In this document: positions 1 to 64,000 of the stretch, piece by piece
Layout: every line of letters begins with the position of its first letter
Numbering within the stretch: the first letter of the stretch is position 1
Source of the DNA: Cyanobium usitatum str. Tous
GTDB taxonomy: Bacteria; Cyanobacteriota; Cyanobacteriia; PCC-6307; Cyanobiaceae
Reading direction: 5' to 3'
NCBI RefSeq assembly: GCF_963920485.1
Contig: NZ_OY986431.1
Span: 124,001 to 188,000, forward strand
Length of the DNA: 64,000 nucleotides
Made by a program: the position numbers and the translations under genes
The notes under the pieces: model-generated
What the model was told of the DNA's origin: nothing
Databases searched by the model: none
Seen by the model: only the letters and a program-made list of their open reading frames with translations

Positions 1-645
1 GCTTTCGCTGGCGGCGCTGCCTGGGGCATCGGTCCGCAGCCAGCCGCGGCTGCGGGCCAGCACCACCACCAGCCCTCCCACCAAAGTGGAGGAGAGCAGC
101 CCCACCGTGGCCATGGCTAAGCCCAAAGCCTGGCCGCCGGGAAAGCCCAGGGCCGCGTAGCTCGGCCCCATTGCCGCGGCGGAGCCATGGCCGCCCTCGT
201 AGGCCACCTCGATCAGGCAGGCCATCACCGGGCTCACCCCCAGCCAGGGCTGCAGCACCAGCAGCACCGCCAGGCCGCCCACCACGTATTGGCCGAAGGC
301 CAACACCAGCGCCAGCGACACCTGCCCTGACACCGGTCGCCACAGCCCCTCCAGTTTGGGCAGGGGTTTGCCGAGCAGCAGCGAGCCGAACACCAGGGTG
401 AGCAGCACCAGCGGCAGATCGGCCCATAGCTGCATCACCTCAGGAGACAAAAGCGGCAGGGGGCCGCCCGGGGCCAGCAGTAGGCCCAGCAGTCCGGCCA
501 GCAGGGCTTCGGGGATGCCCCAGAGCCGTAGCTGCAACCGGGCACCAAGGGCTCGTCCCACCGCCAGGATCAGGCTGAGGCAGGTAAGGGCCAGGCCCAA
601 CCAGCCGAAGCTGGGCAGCAGGTCGCTCGCCAAGGTTGCGATCAC
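1..645 (-). CDS. gltS: Sodium/glutamate symporter family protein (N-terminal part, runs off window)
   Basis: The minus strand encodes 215 open codons that continue past the left edge. The protein is very hydrophobic, with several membrane segments, and carries the ESS-family (GltS) signature EVAYEGGHGSAAAMGPSY, where the family normally has a GHGTA-type loop. Known GltS proteins import glutamate with sodium across the inner membrane. The start is a GTG whose last bases overlap the TGA stop of the upstream peptidase gene (GTGA), so the two are probably translationally coupled. The C-terminal half is not visible, so substrate cannot be judged. Confidence 0.8.
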   Translation of the reverse strand, partial: MIATLASDLLPSFGWLGLALTCLSLILAVGRALGARLQLRLWGIPEALLAGLLGLLLAPGGPLPLLSPEVMQLWADLPLVLLTLVFGSLLLGKPLPKLEGLWRPVSGQVSLALVLAFGQYVVGGLAVLLVLQPWLGVSPVMACLIEVAYEGGHGSAAAMGPSYAALGFPGGQALGLAMATVGLLSSTLVGGLVVVLARSRGWLRTDAPGSAASES

Positions 646-2564
646 AGGTTGAAGTGCCGGCGGAAGAAGGCCTCGGTGGCCTCCAGGACGCGGATCAAGG
701 TGGCACCATTGCGGAAGCCGTGGCCCTCCTGCGGGAAGCGGTGCACCTCCACCGGGATGGCGTTGGCTGCGAGCGCTGCTGCCATGCGGTCGGTCTGCTC
801 CGGTGGCACCACCTTGTCATCGAGGCCCTGAAAAAAGATCACGGGGCAGCGGATTTGATCGGCGTGGGCGAGGGGCGAGCGGGCCTCGTAGGTGGCGCGC
901 GCTTCCGGCCAGGCACCGATCAGACCATCGAGATAGCGGGCTTCAAAGCGATGGCTCTCAGACGCCAACGCGCTGGGGTCGGCTACGCCGTAGCGGCTCG
1001 CGCCGGCGCGAAATACGTCCTTGAAGCAGAGGGCGGCCAGGGTGGTGAAACCGCCGGCACTGCCGCCTTCGATGGCGATGCGGTCGGGATCGGCCCGGCC
1101 CGCCGCCACCAGGGCTTGGGCGGCGGCGGCGCAATCGTCCACATCCACCACGCCCCACTGGCCAGCGAGCCGCTGCCGATAGGCGCGGCCGAAGCCGGTC
1201 GAGCCGCCGTAGTTCACATCCACCACCCCCCAGCCTCGACTCGTCCAAAACTGAATGGCAAGGTTCAGGGCCGTGCGGGCCATGGCGGTGGGGCCGCTGT
1301 GGCTTTTTACCAGCAAGGGTGCCCGGCGGTGGGCTCCCCCGGCTGGGGGGTAAAACCAGGCGTGGCTGCGGGCGCCGCCGTGGCCCTTAAACCACAGCTC
1401 CTGCGGCAGGCTGATCGCCTCCAGCGCCAGAGGGCAGGCTGCAGCAGGGCTGTGCCACCAGTTGCCGCTTGCCATGTCTAGCTCGAGCAGGCCCGCGGCT
1501 TCAGTTGCTGAACCGGCGATGCAGGCCAGTCGTCCCCTTTCGGCGCAAACGCCGGCCAGATCATCAAAGGGGATGGCCAGGGGTTGCCACTGGCCGGCGT
1601 CTCCGCCCTGGTTCGGCAGCTCCACCCGCCCCAGCTGCCAGCGCCCCTGCAGGCAGGCGGTGGCCAGCAGCTGCTCGCCATCCCAAGCTTGGGTGCCCAT
1701 ACCGAACACCCACTGGGGCAGTCCGAATTCCGCCTGCATGGGCAGCAGCGGCCGCCAATGCAGCGGCGCCTCTGCGCCGAGTCCCTCGGCGTTGTCGAGC
1801 TGCTCGAGGTTCCAGAAGCCGGAGCGATCGTTTGCCACCACCAGGTGGGGCCCGCACCAGAGCGGCTGGAACACCGAAATATTCGGGTTTGGCTCCACCC
1901 CCGATCCTGCTACCAGGTGGCGGCCTCTGAGCTGGCCTGCCGCATCGAAGTGCCCCAGCCACAGCTGGCTGCGCTCCCAGGGCATGAAGGGCTGCTGCCA
2001 CTCCACCCAGGCCAGCCCTGCGCCGGAGGGGCTTAGGGCCGGATAGCCGCAGAAGTCGGCTGGCTCCACCAGCGGCTGGGGTTCGCCACCTTCCAGCCCA
2101 ACAGCCACCAGCTGGTCGCGCCCAGCACCTCCATCACTCACGCTCTCTAGTACGCCAATCCAGCGGTCGCGGCCGGCATCGATCAAGCCGCCGCCGTAGG
2201 CACCTGGCGAGCTGAGCCGTCGCGGCTGGCAATCGCTGCTATCGAGCTCCAGCAGCCAGAGGCAGCGGTCGCCGTCGTGGCTGAACACCGCTACCGGCCG
2301 GCCATCTCTCCGGTGGCCCAGGGCCGTACTGCCGCCTCCGTATTCATGCACCCGGCTGCGCAGATTCCAGCTGCCAGGGGTTAGCTCCTCTGCTGGCTGG
2401 TCTGGCCCCAGGCGCCGCAGCAGGGTCGTGCGCCCCCCTTGATGGGGGCGCTGCTCCAGCCAATAGAGCACCCCGTCGAGTAGCCGTGGCTCCCGCAGGC
2501 TGGGGGTTTGGCCCACCACAACAGCGGCGGGAAGGGCTCCAGGGGGATCAGCCACCGCATACAC
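642..2564 (-). CDS. S9 family peptidase (prolyl oligopeptidase / acylaminoacyl-peptidase type)
   Basis: 640 residues. The N-terminal two thirds look like a beta-propeller with repeated strand motifs. The C-terminal alpha/beta-hydrolase domain carries the nucleophile motif GGSAGG (about residue 490), the acid in QGLDDKVVPP and the histidine in EGHGFRNG, which together give the expected Ser-Asp-His triad. The family cleaves short peptides or removes acylated N-terminal residues in the cytoplasm. The start is GTG, and the divergent def gene begins about 20 bases away, so promoters must overlap coding or leader sequence. It is followed directly by gltS with a 4-base overlap. The exact peptide substrate is not predictable. 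Confidence 0.88.
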   Translation of the reverse strand: MYAVADPPGALPAAVVVGQTPSLREPRLLDGVLYWLEQRPHQGGRTTLLRRLGPDQPAEELTPGSWNLRSRVHEYGGGSTALGHRRDGRPVAVFSHDGDRCLWLLELDSSDCQPRRLSSPGAYGGGLIDAGRDRWIGVLESVSDGGAGRDQLVAVGLEGGEPQPLVEPADFCGYPALSPSGAGLAWVEWQQPFMPWERSQLWLGHFDAAGQLRGRHLVAGSGVEPNPNISVFQPLWCGPHLVVANDRSGFWNLEQLDNAEGLGAEAPLHWRPLLPMQAEFGLPQWVFGMGTQAWDGEQLLATACLQGRWQLGRVELPNQGGDAGQWQPLAIPFDDLAGVCAERGRLACIAGSATEAAGLLELDMASGNWWHSPAAACPLALEAISLPQELWFKGHGGARSHAWFYPPAGGAHRRAPLLVKSHSGPTAMARTALNLAIQFWTSRGWGVVDVNYGGSTGFGRAYRQRLAGQWGVVDVDDCAAAAQALVAAGRADPDRIAIEGGSAGGFTTLAALCFKDVFRAGASRYGVADPSALASESHRFEARYLDGLIGAWPEARATYEARSPLAHADQIRCPVIFFQGLDDKVVPPEQTDRMAAALAANAIPVEVHRFPQEGHGFRNGATLIRVLEATEAFFRRHFNL

Positions 2565-2583
2565 CGACGGAGAACGACTTAAA

Positions 2584-3228
2584 GTGAATTTCGTTCGATC
2601 AAGTATCGCGTTGGCCCGCAGTTCAGCCGGCAGCTTCGCCCAGATGGCACGCTCCGCCGTTCAGGCAAACCGCGGCGTTCAAGTGCCCAAGGATGCCCTT
2701 GAGGAGTCCCCCCTCACAATCCACACCCTTGGCGATGGGGTGCTGCGCGCCCCTGCCAAGCGCATCAGCAAGGTTGATGAGAGTGTGCGAGATCTGGCCC
2801 GGGACATGCTGCGCAGCATGTACGCGGCCAAGGGCATCGGTTTGGCGGCACCCCAGGTGGGAGTGCATAAGCAGTTGCTGGTGATTGATCTTGATCCCGA
2901 GAATGCCGCTGCGGCGCCGCTGGTTTTGATCAATCCCGAAATCGCCTGCTTCGGCGCTGCGATCGAGACCTACGAGGAAGGCTGTCTCAGCATTCCTGGT
3001 GTTTACCTGAATGTGGTGCGCCCGGCCACGGTCGAAGTCAGCTATCGCGACGAGATGGGCCGCCCCCAACGGGTCAAGGCTGATGGTTTGCTGGCCCGCT
3101 GCATCCAGCACGAGATGGACCACCTCGAAGGTGTGCTTTTCGTAGATCGGGTTACCGATGAGCTCAGCCTCAATGAAGGCCTGCTGGAAAAAGGCTTTCA
3201 ACGGGCAGATGTCCGTTCCATCCGCTGA
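2584..3228 (+). CDS. def: Peptide deformylase
   Basis: Removes the formyl group from N-terminal methionine of new proteins; metal-dependent. All three family motifs are present: GIGLAAPQVG, EGCLS and HEMDHLEG, with Cys and two His as metal ligands and Glu as catalyst. Length from the GTG at 2584 is 214 residues. An in-frame TTG at 2611 or ATG at 2644 are alternative starts. Family members usually keep a SFAQxAR stretch near the N terminus, which favours a start upstream of 2644. It is divergent from the S9 peptidase. Confidence 0.95.
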   Translation: MNFVRSSIALARSSAGSFAQMARSAVQANRGVQVPKDALEESPLTIHTLGDGVLRAPAKRISKVDESVRDLARDMLRSMYAAKGIGLAAPQVGVHKQLLVIDLDPENAAAAPLVLINPEIACFGAAIETYEEGCLSIPGVYLNVVRPATVEVSYRDEMGRPQRVKADGLLARCIQHEMDHLEGVLFVDRVTDELSLNEGLLEKGFQRADVRSIR

Positions 3229-3240
3229 TCGTTTTTCTCC

Positions 3241-3438
3241 ATGCCGATGAAACCCCTGGCCGGCTTGTTTCTGGCCCTGGCCTGCCTCCTGGGCATCGCT
3301 TCCACCGGCTCAGTGTTTGAGCTGGCCTATGGCGACCCCGACCTGGGCCTGCAGGCCACCCGTTGGATTCTCTGCCTGAGCCTGCCTGGCACGGTTGCGG
3401 CCCTGTTGGTGGCCATCCGGATCAACAAGCCGGCCTAG
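3241..3438 (+). CDS. Small two-segment membrane protein, unknown function
   Basis: 65 residues with two predicted membrane helices (about residues 5-22 and 40-60) separated by a short loop with a GDPDLG turn. It begins 12 bases after def and shares its direction, so it is probably co-transcribed. I do not recognise a named family; it looks like a short conserved picocyanobacterial membrane protein. No catalytic residues are evident. Confidence 0.6.
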   Translation: MPMKPLAGLFLALACLLGIASTGSVFELAYGDPDLGLQATRWILCLSLPGTVAALLVAIRINKPA

Positions 3439-3453
3439 CCCTAGCCGGATGCC

Positions 3454-4131
3454 GTGCATACGATTAAGCCCATGTTGCTTACCAATGCCGTGATGCGATT
3501 GCCCCGACTGGGTGCCAATTCCCTCCCCCTGGCAGCTGGAGCTTTCGCCACTGGGGTGGCCTTTGCTGCCAACCCAGCCGTGGCCAGCGCCCTGTTTCAA
3601 GCTGCGGATCTCAGCCAGGAGCGTTTTGTGCTGGTGGCAGCGCCGATCGGCGATGGCGTCCGCGCTCAGCTCAACATCTATGAGCAGGTAAAGCCGACCA
3701 GGCCCTGTTTTGCCGTAGCTCCTGGCTCACCAGCTCCGGTGGATCCCTTGCTTGCAACTTTTGATTTCAGCGGCATCTGCAGCCGCTTCATCGACGCCAA
3801 CGGCTACTCGGTGCGTGTAGGCGGCGCAGATCTGGCCACGAGTTATCGCCTAACAGTTCTGCGTCAGAGCGGCGACAACGTGCTGCTGGCCGTGCCCACC
3901 AAGGCCGGGGCGGGCCCAGAAATGCTGGTTGCCCGCACCCAGGGTCCGGGCGCTGGCTTCCTGCAGTTGGTGTTTGAACCGGGCTGGCAGCTCAAGCGGC
4001 GGGCCTACGGCGGTCGAAATCTGGGCCACGTGTATCTCTACCGCGATACCTGGCCAGATACGGCGATCCAGCCTGGGCTGCCAGAGGTGGCGCCCAGCCC
4101 CATTTCAGACCTCTCTGGCGTCGGGCGCTGA
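3454..4131 (+). CDS. DUF3747-type exported protein
   Basis: 225 residues from a GTG at 3454; an ATG at 3472 is a likely alternative. A signal-peptide-like N terminus ends near AVASA, followed by the domain that reads FQAADLSQERFVLVAAP, then RPCF and DPLLATFDFSGICSRFIDANGYSVR and a C-terminal LGHVYLYRD. This arrangement matches the cyanobacterial DUF3747 family, whose role is unknown. The protein is likely periplasmic or surface-exposed. It lies 16 bases after a small membrane protein gene in the same direction. Confidence 0.75.
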   Translation: MHTIKPMLLTNAVMRLPRLGANSLPLAAGAFATGVAFAANPAVASALFQAADLSQERFVLVAAPIGDGVRAQLNIYEQVKPTRPCFAVAPGSPAPVDPLLATFDFSGICSRFIDANGYSVRVGGADLATSYRLTVLRQSGDNVLLAVPTKAGAGPEMLVARTQGPGAGFLQLVFEPGWQLKRRAYGGRNLGHVYLYRDTWPDTAIQPGLPEVAPSPISDLSGVGR

Positions 4132-4207
4132 CCTGGAAGCAGGGGGAATGGTCGGCGCGGAAAGGCAGTTGCTACATTGGCAAGCTCTGTGAGCAGCGCA
4201 GCGCTTC

Positions 4208-4378
4208 ATGACCCAGGTCACCGTCGGCGAAAACGAAGGGATTGAATCGGCCCTGCGCCGCTTCAAGCGCCAGGTGTCTAAGGCGGGCATCTTCGCTGAC
4301 CTAAAGCGTCTGCGTCACCACGAGACACCGGTAGAGAAGTACAAGCGCAAGGCCCAGCAGCGCCGCCGCCGCCGTTGA
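4208..4378 (+). CDS. rpsU: 30S ribosomal protein S21
   Basis: 56 residues beginning [20 protein letters not shown] and ending in a run of arginines, the typical S21 layout. S21 sits on the 30S platform and helps base-pairing of mRNA leaders with 16S rRNA. The ATG at 4208 is the only sensible start. It stands alone, with the ComM-like gene convergent 22 bases downstream. Length equals the family norm. Confidence 0.95.
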
Positions 4379-4400
4379 TTGCTTTGATCTTGTCTCCCGC

Positions 4401-5972
4401 TTAGCGAGTTACCCCTTGATCAAACGACCGGTAGGTGAGCGCTTCGGCAATTGCAGTTGCGCCAATGCTGGCTTGATCGTTTAGGTCGGCGATCGTTTGG
4501 GCAACCCGCAGCAGCCTGGCGCCAGCCCTGGCACTGAGTTGCCGGTGCTGAATCGCAGCCTCCCACACCTCTAAGGCTTCGCCTTCCAGTTGAAGCACTT
4601 GCTGCAACTGACCTCCGGCGATGCGGCTGTTGCAGCAGCCCCCCGGATTGCGGGCAGCCATGTGGGCGCGGGCCCGGCGGACTCTTGCTCGCACCTCAGC
4701 GCTTGATTCGTCTCTGGTTGGGCTGACGCAGTGGGCTCGAAACGGTGCCGTCAGTGCGGCGCTGGATGGCCGTCGCATCACCACCTGCAAATCAATGCGA
4801 TCCAGCAGCGGGCCCGACAACCGGCCCCAGTAGCGCCGCCGCTGGCCCTCGCCGCAGCTGCAGCTGCGCTCTGGATCGCCAAACCAGCCGCAGGGGCAGG
4901 GATTGGCCGCGGCCACTAGGGTGATGCGGCAGGGGAAACGAGTTCGCTGGCGGGCGCGGTGAATCCAGACTTCGCCGTCTTCTAAGGGTTGGCGCAATTG
5001 GTCGAGCACGGAGCGGCGAAATTCGGCCAGCTCATCGAGAAACAGCACTCCGTGGTGAGCCAGGGCCAGCTCCCCTGGTCTGGGTTGGCCACCTCCACCG
5101 ATCAGCCCTGGCCCGGAGCAGCTGTGGTGGGGGCTGCGAAAGGGGCGGGTTTGCAGCAAGCCCTGGCTGCTGTCCAGCAGGCCCGCCACCGAGTGGACGG
5201 CTGTGAGCTCAAGGGCTTCCGCCGGATCGAGCGGGGGTAGCAGCCCCGCCAGTCGCTGGGCCAGCATTGTTTTGCCGCTGCCGGGTGGGCCGCAGAGCAG
5301 CAGGTGGTGGCCTCCGGCCGCGGCGATCTCCAGGGCCCGGCGCCCGTGGGGCTGCCCTTTGACGTCGGCAAGATCATCCGCCGGGGGCCTGGCGGCTATC
5401 AGCGCCTTGGCTGGGTTAAGGGCGGGGGCGTGAGCACGGGCAGGTGCGGCCGGACGGGCCCGCGGATGCTGCAGCCGCCATAAGGCCTGGCCGAGATCGG
5501 CGGCGCCCCACACCCGCAGCCCCTCCACCAATGCGGCCTCCCAGGCATTGGCCTGGGGCACGACCAGGGCCCGGGCGCCATGGTTCCGGGCCGCAATCGC
5601 AATCGCCAGCACCCCCCGGATCGGCCGCAAGCTGCCGTCCAGTCCCAACTCACCGGCGCTCCAAACCTCGTTGTTGCTTGCTGCATCCAGCTGGCCACTG
5701 GCCAGCAGCAGGCCCAGGGCGATCGGCAGGTCAAAAGCCGGCCCCTCCTTGCGCAGGTCGGCGGGGGCCAGATTGACCACCACCCGCGTCAGCGGCACCT
5801 TCAGGCTGCTGTGGCGTATGGCCGAGCGCACCCGCTCCCGGGCTTCTTGCACCGCCGCATCGGCTAGGCCCACCAGCTGCAGGCCCGGCAAGCCGGGAGC
5901 CAGATCCACCTCCACCAGCACTGGCCTGGCCTCCAGGCCTTGCAGCGCTGCCGTCTTGCACCGTGCCAACAT
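4401..5972 (-). CDS. comM: YifB/ComM family Mg-chelatase-like AAA ATPase
   Basis: 523 residues from the ATG at 5972. The open frame extends further upstream, but homologous sequence begins at MLARCKTAALQGLEARPVLV and an upstream start would cross the divergent HIT gene. The N-terminal Lon-protease-like fold is followed by a P-loop (GPPGSGKTMLA), Walker B (GVLFLDELAEF) and a zinc-type cluster NPCPCGWFGDPERSCSCG. In naturally competent bacteria ComM is a hexameric helicase that extends recombination of incoming DNA. That role here is inferred from the family. Confidence 0.92.
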   Translation of the reverse strand: MLARCKTAALQGLEARPVLVEVDLAPGLPGLQLVGLADAAVQEARERVRSAIRHSSLKVPLTRVVVNLAPADLRKEGPAFDLPIALGLLLASGQLDAASNNEVWSAGELGLDGSLRPIRGVLAIAIAARNHGARALVVPQANAWEAALVEGLRVWGAADLGQALWRLQHPRARPAAPARAHAPALNPAKALIAARPPADDLADVKGQPHGRRALEIAAAGGHHLLLCGPPGSGKTMLAQRLAGLLPPLDPAEALELTAVHSVAGLLDSSQGLLQTRPFRSPHHSCSGPGLIGGGGQPRPGELALAHHGVLFLDELAEFRRSVLDQLRQPLEDGEVWIHRARQRTRFPCRITLVAAANPCPCGWFGDPERSCSCGEGQRRRYWGRLSGPLLDRIDLQVVMRRPSSAALTAPFRAHCVSPTRDESSAEVRARVRRARAHMAARNPGGCCNSRIAGGQLQQVLQLEGEALEVWEAAIQHRQLSARAGARLLRVAQTIADLNDQASIGATAIAEALTYRSFDQGVTR

Positions 5973-6028
5973 CACGCCATGGGCCACTACCTCGTTAGTG
6001 CCACCCCTGTCCCACCCCCTTTGCCCCT

Positions 6029-6370
6029 GTGAGCCAAGACACGATCTTTGGGCGCATCCTCCGCGGCGAGATCCCCTGCGATCAGGTGTATGCAGATGAG
6101 CATTGCCTGGCTTTCCGCGACGTAACGCCCCAGGCTCCAGTCCATGTGCTGGTGATTCCACGCCAGCCGATTGCCCAGCTTGCTGATGCCACCGCAGGGC
6201 ACGAGGCCCTGCTCGGCCACCTGTTGCTGGTGGCTGTCCAGGTGGCCCGCCAGGAGGGTCTGGAGTCGTTCCGCACGGTTATTAACAGCGGCGCGGATGC
6301 GGGCCAGACCGTGTTTCACCTGCATGTGCATGTGCTTGGTGGGCGTCCGCTGGCCTGGCCCCCGGGCTGA
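6029..6370 (+). CDS. HIT family nucleotide-binding hydrolase
   Basis: 113 residues from GTG at 6029. The hallmark histidine triad is FHLHVHVLGG near the C terminus, and the N terminus has the family start DTIFGRILRGEIP. HIT proteins of this HinT branch hydrolyse adenosine phosphoramidates and related nucleotide conjugates in the cytosol. The length is normal for the branch. It is divergent from the ComM-like gene and lies 38 bases before the ABC exporter gene. Confidence 0.92.
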   Translation: MSQDTIFGRILRGEIPCDQVYADEHCLAFRDVTPQAPVHVLVIPRQPIAQLADATAGHEALLGHLLLVAVQVARQEGLESFRTVINSGADAGQTVFHLHVHVLGGRPLAWPPG

Positions 6371-6408
6371 CCGCGGGCCCGCGACAATGACCTGATCCGA
6401 CCTGCCCC

Positions 6409-8400
6409 ATGAACCCCTTCAAGGCTCTTCGCGGTCAACTGGCGAAGTTGCAGCGCCTGGCCCAGCCCTATTTCCTGCCGGTAGACGACACCAAGAGCTG
6501 GCAGTTTCTACTGCTGGTGGTGGCGTTGCTTGCGGTGGTGGTAGGCAGCACCTTGTTGCTACTCACTGGGGTTTTGGCCCTGACCGGGGCCTTGATCCCC
6601 GAATTGCGCAGTCGTTTCCTGCCCGGGGTGCCCGAGCAGGTGGCAGCAATTTGGAGCGGCCCGATCGGGCCGCTGGTGATGGTGCTGCTGGCCGGTGGGT
6701 TGGGCTGTTTTGTGGCTTTCCGCGGCAAGTTGCGACACGGGCGCTGGTTGCCCTGGTTGTTGATGGCGGTGATCACCCTGCTGATCTTGGTTATCAATGG
6801 CATCAATGTGGGGATTAGCTATGTAGCTCGCAATATTGAAAATTCTCTGGTCGGCTATAAGGCTGAGGAGTTTTGGAAGATCGTTGCTATTTATGCTTTT
6901 TGCTTGGTTATCGCCCTGCCGATCAGGGCTGTTCAGAGTTATTTAATACCCAAGCTTGGCCTGCTGTGGCGCGAGTGGCTGAGCGGCCGCCTGTTGAGCC
7001 GATATCTTTCAAATCGGGCTTATTACGTTCTCAATCCGAATGATGAGTCAATCGAGGAGATTGACAACCCCGATCAGCGCATTTCGCAAGATACGGCCAG
7101 TTTTACCGGCACTAGTCTTAGCGTCACGGTTGAGATAATATCTGCCCTGCTTACTTTCGTCAGTTTTATAATTGTATTGTGGACTATTAGCGAGAAGCTG
7201 GCCTTGGTGCTTCTTACTTATTCTGTTGGTGGCACTGCTCTAATTGTATTTGCCAGTCGGAAGCTGGTGAGCCTGAACTATCAGCAGCTCAAGCTGGAGG
7301 CTGATTTTCGCTATGGACTGGTTCATATTCGCGATAACGCTGAATCCATTGCTTTCTATCGGGGCGAGCAACAGGAGGGTCGTGAGGCAGGCAGGAGGCT
7401 GGAAGGGGCGATTAGAAATTATGATCGCTTGATCATCTGGGAGGCGCTAATTAGTGTCATTCAGCGATCCTATGATTATTTTTCTCGCTTCCTGCCTTGG
7501 CTGGTGATCGCACCGATCTATTTTGCCAAGGAGGTCGATTTCGGTGTCTTCGGCCAAGCCGGCTTCGCCTTCTCGATGGTGTTCTCTTCGGTCAGCTACA
7601 TCGTTAACAACATTGATCGCCTCGCCGCCTTCTCAGCTTCGATCAGCCGGCTTGAGGGTTTTCAGGGCAAGGTTGATTCAATCGGCATTGAAGCTGCAGC
7701 GCTTGAAGCCCAGTTGGCCGCCACGAGCGCCGTTAGCAGTGGGAATTCGATTCTGGTTAGCCATGTCGACTTGGTGCCGCCCCGCACCAATCGCATCTTG
7801 ATCCGCGACCTCAGTGTTGAGGTGAATCTTCATCAGCGTTTGCTGGTTGTGGGCCCATCTGGCTGCGGCAAAACCTCTTTCTTGCGCATGGTCAGTGGGC
7901 TGTGGCCCCCAGCTGCTGGTCGGGTGGAGCGCCCCAGCGAGGGAGATCTGCTGTTCATTCCTCAGAAGCCTTACATGCTGCTTGGCAGCCTGCGCGAGCA
8001 GCTTTGCTATCCGCTCCAGCCTGATCGCTTTAGTGACGAACAGCTGCGCCATGTTTTGGAGCAGGTGCGGCTGCCCGAGCTTGTTGGGCGCTACCCCGAT
8101 CTCGACATCATTCAGGATTGGCCTCGCTTGCTTTCCCTGGGCGAGCAACAGCGTTTGGCCTTTGCACGTCTGCTGCTCAATTCACCGAGTTTTGTTGTCC
8201 TAGATGAGGCCACCAGCGCCCTCGATGTGGCAACTGAGCGTCACCTTTATTGCCTGTTGGCTGAGCGGGAGATGGCTTTTGTGAGCGTCGGTCATAGGCC
8301 CACCCTCACCGCCTTCCATGACACCGTGCTGGAGCTCGATGGCAGCGGCAACTGGCGCCTGCTACCCGCGGCCGGCTATGACGTGGGCCGCCACGCCTGA
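6409..8400 (+). CDS. ABC transporter, fused membrane and ATPase domains (SbmA/BacA/YddA-like)
   Basis: 663 residues. The N-terminal half has about six membrane helices of the ABC_membrane_2 type. The C-terminal ATPase has Walker A GPSGCGKTS, Walker B FVVLDEATSALD and the switch histidine in SVGHRP. The signature motif reads LSLGEQQR instead of LSGGQ, which is typical of this subgroup. Relatives move peptides, vitamin B12 or fatty-acyl compounds; the substrate is unknown here. The stretch 6800-7480 uses more AT-rich codons than neighbouring genes. Confidence 0.88.
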   Translation: MNPFKALRGQLAKLQRLAQPYFLPVDDTKSWQFLLLVVALLAVVVGSTLLLLTGVLALTGALIPELRSRFLPGVPEQVAAIWSGPIGPLVMVLLAGGLGCFVAFRGKLRHGRWLPWLLMAVITLLILVINGINVGISYVARNIENSLVGYKAEEFWKIVAIYAFCLVIALPIRAVQSYLIPKLGLLWREWLSGRLLSRYLSNRAYYVLNPNDESIEEIDNPDQRISQDTASFTGTSLSVTVEIISALLTFVSFIIVLWTISEKLALVLLTYSVGGTALIVFASRKLVSLNYQQLKLEADFRYGLVHIRDNAESIAFYRGEQQEGREAGRRLEGAIRNYDRLIIWEALISVIQRSYDYFSRFLPWLVIAPIYFAKEVDFGVFGQAGFAFSMVFSSVSYIVNNIDRLAAFSASISRLEGFQGKVDSIGIEAAALEAQLAATSAVSSGNSILVSHVDLVPPRTNRILIRDLSVEVNLHQRLLVVGPSGCGKTSFLRMVSGLWPPAAGRVERPSEGDLLFIPQKPYMLLGSLREQLCYPLQPDRFSDEQLRHVLEQVRLPELVGRYPDLDIIQDWPRLLSLGEQQRLAFARLLLNSPSFVVLDEATSALDVATERHLYCLLAEREMAFVSVGHRPTLTAFHDTVLELDGSGNWRLLPAAGYDVGRHA

Positions 8401-8416
8401 TCCCCTACCTGACCCC

Positions 8417-8617
8417 ATGCCTGAACCAAGCCCCGACCAGACCCCAGAAATCAGCCCTACAACTAGTGCAACAACCGGCGAAGTGCCGGCCTTTGGTTGG
8501 AGCGGCTACGCCGAGCGGGTCAATGGTCGCTTTGCCATGGTGGGTTTCATTGCCGTGCTGCTGATCGAAGCCCTGAGCGGCGAGACGTTTCTGCGCTGGG
8601 CTGGCCTGGTGCCCTGA
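8417..8617 (+). CDS. High-light-inducible protein (Hlip, single-helix chlorophyll-binding)
   Basis: 66 residues from ATG at 8417. The C-terminal helix carries the chlorophyll-binding consensus AERVNGRFAMVGFIAV, with the conserved Glu/Asn-Arg pair. Hlips bind chlorophyll and carotenoid in the thylakoid membrane and protect photosystem assembly under strong light. The N-terminal 25 residues are Pro/Thr-rich and probably stromal. The gene follows the exporter by 16 bases. In-frame upstream ATGs overlap the exporter and are less likely starts. Confidence 0.88.
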   Translation: MPEPSPDQTPEISPTTSATTGEVPAFGWSGYAERVNGRFAMVGFIAVLLIEALSGETFLRWAGLVP

Positions 8618-8629
8618 GCGCCTGGTGCT

Positions 8630-9121
8630 CTAAGGCATTTGCACCAGATCCACCTGCCAGATCCCGCCCCTGCTCACCTGCACAGCCAGCTGGCGACCAT
8701 CGGCCTGCAGCTGTACCTGGCGGGCAACGCCGCTGGGCACCATGGGTATGGGTTGCAGGCTCTGCACGGAGCGCCGGTAGAGCACCAACTCGGTGCGTCC
8801 CTCCAGCTGCCGCACCAGGGCAATTCGCTCTCCTGCAGCGTCGACGCTCACGCTCACCGGTTGGGCATCAGCCCGGTTGAGCCCCGGCAGGTCTACGGGC
8901 TGCTGGCGCTCCAGATCCAGCAGCAGCACCTGTTCTCGGCCACCCCGGCCGCTAATTAGGGCCAGCCAGCGGCCTGAGAGGGCTGGATCCCGGTTGGCAC
9001 CTAGGGCTTCCAGCCTGGAGTTGAGCGGCGCTAGGGGCTGGGGCATGGGGGCAAGGCAGCCGCCCAGTAGCAGGCCTATTGCGGCGGCTGCGAGGGCTCT
9101 ATTTGGCAGCGAGCTCCTCAT
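8630..9121 (-). CDS. Putative lipoprotein with TolB-like propeller repeats (paralogue 2)
   Basis: 163 residues. A lipoprotein signal with lipobox LLGGC lies at about residue 22. The rest contains repeats such as DPALSGRWLALISGRGG and QLAVQVSRGG resembling TolB/WD beta-propeller blades. It overlaps the upstream gene by 4 bases (ATGA), and the two proteins share layout and motifs, so they look like a tandem duplication. Likely anchored on the periplasmic side. Function unknown. Confidence 0.75.
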   Translation of the reverse strand: MRSSLPNRALAAAAIGLLLGGCLAPMPQPLAPLNSRLEALGANRDPALSGRWLALISGRGGREQVLLLDLERQQPVDLPGLNRADAQPVSVSVDAAGERIALVRQLEGRTELVLYRRSVQSLQPIPMVPSGVARQVQLQADGRQLAVQVSRGGIWQVDLVQMP

Positions 9122-9678
9122 GGCGAGGGCTGGGCTCCGCCCCCCTGAACGGCAAGGCCGCCGGGCAGGTCTGGCTCAAGCAGACTGCGCAGATCAAACA
9201 GCTGCACGCGCCACTGGCCAGCCTGGGCCACCTGCACCGCCAGCTGGCGTGCCTCCGGGGACAGGCTTAGGCGCACTGCAGTCCTGTCCGCCGGTAGGGG
9301 AAGCCGGTGCAGGTTGCCGTTGGCCCGGTCTTCGATCAGGGCCAGTCTTTGGTTTCCCTGTTGCACCAGGGCCGCCACATAACGACCGTTCCAGCTCAGG
9401 GAGGGGGAGCTATGGGGCTGGCGGTTTTGGAAATGGCGCAGGGGCACGATTCGGCCGCTGGGCTGCTCCTGCAACAGCAGGGTGGCCCGGCCGCCGCGAT
9501 CAACCACTGAGGCAAGAAATCGCCCCTGGCCGCTAAGGGCGGGTTCTTGGCGGCTGTTGCCGTTGAATACCCCAACCGGACTGACACTGCGCCGGGCCAG
9601 CCACGCTCCACCAGAGCAGCCACTGACAAGCAAACTCAAGGCTGTCAGCAGCAGGGCAGACACCCCTAGGGGCCCCAA
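9118..9678 (-). CDS. Putative lipoprotein with TolB-like propeller repeats (paralogue 1)
   Basis: 186 residues from a TTG at 9678. Its lipobox LLVSGC at about residue 21 predicts a lipid-anchored protein. Blade-like repeats include EPALSGQGRFLASVVDRGG and ARQLAVQVAQAGQWRVQL, matching the neighbouring paralogue. A CTG at 9702, overlapping the Ycf66 stop (CTGA), would add LKLFAANR, a better basic signal-peptide start, so the true start is open. Only about half a full propeller is present; the pair may work together. Confidence 0.72.
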   Translation of the reverse strand: MGPLGVSALLLTALSLLVSGCSGGAWLARRSVSPVGVFNGNSRQEPALSGQGRFLASVVDRGGRATLLLQEQPSGRIVPLRHFQNRQPHSSPSLSWNGRYVAALVQQGNQRLALIEDRANGNLHRLPLPADRTAVRLSLSPEARQLAVQVAQAGQWRVQLFDLRSLLEPDLPGGLAVQGGGAQPSP

Positions 9679-9698
9679 TCTGTTGGCGGCGAAAAGCT

Positions 9699-10595
9699 TC
9701 AGTCGTCGAAGCGGGAGCTGTTGTCCCGGGGGCTAGTGCCTCGGGGGCTGGGCTCGGGGCGACTGGACGGTTTCACTGGGGTGAAGTCCGCATCACTGAT
9801 ATCGCTTGCCGCTGGCCGATTGCTTCTGCCGCTGGCAGGGTTTGCTGGGCTGATCGGTGAGCCCTGGGGCACGCCCGCTGGTTGGGAAGCCCTAGGCGCT
9901 TCTGGGGCAGGAGAAGGCGGAGTGGGTGCGGGCCTGCGGCTGGAGCGAGGCATGGCCTCACTAGCGGCGACGGGCCGGCTGCCGCGCCGGGGCTCAACTG
10001 CGGCATCTCGATCACGCCTGCGGGCACCGAAATCGATACTGGGCCGGCTAGAGCTTTGGGGTGCCCAATCCTCTTGGGCAGGGCGGCGGCTGGCGGCCCT
10101 TTCCGGGATGGCGGCCCTACTGCTGGGCCGGGGTGCCCGGTAAAAGTCTTCCTCCTCTGGCGCATCGCCTTCGCCGCGGGAGGGTATGCGGCGCCTCAGC
10201 GGCTCGGGCTCATCAAAGCGATCTGTAGAGGCCTCGCCCCAGGCGCGGCCACCCATTCTGGGCCTGTAGGGGCCTGGTTCAGGCATTGGTTCGTCGTCGT
10301 CGAAGTAGGACGACCGGCGCGCCTGCTCAGTGGTTACCCCGCGCAGGCGCACACTTTCGTAGGCGAAAAAGACAGTGGTGCCCGCGAGCAGAAACTGACC
10401 AAATTGCAGGATTGGATCGAGGCGCCACCCTTGAAAAAACAGGATGCCGCCGCAGAGCAGGCCAACCGCAGCGAAAAAGACGTCGTAATCGCGGGCGAGG
10501 GCGGGCTTGAAGCTCCGCATGAAATAAAGCAGTGCACCGCCCACCGCAAGCACTATGCCCACGATGCTGGCCCAGTTCAGGCTGGCATTAACCAC
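9699..10595 (-). CDS. ycf66: Ycf66 family protein with long disordered tail
   Basis: 298 residues. The first 90 hold three hydrophobic segments and the motif VNASLNWASIVGIVLAVGGA, which fits the Ycf66 family found in cyanobacteria and some plastids (function unknown). Residues from about 100 on are Pro/Ser/Arg/Asp-rich and probably disordered. It lies directly after psbX on the same strand, as expected for the lineage, and the two TolB-like lipoprotein genes follow it closely. Confidence 0.85.
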   Translation of the reverse strand: MVNASLNWASIVGIVLAVGGALLYFMRSFKPALARDYDVFFAAVGLLCGGILFFQGWRLDPILQFGQFLLAGTTVFFAYESVRLRGVTTEQARRSSYFDDDEPMPEPGPYRPRMGGRAWGEASTDRFDEPEPLRRRIPSRGEGDAPEEEDFYRAPRPSSRAAIPERAASRRPAQEDWAPQSSSRPSIDFGARRRDRDAAVEPRRGSRPVAASEAMPRSSRRPAPTPPSPAPEAPRASQPAGVPQGSPISPANPASGRSNRPAASDISDADFTPVKPSSRPEPSPRGTSPRDNSSRFDD

Positions 10596-10682
10596 GGTTT
10601 TTCACCCGAGAGTCCGTCTCGTAAGTGTAGGCAGCTGAGCCCGAGCAGCCAGAGACTTTGGAGTTACTCAGGGGCTGGAAGC

Positions 10683-10805
10683 TCAAAGGCGACGATCAAG
10701 CTGATCGTTTTGGCTGATCAGGACCAGCCCGATCGTGATGGGCACCACCACGATCACGGCGCCGGCAAGCAGGCTGGTCAGGAAATTGGCCAGGGATGGC
10801 GTCAT
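10683..10805 (-). CDS. psbX: Photosystem II protein PsbX
   Basis: 40 residues. The protein starts [20 protein letters not shown] and continues as one membrane helix followed by a short charged tail, which is the PsbX pattern. PsbX is a small single-helix subunit of photosystem II near cytochrome b559 and influences plastoquinone turnover. The ATG is at 10805. It lies 87 bases upstream of ycf66 on the same strand, a typical order. Confidence 0.93.
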
Positions 10806-10895
10806 GGCAGGAACAGCTCTATGGCTTGATTCGTGGCGCGATCCTAGGCAGTGGTGGCGGCTTCCTACGCTGGGAGCTCAGCTACTTAGAGCTTT

Positions 10896-11240
10896 GTGAC
10901 GGCAGCCCCCTCCTTACCCCAGTCCTGGCTGCCGTTGTTGTCCGGCGTGCACTTGGCCCTGGCCCTGGGCCTGGCGCTTTGGACCTTGCTTTTTCTGTTT
11001 CGCATCGTGCTCACCTGGTATCCCCAGATTGACCTGAGCCGCGGAGCGATGCGCCTGGTCGGAGCCCCTACCGAGCCCTTGCTTGCCCTCACCCGTCGGC
11101 TGATCAAACCAATCGGTGGCGTTGATGTGACGCCGGTGGTGTGGGTGGGCCTGCTCAGCCTGGTGCGGGAAATTTTGGTGGGGCAGCAGGGGCTTGTCAG
11201 TCAGGTGTTGTTTCGAGCCCAAAGCGCTGGAATCGGCTGA
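10896..11240 (+). CDS. YggT/YlmG family membrane protein
   Basis: 114 residues from GTG at 10896. Two hydrophobic stretches flank the conserved segment FRIVLTWYPQ and GAPTEPLLALTRRLIKPIGG, diagnostic of YggT. The cyanobacterial and plastid members (YlmG/Ycf19) are implicated in nucleoid distribution or cell and plastid division. It is divergent from psbX and convergent with accC (13 bases apart). Confidence 0.9.
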   Translation: MTAAPSLPQSWLPLLSGVHLALALGLALWTLLFLFRIVLTWYPQIDLSRGAMRLVGAPTEPLLALTRRLIKPIGGVDVTPVVWVGLLSLVREILVGQQGLVSQVLFRAQSAGIG

Positions 11241-11253
11241 ACTGAGATCCGGC

Positions 11254-12612
11254 TTAGCTGCCCTTCTGCGGAAGCATGTCCTGCTCCACAAATTTGGTGT
11301 GTACGTCGCCCGCCTGGAATTCGGGGCGATCCAGCAGTTGCAGGTGAAAGTCGATGGTGGTGGGAATGCCAGTCACCGCGCATTCCGATAGGGCCCGGCG
11401 CAGCCGCCTGAGGGCGTGGGGGCGATCCGTGCCCCAGACGATCACCTTGCCAATCAAGGAGTCGTAGAAGGGCGGAATTTCATAGCCGGTGTAAACGTGG
11501 CTATCGACCCGCACACCGGGGCCGCCAGGAGGTAGCCAGCCGGTGATTTTGCCGGGGGCGGGCCGGAAGTTTTGGCGGGGGTCTTCTGCGTTAATGCGCG
11601 CCTCGATGGCGTGCCCGCAGAGCTTGATCTGGTCTTGGGTGACCGAAATCGGCTCCCCACCGGCAATACGCAACTGTTCGGCGATCAGATCTACCCCTGT
11701 GACCATCTCGGTGACCGGATGTTCCACCTGGATGCGGGTATTCATTTCCATGAAATAAAACTCCCCGCTGCGGTCCACCAGGAATTCCACGGTGCCGGCG
11801 CCCTCGTAGCCAATGGTGCGGGCGGCGGCCACGGCCGCATCGCCCATCTGGCGGCGCAGGTCGGCGTTGATGGCCACGCTGGGAGCCTCTTCCAGCAGCT
11901 TTTGATGGCGGCGCTGGATCGAGCAGTCGCGCTCGCCCAGGTGGATCACGTTGCCGTGGCGATCGGCCAGCACCTGTACTTCCACGTGCCGGGGCCGGTC
12001 GATGAATTTCTCCATGTAGAGGCCAGGGTTGCCGAAGGCAGCCTCCGCTTCCCCCTGGGCCGCTTTGAACAGGCTCTCGATTTGATCGGGCCCAGGCACC
12101 AGGCGCATGCCGCGGCCGCCGCCGCCAGCGGTGGCCTTGATCATCACCGGATAGCCCATCGATTCGGCCAATCGCGCAGCCTCCTCCGGGCTGGCCAGCA
12201 AGCCGGCACTACCGGGGATGGTGGGCACCCCCACCCGTTCCATGGTGGCCTTAGCGGTCGACTTATCTCCCATCGAGCGGATGGCCTCGGGGGAGGGACC
12301 CACAAACGTGATGCCGTGGTCGGCGCAGATCTCGGCGAAGCGGTCGTTTTCGGCCAGAAAGCCGTAGCCGGGGTGAATTGCGTCAGCACCCCGGGAGGTG
12401 GCCGCCGCCAAAATGTTGGGGATGTGGAGGTAGCTCTTGCTGCTGGGCGCTTCGCCAACGCATACGGCTTCGTCGGCGAGCTGCACGTGCAGGGCGTTTT
12501 TATCCACCGTGCTGTAGACCGCGACGGTGGGAATGCCGAGCTCCCGGCAGGTGCGCAGGATGCGTAGGGCTATCTCGCCACGGTTGGCGATCAGCAGCTT
12601 GCCGATGGGCAT
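11254..12612 (-). CDS. accC: Biotin carboxylase subunit of acetyl-CoA carboxylase
   Basis: 452 residues. It carboxylates the biotin on AccB with ATP and bicarbonate, the first half-reaction of fatty-acid synthesis. The N terminus [17 protein letters not shown], the ATP-grasp glycine loop [11 protein letters not shown], and [14 protein letters not shown] in the active site are all intact. Length matches the family. It is a single gene here with no accB neighbour, usual for cyanobacteria. Confidence 0.97.
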
Positions 12613-12742
12613 CCGCGGCGTCTCAGCTGATATGGGCTGAGGCGGACTGTATCAGTGCTGCCTGGACATCTCCCTCAGAGGGTTCTGGCGCCGGCGATGG
12701 GTATATTGCTCGCACCGGAACGCCCAGCGATCCGAACCACAT

Positions 12743-12824
12743 GCGGATGTGGTGGAATTGGTAGACACGCACGTTTGAGGGGCGTGTGGCTTCGGCCTTA
12801 CGAGTTCAAGTCTCGTCATCCGCA
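12743..12824 (+). tRNA. tRNA-Leu (anticodon GAG)
   Basis: An 82-base cloverleaf. The acceptor stem GCGGATG pairs with CATCCGC at 12817-12823, followed by discriminator A. The anticodon stem CACGT/GCGTG encloses TTGAGGG, giving anticodon GAG. A long variable arm (GGCTTCGGCC) marks a class II tRNA, and the T arm has GTTCAAG. CCA is not encoded. It decodes CUC and CUU codons. Confidence 0.95.
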
Positions 12825-12849
12825 TTTCTTAATTCGAGCCATCCAGGCC

Positions 12850-14136
12850 TTGCCCGAATCGATCCGGCCCTCGGCAGCGATCGTGCTTGTCAGCAACGGC
12901 CCCGGAGAGCTGTCCACCTGGGTTCGCCCCCTCGCCCAGCGCCTGCATCGCCAGATGCCGCTGCTGCCTGAGGTGCCTGGGGCAGCCTGCAGCCTCAAGT
13001 TGCTGCTTGTGCCCTGTCCAAACGGCACGGGACAGGAGCATCGAGCCGCCGCCGCCTGGGGCCTGTTTGAGCGCATCGTGCCGGCGCGTCAATTTTGGTC
13101 GCTGCTACTGCGCCCCAAGCGGTTTGGCCCCTGGCCCCGCCAGGGCCTGGTGGTGTTTTTAGGGGGTGATCAGTTTTGGACCGTGCTGCTCTCGGCACGG
13201 CTTGGTTACCGCCATCTCACCTATGCGGAATGGGTGGCCCGCTGGCCCCGCTGGAACGATCGCATCGCTGCCATGGGCCCCCTGGCTGCTGACCAGTTGG
13301 CGCCGCGTTGGGCATCCCGCTGCACGGTGGTGGGTGACCTGATGGCAGACCTCTCGGAGTCGGCCCGCAGTGAGGCGCCCTTGCCGGCAGGGGAGTGGTT
13401 GGCGCTGCTGCCGGGCTCGAAGCGGGCCAAGTTGCGCGTGGGCATGCCGTTTTTGCTGGAGACGGCCGACCGGTTGGCGGCCCTGCGTCCTGGCTGTTGC
13501 TTTCTGCTGCCCTTGGCACCTACCACTGCGGTGGAGGAGCTGCTGACTCAGGCAGGCCCGGCCAATCCGATCGCCCGTACCTACCGGTCGGGTCAGCCCC
13601 GCCTGCTGGCTCCGGATCTACTTGAGACGCCAGCTGGCACCAGGATTCGGCTGGTTCGGGAGAATCCGGCTTACGGCCGCTTGAGCCAGTGCTCCCTGGC
13701 CCTCACCACCGTGGGCGCCAATACCGCCGAACTGGCTGCTTTGGGGGTGCCGATGTTGGTGCTGGTGCCAACCCAGCACCTGCACGTCATGCAGGCCTGG
13801 GATGGACTGGCCGGATTGCTGGGGCGGTTGCCCCTGCTGCGCTGGCTGTTTGGGGTGCTGATTACGGCCTGGCGGCTGCGCCACCGGGGCTTTCTGGCCT
13901 CGCCCAACATTGCCGCTGGCCGCTTGGTGGTGCCGGAGCGGGTTGGAGCGATCACCCCTGAGGCCATCGCCGCTGAAGCCGCCGACTGGCTGGCGGCACC
14001 GGAGCGACTGGAGCAGATGCGCGCCGATCTGCGCAGCCTGCGGGGCCAGCCGGGGGCGGTGGCCAGCCTGGCGGCTCTGGTGCAGGAGCTGCTGCCCCCT
14101 GAGCTGAGTGCCCCTGAGCTGAAATCCCCCAACTGA
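12850..14136 (+). CDS. Lipid-A-disaccharide-synthase-related glycosyltransferase-like protein
   Basis: About 428 residues from a TTG at 12850. The frame is open further upstream through the tRNA gene, so the start is uncertain. Motifs include the N-terminal VLVSNGPGELSTWV, the central GDLMADL and LLPGSKRAKL, and the C-terminal TVGANTAELAALGVPMLVLVPTQ that resembles the donor-binding region of LpxB. This matches a cyanobacterial family related to LpxB whose reaction is not established. It lies directly behind tRNA-Leu, perhaps read from the same transcript. Confidence 0.8.
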   Translation: MPESIRPSAAIVLVSNGPGELSTWVRPLAQRLHRQMPLLPEVPGAACSLKLLLVPCPNGTGQEHRAAAAWGLFERIVPARQFWSLLLRPKRFGPWPRQGLVVFLGGDQFWTVLLSARLGYRHLTYAEWVARWPRWNDRIAAMGPLAADQLAPRWASRCTVVGDLMADLSESARSEAPLPAGEWLALLPGSKRAKLRVGMPFLLETADRLAALRPGCCFLLPLAPTTAVEELLTQAGPANPIARTYRSGQPRLLAPDLLETPAGTRIRLVRENPAYGRLSQCSLALTTVGANTAELAALGVPMLVLVPTQHLHVMQAWDGLAGLLGRLPLLRWLFGVLITAWRLRHRGFLASPNIAAGRLVVPERVGAITPEAIAAEAADWLAAPERLEQMRADLRSLRGQPGAVASLAALVQELLPPELSAPELKSPN

Positions 14137-14172
14137 GCTGCCTAGGCTTGCGGCTCATTTTCGCTGAGTCCG

Positions 14173-14616
14173 ATGGCCGACGCTGCTAATTCTTCCGACC
14201 CTTCAGCCTGCGGCCTCGACAGTGGCTTGGCCCGCGGGGCCAGCGAGGAGCAGTGGCGCCAGCAGCTGACGCCTGAGCAGTTCCGGGTTGCCCGGCAGGG
14301 CGGCACCGAGCGTGCCTTCAGCGGCGCCTACTGGAACCAGAAGGGCAATGGCAGTTACCACTGCATCTGCTGTGATGCCGAGCTCTACAGCAGCGCCACC
14401 AAGTTTGATTCCGGTACCGGCTGGCCCAGTTTCTGGGATGGGGTAAGCGCTGCTGCGATCAGCACCCACACCGATAACGCCCACGGCATGGTGCGCACCG
14501 AAATTCGCTGCGCAAATTGCGACGCCCACCTTGGCCACGTTTTCAACGACGGCCCGGCCCCAACCGGTCAGCGCCACTGCGTCAATTCGGCTTCCCTGGC
14601 CTTCAAAGCGAGCTGA
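14173..14616 (+). CDS. msrB: Peptide-methionine (R)-S-oxide reductase
   Basis: 147 residues. Reduces methionine-R-sulfoxide in proteins, using thioredoxin. The zinc-binding pairs CICC and CANC, the substrate loop [11 protein letters not shown] and the catalytic cysteine in RHCVNSASL are present. The extra N-terminal 35 residues are not part of the catalytic fold. Length is normal. It is followed by a convergent PRC-barrel gene. Confidence 0.96.
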
Positions 14617-14628
14617 GAGGGATTTTTC

Positions 14629-15645
14629 TTACCAGGGGTCTTCAAGGTCGTTGCTGGCCAGGTCTTCAGCCTCCACATCCAGGGGTTCCCGGTAGGGGGT
14701 GGGGGCGGGCCGCCTCTCTAGGGGGCGTGCCTGCCTGGGCAGGGGTTCGGCCTGCAGGGGGCGGCGAATGGGTTCCGTTGGACGCTCGACGTAGCGTGAT
14801 TCTTCGTAACGCGGTTGCTCGTAGCGGCTCTCCTCCTCGTCGAGGTAGCGGCGCTGGCGCAGGGGTTCCCGTTGGCGCTGCTCATCGAGTTCGACGTAAT
14901 CGAACTCCTCATCGGGCTCGAAGCTCTGGCTAGTGGCCGGCTGGATGCGGCGCTGTTCCTGCACCGCCGGCTGGCCCGCCGCCAGTTGGTTTTCCACGGG
15001 CACCATTCCGGTGCGGTATCGATCCCGCTCCTCCTGCTCCCAGCTCGGCCCCCCAATACCAAGCTTCTCCAGCAGCCCAGATCCCAACTGCTTGAGCTTG
15101 TCTTCGGCGCCCTCGTAAACAATGATCCGATCCGGCCCGCTGCTGACGATCTCTTCAACGGTGAGTTCCCAGGTGCTCAGTACGCCTTCACCCAGTAGGG
15201 GCACTCCCAGGGCGCCGATCACCAGGGTGGCCAGCTCGCCGGTTTCGATGTCGAAGCTGAAGCCCAGCACCCGGCCCAGCTGGTCTCCCGCTTCGGTGAT
15301 CACCTGGCAGTTGATCACCTTGCCGTAACGGTCAGGATTGAAGCCTTCGGCCAGCGAATCGGCGGAATCCACCAGGATCACATCGCCCACCTGGCGGATC
15401 CGGTCGAGGGGCATCCAGCGCGGCAGGCCTGGCAGGAAGCGGGTCAGAGGGTTGTCGCGCAGGCCCAGCGCCACCACTTCGCGCCGGTCGATGTCCACCA
15501 CCACCTCGCCCACCACGCCCAGCCGGCGGCCGGTGTCGCGGGTGATCACCTGGGTGCCCATCAGCTCGGAGCGCAACCAGAGGCGATCGCTAGGGGCGGC
15601 AGCCGTTGCGCCGGGATCAGCGGAAGGGGGGATGGAGGAGGTCAA
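14629..15645 (-). CDS. PRC-barrel domain protein
   Basis: 338 residues. Two PRC-barrel domains (about residues 25-105 and 105-180) contain GTQVITRDTGRRLGVVGEV and the repeated pattern around INCQVITEAGDQLGRVLGFS. The second half is rich in Arg, Glu and Tyr (many RYEE/SRYVE repeats) and probably disordered. PRC barrels occur in RimM and photosynthetic reaction-centre H subunits and mediate protein contacts. The partner here is unknown. It follows smc in the same direction, 68 bases apart. Confidence 0.85.
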   Translation of the reverse strand: MTSSIPPSADPGATAAAPSDRLWLRSELMGTQVITRDTGRRLGVVGEVVVDIDRREVVALGLRDNPLTRFLPGLPRWMPLDRIRQVGDVILVDSADSLAEGFNPDRYGKVINCQVITEAGDQLGRVLGFSFDIETGELATLVIGALGVPLLGEGVLSTWELTVEEIVSSGPDRIIVYEGAEDKLKQLGSGLLEKLGIGGPSWEQEERDRYRTGMVPVENQLAAGQPAVQEQRRIQPATSQSFEPDEEFDYVELDEQRQREPLRQRRYLDEEESRYEQPRYEESRYVERPTEPIRRPLQAEPLPRQARPLERRPAPTPYREPLDVEAEDLASNDLEDPW

Positions 15646-15713
15646 TGAAAGGGTCGTACCCGTGGCCCAGTCGACCCATTGTGGCTCACCTGCTCCGCTG
15701 GGGAAGGGGCGGC

Positions 15714-18700
15714 TCAGGCGGCGGGCGGTAACCCGACCACCTGGGTGTGGGCGCCCCGGGCCTGGGTGACGCCAATGGTGCGGGTGGCGGCGGCGATCAT
15801 CGGGCGCCGGTGGCTCACCACCATGAATTGGGCCTGGTCTGCCTGGCCGGCAATCAGGGCGGCCAGGCGCTCCACGTTGACGCCGTCGAGAAAGCTGTCA
15901 ACTTCGTCTAATGCGTAGAAGGGCGAAGGGCGGAAGCGCTGCAGGGCAAACAGGAAGCTCAGCGCCGTGAGCGATTTCTCGCCTCCACTCATGGAGTTGA
16001 GCCGCCGCACCGCCTTGCCCTTGGGGTGGGCCACCAGGGTGAGGCCACCTTCAAGGGGTGCTTCCGGGTTTTCCAGCTGCAGGTGCCCCTCGCCGTCGGA
16101 TAGCCCTTCAAAGATTGTGCGGAAATGGCCATCCACGGCTGTGAAGGCTTCAAGGAAGGCCTCCTGGCGCAAGGTGGCCACGGTTTCGATGCGTAGCAGC
16201 AGCTCTTCGCGCTCCTTGCTAAGCACTTCGAGCCGCTCCTCCAATTCCGCCAAGCGGGTTTCCAGCTGCTCAAGCTCCTCAAGGGCGAGCATGTTCACCG
16301 GTTCGAGGGCTTCCATCCGGGCTTGCAGACTGCGCAGCTCCGCCTGCAGGGCCTCTAGGCCCGCCTGCCGCACCTCCTCGGGGATCTCCGGCAGGGGCTC
16401 GGGCAGTTCCCGCTCGAGTTGGGCCAGGCGCAGTTGGTCGCCACGCTGCTGTTCGGCCAGCGATTCGATCTCCTCGCCGAGGCGTTGCAGTTCCCATTGG
16501 CGCTTTTGCAGGGCCTGGCGCTGGGCGGCCAGCTGGGCTTCGGCGGCATCGCGGGCGCGGCGGCTTTCGCCAAAGCGGGTTTGCAGCTGCTTTTGCTCGG
16601 CGGCCAAGGTGCTGCGTCGCTCCTGATCCGCCTGGTGCTGCTCTTTCCAGCGAGCTCGCTCCGCCACCAGGGTGTTCACAGCGGCCACCAGCCGCTGTTC
16701 ATCGGCGCTTAGGGCCTCGAGCTGGTTGCTGAGGCGCTCGGCGCTCAGGGCCCGTTCGCGCCGGGCCGCCAGCAGACCATCACGCTGGCTGCGGGCCGTG
16801 GCCAGGGCCGTGTCGGCTGCCTCTAGCTCGCTCTGCAGCCCCTGCCAGCGGGCCGCATCACCGGAGGATTGCACCGCAGCCTCGGCCTCTTCCAGGCTGA
16901 TGAGTTGTTGCTGCAGGGGCAACAGCAGGGAATCAAGTTGCTGCTGGCGCTGCAGATCGCTCTGCAAGGCCTGCTGCAGTTGGCCCAGGCGGCTGCCCAG
17001 CTGCTGCTGGCGTTGCAGTTGGGGGGCCAGGGCCCGCTGGGCGGCGCTGCGCTCGGCCTCCAGGCCCGCCTGGCGCTGCTGGTGCTCCAGCAGCCGGGGG
17101 CGTAGGGCTTCGAGCCGCTGACCCAGCTCCGCTTCCTTGCGGCGGCAGGCCAGCAGGCTCTCGCCCAGCTCCAGCAAGCGCTGGCGCAGGGGTTCGGCTT
17201 CGTCGCCGTCCTGGCTGCGGCCGAAGCAGAGCTGGCTGCCCCGCTGTTGCAGGCTGCCGCCGGTCATGGCGCCGCTCTTCTCCAGCAGTTCGCCGTCGAG
17301 GGTCACGGCCCGGCAGCGGCCCAGTTCGCGTCTGGCATTGGCCAGGCTGTCGAACACCAGGGTGTCGCCAAAGACGTAGCGGAATACCTCGGCGTAGACG
17401 GGCTCGTAACCCACCAGATCCACCGCCTTGCCCACCAGCCCACCGCTGCCCGCGCCGCCACCACGTTGCAGGGCGGCTCCGCCGCTACCACTGGAGCCGC
17501 CACCGGAGCCACCACGAATTTTGTTGAGCGGCAGGAAGGTGAGCCGGCCTGCCCGGCGACTTTTGAGCAGCTCGATCGCCCGGGCGGCGATGCGGTCGTC
17601 GTCGACCACCACCTGGCCGAGGCGCCCCCCGGCGGCCACTTCCAGCGCCAAGCGCACCCGCTCCTCCACTTCGCCGAGCTGGGCCACCGGCCCGTGGATG
17701 CCGTCCATGCCAGCCTCCAGCAGCACCCGCAGGGCACCGGTGCCGCGGCTTTCCTGCAGGGTTTCGCGGCGGCTGTCTAGTCGGGCGATCTCGCGCTCGA
17801 GCTGGGTTTGCTCCTGCTCGAGGCGGCTGCGGGTGCGCTGCTGCAGGGCCAGGGCTTCGGCCAGCTCCTGCACCTGCTGCTGCTCCGCTCGGGTGGCTTC
17901 CAGCACCTGCTGCCAGCTGCTTTCGGTGGCCTCCAGTTGCTGCTGGGCACTGCGATGGCTGGCCCCTTCCTGCTGCTCTTCGGCGCCGAGCTCGGCCAGG
18001 CGCTCCTGGTGCTGCCGCAGCCGCTCCTGCAGTTGTTGACGCTCGGCCTCCAGGGGGCCGAGCTGCTCGCCCAGCTGCTGGCGCGCGCGGCTGCGCTGCT
18101 GCTGTTCCTCCAACCAGCTGCCGGAGCGCCCCGCCACCTCGCCGAGCCGGCGGCGCGATAGCTCCACGGCGGCTTCGGCAGCGCGGCAGCCGGCCTCGGC
18201 GTCGCTGAGAGCGGCTTGGTCGGAACTGGCCTCGAGGGCTTGCTGCTGCTGGCGCAGCTCGCCCTGGGTGCGGGCCAGCTCGTGGCGCTGGCGTTGCAGG
18301 GCCTCGGCATCGAGCTGGTGTTTGCCTGCCTGGCGGGTTAGTTCGCGGCCACTGGCTTCCAGACCGGCCAGCTCGGCTTGCACGGCGATCAGCTGGTCTT
18401 CACCGAGGGCCTTGACCTCAGCTTGGAGCTGTTCGAGCACGGCGGCGGCGGCAGTCAGGCCCGTTTCGCCCTCGCTGATCGCCTCGCGTTCAGCCTGTTG
18501 CTGACTGGCGAGGCTGGCGCTGCGTTGCAGCAAGGCAGTCTGGCTCGCCTGGGCTGCTTCAAAGGCCAGTACCTGCTCCTGCAGGCGGCCGTTGTGGTGG
18601 CGCTGGCGCAAGTCTTGATAGGTGCGGGCCTTGGCGCAGTCGCGCTCAAGTTTCTGGCGGGAGCTGAGCAGCTCCTGCTGCACGATTGAGCAGCGCTCCT

Positions 18701-19325
18701 GACGCTCCTGCACCTCATCAAGCTTGCCGCGGCTCTGTTCGATGCGGCTGTCGAATAGGGCGACACCAGCTAGCTCGTCGATGATGCCGCGCCGGTCTCG
18801 GGCGCTCATGGAGACGATGCGGGTGACGTCACCCTGCATGACCACATTGCTGCCTTCAGGATCCACTCGCAGGCGCCGCAGCTGGCTCTGAAGCTGCTGC
18901 AGATTGCAACTCACGCCATCGGCGCTGAAGCTGCTGGCATAGGTGCCGCCGGGGGCAACCCGCAGGCGCCGGCTAACGGTCCACTCCTGTTGGCCTGGCT
19001 TGATCCAGGGCCCTTCTTCTGGCGGCTCCAGGCCAGCCTCGGCCTGGTCGGGTTGCCACTCACTGAGGTCGAAGCGCACGCTCACCGAGGTTTCGGCGGC
19101 CTTGCCCTCGCGCAGCATGGCGCTGTTGATTAGATCGGGCAGACGATCTGCCCGCATGCCGCGGCTGCTGGCCAGGCCCAGACAAAACAACACCGCATCA
19201 AGGATGTTGCTTTTGCCGGAGCCGTTAGGGCCCGTGACCACCGTGAAACCTTCTTGCAGCGGGATCGTGATCGAGCCGCCAAAGGACTTGAAGTGGGTGA
19301 GCTCGACCTGATTGATGTGAACCAA
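15714..19325 (-). CDS. smc: Chromosome segregation protein SMC
   Basis: 1203 residues, full-length for bacterial SMC. The N-terminal head has Walker A GPNGSGKSNILDA. Two very long Gln/Glu/Leu-rich coiled coils flank a hinge at about residues 500-680. The C-terminal head has the signature MSGGEKSLTALSFL and Walker B FYALDEVDSFLDG. SMC holds and compacts DNA as part of a ring with ScpA and ScpB. The hinge contains an unusual Gly/Ser-rich insert (about 17430-17520). Confidence 0.96.
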   Translation of the reverse strand: MVHINQVELTHFKSFGGSITIPLQEGFTVVTGPNGSGKSNILDAVLFCLGLASSRGMRADRLPDLINSAMLREGKAAETSVSVRFDLSEWQPDQAEAGLEPPEEGPWIKPGQQEWTVSRRLRVAPGGTYASSFSADGVSCNLQQLQSQLRRLRVDPEGSNVVMQGDVTRIVSMSARDRRGIIDELAGVALFDSRIEQSRGKLDEVQERQERCSIVQQELLSSRQKLERDCAKARTYQDLRQRHHNGRLQEQVLAFEAAQASQTALLQRSASLASQQQAEREAISEGETGLTAAAAVLEQLQAEVKALGEDQLIAVQAELAGLEASGRELTRQAGKHQLDAEALQRQRHELARTQGELRQQQQALEASSDQAALSDAEAGCRAAEAAVELSRRRLGEVAGRSGSWLEEQQQRSRARQQLGEQLGPLEAERQQLQERLRQHQERLAELGAEEQQEGASHRSAQQQLEATESSWQQVLEATRAEQQQVQELAEALALQQRTRSRLEQEQTQLEREIARLDSRRETLQESRGTGALRVLLEAGMDGIHGPVAQLGEVEERVRLALEVAAGGRLGQVVVDDDRIAARAIELLKSRRAGRLTFLPLNKIRGGSGGGSSGSGGAALQRGGGAGSGGLVGKAVDLVGYEPVYAEVFRYVFGDTLVFDSLANARRELGRCRAVTLDGELLEKSGAMTGGSLQQRGSQLCFGRSQDGDEAEPLRQRLLELGESLLACRRKEAELGQRLEALRPRLLEHQQRQAGLEAERSAAQRALAPQLQRQQQLGSRLGQLQQALQSDLQRQQQLDSLLLPLQQQLISLEEAEAAVQSSGDAARWQGLQSELEAADTALATARSQRDGLLAARRERALSAERLSNQLEALSADEQRLVAAVNTLVAERARWKEQHQADQERRSTLAAEQKQLQTRFGESRRARDAAEAQLAAQRQALQKRQWELQRLGEEIESLAEQQRGDQLRLAQLERELPEPLPEIPEEVRQAGLEALQAELRSLQARMEALEPVNMLALEELEQLETRLAELEERLEVLSKEREELLLRIETVATLRQEAFLEAFTAVDGHFRTIFEGLSDGEGHLQLENPEAPLEGGLTLVAHPKGKAVRRLNSMSGGEKSLTALSFLFALQRFRPSPFYALDEVDSFLDGVNVERLAALIAGQADQAQFMVVSHRRPMIAAATRTIGVTQARGAHTQVVGLPPAA

Positions 19326-19442
19326 CAGGCCCGTGCGCCGAGCAGCAGAAATGTAGCGGAGGGTTTCGAAAGCTCAACCCCCTCCTTACCTTGAGGACTG
19401 AGCTTCGCAGTCGCCCCCGCTCCCCATGACCGCAGAACTGCC

Positions 19443-19865
19443 ATGACCGCTGAAACGCCTCCCCGCGCCGCCAGCCCAGAGGGCTTCCGCGACCGTTTTG
19501 AGACCCTGATCCCCACCATTCAGCGGGAGTGGCCGGCCGTTGCCCGCCAAACCCTGGAGGCCACCCGGGGCAGTTTTGATGAGGTGGTTGAGGTGATTTC
19601 CAGCCAGACCGGCCGCACCGCTAGTGCGGTGAAGGACCAGTTGCTTGAGCTGCTTGAGGTGGCCGGGGATCAGACCAGCCGCCTAGCGGACAACCTGGCG
19701 CCCTTGGAGGCCCAGCTGGAAAACCTGCTCGATGAGCTCAACACCACCTTGCGGCCCCGCATTGAGAAGCCGGTGCGGGAGCGTCCGCTGATGGCGATCG
19801 GCATCGCCACTGGAGTGGGCGTGCTGCTGGGTCTGCTGCTTGCCTCGGGCCGGCGTTCGTCATGA
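19443..19865 (+). CDS. DUF883/ElaB-YqjD-like membrane-anchored protein
   Basis: 140 residues. A long amphipathic, probably helical region is followed by ERPLMAIGIATGVGVLLGLLL and a terminal GRRSS, the pattern of the DUF883 family whose E. coli members sit in the inner membrane and can bind ribosomes. It overlaps the next gene by 4 bases (ATGA). An ATG lies 17 bases further upstream, but the conserved start appears to be 19443. The partner gene encodes a holin-X-like protein. Confidence 0.7.
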   Translation: MTAETPPRAASPEGFRDRFETLIPTIQREWPAVARQTLEATRGSFDEVVEVISSQTGRTASAVKDQLLELLEVAGDQTSRLADNLAPLEAQLENLLDELNTTLRPRIEKPVRERPLMAIGIATGVGVLLGLLLASGRRSS

Positions 19866-20248
19866 CGGATCAAAACTCGCCAGGCCCGGCCCGGGTGGCG
19901 GCGGGCCGGGTCGGCGCCCTGCTGACTTCGGTGATGGACCTGCACGTGCGTATCGCGCTGCAGGAGGTGGATCGGGAGAAGCGGCGCTTGATCAGTGGGG
20001 CCCTGCTGCTCAGCGGCGGCCTAGCCCTGCTGCTGCTGGCCCTCATCGGCGCCGAGCTGGCTTTGCTGCTGGGGCTGCACGCGGCCCAGGGGCTGAGCTG
20101 GATCCATGCCGCCTTGGCTGTGGCGGCCCTGAATCTCGTGCTGGCTGGGATTTTTCTGCGGGTGGGCGGCCACCTGCTCAAGGGCCCCTACCTACCGGAA
20201 ACCACCGCCGGCCTCAGCAAAACCACTCGCGCAATCTTGGGTCGTTAG
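19862..20248 (+). CDS. Phage-holin-X-like (putative actinobacterial holin superfamily) membrane protein
   Basis: 128 residues. After an amphipathic N-terminal region containing MDLHVRIALQEVDREKRRL it has two strong membrane helices, the layout of the Holin_X/DUF1469 family. Despite the family name, such genes are chromosomal and are commonly paired with DUF883 genes. It is translationally coupled to the upstream DUF883-like gene and ends 4 bases into the convergent methyltransferase gene. Likely an envelope-associated pair of unknown role. Confidence 0.75.
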   Translation: MTDQNSPGPARVAAGRVGALLTSVMDLHVRIALQEVDREKRRLISGALLLSGGLALLLLALIGAELALLLGLHAAQGLSWIHAALAVAALNLVLAGIFLRVGGHLLKGPYLPETTAGLSKTTRAILGR

Positions 20249-21411
20249 CGCACCTCGTAGTGCAGCCAACGGCAGTCGATGCCGCCGTTGCTGATTGGGA
20301 TGCGGCGGCTGGCCTTCATTTTGAGGGCGCCGGTGAGCTCTGGGTTGCCGCTGAGCAGCCACAGGCTCCAGCCGCCGCAACGCTCCTTCACCATGCGGCC
20401 CAGGTCGGCGTATAGAGGCTCCAGGCCCTCACGCTCGCCGATGCGCTCGCCATAGGGCGGGTTGCACACCAAGATCCCCGGCCCGGGCGGAGGCATGAAG
20501 TCGCGGCAGTCGCCCAGGCTCAGTTCCAGGGCACTTGCGATGCCGGCAGCCTCAGCGTTGCCTTGGGCTTGATCAAGCACGCCGGGATCCTGCTCCCGGC
20601 CAACGATGGGCGCCAGGGCTTCTCCGCTGGGGAGCGTCTCTCGGGCCAGGTCGCTGGCCGCTTGCCTCTCTTGCTGCCAGAGCTGGGAGTCGAACTTTGG
20701 CCAGCGCTCCAGGGCGAAGTGGCGGCCCAGACCCGGCGCCCGGCCCAGGGCCAGGCAGGCCGCCTCAATCAGCAGGGTGCCGGAGCCGCAAAGGGGGTCG
20801 GCCAGGGGCACCGAGCCATCCCAGCCGGTGAGGGCGATCAGGCCGGCGGCGAGGTTTTCCTTGAGCGGGGCCAGGCCCATCGCTGCCCGGTAGCCGCGGC
20901 GGTGCAGGCTGCCGCCGCTGCCATCGAGGCTCAGGGCTGCTTCGCCGCCGCCCAGGTGCAGGTGGATGGAGAGGTCGGGATTGTCTAAGTCAACGGAGGA
21001 GCGGGCGCCCCACTGCTGGCGCTGCAGATCCACCAGGGCATTTTTGACCTGCAGGGCGCTGTAGTGACTGTGGTTGAGGCCAGGAGCGCTGCCGGTGGCA
21101 TCGACCCGGAAGGTGGCGCCAGGAGGCAGCCAGCGGCTCCAGTCGACGGCGCGCTGCACACCGTCGTAGAGCTCGTCTTTGCTACGGCAGGGAAATTGAG
21201 CCAGTTCAAGCAGGAGCCGGAAGGGCAGGCGGGCTTGCAGGTGCAGCCGGTAGTAGCCAGCCAGGTCTGTTTGGAAGCGCACGGCCCGGCGTAGGCGTGC
21301 TACGGCTTGGCAGCCCAAGGCCGTGAGCTCAGTTGCCGCGGCGTCTTCGAGGCCCGGTGGCACAACCGCTATTCCGCTGATTGATGTGCTGTTTAGTTCG
21401 GTGATGCCCAC
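20245..21411 (-). CDS. THUMP-domain class I SAM-dependent RNA methyltransferase (RlmL/YpsC type)
   Basis: About 388 residues from GTG at 21411; a TTG at 21441 is possible but would overlap the tmRNA 5' region. The N-terminal THUMP domain binds RNA. The methyltransferase domain has LADPLCGSGTLLIEAA and the amino-methyltransferase motif VCNPPYGERIG. Relatives methylate guanine in 23S rRNA (RlmL/RlmK) or related targets. It overlaps the end of the convergent holin-X gene by 4 bases. The exact base modified cannot be told. Confidence 0.9.
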   Translation of the reverse strand: MGITELNSTSISGIAVVPPGLEDAAATELTALGCQAVARLRRAVRFQTDLAGYYRLHLQARLPFRLLLELAQFPCRSKDELYDGVQRAVDWSRWLPPGATFRVDATGSAPGLNHSHYSALQVKNALVDLQRQQWGARSSVDLDNPDLSIHLHLGGGEAALSLDGSGGSLHRRGYRAAMGLAPLKENLAAGLIALTGWDGSVPLADPLCGSGTLLIEAACLALGRAPGLGRHFALERWPKFDSQLWQQERQAASDLARETLPSGEALAPIVGREQDPGVLDQAQGNAEAAGIASALELSLGDCRDFMPPPGPGILVCNPPYGERIGEREGLEPLYADLGRMVKERCGGWSLWLLSGNPELTGALKMKASRRIPISNGGIDCRWLHYEVR

Positions 21412-21602
21412 CCCTGCGTCGGCCCTTGCTTGCTGCCACAATGAACCAGTCTGGTTTCGACCTGACTAGGTGGCTCACACCAGTGCTTCGGACAGCGGTT
21501 CGATTCCGCTCAGCTCCATTCCCCCATCTCGGGGCTGCAATGGTTTCGACGGGGTATAAGGAGGGTGACTGAAGCCTGCTCGGTAAGAGCAAATCCGTAA
21601 CA

Positions 21603-21653
21603 GCGAATAACATCGTTCGTTTCTCCCGTCAGACCGCCCCCGTGGCCGCCTGA
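21603..21653 (+). CDS. tmRNA proteolysis-tag reading frame
   Basis: The resume codon GCG starts a 16-residue tag ANNIVRFSRQTAPVAA ending at TGA. The tag is added to stalled proteins and its hydrophobic VAA end directs them to Clp-type proteases. The sequence is the form I associate with the picocyanobacterial lineage and is a strong taxonomic marker. Confidence 0.93.
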   Translation, partial: ANNIVRFSRQTAPVAA

Positions 21654-21684
21654 CCCTTTAAGGGAGATGGGGTGAGATCAGCCT

Positions 21685-21724
21685 TATCACCCAAATGATC
21701 CATGGGGCCTGGAAGGGCCCTTTT
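21685..21724 (+). repeat. Left attachment repeat (attL)
   Basis: 40 bases identical to 34453-34492, beginning TATCACCCAAATGATCCATG and including the ssrA terminator hairpin. The base before and the base after differ between copies, so the identity ends exactly at 40 bases. It marks the left border of the element. Confidence 0.92.
21704..21724 (+). terminator. ssrA terminator (left copy)
   Basis: Stem GGGCC/GGCCC with loop TGGAAG, followed by TTTT and then AAG. It ends the tmRNA transcript and lies inside the left 40-bp repeat. The right-hand copy at 34472-34493 has five T residues, so the U-tract next to ssrA is one base shorter after integration. Confidence 0.75.
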
Positions 21725-21770
21725 AAGTAAGTACGGCAAGGGTTTTACGGTTTTTCGCCCAAGGCTGTTC

Positions 21771-21797
21771 TTTGTCCATGGACGAAATGTGGACAAA
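21771..21797. promoter_or_regulatory. TTGTCCA half-site cluster at left element end
   Basis: Three half-sites occur in 27 bases: TTTGTCCA (21771-21778), TGGACGAA (21779-21786, opposite orientation, one mismatch) and TGGACAAA (21790-21797). The same half-site occurs as an inverted pair beside the integrase start at the other end. I infer arm-type binding sites for the integrase or its directionality factor. The 9-mer TTGTCCACA is also close to a DnaA box, which is an alternative. Confidence 0.5.
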
Positions 21798-21806
21798 TTG
21801 GGGCCA

Positions 21807-21902
21807 ATGAACCCCGAGCAGCTTCAAAGCCTTGCCGTGCTGGCCCTAGCAATGGTGCCGGTGGCAGTGCTGTGGTGGGTCTGGATCCGAATGCTGGACT
21901 GA
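21807..21902 (+). CDS. Small single-helix membrane protein (31 aa), unknown
   Basis: The protein MNPEQLQSLAVLALAMVPVA continues into a Trp-rich helix end and stops with RMLD. One membrane segment fills almost all of it. It lies between the left element end and the truncated glycosylase gene. I do not recognise it. No strong ribosome-binding site is visible, so it may not be translated. Confidence 0.35.
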   Translation: MNPEQLQSLAVLALAMVPVAVLWWVWIRMLD

Positions 21903-21977
21903 TTGCTGCCACTGCGCCCAACTCACCCCTTGATGCCACCGGCGCCTATGTGAACGCTTACCCACTGACGATCAGAT

Positions 21978-22304
21978 TTACACCACTTTGACGCAGTGGT
22001 GAATGCCATAGCTCACATACACGTAAAACCGCCCAGGCTCACCAAAGAGCGTTTCGTTGATGGGGGAGCGGCGGCGGTAGCCGTGACAGGCGGGGTCGTC
22101 TTGGGAATACGCCTCCGTTTCCACAATGACCCCCCACAGCAGCTCGCCATCTGGTTGGCGTTTCACCAGCAGGCAGCCGATGAGCTCGGGAGCGACGACC
22201 TCGGCGGGGCGGGCGAAGAAGCTCTGGGGGGAGGGCTGGGAGGGCGTGGTGGCTGTGGGAGAGGCTTTGGTGAGGTCGCTGATGCCATCCTGCTGCCAAC
22301 CCAA
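21978..22304 (-). pseudogene. Truncated 3-methyladenine DNA glycosylase (Aag/MPG family)
   Basis: The frame encodes the N-terminal half of an Aag-type glycosylase: [20 protein letters not shown], then [20 protein letters not shown] with the catalytic Glu of ETEAY, then [13 protein letters not shown] and a TAA stop. The family is about 190-200 residues; the C-terminal 100 or so are missing. No ATG start is available in front (TTG at 22304 is the best). It is probably a remnant, either of a chromosomal gene disrupted near the integration site or of cargo. Confidence 0.75.
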
Positions 22305-22368
22305 TAACTGACCTAAAAACCCATATGCCGCAACACTTTGCAGCAATGTGGGGAAAATATTTTCCTTG

Positions 22369-23391
22369 ATGCAGCGCTCTATCCGTCTCAGCCTGTCGCT
22401 GGCGGGCACTGCCGCACTTGCACTGGCATCACTGCCTCTTGCCATCAGACCTGCAGTGGCTCAGGAGGCACCCGCAGCATCAGCAGAGCCAAAGGCTGAA
22501 AGCACTGAGGCAGCAGATCTTGGCGTGATGGGCGTCAACCTCAGGGATGCCGTCAAGTTCAACTACGGCTTTCAAGGAGCACTACAAGGTGCTGGCACTC
22601 CTAACCAAGCAGGCATTGGCGCCTTTATTCCACTCCACGTCGGCAGCAACGGCGTTGCCTTTGTGGATGTGCTCGTGAATGCCAACTTCAGTGACTACAG
22701 CGGTTACAGCAGCATCATTAATACTGACGTTTCAGGAACCACCTTCTCTACTTCCACACGCCTGGGTTACCGCTGGCTCAACAGCAACCGCTCTTGGATG
22801 TTTGGTGTCAATGCGGGTTATGACAGCCGACCAATGGCAACGGGTCCTGCTGATACAGGTGTCAATGTCACCAACTCACAAACGGTGTTCTTTCAGCAGG
22901 TAGCCGCATCTTTGGAGGCAGTATCCAATACCTGGAACTTCAATGCCTATGCGCTGGTGCCGATTGGCGATACGGAGCAGCAGCTCAATAGCGTTTATGA
23001 CGGCGGGGCTCTGGATACCTACGGCTTAGACGCTGGCTACAGCATCACCCCAGATTTCAAGGCATCGGTTGGTTACTACTACCAAAATGGCGATTTGGGT
23101 GACGCCAATGGTTCTGGTGTGCGAGGCAGGCTTGCTTACAACCTCACCAATGGGCTCACCGTTGGCGCCAATCTCTCCTACGACCAAGCATTTGAGACCA
23201 GGGTTTCGGCAGACATCAAATATCGCTTTGGCGCTAATGGTTATGGCGCACCAAGCATTAGAAAGCAGCAGCCCGTGGTGATGCCTGTTATTCAGGCGCT
23301 ATCAACAACGCCAGCCAACAGGGATGTGCGGGTGCACGATTGCCTGACGGGTTTTAACGGTGATTTTCTGTACTGTATCCCTATAATATAA
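22369..23391 (+). CDS. Outer-membrane beta-barrel protein, inverse-autotransporter-like
   Basis: 340 residues from the ATG at 22369. A signal peptide ends at AVA before QEAPA. The mature part has alternating beta-strand sequence and motifs such as [20 protein letters not shown] that resemble intimin/invasin beta-domains. A C-terminal stretch after the barrel is short, so no large passenger is present. It lies inside the ssrA element, has lower GC than core genes and is followed by a clear terminator. Possible roles are surface change or phage resistance; this is inference. Confidence 0.7.
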
Positions 23392-23420
23392 TATTAAATT
23401 AAATACACCCTAACTCCAAG

Positions 23421-23447
23421 AGCCCCTGCCACCACAGGGGCTTTTTA
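23421..23447 (+). terminator. Rho-independent terminator after the beta-barrel gene
   Basis: Perfect 8-bp stem AGCCCCTG/CAGGGGCT with a 6-base loop, followed by TTTTATTT. It lies about 30 bases after the stop codon and makes the barrel gene a single transcription unit. The next 180 bases up to the RAYT gene show no further structure. Confidence 0.9.
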
Positions 23448-23627
23448 TTTCGTCAACCACCCCCAACGAGCCTCAATAAGCCTCCAATACCTGGCACCAT
23501 CGCCCACCACCACCGCTAATCTTGAGCCACTTTTCCCGCCCCAAAGCATCCCAAATATTGCCACCCACAGCAAAGCCACACCTCACTATTCTCAACTTCT
23601 ACTGATACATCTATTTCCCCAGCGCAA

Positions 23628-24413
23628 CTACCAAATACTTCGCTCCCTATCGCCATCACGGATGCCGTTGACTCTTCTAAATCTCACCGCTATTTGATGC
23701 CACTCTTCAGGGATTTGACTGAGGCGACAATCAAAAGCAAACGGTAGTTGAGTTTGCCCTGGTGATACTCGTTTCTTTTTGCTCCTGCTGCTTCTGCTGG
23801 TCTCTACCAATCGCTTCAGCATCCGTGAGCCCCAGTGGCACTTAGGTGCCCCTTTGCTGTGATGGCGATACTGCTGGCAGAAATACTCATAACGCTTGGA
23901 GCATCCTTTCAGGGTTGGTGCCAGGGTTAGGAAACTTGGGTGCCATTCACTGATGCCATCACTCTCCAACCTGCCGTAGTGCCCGTAGTTGGAATAGGGG
24001 TCATAAAATCCCTTTCTCACTCCTGCTGCTTTGGGATTGGCGTGGATATACCTGAGTGTATTCAGCACTCGTCTGTGGTCTTTAGGAGCAATCGCAGTGG
24101 CGTAATACCTTGCCTCCCAGAAGTGCCCGCAACGCCCAGCAAGGCGGTTGAGTGCCATTGCTGAATACCAACCCACCCAGTGCATCAAACGGGGAAGTTG
24201 AGAGGCATCGTCAGGTCTGATAAGAAGGTGTAGGTGATTTGCCATTAAACACACCGCATACAACCTGTGTGGGATTTTTGCTTGTGCTTTAGCGAGCACT
24301 GAGAGCAACACATCCCGCCGCAAACCTTTGGCAATCAGAAACTGACGGCTGTTACATCTAAGCGTGATGTGAAATGAATACCCCTGAGGCAGGCAGCGTG
24401 GTGAGCGGGGCAT
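23628..24413 (-). CDS. REP-associated tyrosine transposase-like protein (RAYT, IS200/Y1 family)
   Basis: 261 residues. The N-terminal GYSFHITLRCNSRQFLI and the HUH motif NHLHLLIRPD identify a Y1 transposase, and the tyrosine is probably in RYYATAIAPKD. Such enzymes cut single-stranded DNA at hairpins; RAYTs are usually domesticated single-copy genes. The C-terminal 90 residues are basic. No left/right IS ends or REP palindromes are visible. Two tiny ribbon-helix-helix-like genes lie directly upstream in the same direction and may be part of the same operon. Confidence 0.82.
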   Translation of the reverse strand: MPRSPRCLPQGYSFHITLRCNSRQFLIAKGLRRDVLLSVLAKAQAKIPHRLYAVCLMANHLHLLIRPDDASQLPRLMHWVGWYSAMALNRLAGRCGHFWEARYYATAIAPKDHRRVLNTLRYIHANPKAAGVRKGFYDPYSNYGHYGRLESDGISEWHPSFLTLAPTLKGCSKRYEYFCQQYRHHSKGAPKCHWGSRMLKRLVETSRSSRSKKKRVSPGQTQLPFAFDCRLSQIPEEWHQIAVRFRRVNGIRDGDRERSIW

Positions 24414-24433
24414 TTGATGAGAGCAGTAGGTGA

Positions 24434-24589
24434 TTACCTTGATGCTCTTCCTTTTGGCGTCTTCTGGTATTCAGTTTGTATTTGATTGATGAGAAGACCC
24501 TGAAGGTCTCTATAAGCCTTATTGACCTTCTGCACCTCAAGGAGCATCGCTGCTTCCACATCAGGCAGCCGAATGGTGATGGTCTTCAC
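24434..24589 (-). CDS. Tiny ribbon-helix-helix-like protein B
   Basis: 51 residues from GTG at 24589. It starts MKTITIRLPDVEAAMLLEVQ, a beta-strand plus helix pattern typical of CopG/Arc-type RHH DNA-binding proteins, followed by a second helix and a basic tail. Its GTG start overlaps the stop of protein A (GTGA), and the RAYT start is 20 bases beyond its stop. It could repress the operon or help the transposase bind DNA. Function inferred only from pattern. Confidence 0.6.
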   Translation of the reverse strand: MKTITIRLPDVEAAMLLEVQKVNKAYRDLQGLLINQIQTEYQKTPKGRASR

Positions 24590-24738
24590 CTGAATGCCTC
24601 TACCTGCTCCAATCTTTCCAGCTTCTCAGCAATCGCTTCTCTACAGAATGCTGAGATGTTGAGGCAGCGGCTTCTCTTCAGGAGCAGCAGTGCCTGATGG
24701 AGCCTGTGGGCATCGCCTTCTGGGTTGCGGCAACTCAC
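24586..24738 (-). CDS. Tiny helical protein A upstream of RAYT
   Basis: 50 residues from GTG at 24738. It contains SRCLNISAFCREAIAEKLER, which resembles the helix-turn-helix half of an RHH protein (the NISAFCREAI pattern of antitoxins), but lacks a clear N-terminal beta strand. It overlaps protein B by 4 bases. No toxin gene is beside it, so a toxin-antitoxin call is not supported. Confidence 0.5.
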   Translation of the reverse strand: MSCRNPEGDAHRLHQALLLLKRSRCLNISAFCREAIAEKLERLEQVEAFR

Positions 24739-24846
24739 AGCCCTAGAATCAGAGTAATCCTGTATGACTTGCGAGCCTCTGTCGTCAACAAAGCTTTTAT
24801 TCTGTCTAAAATAGAAAAAGATTGTGCGATGCCTGTGAGTTAAGGA

Positions 24847-24999
24847 ATGATCAATAAAGACCTGGCTACAGGTGCTGCAGCCTTAAAGCGCACCTACGTG
24901 ATTGCCCCAGAAGCATTGCCGCAACTGGTGGTTGCCTTTTCGGTTGGCATTGAGTTAATGCGCCGAGAATTGCTCATGTACTTATGGCGGAATGAGTGA
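24847..24999 (+). CDS. Small protein (50 aa) coupled to small-terminase-like gene
   Basis: It begins MINKDLATGAAALKRTYVIA and ends YLWRNE; AAGGA in front of the ATG is a good ribosome-binding site. The middle is a hydrophobic or amphipathic helix (residues 20-46). Its TGA overlaps the ATG of the next gene (TGATG), so the two are probably co-translated. Family unknown. Confidence 0.5.
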   Translation: MINKDLATGAAALKRTYVIAPEALPQLVVAFSVGIELMRRELLMYLWRNE

Positions 25000-25355
25000 T
25001 GGCAGGTCGAAGCGCTACTACTGAACGCGTCAACTGGGCACTTGAACTGCTCATGGCGGGCCGCGGCAGTACTGCTGTGGTGACGGAACTGTCGCAACGT
25101 GAGGGGATCAGTAGGCGGCAAGCGCAACGCATCACAGCCAAAGCGCATGAAATCCTTGTCACTGATTTGGATCAAACAGAGAGAAAGCACTTGGTTGCTC
25201 AGTTGGTGCACATCCTCATGGAAGCCGCCGCCCAAGCACTTAAAGCAAAAAATTCTGGTGCTGTGGTGGGAATAAGTAAAGAATTGCGGGTACTAGTCGG
25301 ACTTGGTGCTGACACCTCACCAAGGAACAGCAGGTTTGGGAATTTTGCTCATTGA
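24999..25355 (+). CDS. Helix-turn-helix protein resembling a phage small terminase subunit
   Basis: 118 residues. The N-terminal half includes TERVNWALELLMAGRGSTAV and then VTELSQREGISRRQAQRITA, a clear helix-turn-helix of the type used by TerS proteins to recognise phage packaging sites. The second half is helical (HLVAQLVHILMEAAAQALKA), fitting an oligomerisation region. In phage satellites a lone TerS redirects helper-phage packaging. That role here is inferred; a plain HTH regulator is the alternative. Confidence 0.5.
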   Translation: MAGRSATTERVNWALELLMAGRGSTAVVTELSQREGISRRQAQRITAKAHEILVTDLDQTERKHLVAQLVHILMEAAAQALKAKNSGAVVGISKELRVLVGLGADTSPRNSRFGNFAH

Positions 25356-25370
25356 GGAAGTTACCAAACG

Positions 25371-25745
25371 TTGGACGGGTTTTATCTGCTGTTTGTGTCT
25401 CCCATATCAACTCAATCGAAATGTCATCTCAGTGCCTCCCATGCCTCCCTGGAGCGGATCGATGGTCAGGACGAACCGCCACCTCCGCCATCAGGCCCTG
25501 GAGAGGGTTTTGGTCAGCCAAAAGAAGGCAAGAAACGAGCCAAAGGTGATTTCCGCGGCATCAAGCTCAGCAACAAGACCCACCGCTCAACGACGGATCC
25601 AGACGCACTACTGGCCCGCAAGTCCAGCGCTCACCCGGCACTGCCCAGCTACCGAGGCCATGTGCTCATGGACAACCGCCATGCCCTGATCGTGGATTGC
25701 CAAGTCACCCAAGCGGTGGCGGCGAGTCAACCACATCAGCCTTGA
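25371..25745 (+). pseudogene. Fragment of an IS4/IS5-superfamily transposase
   Basis: The frame contains GDFRGIKLSNKTHRSTTDPD, then LARKSSAHPALPSYRGHVLM and NRHALIVDCQVTQA. These match the central part of IS5-type DDE transposases (FxGxKxSNxTHxSxTDP...GHxLMxNRxGLxVD). Both the N-terminal part and the remainder of the catalytic domain are missing. At about 25725-25740 it runs straight into a truncated RraA-like gene on the other strand. Confidence 0.75.
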
Positions 25746-25905
25746 CGGGCCTGGCCCAGCCAACCAATACGTTGTCGGTGAGCGTGCGGGGTTGAATTTG
25801 GATTGCCAGACTCTGATTTCGGTAACTTAACCGATCGCAGATGTCTGAGATCACCGCACTGAAGGCACTGCGTGCAACGACGTCGAGGTCGACCGATGAG
25901 CTCAC
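25738..25905 (-). pseudogene. RraA-family aldolase-like gene, N-terminal fragment
   Basis: From a GTG at 25905 overlapping the SDR stop (GTGA), the frame reads SAVISDICDRLSYRNQSLAI and then LVGWARPV. This matches the N-terminal strand-helix of RraA-like proteins, which include hydroxy-oxo-acid aldolases. The match stops at about 25738, where transposase sequence begins. It was the fourth gene of the catabolic operon before truncation. Confidence 0.6.
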
Positions 25906-26650
25906 TTGTAGAACTCCGAACTCACTCCACCGTCGATTAAGATGTCGGACCCAGTAATATAGCCGGCTCCCGGTCCCGCCAGAAAGAGCACCGCGGCGGC
26001 GACCTCCGTTGGCTCGCCGAGCCGACCTATGGGGTGAGCTGCAGCCCACTTGTCACGCATCTCCGGTCCAGTGGCGTCAGCAAACTGCTCCGCCGTAATC
26101 TGCACCAGAGGAGTATCGATGGTGCCGGGCGATATGCTCACGGCACGAATTCCCTCGTGAGCATGATCGATCGCGATCGTTCTGGTCAGGCCAAGGACAG
26201 CAGCTTTCGAAGCTGAATAAGCCGCGGTCATTTTCTGGGAGGCGTGGGCAAGGATTGACGCCGTATTGATGATCACCCCACCCCCGTTCTTGCGTAACAG
26301 AGGGATAGCGATTTGGCCGAAAGAAATTGCGCAGTTACGTTCACGGCGAACGTAGTCCGCCAGTCACTGAGCTCGAGTACTTCAACAGTTCCGTAGCGAG
26401 TAATCCCAACGTTGTTGAACACGAGCTTAAGAAGTTGTGTTTTTTTGTCAGTGGAGGCGAAAGCTGCAGCGATCTGGTCAGGGTCAGAAACATCGCATCG
26501 CACAAATGACCCGCCTATCTCCGAGGCGATGGCCTCTCCGGGTTCCTCAAGAACATCAGCAATCGTGACGTACCAGCCATTCGCGGCAAGGAGCTCCGCG
26601 GTCGCTTGTCCAATGCCTCGCGAGCCGCCAAAAATCAGGGCGCCGTTCAT
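25902..26650 (-). pseudogene. SDR-family dehydrogenase, frameshifted
   Basis: The first part from ATG at 26650 has the NAD-binding motif GGSRGIGQATAELLA, DVSD and NNVGITRYG. The second part in another frame has INTASILAHASQKM, the catalytic YSASK and the C-terminal GSDILIDGGV. The frame change lies near 26310-26330, where the second frame would give GQIAIPLLRKNGGG. One missing or extra base breaks the gene, unless it is a sequencing error. It overlaps the SMP-30 gene by 4 bases (ATGA). SDR enzymes of this kind oxidise sugars or alcohols. Confidence 0.8.
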
Positions 26651-27528
26651 TCTGAGACCTTGAAGGGCGTGCTTGCTCGCCCTTGTACGCCCGGTCGGCA
26701 CGCAAAGACTGAACCCGCGAGAGGCTCTGCATCCAATTGATCTGGAGTGAGCTTGTATGCCGCGGTCGTAATGAACAGCGTGCCGAGGTCTTCACCGCCG
26801 AAGCAGCAGCTCGTCACTTGTGACACCGGGAGCTTCACGGAACCTACAAGAACGCCGGCGGGAGAGAAGCGCCGAACCTCTCCCGTCCCAAAATAGGCAA
26901 CCCAGATATGTCCCTCGCTGTCGACTGTCAATCCATCGGGCATCCCTGTACCGGGCTCCCCGGGCACCAGGGCGCGTCGGTTGGCTAACTCACCCGCGAC
27001 TAAGTCAAAATCAAAAACATCAACGGCGTACGTTCCCGAGTCAATAAAGAACATCTTGGTTGCATCAGGGCTCCAGTCCAGTCCGTTCGAGATGGTCAGG
27101 TCAGGTAGCACCTTGACAAATGACCGACCATCCACTCGGTACAGTGACGCAGCCCCTTCGGCGAAATCAAAAGCCATCGTTCCAGCCCAGAGTCGCCCAA
27201 GAGAATCGATCTTCGCGTCGTTCATGCGGTTGCCACGGTTGTCGCTCTCAATTGCCGCAACCAAAGCCTGACCCTGGCCATTTCCATCCGTTAGATAAAC
27301 CCCGTCGCGAGCAGCGACAACTAAGCCACCCGCGGAGGTGGGCGCCGCAGCTCCTACTTCTTGCCCGAAGTCAAAGTGTCGAAGTTCGGCCTCAGAAGGG
27401 TGGTAGCGATAAATCCGACCTGGAGAAACATCCACGAAGAGCAAGCTGTTGGTTGCCACATCCCACACTGGCCCCTCACCGACGTCGAGACGCAGTTGGA
27501 GCAGAGGTTCGTCAACGGACAAGTCCAT
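26647..27528 (-). CDS. SMP-30/gluconolactonase/LRE-like lactonase
   Basis: About 293 residues from ATG at 27528, which has AAAGGAAG in front; an ATG at 27546 overlaps the upstream stop (TAATG). The six-bladed propeller has the metal-site motifs VGEGPVWD, RMNDAKIDSLGRLWAG, ISNGLDWSPD and MPDGLTVDSEGHIWVA. Such enzymes open sugar lactones made by sugar dehydrogenases. It is the only intact gene in a four-gene operon of the non-phosphorylating sugar-oxidation type. Its GC and codon use differ from the core genes. Confidence 0.88.
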   Translation of the reverse strand: MDLSVDEPLLQLRLDVGEGPVWDVATNSLLFVDVSPGRIYRYHPSEAELRHFDFGQEVGAAAPTSAGGLVVAARDGVYLTDGNGQGQALVAAIESDNRGNRMNDAKIDSLGRLWAGTMAFDFAEGAASLYRVDGRSFVKVLPDLTISNGLDWSPDATKMFFIDSGTYAVDVFDFDLVAGELANRRALVPGEPGTGMPDGLTVDSEGHIWVAYFGTGEVRRFSPAGVLVGSVKLPVSQVTSCCFGGEDLGTLFITTAAYKLTPDQLDAEPLAGSVFACRPGVQGRASTPFKVSE

Positions 27529-27545
27529 ATATGGCTTCCTTTCCA

Positions 27546-28130
27546 TTAGGGCATCCCTAAAGAGGCGCCACCATCGATGAGCAAAGTGGTTCCCGTAACA
27601 TTCCGAGCTTGATCAGACAAAAGAAACGCTGCGCCGTGAGCCACGTCCTCGGGCGTCTGCAACCGACCTAGAGGAACTGTCCGTGTTATTCGCTCGGCAT
27701 ACTCCGGATTTCGCTCCGCCTCTGCTTTCGCCAATCCGGCGTTGACGATTCCGGGTGCGATGACATTGACACGGATGTCGTATCTCGCCCACTCCAATGC
27801 GAGTGTCTTGGCGCCCATGGCAATTGCCGCTTTGGTCGACGAGTAACTCAGCAATTCTGGCCACGGTCTATCGCCCACCCATGAACCCGTAAAGAGCATC
27901 GATCCACCCCCGTGGCTAAGCATGTTGTTCGCGATTAGTCTGGCCAGCCGAAAGTTGCCGACAAGGTTGACATTGATGTGACTGTGGAAGGTCTCGTCTT
28001 CGAAACTCATCGCTGCCTCAGGAACCACAATGCCGGCATTACCAATATAAGCCCCCAAATCTGGGTGCTTAGTTATCGCCTTAACGGAAGCCGAGGCATC
28101 TGTCACATCAAGTTGCTCATAAGTGCCTCC
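27546..28130 (-). pseudogene. SDR-family dehydrogenase, N-terminally truncated
   Basis: About 195 residues of an SDR: LDVTDASASV, YIGNAGIVVPEAA, GGGSMLFTGS, catalytic YSSTK and the end GTTLLIDGGASLGMP. The N-terminal 50-60 residues with the glycine-rich NAD motif are absent. In-frame homology starts at about 28130, exactly where helicase-like sequence ends. An internal ATG at 28106 could not make a working enzyme. Confidence 0.8.
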
Positions 28131-28486
28131 CCAGCCCGTGCTGCAGCAGTGCCATGGCGGTGAGCTCTGAGCTGTTGGCCGAGCCGATCACAGCTGCGAT
28201 TCGCCCAGCACAACACCCGAGCACTATCAGGATTCCGGTCCCATTCCGGTGAGCAGATCGCCCTGGCTGCCGCGGCCTGCCATGAGCCCTGATGGGGGTG
28301 CAGCACCACCGAACCAGCGGCATCAGACCGGCTGCTGGTGGGCCACACCAAACCAGGGTGAGAGGCCTTCCTGACGGCGGTGGCCAGGGCCAACACCGCG
28401 CCACCATTCCTCACCACCTCGGTGAGCACGGCGGTGGTGGGTGCCTGCAACCTGCTTGATGAAATTGCAGTGGCACCACACCGCAA
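28128..28486 (-). pseudogene. Fragment resembling an SF1 (Dda/RecD/UvrD-type) helicase
   Basis: The minus strand reads TTAVLTEVVRNGGAVLALAT and further on ARVLCWANRSCDRLGQQLRA. The second resembles the helicase C-terminal motif (LxWTNxxVxxLNxxIR), and the first the RNGGAILxLAT segment before it. No start, Walker A or C-terminal motifs remain. It joins the truncated SDR at about 28130. The call is a motif impression and could be wrong. Confidence 0.4.
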
Positions 28487-28534
28487 CAGAACACCCGCTC
28501 ACTTCGGACGCTTCGGCAGGAGCAACACACACCC

Positions 28535-28783
28535 GTGAGCAACGCTGAAGAGATCGCTGCCGCCTTTGACCGCGTAGATGCGCTGCTGGTAGCTGCCACT
28601 GCTGCGGCACCTGCTGTTGCCTTGCTGGCGGCCCGTGCTGCTGAACGTGGCATCAGCGAAGCCAAGCTGGCAAACCACCTGCACATAGGCAACCCCACGG
28701 TGCTGCGATGGGTTCTGCGGTTGGAGCCTGCCACCGCTGACCGCTACACCGCCCGAGGAAACGGGAGAGAACCTCACCACTGA
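28535..28783 (+). CDS. Small putative HTH protein, unknown
   Basis: 82 residues from GTG at 28535. An Ala-rich helical first half is followed by GISEAKLANHLHIGNPTVLR, which looks like a helix-turn-helix. It could be an element regulator. No family recognised. The end is short and hydrophilic. Confidence 0.45.
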   Translation: MSNAEEIAAAFDRVDALLVAATAAAPAVALLAARAAERGISEAKLANHLHIGNPTVLRWVLRLEPATADRYTARGNGREPHH

Positions 28784-28855
28784 TCAATGTTTGTGACATG
28801 GTTATTGCAATACATTTGTCGAATCCCTAATTTTAACTGAAGTTTTATTTGAATT

Positions 28856-29131
28856 ATGCTGAGAAATCGCTTTCTGACACTCTTGCTTGCTATGCCAATT
28901 GCATTAGCACCTCCATCTTTTGCGGAAGAAGAGTGGAGAGATCGCGACTGCAGGCGTGTTGACGGCGTAGCAGAGCTTTGTCGCCACAGGGAATCAATTG
29001 GGATCTTTTATGATGACGGTGCCTGGGTAAATGGTTACTGCGATAAAGGAGGTGATGAATACGACATTGAATACGAAGGTCTAAGCAAAAGGGAAGCGAT
29101 CGACTGGGTTATAACATATTGTCGTTATTAA
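28856..29131 (+). CDS. Small secreted cysteine-containing protein
   Basis: 91 residues. The signal peptide MLRNRFLTLLLAMPIALAPP ends near SFA before EEEW. The mature part is acidic with four cysteines (RDCRRVDG, ELCRHRES, GYCDKGGD, TYCRY), suggesting two disulfide bonds in the periplasm or outside. It has low GC compared with core genes. Family unknown. Confidence 0.6.
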   Translation: MLRNRFLTLLLAMPIALAPPSFAEEEWRDRDCRRVDGVAELCRHRESIGIFYDDGAWVNGYCDKGGDEYDIEYEGLSKREAIDWVITYCRY

Positions 29132-29175
29132 TTCAGGGCCAGCTATATAGATGCTTCCGATGGCACAGCGGCGGT

Positions 29176-29433
29176 TCAGTACATACGGCTGCAACTCGGG
29201 GTAGGAGTGAGCTTGAGCAGCGACCAGAGTGCTCCGTACTGGGCCGCTGATAGCGAAAGTTCTTTCTGCATATGGGCCCCGAGGGGTGAGCCCGGTCCGG
29301 ATGACGCCCCGAACTCAGTGTTCAGCTCACGCAGAGTCTTGCAAATGTCTTCAAGGTCTGAGTTGAGGTTGTCAGCTGCCGCAGCAGGCCCAGCCAATAG
29401 GACAACAGCAGCAGCGGCTAGTAGGTGGCGCAA
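29176..29433 (-). CDS. Small exported protein, unknown
   Basis: 85 residues. The signal sequence MRHLLAAAAVVLLAGPAAAA is followed by DNLNSDLEDICKTLRELNTE, a helical region with one cysteine, and a second cysteine near the C terminus (PSCSRMY). Convergent with the other secreted-protein gene. Function unknown; inside the element. Confidence 0.55.
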   Translation of the reverse strand: MRHLLAAAAVVLLAGPAAAADNLNSDLEDICKTLRELNTEFGASSGPGSPLGAHMQKELSLSAAQYGALWSLLKLTPTPSCSRMY

Positions 29434-29699
29434 AGCTCAGCAGCAGATGCGGCATTATCCCGCGGTTTTGCCCACTGAAGCCAGCGAGATCGTGAGATTG
29501 GACACGCCTAAGGACAAAACCCACCGCCTAGCCGTAGAACTATTCAGCGGTCTTGGCGATGAGCAGGGCCCCTAATTGCAGTCCCGGCGGTTGGTGAGAC
29601 TCGCCAATCGCAGAATCTGGCCAACTCACACTGTCTCCCCAGCAGGTACGCAAAAAGCCAGAAACCTAGTTGCTGCAAGGGTTATGAGGTCGAGTTCCA
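29434..29699. other. Region without a convincing gene
   Basis: 266 bases between the small exported gene and the primase gene. A 42-codon frame on the plus strand (ATG at 29447 to 29575, MRHYPAVLPTEASEIVRLDT...) and 22- and 29-codon minus-strand frames chained by overlaps after the primase stop (TGATG, then GTGA) exist, but none has a good ribosome-binding site or recognisable family. No hairpin with a T-run is visible. Confidence 0.4.
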
Positions 29700-32462
29700 T
29701 CACGCTGCCTCCTGCACGGGAATAGCGAAGCCACTAGCGCGTCGCTTGGCTGCCTGCTCCAGTGTTTGCAACAGGTCTGGGAGTTCCTCGTCACTCCAGC
29801 CGCTTAGGTCTTTGCTGTGACCCAGCTCGCGGATGCGTTGTTCGAGAGGTTGCCGGCAAGTGGGTGGCATGTGGGTGGCAACATGCCCAGAAGCGTTGTC
29901 GTCACTGCCGTTTGGTCGTGTGGCAACCTCGGCAACCTCAAAAAAGCTACATATGGCGCCGTGCTGCTCCTGCTGCTCCTGCTTTTCAGGTTTTAACGAC
30001 TGATCTTGACTTTTAGAGGTTGCCGAGGTTGCCACCCCATTAAAAGCATTGGCATCACAAGCGTTTGGGGCTGTTACCAGGCATGTTGCCGAGGTTGCCG
30101 AGGTTGCCACCTGCGGCCATAAGCCCAGCTTCCTTTCACCACCATTTGCTCGCCTCTGCTTGTGGCGCCAACCAAGTGATTCCGCCAGCTCCCGTACGCG
30201 TTTTCCGTGGTGGGTGTTTTGGCGCTCGCTGGCCATTCCGATGTGATCGAGAAACTCACACGCCTGCACCGGGATGTGTTGCTCCTGTTGCCGCCGGCTT
30301 AGGTACTTGCTGAGCGCGGGCATCCATACGTCTTGCTCGCGGAAGTCGTCGTTCTGCTGCTCAGAAGCATCGGCAAGGCCATCGGGCAGCATCGGCAGCT
30401 CGCCACTGCGGTAGGCCAATACAGCCGACTTCCAGATGCCATCACGGGCTTCTGCAAGGCCAGCACGATCAAGTTTCTCGGTGCCATCAATCGGCACAAC
30501 CCAGAAGCGGCGGTTCCCGGTGTCATCGCGCAGGAACACCCTTTTGTTGACGGTTGCGCAGAAGACAGAAGGCCGCTTCATACGCTCCGGCACCTTGCCG
30601 TATGGCACCCGCACCAGGTCGGTGGTGGTGGTGAGCATGTTCTTGATCTTGCCGGCGGCTTTGGCTCCCGTGAGTGACTCCAGCTCTGCTAACTCAAAAA
30701 TCCAGCAGCAGTGAACATTCAGCGTCCAATCTTTGTCTTGATCGGGGATTGTGCTGGTGAACCACTCGGGTGATGCCAGCTCTCGAAGCTCGCTGGATTT
30801 GCCGATGCCTTGAACGTCGGACTGGAGCACTAGGCAATAGTCCATCTGACAGCCGGGGTCGATTGCGCGAGCAACAGCACCGATTAGCCATTTGCGCACC
30901 ATTGCTTTGTGCAATGCACTTGCAGCGCGGAAGAACCGCGGCGCCACTTGATCTAGGTCAAACGCTGCGATGGCTGGATCAGCTTCAACTCGCTTCAGGT
31001 ACTCGCGTACCGGGTGAAAAGGATTGCGCCTTGCCGCTAGCAGTAGGCCCGCTTCAGCAGCTTCTGATCCGATGATCCAGCCCGCTTCTGATAGCTCGCC
31101 ATGCAGGAGGGTCACTTCCCAGTCTTTCAGCGGTACGCGATCCACCGCGGGCATCAGCGCCACCTCGTCAAAACCAAGCCGGCTGCCTAGCTCGCTGGTA
31201 AGGCGCCCAGAAAGATCGCCAATGGCCATCTTGCTGCGCATCGGCGGCCCTTCTTTTTGTTGCCGCCAGCCAGAACCGCGGGCATCCAAAACGGCTTGAA
31301 TCCCGGTGCTAGTGATGGCGGGCTTGCTGGTTCTGGCGGTTTTGCGGCGCCTGTCTGGATCTGGCGCAACGAACACCGAGAACTCGTCCCCGGTGCCTTG
31401 CACCTTGCTGAAAGCCCATATGGTGCCTTGCTTGTCGGTGATCTCATCGCCAGGCTTTAACCCCATTGGCGGCTTAAAGGTGCTCCCGTGAAAGCACCTG
31501 ATGGTTTTGCCGTCTTTGTGTTGTGAGCAATAGCCGGTTGTATCCCTGCCGCATATCGGGCATGGGTTAAGTGATCGCCAATCACCTTTGCCGGTGCTTC
31601 TGGCTTTTGTGGTGGCGGCTTTGGTGGTGGTGTCGCCTGCAATGGTCAGCGCCGCTTGCCACCACGCCGTAGGTATCGGCGCTAGTTCTTCAACTGCAAG
31701 ACCATCGGGCCAGTAGTAGTTGCCGCCGCTGTCGTGGTGCTGCCCGAGAACCACCACCTGGCCCCCGGTGGAATGGAACACCTCCACCGCCTCGCCTTTC
31801 TCGATGACGTTGCCGGCGTCATCCTTCACCGCGTCTTTGGTGTGTTCCTTTGGCTTTGCATTGCCGAATTGCTGCTGCTGCGTAGTGGTGAGCGTGAACG
31901 CAACCTTGAAGCGGTTTGGGTCGGTGTCTCGATGGATCTGCCACGTCTTAGTTGCCCTCGGGTCGCAGTTGTGATCCAGCAGCCACTCCAGCGCGGTAAC
32001 CCCATCGACATCGAAGACGAGCAGGCCGTTACCCGTTCGGACACCACAACCAATCGCGGCTCCGGATTCCGCTATCTGCTCAGCTTTGAACGCTGCTTGC
32101 TGCCACCGACTTAGGTGTCTGCCGGTAACCAAATGGATAGGGGCTTTGTCGGTGCCAACAGCCAGCAGCGGCGCCCTTAGTTGGCTTAGGCGCTCGACCT
32201 GTAGACGCCAGTTAGGGACGTCACATACGTTGCGTACCTGTTGTGATGACAGTGTGAGTAGGTCTTTTTCTGTCTCACGGCTGCTGGTAGCAACTAAAAC
32301 ACTGGGGTTTGGCGACTTCTCTTGAGATTGATCAGCTTCGTTGGCAGAGACGCATCGTCCTAGATCAGCACTGTCTAGGTCCAAGACATCATGAGAATTG
32401 GCAGCTACGATGGTGGTTGAGCTTTCCATCGCTTGGCTGCCGTGCATGGCAGCCTCTTTCAT
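29700..32462 (-). CDS. Element replication protein: primase-polymerase plus VapE/VirE-type helicase
   Basis: 920 residues. About residues 85-290 form a prim-pol domain (GLLVFDVDGVTALEWLL with acidic residues, later VEVFHSTGGQVVVLGQ). Next is a zinc-binding segment (NPCPICGRDT...CSQH...IRCFHG). The C-terminal helicase has the P-loop SDVQGIGKSSELREL and the VapE pattern WIFELAELESL ... FCATVNKRVFLRDDTGNRRF. Such proteins start replication in phage satellites and pathogenicity islands. The start overlaps the excisionase-like gene by 4 bases (ATGA). The last 150 residues are low-complexity. Confidence 0.85.
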   Translation of the reverse strand: MKEAAMHGSQAMESSTTIVAANSHDVLDLDSADLGRCVSANEADQSQEKSPNPSVLVATSSRETEKDLLTLSSQQVRNVCDVPNWRLQVERLSQLRAPLLAVGTDKAPIHLVTGRHLSRWQQAAFKAEQIAESGAAIGCGVRTGNGLLVFDVDGVTALEWLLDHNCDPRATKTWQIHRDTDPNRFKVAFTLTTTQQQQFGNAKPKEHTKDAVKDDAGNVIEKGEAVEVFHSTGGQVVVLGQHHDSGGNYYWPDGLAVEELAPIPTAWWQAALTIAGDTTTKAATTKARSTGKGDWRSLNPCPICGRDTTGYCSQHKDGKTIRCFHGSTFKPPMGLKPGDEITDKQGTIWAFSKVQGTGDEFSVFVAPDPDRRRKTARTSKPAITSTGIQAVLDARGSGWRQQKEGPPMRSKMAIGDLSGRLTSELGSRLGFDEVALMPAVDRVPLKDWEVTLLHGELSEAGWIIGSEAAEAGLLLAARRNPFHPVREYLKRVEADPAIAAFDLDQVAPRFFRAASALHKAMVRKWLIGAVARAIDPGCQMDYCLVLQSDVQGIGKSSELRELASPEWFTSTIPDQDKDWTLNVHCCWIFELAELESLTGAKAAGKIKNMLTTTTDLVRVPYGKVPERMKRPSVFCATVNKRVFLRDDTGNRRFWVVPIDGTEKLDRAGLAEARDGIWKSAVLAYRSGELPMLPDGLADASEQQNDDFREQDVWMPALSKYLSRRQQEQHIPVQACEFLDHIGMASERQNTHHGKRVRELAESLGWRHKQRRANGGERKLGLWPQVATSATSATCLVTAPNACDANAFNGVATSATSKSQDQSLKPEKQEQQEQHGAICSFFEVAEVATRPNGSDDNASGHVATHMPPTCRQPLEQRIRELGHSKDLSGWSDEELPDLLQTLEQAAKRRASGFAIPVQEAA

Positions 32463-32713
32463 GCCACTGCCTCAAGCGCGCTGAAGGTTTCAACGGCGCT
32501 GACAGGCACCCTCCGGAAGTCGGTAAATGCCTGGTCTGTTTGCTCTGGAAACCACTGCAGTGGTGCGCCTGTCGTGAGCCCCCCGTAGCGGTAGTGGGTG
32601 CCCTCTACAAAGGGGGCGCGCTGTTGCTTCCGAAGTCGAAGAAGGGTTTTGGGGTGAATGCCAAGGCGTTCTGCCATGGCGGCGGTGTCAACCCAGATTC
32701 GGGTGTTTGACAT
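32459..32713 (-). CDS. AlpA/Xis-like HTH protein
   Basis: 84 residues. The N-terminal part IWVDTAAMAERLGIHPKTLL followed by RLRKQQRAPFVEGTHYRY is a winged-helix/MerR-type HTH with the target-binding loop seen in excisionases and AlpA regulators. It is coupled to the primase gene by ATGA and lies in the expected place between integrase and replication gene. Probable role: excision and/or activation of the element. Confidence 0.65.
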   Translation of the reverse strand: MSNTRIWVDTAAMAERLGIHPKTLLRLRKQQRAPFVEGTHYRYGGLTTGAPLQWFPEQTDQAFTDFRRVPVSAVETFSALEAVA

Positions 32714-33015
32714 GGCGGCGAAGCCGCAGCAGATTTGCTGCGGGGTGTGCCGTCCCAGTTCTCGAAATGCAGCAGCTCGCGTTGAAGAGCCCTTGCAAAC
32801 CTAACGACGCTTTCGCGTTCCTTTTGGTTTTGCCAGGGGCCTGTGAACTTGAAGTCCGGGTCATCAAGGCGAACTTTCTTTCGGGTCCACCTGATAACCC
32901 AAGCCTCTACTGCGCGGCGATCTGGAATCGCGGTAGGTGTCGGCAGAGGACTTCGAGTCCGTATCGGTTTTGTGAGCAGCGACATCCCAGGGGACGGCTT
33001 TTTTACCGCTTCCAC
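32605..33015 (-). CDS. Basic protein of unknown function, overlapping the Xis-like gene
   Basis: 136 residues. The central part RAVEAWVIRWTRKKVRLDDP and WQNQKERESVVRFARALQRE looks like an ordered, positively charged helical domain. The last 36 residues are read from the same DNA as the start of the Xis-like gene in another frame (109-base overlap). It lies between integrase and Xis-like genes, all in one direction. Family not recognised. Confidence 0.5.
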   Translation of the reverse strand: MEAVKKPSPGMSLLTKPIRTRSPLPTPTAIPDRRAVEAWVIRWTRKKVRLDDPDFKFTGPWQNQKERESVVRFARALQRELLHFENWDGTPRSKSAAASPPCQTPESGLTPPPWQNALAFTPKPFFDFGSNSAPPL

Positions 33016-33107
33016 CGGGGCGCCCGCAGCCGCTTGTCCGATCTGGCAAGTTAACTATAGCCCCCATGGGCGGTGCTGGACTACCCGGCGCTACTCCATA
33101 GGTGGTG

Positions 33108-34322
33108 TTACGCCAAAACTTTCTGGAAAGCGGCTGCCGTTGTCGCTTCTGATGCCCAGCGATAGCTGCTGCTATGTACAGCCACCGAGTGCCCCATGGA
33201 TGCGGCTATGGCGCCCATTTCAACCTCGTAGCGATGGCATCGCAGGCTGTAACTATCCCGGAATGTGTAACTGCGTAGCCATTCGCCGCGAGCTTCGCAG
33301 CGGTTCCGCAACTCTTTCCATTCAGGCTGACCACGTAGGAACTGCTCGACGTAGTGCCCGTTCAGCTCACGGGGTCTGCCGTTGGCACCGAGAGGCAGCT
33401 CAAGCAGTCCAGCAGCCATTGCGCCTACCAGATTCCAGTGTTGCTGCGCGTTAGCGGCGTCCTTCACTGGACATGGCTCAATCCAGCGTGGATCTGTGAG
33501 CTGCCCGCCGCAGTTTTTCTGGTACGAGCACCACATGCCGAGGCTGCCGTCCTCACGTTGTTTGGCTTGGATGTGCTGCAGCTCAATCGGGCGCAACCCA
33601 TAGAGGGCAAGCAGCTTCAGCACGTTTGCCCACCGGCTGTTCCGAGCCTCAACGCCGTCGATCAGATACAAGATTTCTCCGTCTTCCAATGCTGCTTTGA
33701 CCCGTTTCTTTGGTGCCTTGCCGCGCAGCTCCTTGATGCTTGCAACGTCGATGCGCCAGCAGCCTGGGGCTCTATGACGGGCGATGGCGTGGTCAGTGAG
33801 GTTTCGGACCGCGATGCAGCAGGCGGCGCGACTGGCTGCTTTCCCTTGCCACTTCTCAAGGGTCCGGCGCAGAAGTTCGTGTCCATCGTTGGGCGTGTTT
33901 CGGCTGTCAAGAACCCTTAGGGCTTCTGTGATGTACGGGGCGTAGTTGTCGCGCCATGTAGACGACAGGATCTCGTTGCGGCCCTCCATGAGAGCTGCCT
34001 TAAGACCCTTCTCAACGACCTTCCAGTCGGTGCCAAGACGCATGGTGTCGCTGCCGGCCCGCACTATCTCGAGGGCTCCTTTGACGGTTGCCTGCCCGGA
34101 TCCGACCAGCCGATAAATCTGGCCGATTAGTTGCAGCGCCCTGTTCTGACTTTCCTTGCACCAGTCCAGGGGCAGTACGCAGGTTTCTGATGCCTGCCCC
34201 GGCATCCGCACTTTGAGCTGGATTTTTCCCGCGCCGCTCGGGTTCACGGTCCATCCGCGACTGACCTTTGCCGCGCTCCGGAACGATGCCTCCCATGGCG
34301 GCTTGGTGGCTTCCCTAGGCAT
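33108..34322 (-). CDS. int: Tyrosine recombinase (element integrase)
   Basis: 404 residues from the ATG at 34322; the frame is open to 34376, but the longer start would place the TTGTCCA inverted repeat within coding sequence. Catalytic motifs: Arg I in ALYGLRPIELQHI, the HxxR-type box SLRCHRYEVEMG, GHSVAVHSSSYRW with the His and the nucleophilic Tyr. It is oriented with its start next to the right 40-bp repeat, as expected for an integrase whose attachment site is ssrA. It should integrate and excise the element. Confidence 0.85.
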   Translation of the reverse strand: MPREATKPPWEASFRSAAKVSRGWTVNPSGAGKIQLKVRMPGQASETCVLPLDWCKESQNRALQLIGQIYRLVGSGQATVKGALEIVRAGSDTMRLGTDWKVVEKGLKAALMEGRNEILSSTWRDNYAPYITEALRVLDSRNTPNDGHELLRRTLEKWQGKAASRAACCIAVRNLTDHAIARHRAPGCWRIDVASIKELRGKAPKKRVKAALEDGEILYLIDGVEARNSRWANVLKLLALYGLRPIELQHIQAKQREDGSLGMWCSYQKNCGGQLTDPRWIEPCPVKDAANAQQHWNLVGAMAAGLLELPLGANGRPRELNGHYVEQFLRGQPEWKELRNRCEARGEWLRSYTFRDSYSLRCHRYEVEMGAIAASMGHSVAVHSSSYRWASEATTAAAFQKVLA

Positions 34323-34337
34323 TGGCTGAGCACGGGC

Positions 34338-34357
34338 TTGTCCACAATTATGGACAA
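34338..34357. promoter_or_regulatory. TTGTCCA inverted repeat beside integrase start
   Basis: TTGTCCA (34338-34344) and TGGACAA (34351-34357) separated by 6 bases form a perfect inverted repeat, 16 bases upstream of the integrase ATG at 34322. The same half-sites occur three times near the left repeat. Binding by Int, Xis or a repressor would link excision with integrase expression. Confidence 0.5.
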
Positions 34358-34452
34358 AAATGCTCCTTGAGGTCAACAGATGCTTCCTTGGATTCCCTTA
34401 GATGCCCTGCTGTGGCTGGAAAAAGCTCTTATGGCTGTGGCGAATAAATTTC

Positions 34453-34492
34453 TATCACCCAAATGATCCATGGGGCCTGGAAGGGCCCTTTT
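34453..34492 (+). repeat. Right attachment repeat (attR)
   Basis: Second perfect copy of the 40-bp repeat, ending in the terminator hairpin GGGCC/GGCCC and TTTTT. It marks the right element border; core-type GC-rich sequence resumes immediately after it. Confidence 0.92.
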
Positions 34493-34688
34493 TAGTGGCT
34501 GGGGGTGGGATCTCGCGCGAAGCAGCTGCCGGCTCGGCCACTACAGATTCGGCAGCTACTGCGTCAAAAGCCGCTGATCGCGATGTTTTAGCAACCCCTC
34601 GGCGGGCAAAACTCAGCCGCTTTGTGCTGCGCGGTCTGCGCATCGCTGCCAGGCTGAACCGTGCCCACCTGCCGCAAGGGAAAGGACA

Positions 34689-35051
34689 ATGCTCAACGCG
34701 CTGGTTGCCATGGCCCTGAGTCTGATGCTGCTGCTGACGGCACCCGGCGCCGATGCGAGTAGCAGTGCTGGGCAGCAGTTCCTCTGTGAGGGCGATCCCC
34801 TGGAAGCCTTGGCCTTCAAGGGCGCGGTGGATGCGGCGGATATCCCCAACAGCAACGCCAACTCCGTGCCAGGAGCCTTCGTGGTGCTGCGTTGGCGAAA
34901 CGTGAGTCTGCAACTCCCCCGCACCAACAACGCCGGCGTTCCCAGTTACTCCGATGGCCGCTGGTGGTGGCAGGCACGCGATCCAGATCACCCAGAGTTC
35001 GCCCAGCTGCGCGGAACTGTGGAGCGCTACAGCTGCGAGCGCCAAGACTGA
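34689..35051 (+). CDS. Small exported protein, unknown
   Basis: 120 residues. Signal peptide MLNALVAMALSLMLLLTAPG ends near ADA. The mature part has two cysteines (FLCEGDPLEALAF and RYSCERQD) that could form one disulfide, and a Trp-rich segment DGRWWWQARDPDHPE. It is the first gene after the element and has core-type GC. No named family recognised. Confidence 0.65.
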   Translation: MLNALVAMALSLMLLLTAPGADASSSAGQQFLCEGDPLEALAFKGAVDAADIPNSNANSVPGAFVVLRWRNVSLQLPRTNNAGVPSYSDGRWWWQARDPDHPEFAQLRGTVERYSCERQD

Positions 35052-35236
35052 GGGCTTGATTCACCAAGCGCCGCTGACTCTTGGCTGCCGGTATTTACCA
35101 CCATGAAGATCTAGTCGCCAAAAAGCACAACAACAAGGGCTATGAAGGTGGCACCTGAAGCCCAATGGGTCAGTCCATAGATCAGGGACCTGAATCTCTT
35201 TAGTTTAGAATCCAGGCAAGTCAGACATCCTTCTTT

Positions 35237-35599
35237 GTGGTCAAATTTCAATTTGAGTTCACTCCTAAGCAAGACGCCGAGTTCAGGCAGCTTGTGGCCA
35301 AGCAGAGAATTGCTGCCATGGCTATTGCCGTGCTGGTTCTTGTCAAGGCGGGGGGGGCTTTGGCTGGCGCAATGTCCTCTAACTGGCAGCAGGTGATGTT
35401 TATGTCACTTTCTTTTGTGGCATCAATGTACTCCTGTTACGCGCTTTACTTAAGCAGCATGAATCTCTACCGGATTACCAAGTCGAGTGGAGGCGATATG
35501 GGCCATCTATTCGCCGGATTGCAGGGCCTGCAGAATTGCTTTGCTGCATTGGCCCTGGCTATCCTGTTCAATATTATTCCTGATTATTTGATCGGCTAG
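35237..35599 (+). CDS. Membrane protein of unknown function
   Basis: 120 residues from GTG at 35237. The N-terminal soluble stretch FQFEFTPKQDAEFRQLVAKQ is followed by three hydrophobic segments. Convergent with the SemiSWEET gene, overlapping it by 4 bases. I recognise no family. Confidence 0.6.
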   Translation: MVKFQFEFTPKQDAEFRQLVAKQRIAAMAIAVLVLVKAGGALAGAMSSNWQQVMFMSLSFVASMYSCYALYLSSMNLYRITKSSGGDMGHLFAGLQGLQNCFAALALAILFNIIPDYLIG

Positions 35600-35958
35600 G
35601 AATCTTGGTTGCGTTGCTTTCCGGGTCTAATGATTCGACGTTTTGCTGTGGATCTGCAGGTGCCAGTTTTTTTGTAATTGCTCTTCTCTGCTAAATGATC
35701 CTCCAGTTTGCGCTGCAAAATCAGGCCGGAGAGCACAACTGTGATGGCATTTGCAATGATGAGGGGACCGTTGCGCGCGAAGATGCCATAGACGAGCCAG
35801 AGGGCAATCCCACTGGTAAAAAGGGCATACATGCTGAGGGAGATGCCCCGGGTGTCCCCGCTGCTGAGGGTTCTCATGGCTTGGGGAATAAAGCTCAGCG
35901 TGGTTAAAGAAGCAGCTATATAACCAAGGATTTCAATGGCTGGAGAGAGTTGGCTCAT
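35596..35958 (-). CDS. SemiSWEET-type sugar transporter (PQ-loop/MtN3 family)
   Basis: 120 residues. Three membrane helices with the PQ-loop motif LGYIAASLTTLSFIPQAMRT and TRGISLSMYALFTSGIALWL, the single-unit arrangement of bacterial SemiSWEETs, which dimerise to move small sugars across the inner membrane. The C-terminal 30 residues are basic and extend beyond the usual length. Substrate unknown. Confidence 0.85.
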   Translation of the reverse strand: MSQLSPAIEILGYIAASLTTLSFIPQAMRTLSSGDTRGISLSMYALFTSGIALWLVYGIFARNGPLIIANAITVVLSGLILQRKLEDHLAEKSNYKKTGTCRSTAKRRIIRPGKQRNQDS

Positions 35959-36291
35959 GGTGATTTAATTAAAACAATAGAATGTCTTTGCTGGTCTAAG
36001 AAAATCAAGGTACTTATTAGGATTCGAAGGCTAGCAAGGCTTGAATTGAGCCTTGTTTTTATCGCCAGCGCGTGTGGCAATTTGCTGCCTCGCAGGGAAG
36101 TCCTCAAGCTGGAAAATCAGGGTGAGGTTGTTGGGGCCATCGCCAGGATCGGCTCCCTGTTGCGTTCGCAGGAGGGAGTGGAGCAACGACTGCCCTTGCA
36201 TGGATCCCGCCATCTTGGGCGCCATGGGCTCTCTGGCGACCCGGCCCTGTGGTTGCCTGGAGGCTGGCACCCTCTGATGGCTCCTGGAGCG
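35959..36291. other. Intergenic region with an orphan plus-strand terminator
   Basis: 333 bases without a convincing gene. At 36035-36060 a hairpin CAAGGCT/AGCCTTG with 7-base loop is followed by TTTTT on the plus strand. The only plus-strand gene upstream ends at 35599, beyond the opposing SemiSWEET gene. A short plus-strand RNA starting near 35960 may end here. The remainder (36061-36291) is GC-rich with no further structure seen. Confidence 0.5.
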
Positions 36292-36576
36292 ATGGCCTGT
36301 CCCCTCTGCGGCAGTTGGTCGGTTAAGGCGGATCGCAGCCTGGCTGGACGGCTGGTGTGTGGCCGTTGCGCCAGGCCGCTGGGGGCAGCCCAGACGCCCC
36401 GGCGTCAGCGGCGCTCCCGATCGAGGCGCCCAGGTCTGTCTCTGGGCATCGGCCTGCTTGCGCTGCTGGCCTTGGCGGCGTTGTTGGCAGCCTGGGATCA
36501 GCAGCGGCTCAGATTCACTGCGCCGCCCGAGCGCCTTGTTCCTAACTCCCAGCCAAGAACCCCAGGATTGTTCTGA
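36292..36576 (+). CDS. Zinc-ribbon protein with one membrane helix
   Basis: 94 residues from ATG at 36292 (ATG at 36277 also possible). It starts MACPLCGSWSVKADRSLAGR and then VCGRC, giving a CxxC...CxxC zinc ribbon. A basic stretch (RRQRRSRSRR) precedes a single membrane helix (LGIGLLALLALAALLAAW). Probably a membrane-bound small regulator or assembly factor; unknown. Confidence 0.6.
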   Translation: MACPLCGSWSVKADRSLAGRLVCGRCARPLGAAQTPRRQRRSRSRRPGLSLGIGLLALLALAALLAAWDQQRLRFTAPPERLVPNSQPRTPGLF

Positions 36577-36629
36577 GCCTTGCGCTTTAGAGATTCAAAA
36601 GGGGCCGTAGGGTTTGCACAGCTGCTGCT

Positions 36630-37004
36630 TCAGGGTCGCCCGATTGCCCGCATCACTGCCCCCTGGCAGAGGCCGCCATGGGAGCACAACGGAATCGGCT
36701 GGCCGTTTACAGAAGCGCCGCTGGGCGCACCGCTAGTCATGTTTTGAGCTGAGCTGCCACCAAGCGGAGCGGAGGAAGGGCCTGGGCTGGAGACTGAACC
36801 TGCTGCCGCCTGCTGGGTGGTGGCGGTATTAACGGTGTTGCGGGCTTTATCAAGCACACCTGTGTAAGCAGGCATGGAGGTGCCCTGCAGGGTGCCTTGA
36901 ATAGCGCTGGCTCCCACCATGGGCGCCACTCCTTGGGCTAGGGCATTGCCGGCTGGCAACAGGGCAGCCGCAACCAGGGCGGCTGTCAGCAGATTCATAG
37001 TCAT
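36630..37004 (-). CDS. Small exported low-complexity protein, unknown
   Basis: 124 residues. The signal peptide ends near ALA before QGVAPM. The remainder is Ser/Gly/Ala/Thr-rich with two cysteines near the end (LCSHGGLCQG). It follows the thioredoxin-like gene in the same direction by 18 bases, so the two may be co-expressed in the periplasm. Confidence 0.6.
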   Translation of the reverse strand: MTMNLLTAALVAAALLPAGNALAQGVAPMVGASAIQGTLQGTSMPAYTGVLDKARNTVNTATTQQAAAGSVSSPGPSSAPLGGSSAQNMTSGAPSGASVNGQPIPLCSHGGLCQGAVMRAIGRP

Positions 37005-37022
37005 ATTGAGATGCGAGGGGGA

Positions 37023-37475
37023 TCAAGGCTGGCTTGGCTTGGCAGCTCCGCTAAAGCCGCTCCACACTCTCAGTTCTTCAATTGTTTGTACACCTTCGCG
37101 GCGCTCCTTGCCCGCTAGGTCCCAGGTGGGGAAAGCCCGTATCTGGGCGGCCATACAGCGGCTGCGGCCAGCGTCAGTTTTGTCGCATTCCACGTAGGGG
37201 AGGGCATTGCCGCCTTCCTTGCCAAACAGGTTTTTTTGCTGGAAGCAGGCCGGGCACCACCAGGCGCCATAAAAAACAGCTCCCTTGGCGCGCAGGTGGG
37301 CGCTGAGCGCTTTTTGCTCCGGGGTCGAAGCAGCAAGGGCCTCCCCCAAGGTGGCAGTGGTGGAGCTGCTGGAAGAGTTGACCCCGCTACCGGCGCTGGC
37401 AGTGGCCGTAAAGCCAAGCAGCACTGTGCTCAGGGCAATCAGCAGGCCGGAGCGCAGGGAGCCAAACCGGGGCAT
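37023..37475 (-). CDS. Exported thioredoxin-like protein
   Basis: 150 residues with an N-terminal signal sequence. The active-site motif is GAWWCPACFQQKNLFGKEGG (CPAC), followed by YVECDK, a further Cys in SRCMAAQ, and the cis-proline-type AFPTW. This pattern resembles the thioredoxin domain attached to cyanobacterial VKOR proteins. It is likely to form or isomerise disulfides in the periplasm or thylakoid lumen. Start and length fit a stand-alone domain. Confidence 0.8.
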   Translation of the reverse strand: MPRFGSLRSGLLIALSTVLLGFTATASAGSGVNSSSSSTTATLGEALAASTPEQKALSAHLRAKGAVFYGAWWCPACFQQKNLFGKEGGNALPYVECDKTDAGRSRCMAAQIRAFPTWDLAGKERREGVQTIEELRVWSGFSGAAKPSQP

Positions 37476-37646
37476 CAGCTTCCAAAATCAACAACCAAAA
37501 CTAGTTCCGTTGCTTGTTTTTGCCTGTCTGTGTGGGCAAAACAGAGCCGATCGCCGCGCCGCCGCGTTCGGCCTTCCGCCCTTCCTTGGCCCAGCAGAAG
37601 TTCCCAGCTGCTGAGACACTGCATAGGTGCGGTGGTTTTGGGGTCG

Positions 37647-38618
37647 ATGAGCGCGAACGGCTACCGCGATTACTTCAGTGTGCTCGGGGTGGAGCGTGGC
37701 GCTGATGCCGACGCCATCAAGCGCGCCTTTCGCAAGCTGGCCCGCCAGTACCACCCGGACGTGAACCCCAATGATGCGGGGGCTGAGGCCAAGTTCAAGG
37801 AGGTGAGCGAGGCCTATGAAGTGCTCTCCGATCCAGATAAGCGCCGGCGCTACGAGCAATTTGGCCAGTATTGGAGCCAGGCGGGCGGTGGCTCGGCCAG
37901 TGGCGGCGTCGACGTTGATTTTGGCCGCTACGGCAACTTCGACGACTTCATCAACGACCTGCTGGGTCGTTTTGGCGGCCCCTCCCCCGGCGGCGGCGCC
38001 CCGGGAGGTTTTGGTTTCAGTTCGGGCTTTCCTGGTGGCTTTGCTGGTGGCATGCCCGGCGGCGGCCGCGGCGCCCCGATCAATCTCGATGCCGAAGCCA
38101 GCATCAGCCTCTCCTTTGCCGATGCTTTCCGCGGCTCCGAGCGCACCTTGGCCGTCAACGACGAGCGGGTGCAGGTGCGCATCCCGCCAGGTGTGAAGCA
38201 CGGCAGCCGCCTGCGGCTCAAGGGCAAGGGCAACCTGCAGCCCGGCACCGGCCGCCGCGGCGACCTCTACCTCAATTTGCAGCTGCAGGAGCATTCGGTG
38301 TGGAAGCTCGATGGCGACCAGCTGCGCGCTGAGCTGCCCCTCAGCCTCGATGAATTGGCCCTAGGCGGTGAGGTGCGGGTGGCGACCCCCGATGGGGAGG
38401 CCTCCGTGCAAGTGCCCCCTGGCATGACCCTGGGCCGCAGCCTGCGGCTCAGGGGCAAGGGCTGGCCCCTCAAGGACGGCCGCGGCGACCTGCTGCTTAC
38501 GCCGGTGCTCAAGTTGCCCGACCAGCTCAGCGCCGAGGAGCGCCAGCTGCTGGAGCAGTTGCGTGCCGCCCGCAGCGCCGATCCCCGCTCTGGCTGGATT
38601 CAGGCGGCCCGTCTCTAG
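37647..38618 (+). CDS. DnaJ/CbpA-type co-chaperone (no zinc finger)
   Basis: 323 residues from ATG at 37647; the frame is open much further upstream but homology starts at GYRDYFSVLGVERGADADAI. The J domain has YHPDVNP (HPD), followed by a Gly/Phe-rich linker with many GGFP-type repeats and two C-terminal substrate-binding domains (VQVRIPPGVKHGSRLRLKGK). The Cys-rich zinc finger of DnaJ is absent, so it is a type II member. It works with DnaK in protein folding. Confidence 0.92.
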   Translation: MSANGYRDYFSVLGVERGADADAIKRAFRKLARQYHPDVNPNDAGAEAKFKEVSEAYEVLSDPDKRRRYEQFGQYWSQAGGGSASGGVDVDFGRYGNFDDFINDLLGRFGGPSPGGGAPGGFGFSSGFPGGFAGGMPGGGRGAPINLDAEASISLSFADAFRGSERTLAVNDERVQVRIPPGVKHGSRLRLKGKGNLQPGTGRRGDLYLNLQLQEHSVWKLDGDQLRAELPLSLDELALGGEVRVATPDGEASVQVPPGMTLGRSLRLRGKGWPLKDGRGDLLLTPVLKLPDQLSAEERQLLEQLRAARSADPRSGWIQAARL

Positions 38619-38643
38619 GATCCGCGCCAGCCAGGCCGTTTTC

Positions 38644-39645
38644 ATGGAGCTCACCTACCGTCCCCGCCGATTGCGCCGCACCCCGGCTTTACGGGCGCTG
38701 GTGCGGGAACATCACCTAAGTGCTGCCGACTTTATTTATCCGCTCTTCGTGCACGAAGGCGCCACTAACGAGCCCATTGGTGCCATGCCAGGAGCTATGC
38801 GCTGGAGTCTCGAAGGCTTGGTGCAGGAGGTGGGCCGCGCTTGGGACTTGGGCATCCGCTGCGTTGTGCTGTTTCCCAAGGTGGCAGATGGCCTTAAAAC
38901 CGAAGACGGCGCCGAATGCTTCAACGAAGGTGGCCTAATACCCCGAGCTATTCGCCGGCTCAAGGAGGTGCACCCCGAGATGGCGATCATGACGGATGTG
39001 GCCCTCGATCCCTACTCCTGCGACGGCCATGACGGCATCGTCAGCGAGGAAGGGGTGGTGCTCAATGATGAAACGGTGGCGATCCTCTGCCGCCAGGCCG
39101 TTGCCCAAGCTCGGGCCGGGGCGGATTTGATCGGCCCCAGCGACATGATGGATGGCCGCGTTGGGGCCATCCGCGAAGCCCTCGATGAGGAGGGATTTGA
39201 GCATATCGGCATTATTAGCTATACAGCTAAATACTCTTCTGCTTATTACGGTCCCTTCCGCGAAGCCCTTGATTCGGCTCCTCGGGTTGGCGCGGGCAAG
39301 CCAATCCCAAATGATAAATCAACCTATCAAATGGATCCGTCCAATGGACGTGAAGCGCTCACTGAAGCCCTGCTCGATGAACAGGAGGGGGCTGACATTT
39401 TGATGGTCAAGCCTGGCCTTGCCTACTTAGATATCATCTACCGTCTGCGTGGCGAAACGGAGCTGCCAATTGCGGCTTACAACGTAAGCGGTGAATACGC
39501 CATGGTGAAGGCCGCCGCTGAAAAGGGCTGGATTGATGAGCGGGCCGTGGTGCTGGAAACCCTGCTGTGCTTTAAGCGGGCTGGGGCTAATTTGATCCTC
39601 ACCTACCACGCCTGTGATGCGGCGCAGTGGCTGCGCCAGGGCTAG
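38644..39645 (+). CDS. hemB: Porphobilinogen synthase (delta-aminolevulinic acid dehydratase)
   Basis: 333 residues. Condenses two 5-aminolevulinate molecules to porphobilinogen for heme, chlorophyll and phycobilins. The metal site reads LDPYSCDGHDG, i.e. the Mg-type rather than the Cys-rich Zn-type. The Schiff-base lysines are in SYTAKYSSAYYGPFR and LMVKPGLAYLDI. An 18-base hairpin (39648-39665) follows the stop and may attenuate read-through. Confidence 0.97.
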   Translation: MELTYRPRRLRRTPALRALVREHHLSAADFIYPLFVHEGATNEPIGAMPGAMRWSLEGLVQEVGRAWDLGIRCVVLFPKVADGLKTEDGAECFNEGGLIPRAIRRLKEVHPEMAIMTDVALDPYSCDGHDGIVSEEGVVLNDETVAILCRQAVAQARAGADLIGPSDMMDGRVGAIREALDEEGFEHIGIISYTAKYSSAYYGPFREALDSAPRVGAGKPIPNDKSTYQMDPSNGREALTEALLDEQEGADILMVKPGLAYLDIIYRLRGETELPIAAYNVSGEYAMVKAAAEKGWIDERAVVLETLLCFKRAGANLILTYHACDAAQWLRQG

Positions 39646-39752
39646 TGACATCAGCTATCTGATGTTCCTATCCTCGCCTTGGCTGGCACCGCCTGGCTGC
39701 TGCTGGTGGTGAAGCTCGAGCAGATCCTCAAGATCCGGTTCTGTAGCCCACA

Positions 39753-40166
39753 ATGAACTCACCCGGTTCAGTTGCCATGGCTCCTGCTGCTGTTCATCAC
39801 CTTGGCCATGTGGCACTGCGGGTGCAGGACATGGAGCGGGCTAAGGCCTTCTATGTCTCCCTAGGCCTGCAGCTCTGCTGGGATGCCCCCGATTGGGCCT
39901 ATTTGCAGTGGCCTGGGGCCGGCACGGGTTTGGCCCTGCTCAGCCCTAGTTACAAAGCTGCCGGGCCCCATTTTGCTTTCCATTTCCGCGACCGCTCAGA
40001 GGTGGATGCGGTGCACGCCCAGCTTGTGGCGGCCGGCCGCTCCTGCGGCCCGGTGCATGACCATCGTGACGGCACTGCCAGCTTCTATCTCCAAGACCCG
40101 GAAGGCAACTGGCTCGAGATGCTCTACGAGCCCCCTGGCGGCATCCCCTCCAACCTGCCCGGGTGA
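39753..40166 (+). CDS. VOC/glyoxalase-fold protein
   Basis: 137 residues. The vicinal-oxygen-chelate fold is shown by HHLGHVALRVQDMERAKAFY near the start, HFAFHFRD in the middle and FYLQDPEGNWLEMLYEPPGG at the end, giving His/Glu metal ligands. Substrate unknown. Overlaps mutS2 by 4 bases (GTGA), so translation is coupled. A 25-codon frame immediately upstream (39679-39756) overlaps its ATG, possibly a coupling leader. Confidence 0.85.
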   Translation: MNSPGSVAMAPAAVHHLGHVALRVQDMERAKAFYVSLGLQLCWDAPDWAYLQWPGAGTGLALLSPSYKAAGPHFAFHFRDRSEVDAVHAQLVAAGRSCGPVHDHRDGTASFYLQDPEGNWLEMLYEPPGGIPSNLPG

Positions 40167-42592
40167 TCGACGTCACCGCCCCGTTGGCCCCAATTCAGCA
40201 GGAGGCCCTGGAGCTGCTCGAGTGGCCGCGGCTCGCGGAGCAGCTGGCCAGCTTCGCCAGCACAGCTCCGGGCCGCTGTGCCTGCCTGGAGCTTGCCCTG
40301 CCCGCTTGCCTGGCTGCCAGCCGCAGCTTGCTAGCTGAAACCACCGAGCTGCTCGGCCTCGACGGGCTGCTGGAGGGGGGATTGAGTTTCCAGGGAGTTG
40401 CCGACATCGCGGCGCTGGTGACCCTCTGCGCTAAGGGCGGCATGGCTCCGGGCGAGGAGTTGCTGGCCCTGGCTACCACCCTGGCTGCGGCCCGCCGGCT
40501 GCGGCGCCAGATCGACGATCCCCAGCTGCGGCCCGTATGCACGGCCCTGGTGGCCGAGCTGCGCACCCTGCCGGAGCTGGAGCAGCGGCTGCATTTCTGC
40601 CTTGAAGAGGGCGGCCGGGTGGCGGATCGGGCCAGTCCGCCCCTGGAGGAGTTGCGGCGTCAGCTGCTTGGGGCTCGCTCAGATCGGCGGGATCGACTGC
40701 AGGAGCTGATGCGACGCTGCGGCGTCATGCTCCAGGACACGGTGATCTCGGAGCGCAACGGCCGTCCCGTGCTGGCTGTGAAGGCTGGCGCTGCCGCTCA
40801 GTTGCCGGGGCTGGTGCACGACAGCTCGGCTTCGGGACAAACGGTGTTTATCGAACCCCAGGCGGTGATTGCCCTGGGCAATCGCATACGCGACCTGGAG
40901 GGGCGCGAGCGGGAACTGGAGCGGGCTGTGCTGACGGCCCTGAGCGCCCAGGTGGGCGAGGAGGCTGAAGCTCTGGCCGCACTCCAGCAGGTGCTGGTGC
41001 GCCTGGATGCGGGGGTGGCCCGGGCGCGCTACGGCCAATGGTTGGGGGCGGTACGCCCGGAGCTGGCAGACGACCCCAGCGCGCCCTTCGAGCTGCGGGA
41101 GCTGCGCCACCCCCTGCTGCTTTGGCAGCAGCGGCGTCAGGGCGGCCATGCGGTGGTGCCCGTGAGTCTGCTGGTGGCAGCGGAGCTGCGGGTGGTGGCG
41201 ATCACCGGCCCCAATACCGGCGGCAAAACCGTGACCCTCAAAAGCGTCGGCTTGGCGGCTCTTATGGCTCGAGCTGGCCTGTTTCTGCCCTGTAGCGGCA
41301 CGCCGCGGCTGCCCTGGTGCAGCCAGGTGCTGGCCGACATCGGCGATGAGCAATCGCTGCAACAAAACCTCTCCACCTTCAGCGGCCACATCCGCCGCAT
41401 CGCCCGCATCCTCGAAGCTCTTCCCGCTGCTGGCGGCGCCTCCCTGGTGCTGCTCGATGAGGTGGGGGCAGGCACCGATCCCCTCGAGGGTTCGGCCCTG
41501 GCCACGGCCCTGCTCAAGCACCTAGCCGATCGGGCCCGGCTCACGATTGCTACCACCCACTTCGGTGAGCTCAAAGCTCTCAAATACGCCGATCCACGCT
41601 TCGAGAACGCTTCGGTGGCCTTCGATGTGGACACCCTCTCGCCCACTTACCGGCTGCAGTGGGGTATCCCGGGTCGCAGCAACGCCCTGGCGATTGCCCG
41701 CCGGCTGGGGCTGGGGGAGCCGGTGCTGGAGCTCGCCGCCGCCCAGTTGGAGCCCCTAGGCGAAGGCGAGGTGAACCAGGTGATCGCTGGCCTGGAAAAT
41801 CAGCGTCAACGCCAGCAGGAGGCCGCCGAGGAGGCCGCTGCCCTGCTGGCGCGCACCGAGTTGCTGCACGAGGAGCTGCTGCTGCGCTGGCAACAGCAGA
41901 CCCAGCAGAGCGCCGAGCTACAGGAACAGCGGCGCCAGCAGTTGGAGCGCTCGATTCGTCAGGGGCAAAACGAGGTGAAGCGCATCATCAGGAGGCTGCG
42001 CCAGGGCCCTGATGGGGGGGAGGCCAGCAGCGCCGCCCTAGGCGAAACCGCCCGCCAGGCCGGCCAGCGGCTCAAATCGCTTGAGCAGCAGCACCGCCCC
42101 ACCCCGGAGCGGCGCGAGCACCGGGGCTGGATGCCCGCCGTTGGCGACCGGGTGCGGCTGTTGTCCTTGGGCAAGGCCGCTGAGGTGCTTTCCCTCGCCG
42201 ATGACGGCCGGGAACTCACGGTGCGCTGTGGGGTGATGCGGCTGACCCTGGAGCTGGCCGGCATTGAGGGGCTGCATGGCGAAAAACCCTCACCCCCTGA
42301 GGTGCGGGTGCAGGTGAAGGGTCAGCGGGGGCTGGGGGGCCGGGGCCCGGAGGTGCGCTCCGAGCGCAACACCGTTGATGTGCGCGGCCTGCGGGTGCAT
42401 GAGGCGGAGGCCCAGCTGGAGGAGCGCCTCCGCGCCGCCAATGGCCCCGTGTGGGTGATCCACGGCATCGGCACGGGCAAGCTCAAGCGTGGCCTGCGGG
42501 CCTGGTTGGCAACGGTGCCCTACGTGGAGCGGGTGAGTGACGCTGAGCAGGGCGACGGCGGGGCTGGCTGCAGCGTGATTTACGTGAAATAG
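40163..42592 (+). CDS. mutS2: MutS2 family ATPase/endonuclease
   Basis: 809 residues from GTG. The ATPase has Walker A GPNTGGKTVTLKS and Walker B LVLLDEVGAGTDPLEGSA, then a long Gln/Arg/Glu-rich coiled coil and a C-terminal Smr domain (NTVDVRGLRVHEAEAQLEER, HGIGTGKL). MutS2 proteins suppress recombination or rescue collided ribosomes, depending on species. The last 13 bases overlap the convergent ABC ATPase gene. Confidence 0.93.
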   Translation: MIDVTAPLAPIQQEALELLEWPRLAEQLASFASTAPGRCACLELALPACLAASRSLLAETTELLGLDGLLEGGLSFQGVADIAALVTLCAKGGMAPGEELLALATTLAAARRLRRQIDDPQLRPVCTALVAELRTLPELEQRLHFCLEEGGRVADRASPPLEELRRQLLGARSDRRDRLQELMRRCGVMLQDTVISERNGRPVLAVKAGAAAQLPGLVHDSSASGQTVFIEPQAVIALGNRIRDLEGRERELERAVLTALSAQVGEEAEALAALQQVLVRLDAGVARARYGQWLGAVRPELADDPSAPFELRELRHPLLLWQQRRQGGHAVVPVSLLVAAELRVVAITGPNTGGKTVTLKSVGLAALMARAGLFLPCSGTPRLPWCSQVLADIGDEQSLQQNLSTFSGHIRRIARILEALPAAGGASLVLLDEVGAGTDPLEGSALATALLKHLADRARLTIATTHFGELKALKYADPRFENASVAFDVDTLSPTYRLQWGIPGRSNALAIARRLGLGEPVLELAAAQLEPLGEGEVNQVIAGLENQRQRQQEAAEEAAALLARTELLHEELLLRWQQQTQQSAELQEQRRQQLERSIRQGQNEVKRIIRRLRQGPDGGEASSAALGETARQAGQRLKSLEQQHRPTPERREHRGWMPAVGDRVRLLSLGKAAEVLSLADDGRELTVRCGVMRLTLELAGIEGLHGEKPSPPEVRVQVKGQRGLGGRGPEVRSERNTVDVRGLRVHEAEAQLEERLRAANGPVWVIHGIGTGKLKRGLRAWLATVPYVERVSDAEQGDGGAGCSVIYVK

Positions 42593-43806
42593 GGGAGGGT
42601 CGGCTCCAGGCTTGCGGGCTCAGGGGGCAGGGGCAGGGCTTCGCCGCTGGCGTCAAACAGGCGCCAGCCGCGGGGATCAATATCGAGGTGCAGGCTGGCC
42701 CCAGGCGGCAGGATTGTTTCAGGGCTGACCCGCACCTGCACCAGATGACCGCCCTCCTCCAGGCGGCAGGTGAGCAGTTGTTCGTTGCCAAGGGCTTCGC
42801 CATGGCTCACCTCGGCCCGCAGGTTGCGGTTGGTGGCGGGAGCTAGCTGGAAGTGCTCGGGCCGCAGTCCGCCAGTGAGCGCCTCGCCGGCCCGGGCCGC
42901 CAGCACCTCGGCCAGGGGACCCTCCACCGCCAGCTTGCGGCTGCCTAGCTGCACCTGGCCCGCGCCGATCGCCCTTACCGGCAGCAGATTCATGGGCGGG
43001 CTGCCGATGAACTGGGCTACAAACAAATTGGCGGGCCACTGGTAGAGCTGCATCGGTGTGCCGAGCTGCTGCAGCCGGCCGGCGTTGAGCACGGCGATGC
43101 GGTGGCCCATGGTCATGGCCTCCACCTGGTCGTGGGTGACATACAGGGTGGTGGTGCCCAGGCGTCGCTGCAGCTCAACGATTTGGGTGCGGGTGCCGGT
43201 GCGCAGCTTGGCGTCGAGGTTGCTGAGCGGTTCGTCCATCAGGAACACCGCCGGCGCCCGGGCGATGGCCCGGCCCAGGGCAACCCGCTGCTTCTGGCCG
43301 CCGGAAAGCTCCTTGGGCAGCCGATCGAGTAGCTGGCCTAGCTCCAGGGTTTCCGCTACCTCGGCGATGCGCTGAGCAATGCGCTCCTCGCGCCGTGAGC
43401 GCAGCCGCAAGGGCCCTGGCAGCCGCCTGGTGGCCAGGTGCAGGCTGTCTTGAAGCTGCTCAAGGGCCGTGCGGTTGCGGCTGCGGCGCAGGCCGAAGCC
43501 GATGTTGCCGGCCACCGTTAGATGGGGATAGAGCGCATAGCTCTGGAACACCATGGCCACGTCCCGTTGGGCTGGGCGCAGGGAGCTCACGGGCCGATTG
43601 CCCACGAAGATCTCCCCCTGGCTGGGCTGCTCTAGGCCAGCCAGTAGACGCAGCAGGGTGCTTTTGCCGCAGCCTGAGGGCCCAACCAATACCAAAAATT
43701 CGCCGTCCTGAATCTGTAGATCCAGCTGGCGCAGCACCTGCACCGGATCACCACCGCGCCGGGGTGGGTAGGTCTTGCTGACCTGCTGGAAGCGAACCTC
43801 TGCCAA
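42580..43806 (-). CDS. Sugar/compatible-solute ABC transporter ATP-binding protein (MalK/UgpC type)
   Basis: 408 residues. Walker [19 protein letters not shown], signature [16 protein letters not shown], Walker [16 protein letters not shown] and switch [10 protein letters not shown] are followed by a C-terminal regulatory (TOBE/OB) domain. A roughly 35-residue basic insertion ([20 protein letters not shown]) lies between the Q-loop and signature. Such ATPases energise CUT1 uptake systems; in cyanobacteria one example serves glucosylglycerol uptake. No permease is adjacent, so the substrate is open. Confidence 0.88.
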
Positions 43807-43844
43807 GACGGGCCTTCAGACGGCGCGATCCTAGGTTTGTTCCA

Positions 43845-44855
43845 ATGCAATTCATCGATCAAGCCCGCGTAACGGTCAAGGCCGGCCGAGGCGGCGACGG
43901 AATCGTGGCGTTTCGCCGCGAGAAATATGTGCCAGCCGGTGGCCCTTCCGGCGGCGATGGCGGCCGTGGTGCCGACGTGCTGCTGGTGGCTGACGCCAAC
44001 CTCCAGACCCTGCTGGATTTCAAGTACAAGCGGCAGTTTTTGGCGGTCGATGGTCGCCGGGGCGGGCCCAACCGCTGCACCGGTGCCAGCGGTAACCAGC
44101 TGGTGATCAAGGTGCCCTGCGGCACGGTGGTGCGCGATGCCCGCACCTCAATTTTGCTAGGTGATCTCACCGATGCGGGTGAGGAGCTACTGGTGGCCTT
44201 TGGCGGCCGCGGCGGCCTGGGCAATGCCCACTACCTCAGCAACCGCAACCGGGCCCCGGAGAAGTTCACCGAGGGCCGGGAGGGGGAGGAGTGGCTGCTG
44301 CAGCTGGAGCTCAAGCTGCTGGCTGAAGTTGGCATCATCGGCTTGCCCAATGCCGGCAAGAGCACCCTGATTTCGGTGCTTTCGGCAGCTCGGCCCAAGA
44401 TCGCCGATTACCCCTTCACCACCCTGGTGCCCAACCTGGGGGTGGTACGCCGTCCCAGTGGTGATGGCACAGTTTTTGCCGACATTCCTGGTTTGATCGC
44501 TGGAGCGGCCCAGGGGGCAGGGCTGGGGCACGACTTCCTACGCCACATCGAGCGCACCCGGCTGCTGATCCACCTGATCGATTCCAGCGCTGAGGATGTG
44601 GTCGCCGACTTGAACGTGGTCGAGGGGGAGCTCACGGCCTACGGCCATGGCCTCGACCAGAGGCCCCGCATAGTGGTGCTCAACAAGATTGAATTGCTCG
44701 ATCCAGCCAGCCTTGAAGAGCTGGTGGAGAAAGTGAGCCAGCAGGTGCAGGCCCGTGGTGGCTTGCCCGTTCTGGCTATTTCAGCTGCGGCCTCAAAAAA
44801 TTTGCCGAAGCTGCTGGCCGCGGTGTGGCAGCAGCTCGGCATCGTTCAGCCCTAG
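43845..44855 (+). CDS. obgE: GTPase Obg/CgtA
   Basis: 336 residues. The glycine-rich Obg domain ([20 protein letters not shown]) precedes the G domain with G1 [12 protein letters not shown]3 [10 protein letters not shown] and G4 VLNKIELL. It binds the 50S subunit late in assembly and links to stress signalling. Divergent from the ABC ATPase by 38 bases. Full-length and intact. Confidence 0.96.
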
Positions 44856-44889
44856 GCAGTTCAACCTTAGGCAGCTCAGCCTTAGGCAT

Positions 44890-45108
44890 TCAGTCGTCGT
44901 AGACGCGGCACTCGGGGGCCGAAGGGTTCAGGTCACAGAACACTTCAAGCGGGGTGGGGTCGTGGCTGTCCTCAGGATGGTGGTCTTTGAACTCCTTGAG
45001 ACCCTGGAGTTCTTCCTCCAAGTGGCGAAGCTTGCCCAGGTCGCCGGCGGCCTTGGCTGCCTCGATCTCGCTCTGGTCCTGCTGGATGTGCTCGTCGATG
45101 CTTTTCAT
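44890..45108 (-). CDS. cp12: CP12 domain protein
   Basis: 72 residues from ATG at 45108. It starts MKSIDEHIQQDQSEIEAAKA and ends with LEVFCDLNPSAPECRVYDD, the C-terminal GAPDH-binding cysteine loop. The N-terminal cysteine pair present in plant and most other CP12s is missing, a feature of the marine Synechococcus/Prochlorococcus type. CP12 ties GAPDH and phosphoribulokinase into an inactive complex in the dark. The frame is open upstream to 45276 without family-like sequence. Confidence 0.9.
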   Translation of the reverse strand: MKSIDEHIQQDQSEIEAAKAAGDLGKLRHLEEELQGLKEFKDHHPEDSHDPTPLEVFCDLNPSAPECRVYDD

Positions 45109-45272
45109 TCGGATACCGGCCACTAGAGACCGGAGCTCGTCGCCGCTCACCTTACGGGCGCCTGTTCTGGATCGTCGTCTTGTGGGCCCACTGCTACCTC
45201 TTTGAGCAGCACCAATGGCGCCGGGAGCTGAGCTTTGGCATTGTGTTGGATTGACCACAATGTGCGCCCGTT

Positions 45273-47158
<1,886 letters not shown>

Positions 47159-47162
<4 letters not shown>

Positions 47163-47800
47163 AGTGCAGCCTCCCCAGCTGAGCCAGCTTGGCCTTTGAG
47201 GTAAGCAAACACGCTCTTGTCGCCCACATCTGCCGCGGCGGGCATGGGGAACTTGCGCAGGCACAGCACCAGCAAAAGCCCGCTCTCCAGGGCCAGCAGG
47301 GCCGTGGTGATGGCTCCTGGCAGCAAGCCGCTGAGGTGGCCCAGCAGGGCGATAGGCAACAGCAGGGTCACGCCGATCGCCTCCGGTCGCCTGAAGCAGA
47401 AAAATTCCTTGAAGCCAACCCCCGCCAAAGCTGCGAAAAAGGGTCCAATGGCCAGGATCCAGAGGGGCTGGCTGGCCAGGGCCGGCAGCATGGCGCCGGG
47501 GCCGCTGCGGATTGCTAAAGCCAGGCCGCCAAGGCAGCCCAGCAGCCAAAACAGCTGCAGGGCCCGGTGCAAGGGTACTAAGTAAATGTGAATCCAGCGA
47601 AGGGCTAGGCCCAGCCCCGCAGCCATCAGCAGCATCCAGGGCCAGAGCTGGTCGGCTCCCAGCTGCCGCCACTGCACTAGGAGGCCCGCTTGGCCAATGG
47701 CCACCGCCGTGAGGGCAAGGCGGTAGCCGAGCACCTCCCTCCGGTCGGTGGCGTCAATCGTGTAGGTGCCGTACACCCCTTCAAAGATCGGATCAGTCAT
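47159..47800 (-). CDS. DUF2301-type integral membrane protein
   Basis: 213 residues from ATG at 47800. It starts MTDPIFEGVYGTYTIDATDR and has about six membrane helices; the segment GVGFKEFFCFRRPEA is the conserved centre of the DUF2301 family. Role unknown. It is coupled on both sides by 4-base overlaps: ATGA with the GST gene before it and TTGA with the ABC-F gene after it. Confidence 0.82.
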
Positions 47801-48750
47801 GGTTGGGCACGGCCTTGCACCAGTGTGGCGAGTGGCGGCCCGGCCGGGATGATTCCCGAGGGATGGAGGGGAAAGAGGGCTCCGAAGTAATCGCTGCGCC
47901 AGGCCTCCGGGAAGCAGGTCTCGGCCACGCCGGGCAGGCTGTAGAAGCGCCGGCGCCAGTCCCATAGGGCTGGTAGCTGCCAAAGGGGTAGGCGGCTGCA
48001 ACCAAATAAAGGCGCATAAACCAGCTCCAGCCTGATCAGGGTCGGGAAAAGTCCTATGTCGGCCAGGCTCAGTTGGGCCCCACTTAGCCAGGGAGCTTGC
48101 TCCAAGGCCCCATTGGCATCCCGGAGCGCTGCAAACAAGGCCGCCTCGGCCCGGTCGTAGGCGGCCTGGGTGCGGGCGAAACCACAGCGGTACACCCCGT
48201 CGTTGACGTCGCCCTGCAGCCGCGTGCGCCACATTTCCGTGGTTTCCTGCTGGTCATTTGGCTCTAGATCGGGCCCTGCTGGTGCGGGCCAGCGATTGAG
48301 CAGCTCGATCAGCCGGGCGCTCTCCGTAACCAGGATCCGTCGCTCGCTGCGGGAATAGAGCGCCGGCACCGTGGCCCGCTGCCCCGGATCAGCGCCGGAT
48401 TGCTGGTAGAGCTCGAGCAAGCTGGTGCAGCCCTCGAAGGGCTCGGCAAAGCGCCAGCGCCCCTCGGCTGGATCGGGGTCCACCACCACCAGGTTGATGC
48501 TGCTGCCCAGTTGGCGCAGGCTCCACACCAGCCAGGCCCGGTGGGCCCAGGGGCAGCTGCGCCCCACAATCAACACGTGCCCATCAGCCGCGCCGGCTTC
48601 GCTGGGCAGGGGTGGCAGCGCCGTGAAGGCCCCGCTGGGACGACGGTAGTTGCCCTCGGCATCGGCCGGTCCCAGGCCACCCATCAATTGTTGCCATTGC
48701 CAGTGCCAGACCGCGCGGGCCGTGCGCACCAAGGGGGAGGGGGGAGGCAT
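47797..48750 (-). CDS. Glutathione S-transferase, glutathionyl-hydroquinone reductase type
   Basis: 317 residues. The active-site motif GRSCPWAHRAWLVWSLRQLG (Cys nucleophile) is characteristic of the Xi class (YqjG/ECM4), which reduces glutathionyl-hydroquinones. The C-terminal helical domain includes DVNDGVYRCGFARTQAAYDR. First gene of a three-gene operon with DUF2301 and ABC-F genes. Picocyanobacteria make glutathione, so the reaction is plausible. Confidence 0.87.
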   Translation of the reverse strand: MPPPSPLVRTARAVWHWQWQQLMGGLGPADAEGNYRRPSGAFTALPPLPSEAGAADGHVLIVGRSCPWAHRAWLVWSLRQLGSSINLVVVDPDPAEGRWRFAEPFEGCTSLLELYQQSGADPGQRATVPALYSRSERRILVTESARLIELLNRWPAPAGPDLEPNDQQETTEMWRTRLQGDVNDGVYRCGFARTQAAYDRAEAALFAALRDANGALEQAPWLSGAQLSLADIGLFPTLIRLELVYAPLFGCSRLPLWQLPALWDWRRRFYSLPGVAETCFPEAWRSDYFGALFPLHPSGIIPAGPPLATLVQGRAQP

Positions 48751-48821
48751 GGTTGCGGGGGCGGCAGAGCTCTGAATCTGCGTCAGGCTGGGGCCGAAAT
48801 CTATTTCTGGCCTTCTTCTTT

Positions 48822-49790
48822 TTGATCAGCCAAATCGTCAAACCGGCCCAGGTGCTGGTCGTGGCCGGCACCCACGGCAATGAACGCAACGCCCCCTGGC
48901 TGCTGGATCACTGGCGCCGCCAGCCCGAGGCCCTGCAGCGCCACGGCCTTGATGTGGCGTTGGTGCTTGGCAACCCAGCTGCCCACAAAGCCAATCAGCG
49001 CTATGTGGAGCGGGATTTAAACCGCTGCTTTGCTCCGGAGCTGCTGGCGGATTCCTCGAGAAACGAAGCTGATCTGCAGCGCGCCCGCCAGCTGCTCGCT
49101 TGCCATGGCCCTGATGCCGAATCCCCTTCGCTGGTGGTGCTCGACCTGCACAGCACCACCAGCGCTATGGGCAACTCCTTGGTGCTCTATGGCCGGAGGC
49201 CGGCCGATCTAGCTCTGGCGGCGGGTTTGCAGGGGGAGCTGGGGCTGCCGATTTACTTGCACGAGGCCGATGCTTCCCAAACGGGCTTTTTGGTGGAGCG
49301 CTGGCCCTGCGGCCTGGTGATCGAGGTGGGTCCGGTGCCCCAGGGGGTTATCCAGGCTCAGATCTGCCGCCAAAGCCAGCTCGGCGTTGAAGCGGCCCTG
49401 GCCGTGTTGGCGGCAGCCCAGCGAGGCCGCCTAAGGCTGCCGGCTGAGCTGGTGGTGCATTGCCATCTGGGCAGCCTGGATTTGCCGCGCCATCCAGATG
49501 GTTCACCCGCCGCCTGCCTGCATCCGTCCTTGCAGCATCGCGATTGGCGCCCCTTGCGTGCGGGAGATCCGGTGTTTATCGATCCCTGCGGCAAGGAAAT
49601 TCGCCTGGCCCTGCCGCCGGATTTGGCGGGGGAGTCCGTCTGGCCCGTCTTTGTAAATGAGGCCGCCTATGGCGAAAAGGGCATTGCCCTAAGCCTTACT
49701 CGCAGGGAATGTTGGCAGGTTGGGCCTGACTGGTTGCTGGCTTTAACAGACATTGCCGCCCAGCTGGCTCAGCGGGGGGCGCCGTTGTAG
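48822..49790 (+). CDS. Aspartoacylase / AstE-AspA family deacylase
   Basis: About 322 residues from a TTG at 48822; the frame is open to a GTG/ATG region near 48753, so the start is uncertain. Zinc ligands are in VLVVAGTHGNERNAPWLL (HxxE) and LVVLDLHSTTSAMG (His). Other motifs: YVERDLNRCF and the catalytic Glu in VIEVGPVPQG. The family removes acyl groups from N-acyl amino acids. The stop overlaps a convergent gene by 22 bases. Confidence 0.85.
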   Translation: MISQIVKPAQVLVVAGTHGNERNAPWLLDHWRRQPEALQRHGLDVALVLGNPAAHKANQRYVERDLNRCFAPELLADSSRNEADLQRARQLLACHGPDAESPSLVVLDLHSTTSAMGNSLVLYGRRPADLALAAGLQGELGLPIYLHEADASQTGFLVERWPCGLVIEVGPVPQGVIQAQICRQSQLGVEAALAVLAAAQRGRLRLPAELVVHCHLGSLDLPRHPDGSPAACLHPSLQHRDWRPLRAGDPVFIDPCGKEIRLALPPDLAGESVWPVFVNEAAYGEKGIALSLTRRECWQVGPDWLLALTDIAAQLAQRGAPL

Positions 49791-50194
49791 TCGATGCCAA
49801 GGACGGTGCGCCCGTCGCTGGATATGCGGATTTCGGTTTCCACCGAAGCCGCCAGATCTAGTTGCTGCCAGCCAGGGGCGCCGCCAAGGAAGCGAAAGAG
49901 ATAGCCATCACTGGTTGAGCTGATCAGGCATTTGTTGCCGGCGCTCGCCGTTTCAAACATGCACTTGTCTGGTCGGTAGAGCCCCAGGCCACCGTTGCTC
50001 TGCACTGCAGTGTTGCGAGCCAAGTTGAGGGCCCGCACGGCGCTGAAGGGAACGGCTGCCTCCGCCTGGGCCCGGGCCGGCGCGGCATCCACAAATGACA
50101 GGCTGCTAGCGCCCAAGCAACTGGCCATCAATAAGCCACCCGCCAGCAGACGCGGACTTAACAAGGCCGCTGCTGAAGCAAAGGGTGAACCCAT
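49769..50194 (-). CDS. Exported protein of unknown function
   Basis: 141 residues with a signal peptide ending near ARA before QAEAAV. The mature part starts PFSAVRALNLARNTAVQSNG and has two cysteines (DKCMFETASAGNKCLIS), then a beta-rich end. Picocyanobacterial hypothetical; no domain recognised. Convergent overlap of 22 bases with the deacylase gene. Confidence 0.65.
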   Translation of the reverse strand: MGSPFASAAALLSPRLLAGGLLMASCLGASSLSFVDAAPARAQAEAAVPFSAVRALNLARNTAVQSNGGLGLYRPDKCMFETASAGNKCLISSTSDGYLFRFLGGAPGWQQLDLAASVETEIRISSDGRTVLGIDYNGAPR

Positions 50195-50252
50195 GGGTTT
50201 ATCGACTTACAGATCCAGCTCAACGCAGCGGCCCTGTCAGTGTCAAGACGAC

Positions 50253-50609
50253 TTACCCACACACCAAGGTGGACTGCTCCTGCTTGCAAGGCAGGTTTGT
50301 GGTGCTGCCATCAGCCCAATAAATGCGCAAGCGATCGTCTGAAGTGCCGCTGCGGTATGTGAGTGATTTGATCGCTCCAGCCGGTGGCTTGCCCGCTGGA
50401 TCGGCCCCGTTGCCGGGAGCCACGGCGTTGAGCTTTTGCTCTAGCTGCTGAATCTTTACTTCCAGCTGCTCCTGGCGCTGCTGCTGCTTTTGCAGCTCGG
50501 CTGAGGGTTGGCGCTGACAGCCAGCCGAGAACAGGCAGGCTGCAGCCACGGTTGCTGCGGCCAGGCTGGCCCGTAGAGGCAGGGCTTTAAGTCGATCGAG
50601 CAGGGCCAT
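50253..50609 (-). CDS. Small lipoprotein with coiled coil
   Basis: 118 residues. The lipobox FSAGC (about residue 31) predicts a lipid anchor. It is followed by a Gln/Glu/Leu coiled coil (ELQKQQQRQEQLEVKIQQLE) and a small C-terminal domain with two cysteines (NLPCKQEQSTLVCG). Likely periplasmic face. Function unknown. Confidence 0.7.
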   Translation of the reverse strand: MALLDRLKALPLRASLAAATVAAACLFSAGCQRQPSAELQKQQQRQEQLEVKIQQLEQKLNAVAPGNGADPAGKPPAGAIKSLTYRSGTSDDRLRIYWADGSTTNLPCKQEQSTLVCG

Positions 50610-50870
50610 GCCGGAGACGCATCCTGAGCTGTCCTCTGCTTAGCAGTGGGCTGGCCTGCTGGCTACGGATTGCTGCTCCCGCACCCCGACATCAGCGCCG
50701 CTGATGGGATGCATCAGCAGGGCTTTGGCGCCGCCCGGCCAGTCTTCTCACCAACGCTGCAATCTTCCGTTACAGTTGTGTTGTGCAATGTTCTTGCGCT
50801 TGACGGGATTCCGTCTGGTGGCTTGCCACCTTCCATACCCGTTCCTCTGGAACACCCTCTTCTCGTTCTC

Positions 50871-51950
50871 ATGACAACCACTATTCAGCAGCGCCAAGGC
50901 GCTTCTGCGTGGAATCAGTTTTGCGACTGGGTCACCTCCACCAACAACCGCCTCTACGTGGGCTGGTTCGGTGTGCTGATGATCCCCTGCCTGCTGGCTG
51001 CCACCATCTGCTTCATCGTGGCCTTCATCGCCGCACCCCCTGTCGACATCGACGGCATCCGTGAGCCCGTAGCTGGCTCCCTGATGTACGGCAACAACAT
51101 CATCTCCGGTGCTGTTGTTCCTTCCAGCAACGCCATCGGCCTGCACTTCTACCCAATCTGGGAAGCCGCCAGCCTCGATGAGTGGCTCTACAACGGTGGT
51201 CCTTTCCAGCTGGTGGTCTTCCACTTCCTGATCGGCATCTACGCCTACATGGGCCGCGAGTGGGAGCTTTCCTACCGCTTGGGCATGCGCCCCTGGATCT
51301 GCGTTGCCTACAGCGCTCCTGTGGCCGCAGCATCTGCCGTGTTCCTGGTGTATCCCTTCGGTCAAGGCTCCTTCTCGGACGCCATGCCCCTGGGCATCTC
51401 CGGCACCTTCAACTACATGCTGGTGTTCCAGGCTGAGCACAACATCCTGATGCACCCCTTCCACATGCTGGGAGTGGCTGGTGTCTTCGGTGGCAGCCTG
51501 TTCTCCGCCATGCACGGTTCACTCGTTACCAGCAGCCTGGTGCGTGAGACCACCGAGAGCGAGAGCCAGAACTACGGCTACAAGTTTGGCCAAGAAGAGG
51601 AGACCTACAACATCGTGGCTGCTCACGGCTACTTCGGTCGCCTGATCTTCCAATACGCCTCCTTCAACAACAGCCGCAGCCTCCACTTCTTCCTGGCTGC
51701 CTGGCCCGTGGTTGGCATCTGGTTCACCGCCCTTGGCGTGAGCACGATGGCCTTCAACCTGAACGGTTTCAACTTCAACCAGTCGATCCTCGACGGCCAA
51801 GGCCGTGTGGTGAACACCTGGGCAGACGTTCTGAACCGCGCTGGTCTCGGTATGGAAGTGATGCACGAGCGCAATGCTCACAACTTCCCGCTTGACCTTG
51901 CTGCTGCTACTGCCACCCCCGTGGCACTGACCGCACCTGCAATCGGTTGA
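50871..51950 (+). CDS. psbA: Photosystem II D1 protein, Glu130 (high-light) form
   Basis: 359 residues from ATG at 50871; the open frame extends upstream but [20 protein letters not shown] is the true N terminus. Residue 130 is Glu ([12 protein letters not shown]), the D1:2/high-light type rather than Gln130. Tyr161 region, His ligands and the C-terminal [13 protein letters not shown] processing site are intact; the 15-residue tail after DLA would be removed by CtpA. D1 carries P680, pheophytin, QB and most ligands of the water-splitting cluster. The 260 bases upstream hold the leader and presumably a light-controlled promoter. Confidence 0.98.
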
Positions 51951-51992
51951 TAGTCAACAGCCCAGCTACGGCTGGGTAATAACGGAATCCCA

Positions 51993-52022
51993 AAAGCTCC
52001 CTCGCCAGAGGGGGCTTTTTTA
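51993..52022 (+). terminator. psbA terminator
   Basis: 11-bp stem AAAGCTCCCTC/GAGGGGGCTTT with a short loop followed by a T-run. A second hairpin, CCCAGC/GCTGGG (51961-51976), precedes it and may protect the mRNA 3' end. Confidence 0.88.
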
Positions 52023-52126
52023 TTGGCTGGGGGTTGGTTTGGCTTGGTAGGCAGGATGAATATCAACCGCAAATAGGAAAAACATCAGAGCAGTCCCTAC
52101 CCTGAAAGCGCAAGTTGGCGCTGGCC

Positions 52127-52735
52127 ATGCGGATTGCTATTTCTGGATCCCATTCTCTCGGGAAGTCCACGGTCGTAAATGATTGGGTTGCGCTTAATGG
52201 CGACTACATGCGCGAGGAAGAGCCCTATCGAGTTCTTAGCTTGCGAGGCCCCTACGAGATTCTTTTTGGCGATGCCTCCACACGATTGCACAATGGAATT
52301 CAGCTGTACTACAGCATTGGTCGCCTTAATCGCTATTCAACGTCTGCCGAACAGGTCATCTTTGACAGGGCGCCAGTTGATTACATTGCCTATTCCCAGT
52401 ACACGGCAAATCAACATCTGACGGATATTGATGACGACTTCGTCCTGTCTATGGTTTCTGCGGTAAGGGAATCTTTGGAGCGTCTTGATATCTTGGCCTT
52501 CGTGCCTCAGTCTGAAGATTGGCCGGTGGCCATGGAGGATGATGGTATTCGTCCGGTTGATCATGCCTACCGTGACGATGTGGATGCTATTTTTAAGCAG
52601 ATCTATCGAGATGGTCGTTTTGATATTTTGCCGAAAAAGAGCCCGCCGTTGTTAATTGAGCTGGTGGGCTCGCCCGAGCACCGTTTGCTGCAGTTGGCCC
52701 AGGCGGTTGAACAAGTGCAAGTCGAAACGCGCTGA
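52127..52735 (+). CDS. AAA_28/NadR-like P-loop NTPase
   Basis: 202 residues from ATG at 52127. The Walker A motif is RIAISGSHSLGKSTVVNDWV, and VIFDRAPVDYIAYSQY resembles the Walker B-like region of deoxynucleoside-kinase/NadR-type ATPases. AT-richer than neighbours. The substrate is unknown; a nucleotide or cofactor kinase role is possible. Confidence 0.75.
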   Translation: MRIAISGSHSLGKSTVVNDWVALNGDYMREEEPYRVLSLRGPYEILFGDASTRLHNGIQLYYSIGRLNRYSTSAEQVIFDRAPVDYIAYSQYTANQHLTDIDDDFVLSMVSAVRESLERLDILAFVPQSEDWPVAMEDDGIRPVDHAYRDDVDAIFKQIYRDGRFDILPKKSPPLLIELVGSPEHRLLQLAQAVEQVQVETR

Positions 52736-52781
52736 CGATATTGAGCAGTGCTCAGCCAGTCGCTATTAGTTTTATTTCTTA

Positions 52782-52853
<72 letters not shown>

Positions 52854-52904
52854 AGCTCAATGAAATTAGCATTCAGGGGTTGGCCTTGATGGGAAGGGTA
52901 AGTG

Positions 52905-53159
52905 ATGGGATCCAAGCCAGATTCAATTGATCCAGCCCTTAAGGCGAGGTTGCTCCAAGAAGCTCGTACCCCCTGGCGCGGTCTGCGGCGCGGTCTTTGG
53001 GTGGCCTTGGCCGCTTCTGGTGCGGTGGGGTTGGCCACGATGGCAATGCGATTGGCAAGCGGAGCCGAAGTTGCCTCAACCGACCTGCTGATCCAGGTCG
53101 GTGCCCTCAGCTTGTTCGGCAGTCTCTTCTGGTTGGATCGCAACCGTGCCGGCGACTGA
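52905..53159 (+). CDS. DUF3493 (LPA1-like) small membrane protein
   Basis: 84 residues from ATG at 52905 (GTG just before). ALKARLLQEARTPWRGLRRG followed by two membrane helices is the DUF3493 pattern, found in the photosystem II assembly factor LPA1/Rep27 of plants and algae. A role in PSII biogenesis is inferred from that. Its 3' 84 bases overlap the end of a convergent gene. Confidence 0.75.
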   Translation: MGSKPDSIDPALKARLLQEARTPWRGLRRGLWVALAASGAVGLATMAMRLASGAEVASTDLLIQVGALSLFGSLFWLDRNRAGD

Positions 53160-53759
53160 AGCAGCAGGCTGGCTGGTCAGAAGCGGGTTCAGCAGCAACA
53201 GGGGCAGCCCTAGGGACATTCGCTGGCTGACGAGCTCCTGCAGGCTCAGGGGTGGACGCTCAGGGAGCGTGGCTGGGTTGCGGCTTAGCAGGGCGATTGT
53301 CTGGATCAGTTGTTGCCACTGCCAGGTGATTACCGCTAGCAGCGGACAGGCCACTAGCAGACCCACGAAGCGAGGGCTTGCTGCCAGGGGGGAGAGCGGC
53401 GTAGCCAGGGCGGCGTGCTGGTCTATCCACCAAAAAAGGGGCAGCAGGGCTGCAGCGCCAGCTGCCATTAGGAGCTTGAGCACCAGGCTGCTCTGCAGTG
53501 CCGCCAAGCTGAGCTGGGCCCCGCTTCTGGCTTTGATTGGTACTTGAATTACCAGCAAGGAGCAAACGTCGGCTGGGCGCTGCCAGAGCAGAATTGCGGG
53601 CCCTAGGGCGCCGATTGCCCAGGCCAGCAAGCGCTCTAGCCCAGGCAGGGGGCCAGGATCCGCCCCCGCCAGCACCAATACCAACCCCAAAAGCTCCAGC
53701 GGCACGGCCCCAAGGGCCACCAGCTGGAGCCAGAGCAGGGGCTCGCTGCGGGGGTTCAC
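53076..53759 (-). CDS. Low-complexity-tail membrane protein
   Basis: 227 residues from GTG at 53759, 5 bases after the infB stop. Four to five membrane helices include PLLWLQLVALGAVPLELLGL and VGLLVACPLLAVITWQWQQL; the C-terminal 35 residues are Ala/Glu/Thr-rich. This is a cyanobacterial family of unknown role usually behind infB. It is likely read from the nusA-infB operon. The 84-base overlap with the DUF3493 gene is unusually long. Confidence 0.75.
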   Translation of the reverse strand: MNPRSEPLLWLQLVALGAVPLELLGLVLVLAGADPGPLPGLERLLAWAIGALGPAILLWQRPADVCSLLVIQVPIKARSGAQLSLAALQSSLVLKLLMAAGAAALLPLFWWIDQHAALATPLSPLAASPRFVGLLVACPLLAVITWQWQQLIQTIALLSRNPATLPERPPLSLQELVSQRMSLGLPLLLLNPLLTSQPAASVAGTVAIQPEETAEQAEGTDLDQQVG

Positions 53760-53764
53760 GGAGG

Positions 53765-56700
53765 TCAGATGGTGAGGGTTCGGCGCTGAGTGGCCAATTT
53801 GAACGCCTCCACCCGATCCCCTTCCTGCCAGCCGGTGTAGCGGTCGGTGCCGATGCCGCACTCGAAGCCGGTGGCAACTTCCTTGACGTCGTCCTTGTTG
53901 CGACGCAGGGAGTCGAGGTCGCCCTCGAACACCTTCTCCTTGCCGCGCCACACCCGCACTTTGCAGTTGCGTTGCAGCTTGCCGCTGGTCACATAGCAAC
54001 CAGCCACCGCACTGCGGCCAATGGTGAATACGGCGCGCACCTCGGCTTCGCCAAGGGACTCCTCCACCAACTCCGGCTCCAGCAGGCCTTCCATAGCCAT
54101 CTGGATGTCTTCCAGCAGCTTGTAGATGACGTCGTAGTCGCGCACGTCGACGCCGGTGGCATCGGAGGCGCGTTTGGCGCCAGGGGCCATTGAGGTGTTG
54201 AAGCCAACGATCACGGCGCCGGAGGCGGCGGCTAGATCGACGTCGGTTTCGGTGATCTCGCCAGGTGCTGAGAGCAGTACCCGCACCTGCACCTCGCCCT
54301 GAGGGAGTCGCTCCAGGGAGCCGAGAATCGCCTCCACGGAGCCCTGCACGTCTGCTTTGAGGATCAAGTTGAGCTCCTTGAGCTCGCCCTCGCTGGCCTG
54401 GCCCGACATCGAGGCCAGGGAAACCCGACGTGAAGCCATTTGCTGGGCAAGTCGGGTGGCCCGGGCCTCGTTGGCGCGGTCGCCTACCACCGAGCGGGCG
54501 GTCTTCTCATCTGGATAGACCTCAAATTCGTCGCCAGCGGTTGGCACTTCGCTGAAGCCGAGGGCTTCAACGGCATAGGAAGGACCTGCCTCCTTAACCC
54601 GCTTGCCGGTGTCATCCACCATGGCGCGCACCTTGCCCAGAACCGGGCCTGCCGCCAGCACGTCACCAGCTTTGAGGGTGCCGTTCTGGATTAGCAGGGT
54701 GGCAACAGGGCCCTTGGCCTTGTCGAGGTGGGCCTCGATCACGGTGCCCCGAGCCATGCGGTTCGGGTTGGCCTGGAGGTCTTCCACCTCGGTGACCAGC
54801 AGGATCATCTCCAGCAATTTGTCGACGTTCTCACCCTTGAGAGCGCTGACAGGCACCATCACCGTGTCGCCACCCCAGTCTTCAGCCACCAGTTCGAGGC
54901 CGGAGAGTTCCTGTTTGACCCGGTCGGCGGAGGCCCCTTCCTTGTCGATCTTGTTGATCGCCACCACGATCGGCACCTTGGCGGCCCGGGCATGGCTGAT
55001 TGCCTCGAGGGTTTGGGGCCGTACGCCGTCATCGGCTGCCACCACCAGCACTGCCACGTCTGTGACCTTGGTGCCGCGGGCTCGCATGGCGGTGAACGCC
55101 TCGTGGCCCGGGGTGTCGAGGAAGGTGATCTTGCGTTGTTCGCCTGCGTGGGGGATCTCCACTTGATAGGCGCCGATGTGCTGGGTGATGCCGCCGGCTT
55201 CGCCCGCTGCAACTCGGGTTTTGCGGATTGCGTCGAGAAGGCTGGTCTTGCCGTGGTCGACGTGTCCCATCACGGTCACCACGGGGGGGCGACGGATCAG
55301 GTGGGCGCGATCGCTTTCTTCGATCATCTCAACCGTCTTGGCGGCCGCTGCCTCGACGTCGTCTTCGAGTACCGGTACGCCGAATTCCTCGGCCACCGCT
55401 TCGATTGTGGAGAGGTCAAGGCTTTGGGTCACCGTGGCGATGACCCCCTTGAAGAAGAGGCTCTTGATGATCTCGGAGCTTTCCACACCGAGCTTCTCGG
55501 CCAGCTCCTGCACCGTGAGGTTGCCCTCCGGCACGATCAGCATTTCGGGCCGAACAGCCTTGGCTTCGCGGGTCGCACGGAGTTCCATGGCCCGGCGGCG
55601 CTGACGCTGGCGGGTGGTTTCCTTCTTGCGCTTGCGCATCGCCGCCATGGGTTTGGCGGCTGGGGTGGAGGCGGTGCGGGGCTTGGCCGGGCGGGCCAGG
55701 CTGGCCTGCAGCACATAGGCCTCATGTTCACCGGCGTAGCCACCGGTTTCAGCCGTGAGCGCATCATCGTTTTCGCCGATGATGTGAACCTTGGTGCGCT
55801 GCTTTTGAGGCGTACGGCTGCGCAGGGCCTCCAGCTTGGCGCTGTCGTCCCAGTCAGGTCGGCGGGGGCGTCCGGCTGCACCAGCGGGCGTTGGGGCCCG
55901 GAAGCCAGGCCTTCTGGGGGCTGCTGGCGGGGTTGCGCTGGGTCGCACCAGTTCCGGTGTGCCGCCAGGGCTGCTGGGTGCACCTGCTGGGGCTTCGCTG
56001 CGGTCGCCGGGGCGCCGCGGCGGTGGGGCTGTGGGGCGGCCGGAGGGCTTCTGGAGCTGCATCAGCTCGCCAGGAGCCATCGGCTTGCGCATGCCGGCTG
56101 GCATACCCGGACGGCCAGGTGCTGCCGGGCGACCGGGAGCTCCTAGGCCAATAGGGGCTCCAGGGGCTTCGCTATCGCGGCGAATCGGCTTGCCGACAAG
56201 CTCCAAGGGGGTTGGGCCAGGACGGCCCCCAGCTCCAGGCTGGCCTGGACGGGTTGGAGCTGGCACGCCAGTGCGTTGGGGGCTGGCGGGACGCTGACTC
56301 AGGGGCGCCCTGCCTGCTGGCGGAGCCGGGCGGCTGCTGGTGGTGCCCCCCGCAGGGGTGCTGATGGGCCTACCCACCAGCTGGGGCTTGCCGGGCGCTG
56401 GCCGCATCGGCAATTCCGGTTTGCGGCTCGCAGCTGGTGCCGGAGCTGCAGGGGCCGGGCGGGCCGGGGCTGGGGTGGCTGGGCGAGCTGGCTTGGATGC
56501 AATCACCACAGGCTTGCTGGGTGAAGCAGGCTTGCTGGCTGAAGCAGTTGCGGGCCTGGCTGGTGCCGGGGGCTTGGTCGGTGCCGGCGGCTTGCTCACC
56601 AAGGTGGGCTTGCTTGCAGCTGCTGGCTGTTTGACAACTTCTGGTTGCTTGACAAGCTCAGGCTGCTTGGAGACCAGCTGAGGCTTGGCAACCACCTGTG

Positions 56701-57118
56701 GCTTGGAGGCCAGGGGTGGCTTGCTTGCCAAGGGCGGCTTGTTGGGCAGGGCTGGCTTACCCGCAGGAGCTGCGGCGGGCCGGGCCGGGGGCATGACCGG
56801 CTTGGCTGCCGCCGGAGCGACCGGCCGGGGGCTGGTGGCTGGCTGGGGAGGGGCTGGCGATGGGACAGCGGCGGTCTCAGCCTTTTTGACGGCGAGGATC
56901 GCTTTCGGCGGAGCGGCAGCGGGCGGCGCTGCCGCCTTGCTGCCGTTCGAGCCGCCCTCGATCAAGGAGCGAATCCGTGTCGCTTCGTCGTCGCTGATAG
57001 AGCTGCTATGGCTCTTTGCCGCAACCCCCAGCTTCTCGGCGGCGTCGAGCACGTCCTTGTTCTCCAGGCCTAAGTCCCGGGACAGCTCATAAATTCTGAC
57101 TTTGCCGCTGCTGGTCAT
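53765..57118 (-). CDS. infB: Translation initiation factor IF-2
   Basis: 1117 residues. The IF2_N motif is at the start ([20 protein letters not shown]). Residues about 65-430 are Pro/Ala/Lys-rich and disordered. A second IF2_N domain ([20 protein letters not shown]) is followed by the GTPase: G1 [16 protein letters not shown]3 [13 protein letters not shown]4 AINKIDKEG. The C-terminal domains bind formyl-Met-tRNA. IF-2 places the initiator tRNA on the ribosome. Confidence 0.97.
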
Positions 57119-57201
57119 TCAGGTCTCCATGGGTCGGGGCCCAAAGGCCGCCATGCGGGGCCGAGGGGCACACCAGGCCGCACGCGCGCTGCGGCCAATG
57201 T

Positions 57202-57480
57202 TCATCTTGCCTCAGAGGCGAGATCGGCGCCTGGGGTCAGGCGCTTTTCCAGCGTTTCGACAATTGCATCTGCAACCTGGCAGCGCAGGGCCCGCTGCAG
57301 ACGCTTACGTCGTTTCGCCTCTTCCAGACACGCCTGGTTGGGGCAGAGATAGGCCGAACGGCCCATGCCCTGATCCAACCCGAGTCCCCCTTCGGCCAGC
57401 CGAATTACCCGCCAAAGCTGCTGGCGATCCAGCAGCGCGCGGCAGGCAACACAGCGCCGAAGCACGGCACGGCGACTCAC
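57202..57480 (-). CDS. ylxR: YlxR family RNA-binding protein
   Basis: 92 residues from GTG, overlapping the nusA stop (GTGA). The motif RRCVACRALLDRQQLWRVIR and later GRSAYLCPNQACLEEA match the YlxR (DUF448) fold. Its place between nusA and infB is conserved in many bacteria. Proposed RNA-binding or regulatory role. Confidence 0.92.
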   Translation of the reverse strand: MSRRAVLRRCVACRALLDRQQLWRVIRLAEGGLGLDQGMGRSAYLCPNQACLEEAKRRKRLQRALRCQVADAIVETLEKRLTPGADLASEAR

Positions 57481-58829
57481 CGGGCCTCTGCCTCGCTTGC
57501 CTGGGGCGCCTCCTCTTCCTCGTAGTAACCGGCTTCGTCTTCTGGCAGGGGGTAAAGCTCCCGCAGACGGGCATCCTCCTCGGCCCGGGCGGCCTGTTCG
57601 ATTTCAAGGCGGGCTTCGGCTTCGGCCTGAAGAGCCTCCTCCTCTTGCCGCTGGGCAATCAGCTCAGCCACCACCGCATCTTCCGAGGCTTGGTCGTATT
57701 CGCCGGCGTTCTTGATGTCGAGTTTCCAGCCGGTAAGGCGGGCGGCCAGACGCACGTTTTGGCCTTCGCGGCCAATGGCAAGGCTGAGCTGATCGGAGGG
57801 AACCAGCACGTGGGCGTGCTGGCCTTCAGGGTCGACCAGGCGAACCATTTCAACCCTTGCCGGGCTGAGGGAGTTGGCGATGTATTGGCCCGGGTCGGGC
57901 GACCAGCGAATCACGTCGATTTTCTCGCCACGCAGCTCGTTAACCACCTGCTGAATTCGGGAGCCGCGGGCGCCAATGCAGGCACCCACTGGATCAACTT
58001 CGCGCTCCACCGAGTCGACGGCCACCTTGGTGCGCGGGCCAACTGAGCGGGAAGGGGGATTGGCTTCCCTGGCTACGGCGACGATTCGGACCGAACCCTC
58101 CTGGATCTCGGGAACTTCGTTCTCAAACAAATAGACCACCAGGCCCGCGTTGGAGCGGCTCACAAATAGCTGGGGGCCGCGCCGCGCCACCTCGCTCACC
58201 TCCTTGAGGAACACCTTGAAGGTGGCATTGGCCCTGTAGTTGTCGTTGGGCAGCTGGTCGCGGCGGGGCAGCTCGGCCTCGACCTCGGGGCGACCCAGGC
58301 CAGAACTCACGGCCATGATCACGCTTTGGCGCTCGAAGCGGATCACCCGAGCGGTGAGCACGGGATCCTCCAGGTCGGCGAACTCCTCCTGGATCATGCG
58401 GCGCTGCTGGTCCCGCAGCTTCTGAGCCAACACCTGCTTGGTGGTGGCGGCGGCCATGCGGCCGAAGTCGTCTTTCTCCGGGGTGACATCCAGCACCACC
58501 GTGTCGCCGATCTGGGCGTCATCGGCAACCTGCTGCACTTCGGCTAGGGCGATTTGGTGGTCTTCGCTCTCAACTTCCTCAACAATTATTTTCGAGGCCA
58601 GAACTCGGTAGCCCTCCTCCTCCAGGTCCAGGCCCACATCGAAGTTGGAGAAGTAGTCCTCTTCGAAGGGGTCTTCACTGATCCCGAGGTAGAGGGTGCG
58701 GCGGTAGCGCTCATAGCCCTTAAGTAGGGCTTCCCTCAGGGCGGCCTCCACCACGGCGGGCGCCAGCTTCTTCTCGTCGCTGATGTCCTCGATCAGGTTA
58801 TTCAGACCGGGGAGCAGAACCAGGGCCAT
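57477..58829 (-). CDS. nusA: Transcription termination/antitermination protein NusA
   Basis: 450 residues. N-terminal RNA polymerase-binding domain, an S1 domain (IGDTVVLDVTPEKDDFGRMA), and two KH domains (PVGACIGARGSRIQQVVNEL; LSLAIGREGQNVRLAARLTG). The C-terminal tail is acidic (DEAGYYEEEEAPQ) and lacks the E. coli acidic repeats. Coupled to ylxR; preceded by rimP. Confidence 0.96.
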   Translation of the reverse strand: MALVLLPGLNNLIEDISDEKKLAPAVVEAALREALLKGYERYRRTLYLGISEDPFEEDYFSNFDVGLDLEEEGYRVLASKIIVEEVESEDHQIALAEVQQVADDAQIGDTVVLDVTPEKDDFGRMAAATTKQVLAQKLRDQQRRMIQEEFADLEDPVLTARVIRFERQSVIMAVSSGLGRPEVEAELPRRDQLPNDNYRANATFKVFLKEVSEVARRGPQLFVSRSNAGLVVYLFENEVPEIQEGSVRIVAVAREANPPSRSVGPRTKVAVDSVEREVDPVGACIGARGSRIQQVVNELRGEKIDVIRWSPDPGQYIANSLSPARVEMVRLVDPEGQHAHVLVPSDQLSLAIGREGQNVRLAARLTGWKLDIKNAGEYDQASEDAVVAELIAQRQEEEALQAEAEARLEIEQAARAEEDARLRELYPLPEDEAGYYEEEEAPQASEAEAR

Positions 58830-58860
58830 GGATCAGGGGTGAGAAATGGTCAGGGGAAAG

Positions 58861-59334
58861 TCAGTCGGACTCGGATGGGGTGACCAGGCAGACGCTGATC
58901 ACGGAGTCTCGGGGGATGCGCTGGGTGCGGCCGCGGATGTTGATGTGAACATCCGTCGCATCGCGCTCTAGGAGGAGCCCTTCGCGCCGCACGTCGAGCC
59001 CTTGGTTGTCACGGCAGAGCACGACAACGGGAAATCCGCGAAATGAGCGGAAATCGCGATCGTCGCGCAGCTCGTCGCTGACGCCAGGGCTGCTGATCTC
59101 CAGCACATAAGCATCACCAAGCAGCTCGGCAGCCTCGATCGCCTCGGCCAGCGGTGCACTTAGGGAAGCGCACTCATCCAGGTTGATGTCACTGCCATCA
59201 GCTCGCTGCACCAGCACCTGCACCGTCATGGGGATGCGATGGGTGAAGACGTGCACTCCCTTGAGCTCAAACCCAGTAGCTACCACAGCCGCTTGGGCTA
59301 GGCGCTCTAGGTCGGGCAGGAGAGGGTGGGGCAA
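58861..59334 (-). CDS. rimP: Ribosome maturation factor RimP
   Basis: 157 residues. It has the RimP core LGDAYVLEISSPGVSDELRD and an N-terminal alpha/beta domain (FELKGVHVFTHRIPMTVQVL). RimP assists assembly of the 30S subunit. First gene of the rimP-nusA-ylxR-infB operon, 31 bases before nusA. The sequence before it (59335-59516) shows no gene. Confidence 0.93.
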   Translation of the reverse strand: MPHPLLPDLERLAQAAVVATGFELKGVHVFTHRIPMTVQVLVQRADGSDINLDECASLSAPLAEAIEAAELLGDAYVLEISSPGVSDELRDDRDFRSFRGFPVVVLCRDNQGLDVRREGLLLERDATDVHINIRGRTQRIPRDSVISVCLVTPSESD

Positions 59335-59516
59335 TGCGGCGGGGAAGCTGGGGGCAGGCGGCCCGCCGGCTTGTGCAGTACTAAAACTGCCCTGCAGAGC
59401 ACAGCTGTTCAGTAAAAACCGAACCCTTGGCGAAGCGCTGAATGCTCAGCGAGGCGCCAAACCGTGACTGGAGGGTATGCCCGCCGGGCAAGCATTCAGC
59501 CTAGGGGATAGGAAGC

Positions 59517-61071
<1,555 letters not shown>

Positions 61072-61107
61072 GCACTGCTACGGTCGCGGCCGATTCAGGA
61101 ATATTTG

Positions 61108-61821
61108 ATGTCGGATCTGCAGGACCGGATGAAGCAGGCAGTGGCTGCTGCGGCCACTGAGCAGATCCAGAGCGGCATGGTGGTCGGCCTGGGTTCCGGC
61201 TCCACCGCAGCCCTAATGATTCAGGCCCTCGGCGCCAAGCTCAAGAGCGGTGAACTCAGCGATGTGGTGGGTGTCACCACCTCCTTCCAAGGCGAGGTGC
61301 TGGCCGCTGAACTCGGCATTCCGCTCAAGAGCCTTAATGCGATTGAGCGCATCGATCTTGCAATTGATGGCGCAGATGAGGTGGATCCCGCTTTTCAATT
61401 GATCAAGGGCGGTGGTGCTTGCCACGTTCAGGAGAAATTGGTAGCAGTGCGGGCCGATCGCTTTGTGGTGGTGGTGGATTCCACCAAGCTGGTGGACACC
61501 CTCAACCTCGGCTTCCTACTGCCGGTGGAGGTGCTCCCCGGTGCCTGGCGTCAGGTGCAGGGTCAGCTCAAGGCAATGGGCGGCGAGGCCCAGCTGCGCA
61601 TGGCCGTGAAGAAGGCCGGTCCGGTGGTGACCGATCAGGGAAACCTAGTTTTAGATGTGAAGTTTGCTGGTGGCATCAGCGATCCGGCTGGCCTGGAGGC
61701 GGCGATCAACAACCTGCCGGGCGTGTTGGAGAACGGCCTGTTCGTGAACATCACCGACCAGGTGCTGGTGGGTGAAATCGTGGACGGCGAGCCCCGGGTG
61801 CGGGATCTAATCAAGCGCTGA
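61108..61821 (+). CDS. rpiA: Ribose-5-phosphate isomerase A
   Basis: 237 residues from ATG at 61108. Interconverts ribose-5-phosphate and ribulose-5-phosphate in the Calvin and pentose-phosphate cycles. Motifs: [16 protein letters not shown], the catalytic region [20 protein letters not shown] and VLPGAWRQV. It follows the HtrA gene by 36 bases and overlaps the convergent yjbQ gene by 15 bases. Confidence 0.96.
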
Positions 61822-62286
61822 GTCTCGGCCCCCAACCGCGCTTCCGTCTCCGCACAGCTGCAGCAGCACCTGGCGCTGACGGGGGCCATCCAATTCCACC
61901 AGCAGCACGGCCTGGTAGCGGCCCAGGCCCAAGTGGCCGTCCACCACCGGTAGGGTGAGGTGGTTGCCCAGCTTCAGGGCGATCAGGTGGGCATGGGCGT
62001 TGCGCGGCTCATCGGCGGGAATGCCCGGCCGCAGGTGCAGGTCGTTGTGGGCGTAGGCCCGGTCGGGGGGCGTCAGGGCCAGGAAATGGCGCTCGATGTC
62101 GCCCAGCAACCGTTCCTCGGCCTCGTTTACGACCAGGGCGGTGGTGGTGTGCTGGCCGGCGGCCACCAGCAGACCATTGCGGATCCCGTTGGCATTCACG
62201 AAGGCTTGCAGGTCGGCGCTGATGTCGTGGCAGCTGAAGCTGGCCGTGGTGGTGAGTTCCAGCCGGGTGGAGTGAAACGTCACCAT
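61807..62286 (-). CDS. yjbQ: YjbQ/UPF0047 family protein
   Basis: 159 residues. The family signature runs from [20 protein letters not shown] and AYAHNDLH to [20 protein letters not shown], with conserved His residues for metal. Members have weak thiamine-phosphate synthase activity; the true role is unclear. The last 20 residues are beyond the usual end. Confidence 0.9.
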
Positions 62287-62307
62287 GGCGAAGCAAACTC
62301 CCCCATC

Positions 62308-63624
<1,317 letters not shown>

Positions 63625-63726
63625 GGAACGGCTCAGGGTTACGGGATTGTCAAGTTAGGCCGGCACAGTTCTTGCAGGCGGTGAGGCTCCTAAGGAGGGC
63701 CTGACGGTAGGATCTCCCTTCTCTGA

Positions 63727-64000
<274 letters not shown>

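Follow-up and report, generated by a model that had tools for sequence, protein, structure and literature searches.

Genes for the oxidative breakdown of sugars in a phototroph raise the question of where they came from and whether they still work. Such genes lie in a 64,000-nucleotide stretch of the Cyanobium usitatum str. Tous genome (contig NZ_OY986431.1, positions 124,001 to 188,000; hereafter the window, whose own positions are used throughout), where a sequence-only reading had described a decaying four-gene sugar-oxidation operon. We consider it very probable that these genes are what is left of the middle of an aldose-oxidation operon from actinobacteria, its ends torn away, lying as cargo debris in a 12.8-kb integrative element in the tmRNA gene of this picocyanobacterium, and that the route they once served is dead.

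The operon fragment is real, although its ends lie at about 25717 and 28124 rather than at 25738 and 28130 as first described. It spans ~2.4 kb of the minus strand and holds, in this order, the remnant of a short-chain dehydrogenase (SDR1, 27546-28124), an SMP-30/gluconolactonase-type lactonase (26647-27546), a second short-chain dehydrogenase (SDR2, 25902-26650) and the remnant of an RraA-like aldolase (25717-25905). All of the parts named in the sequence-only reading could be recognized from open reading frames, Pfam profiles and the proteins of relatives, and the four genes run in one direction and are joined by TAATG, ATGA and GTGA overlaps, read directly from the sequence.

The lesions are likewise as that reading had them, with truncations at both ends, a frameshift within 26300-26340 and only the lactonase (299 aa) undamaged. 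SDR1, listed as an open reading frame at 27546-28106 with its frame open on to about 28124, retains the C-terminal ~192 residues and lacks ~54 N-terminal residues, with which its nucleotide-binding motif is gone; the remnant is 53% identical to residues 55-245 of a 247-aa SDR at locus L017 and matches Pfam adh_short_C2 (E=7.7e-37, profile positions 51-235 of 236). SDR2 changes frame at about 26312-26325, and its two open frames match a single 255-aa SDR at locus L151, at 46% identity over residues 8-131 and 53% over residues 120-255, with Pfam matches on each piece. The aldolase remnant comprises the first ~63 residues, being 39% identical to residues 4-64 of the 218-aa L017 RraA in a tblastn match, the E-value of which was computed for the 2.7-kb target only, and then stops. 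By itself this 63-aa piece has no Pfam match, and its probable identity rests on three things: the match to L017, where it stands among the operon genes, and the GTGA at which it overlaps SDR2.

The arrangement is not a product of chance, since SDR1, lactonase and RraA stand in the same order and on one strand in the Pseudonocardiales metagenome-assembled genome (MAG) RYN_117 (L017/L101), and the lactonase and SDR2 genes of L151 and L152, loci of two small actinobacterial genomes from the order of G857, adjoin and again share an ATGA overlap. The three RYN_117 proteins are 53%, 53% and 39% identical to those of the fragment, and among the loci compared, the window's own aside, only this MAG matched all three genes in that order. 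Unlike the fragment, its operon is undamaged, has no SDR2 between lactonase and RraA, and carries upstream of these genes an ABC transporter (recognized by eye) and an enolase-superfamily dehydratase, which in L017 just passes as a galactonate dehydratase by NCBIfam (312.2 bits, cut-off 311). L151 and L152, with 45-54% identity, also include SDR1 in the locus, together with a GntR-like regulator, transporter genes and a dehydratase (from matches and by eye; the L151 dehydratase is split into two matches), but there SDR1 is divergent and CoA-transferase and enoyl-CoA hydratase genes, recognized by eye, follow. No RraA match was found in the 15 kb read at L151/L152, and no relative examined holds all four genes in the window's order. 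A plasmid of Streptomyces goshikiensis (L162) carries a 43% identical lactonase with a KDPG-type aldolase, a sugar kinase, an SDR and an annotated galactonate dehydratase, a gene set that is a phosphorylating cousin of the operon.

In non-phosphorylating sugar oxidation, an aldose is converted to a lactone, then to an aldonate and a 2-keto-3-deoxy acid, which is then cleaved. Judging from the relatives, the parent operon would have imported an aldose through the ABC transporter, one SDR would have oxidized it to the lactone, the SMP-30 lactonase would have opened the ring and the enolase-superfamily dehydratase would have formed the 2-keto-3-deoxy acid, leaving the second SDR and the RraA-like aldolase to finish the breakdown. 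The earlier description of an imported piece of an oxidative, non-phosphorylating sugar operon is thereby supported. The dehydrogenase with its cofactor motif, the dehydratase and the aldolase of a complete oxidative aldose operon are not present intact; neither open reading frames nor Pfam revealed a dehydratase inside the fragment. Elsewhere in the genome, the RraA family has no match, and of four MR_MLE_C matches the two above the cut-off, read by eye, are a dipeptide-epimerase-like protein and MenC, so that no sugar-acid dehydratase was recognized between them. With transporter and dehydratase absent, SDR1 deprived of its cofactor site, SDR2 frameshifted and most of the aldolase missing, the route would be unable to run.

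The sequence-only reading had also placed the fragment inside a mobile element, and its surroundings agree. A 44-nt direct repeat at 21685-21728 (plus strand) takes in the 3' terminus of the tmRNA gene at 21433-21720 (Rfam cyano_tmRNA RF01851, 312.5 bits), and a copy identical at 43 of 44 positions lies at 34453-34496 (plus strand). Beside the right repeat, the two repeats enclose an integrase-like gene (33108-34376, minus strand), which has a weak match to the phrog_1 integrase (E=7.1e-4), no Pfam match at E<=0.01 and, by eye, the tyrosine-recombinase motifs Arg, GHS and Tyr. Also between the repeats are a Y1 transposase (23628-24413) and an open 920-aa frame for a PrimPol and VapE-type helicase (29700-32462, minus strand; Pfam VapE-like E=4.6e-57, Prim-Pol E=8.3e-8), a protein with matches at E<=1e-20 in 36 of 151 genomes of the host's family, its own included, the best other being 42% identical. 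From these features we read the segment as a putative 12.8-kb integrative element in ssrA. Tycheposons are described as tRNA-bordered islands with XerD (PMC10872708). Like tycheposons and other tyrosine-recombinase islands at tRNA or tmRNA genes, the element has an integrase-like gene by one repeat, a primase-helicase, metabolic cargo and a small stable RNA gene as its site; unlike them its cargo is broken, and the likeness, one of gene content and site, makes it at most a candidate tycheposon.

Several further features of this region were observed. ARAGORN calls a second tmRNA at 21018-21518 (plus strand), overlapping its call at 21429-21744, and Rfam backs only the latter. Just inside the left repeat lies a shortened methylpurine-DNA glycosylase (21978-22445, minus strand; profile positions 1-79 of 181), overlapped by a divergent open reading frame, and the element also contains a 347-aa frame (22348-23391, plus strand) that by eye resembles an outer-membrane protein with a signal peptide and has a marginal DUF2490 match. 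A 119-aa protein at 24996-25355 (plus strand) resembles by eye a phage terminase small subunit, with no Pfam or PHROGs match at E<=0.01, and would suggest a phage-satellite lifestyle of the element.

Both neighbors of the fragment are themselves incomplete. Its left end adjoins a 282-base internal scrap of an IS transposase (25434-25715, plus strand; about residues 152-246 of 378), the best matches of which, at 84-86% DNA identity, are in genomes of the same family. Copies of 378 aa occur in L075 and L076, and this IS is found widely across the family, several of whose genomes had two scored matches. At the right end, the truncated SDR1 adjoins an apparent scrap of a Dda-like helicase (28125-28486, minus strand), to which phrog_325 gives a weak match (E=4.3e-5 for the frame at 28106-28486) and Pfam none. 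As both ends of the operon and both neighbors are incomplete, the simplest history would be a longer import followed by deletions, in which rearrangements would have cut the pieces and left the IS scrap at one end and the apparent helicase scrap at the other.

The sequence-only reading had proposed a BLAST search for the donor operon, and we searched at both the DNA and protein level. The DNA search of the family, which scored two candidates per genome and could miss some, matched 57 of 400 genomes, the host's own included; in 51 of these the match is confined to about 25432-25726, the IS scrap with its edge, in four the right flank alone matches (28247-28635, over 31-53 bases), and one (G205) has only a 32-base match within the RraA remnant (E=9.5e-5), taken as chance. 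At the protein level, 25 of 99 family genomes (own included) matched the lactonase, the best other at 41% identity, and these matches branch apart from the window's copy. A scan of 84,980 species genomes gave 56 lactonase loci, the best being that of the Pseudonocardiales MAG RYN_117 at 53%. Around this relative, 8 of the 298 genomes searched in its order gave strong lactonase matches (E<=1e-60). Of 394 genomes in the class to which a second actinobacterial bin belongs, 2 gave a strong lactonase match (E<=1e-70) and 3 a strong SDR1 match (E<=1e-35); the actinobacterial affiliation of these genomes is that of the order and class of the two named bins. One SDR1-positive genome comes from an order in which genomes are mostly small (0.9-2.2 Mb among those matching) and which we infer to be Nanopelagicales. 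Of 221 genomes of this order, 73 matched the lactonase at E<=1e-40, and the two best, those of L151 and L152, reached 49%. Plasmids gave no DNA match to the fragment, and their protein matches were all below 60% among the matches listed; peptide patterns, which reach close relatives only, found no lactonase in viral_contigs.

Phylogenetic trees place the lactonase, SDR1 and SDR2 each within Actinomycetota, the RraA remnant being too short for a tree. In a first tree of 33 of 69 rows (at least 41% identity, plus five distant ones), the lactonase groups with the Pseudonocardiales MAG (bootstrap/SH-aLRT 99/94), and the L151 and L152 genomes join next (95/91). An enlarged tree of 43 rows, to which four alphaproteobacterial plasmid sequences and one from a Streptomyces plasmid, more proteobacterial rows and an Arcobacter-named bin were added, gives the same grouping (100/90, then 96/95). 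Matches shorter than ~220 residues or containing stops were left out of the lactonase trees, and 67 of 86 rows were kept after removal of duplicates; deeper branches are partly unresolved, with Acidobacteriota and Bacillota rows nearby. Similarly, SDR1 groups with the Pseudonocardiales MAG (100/98), and SDR2, which had no firm place until the L141/L142 relatives (the L151/L152 genomes) joined its tree, groups with those same two genomes (100/99). The donor was thus most likely an actinobacterium judging from these sequences, and the closest of the actinobacterial relatives that the search yielded for three genes is about 54% identical in protein sequence. At third codon positions the fragment's GC (0.58-0.64, a range that leaves out the SDR2a row) lies below that of five host core genes (0.75-0.82) and of the MAG lactonase and SDR1 (0.76 and 0.80), which points to a donor of middling GC or an intermediate carrier.

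Here the sequence-only reading erred, having regarded such a route as typical of heterotrophic proteobacteria; a proteobacterial donor is rejected by the trees of all three genes, and we consider this source highly improbable. In its C-terminal half, SDR2 shares 50% identity with an SDR from an Agrobacterium plasmid, the next branch out in its tree (90/84), but that SDR sits in another gene set without a lactonase, and nearer kin are actinobacterial. An Arcobacter-named bin (L060) has a lactonase 51% identical over residues 140-287, yet its contig has 66% GC and the protein falls beside Acidobacteriota at 100/98, which makes the name of the bin doubtful. Moreover, eight proteobacterial lactonases, four of them from plasmids, fall away from the window copy together with this bin in the enlarged tree, and the proteobacterial lactonases listed are 33-40% identical at genome loci and at most 43% on plasmids. 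We give equally little credence to an intact operon whose damage is an error of assembly or sequencing. Frame changes of one base are frequent among such errors, and the frameshift could in principle be one, but the longest run of any base at 26312-26325 is three or fewer, and the genome is a single contig of 2.66 Mb, 99.86% complete. The truncations are less easily explained in this way, because they adjoin the remnant of an IS that is common in the family and what appears to be a piece of a helicase gene.

A separate matter is whether selection has preserved the surviving lactonase, amid decaying neighbors, as a stand-alone hydrolase acting on sugar lactones of environmental origin or from the host's own metabolism. 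Its sequence matches Pfam SGL over profile positions 1-245 of 246 (E=2.3e-79), a full-length domain of the SMP-30/gluconolactonase/LRE family, and regucalcin (4gnb) over nearly its whole length (E=2.4e-53); of the 33 alignment columns with at least 90% conservation among the other 66 rows it follows 32, including E24, N109, N154 and D204, which we take to be the metal-site residues, and it is the only SGL-family match in its own genome. The lactonase therefore looks catalytically complete, and retention of conserved residues is also the pattern expected of a selected gene. Against this, the 5' end of the operon is gone, with any promoter there, and the start codon of the lactonase overlaps the broken SDR1's stop codon. 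Given a single point lesion in the 2.4-kb fragment, a 0.9-kb gene would by our own arithmetic escape it about 63% of the time, so its intactness is not evidence of selection. Furthermore, the broken SDR1 and the lactonase are about equally close to the MAG: over the same columns the window SDR1 is 53.1% identical to that of the MAG, compared with 40.1% and 42.6% for the intact copies of two other actinobacteria (G1117 and G758), and the intact lactonase is 54.7% identical to that of the MAG. As the broken SDR1 shows no excess divergence, the breakage is young relative to the divergence from known relatives, and an intact lactonase needs no selection to explain it. The dN/dS ratio proposed for the lactonase would not be meaningful, since at ~54% protein identity to the nearest relative found synonymous sites would be saturated. 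We therefore regard selective retention as unlikely and survival through recency or luck as the better account, selection not being demonstrable. More doubtful still is the broader proposal that such elements move metabolic operons between phyla, from actinobacteria of the plankton to picocyanobacteria sharing their water, with the lactonase retained as a stand-alone lactone scavenger.

Taken together, the torn actinobacterial operon represents cargo from another phylum caught while still being lost, and the element that carries it retains open integrase-like and replication genes. Mobile islands of this kind are already known, and the value of this one is its resolved source and a warning for annotation, namely that no sugar pathway should be annotated here from the surviving lactonase. 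Such islands can deliver catabolic genes to a phototroph that does not retain them.
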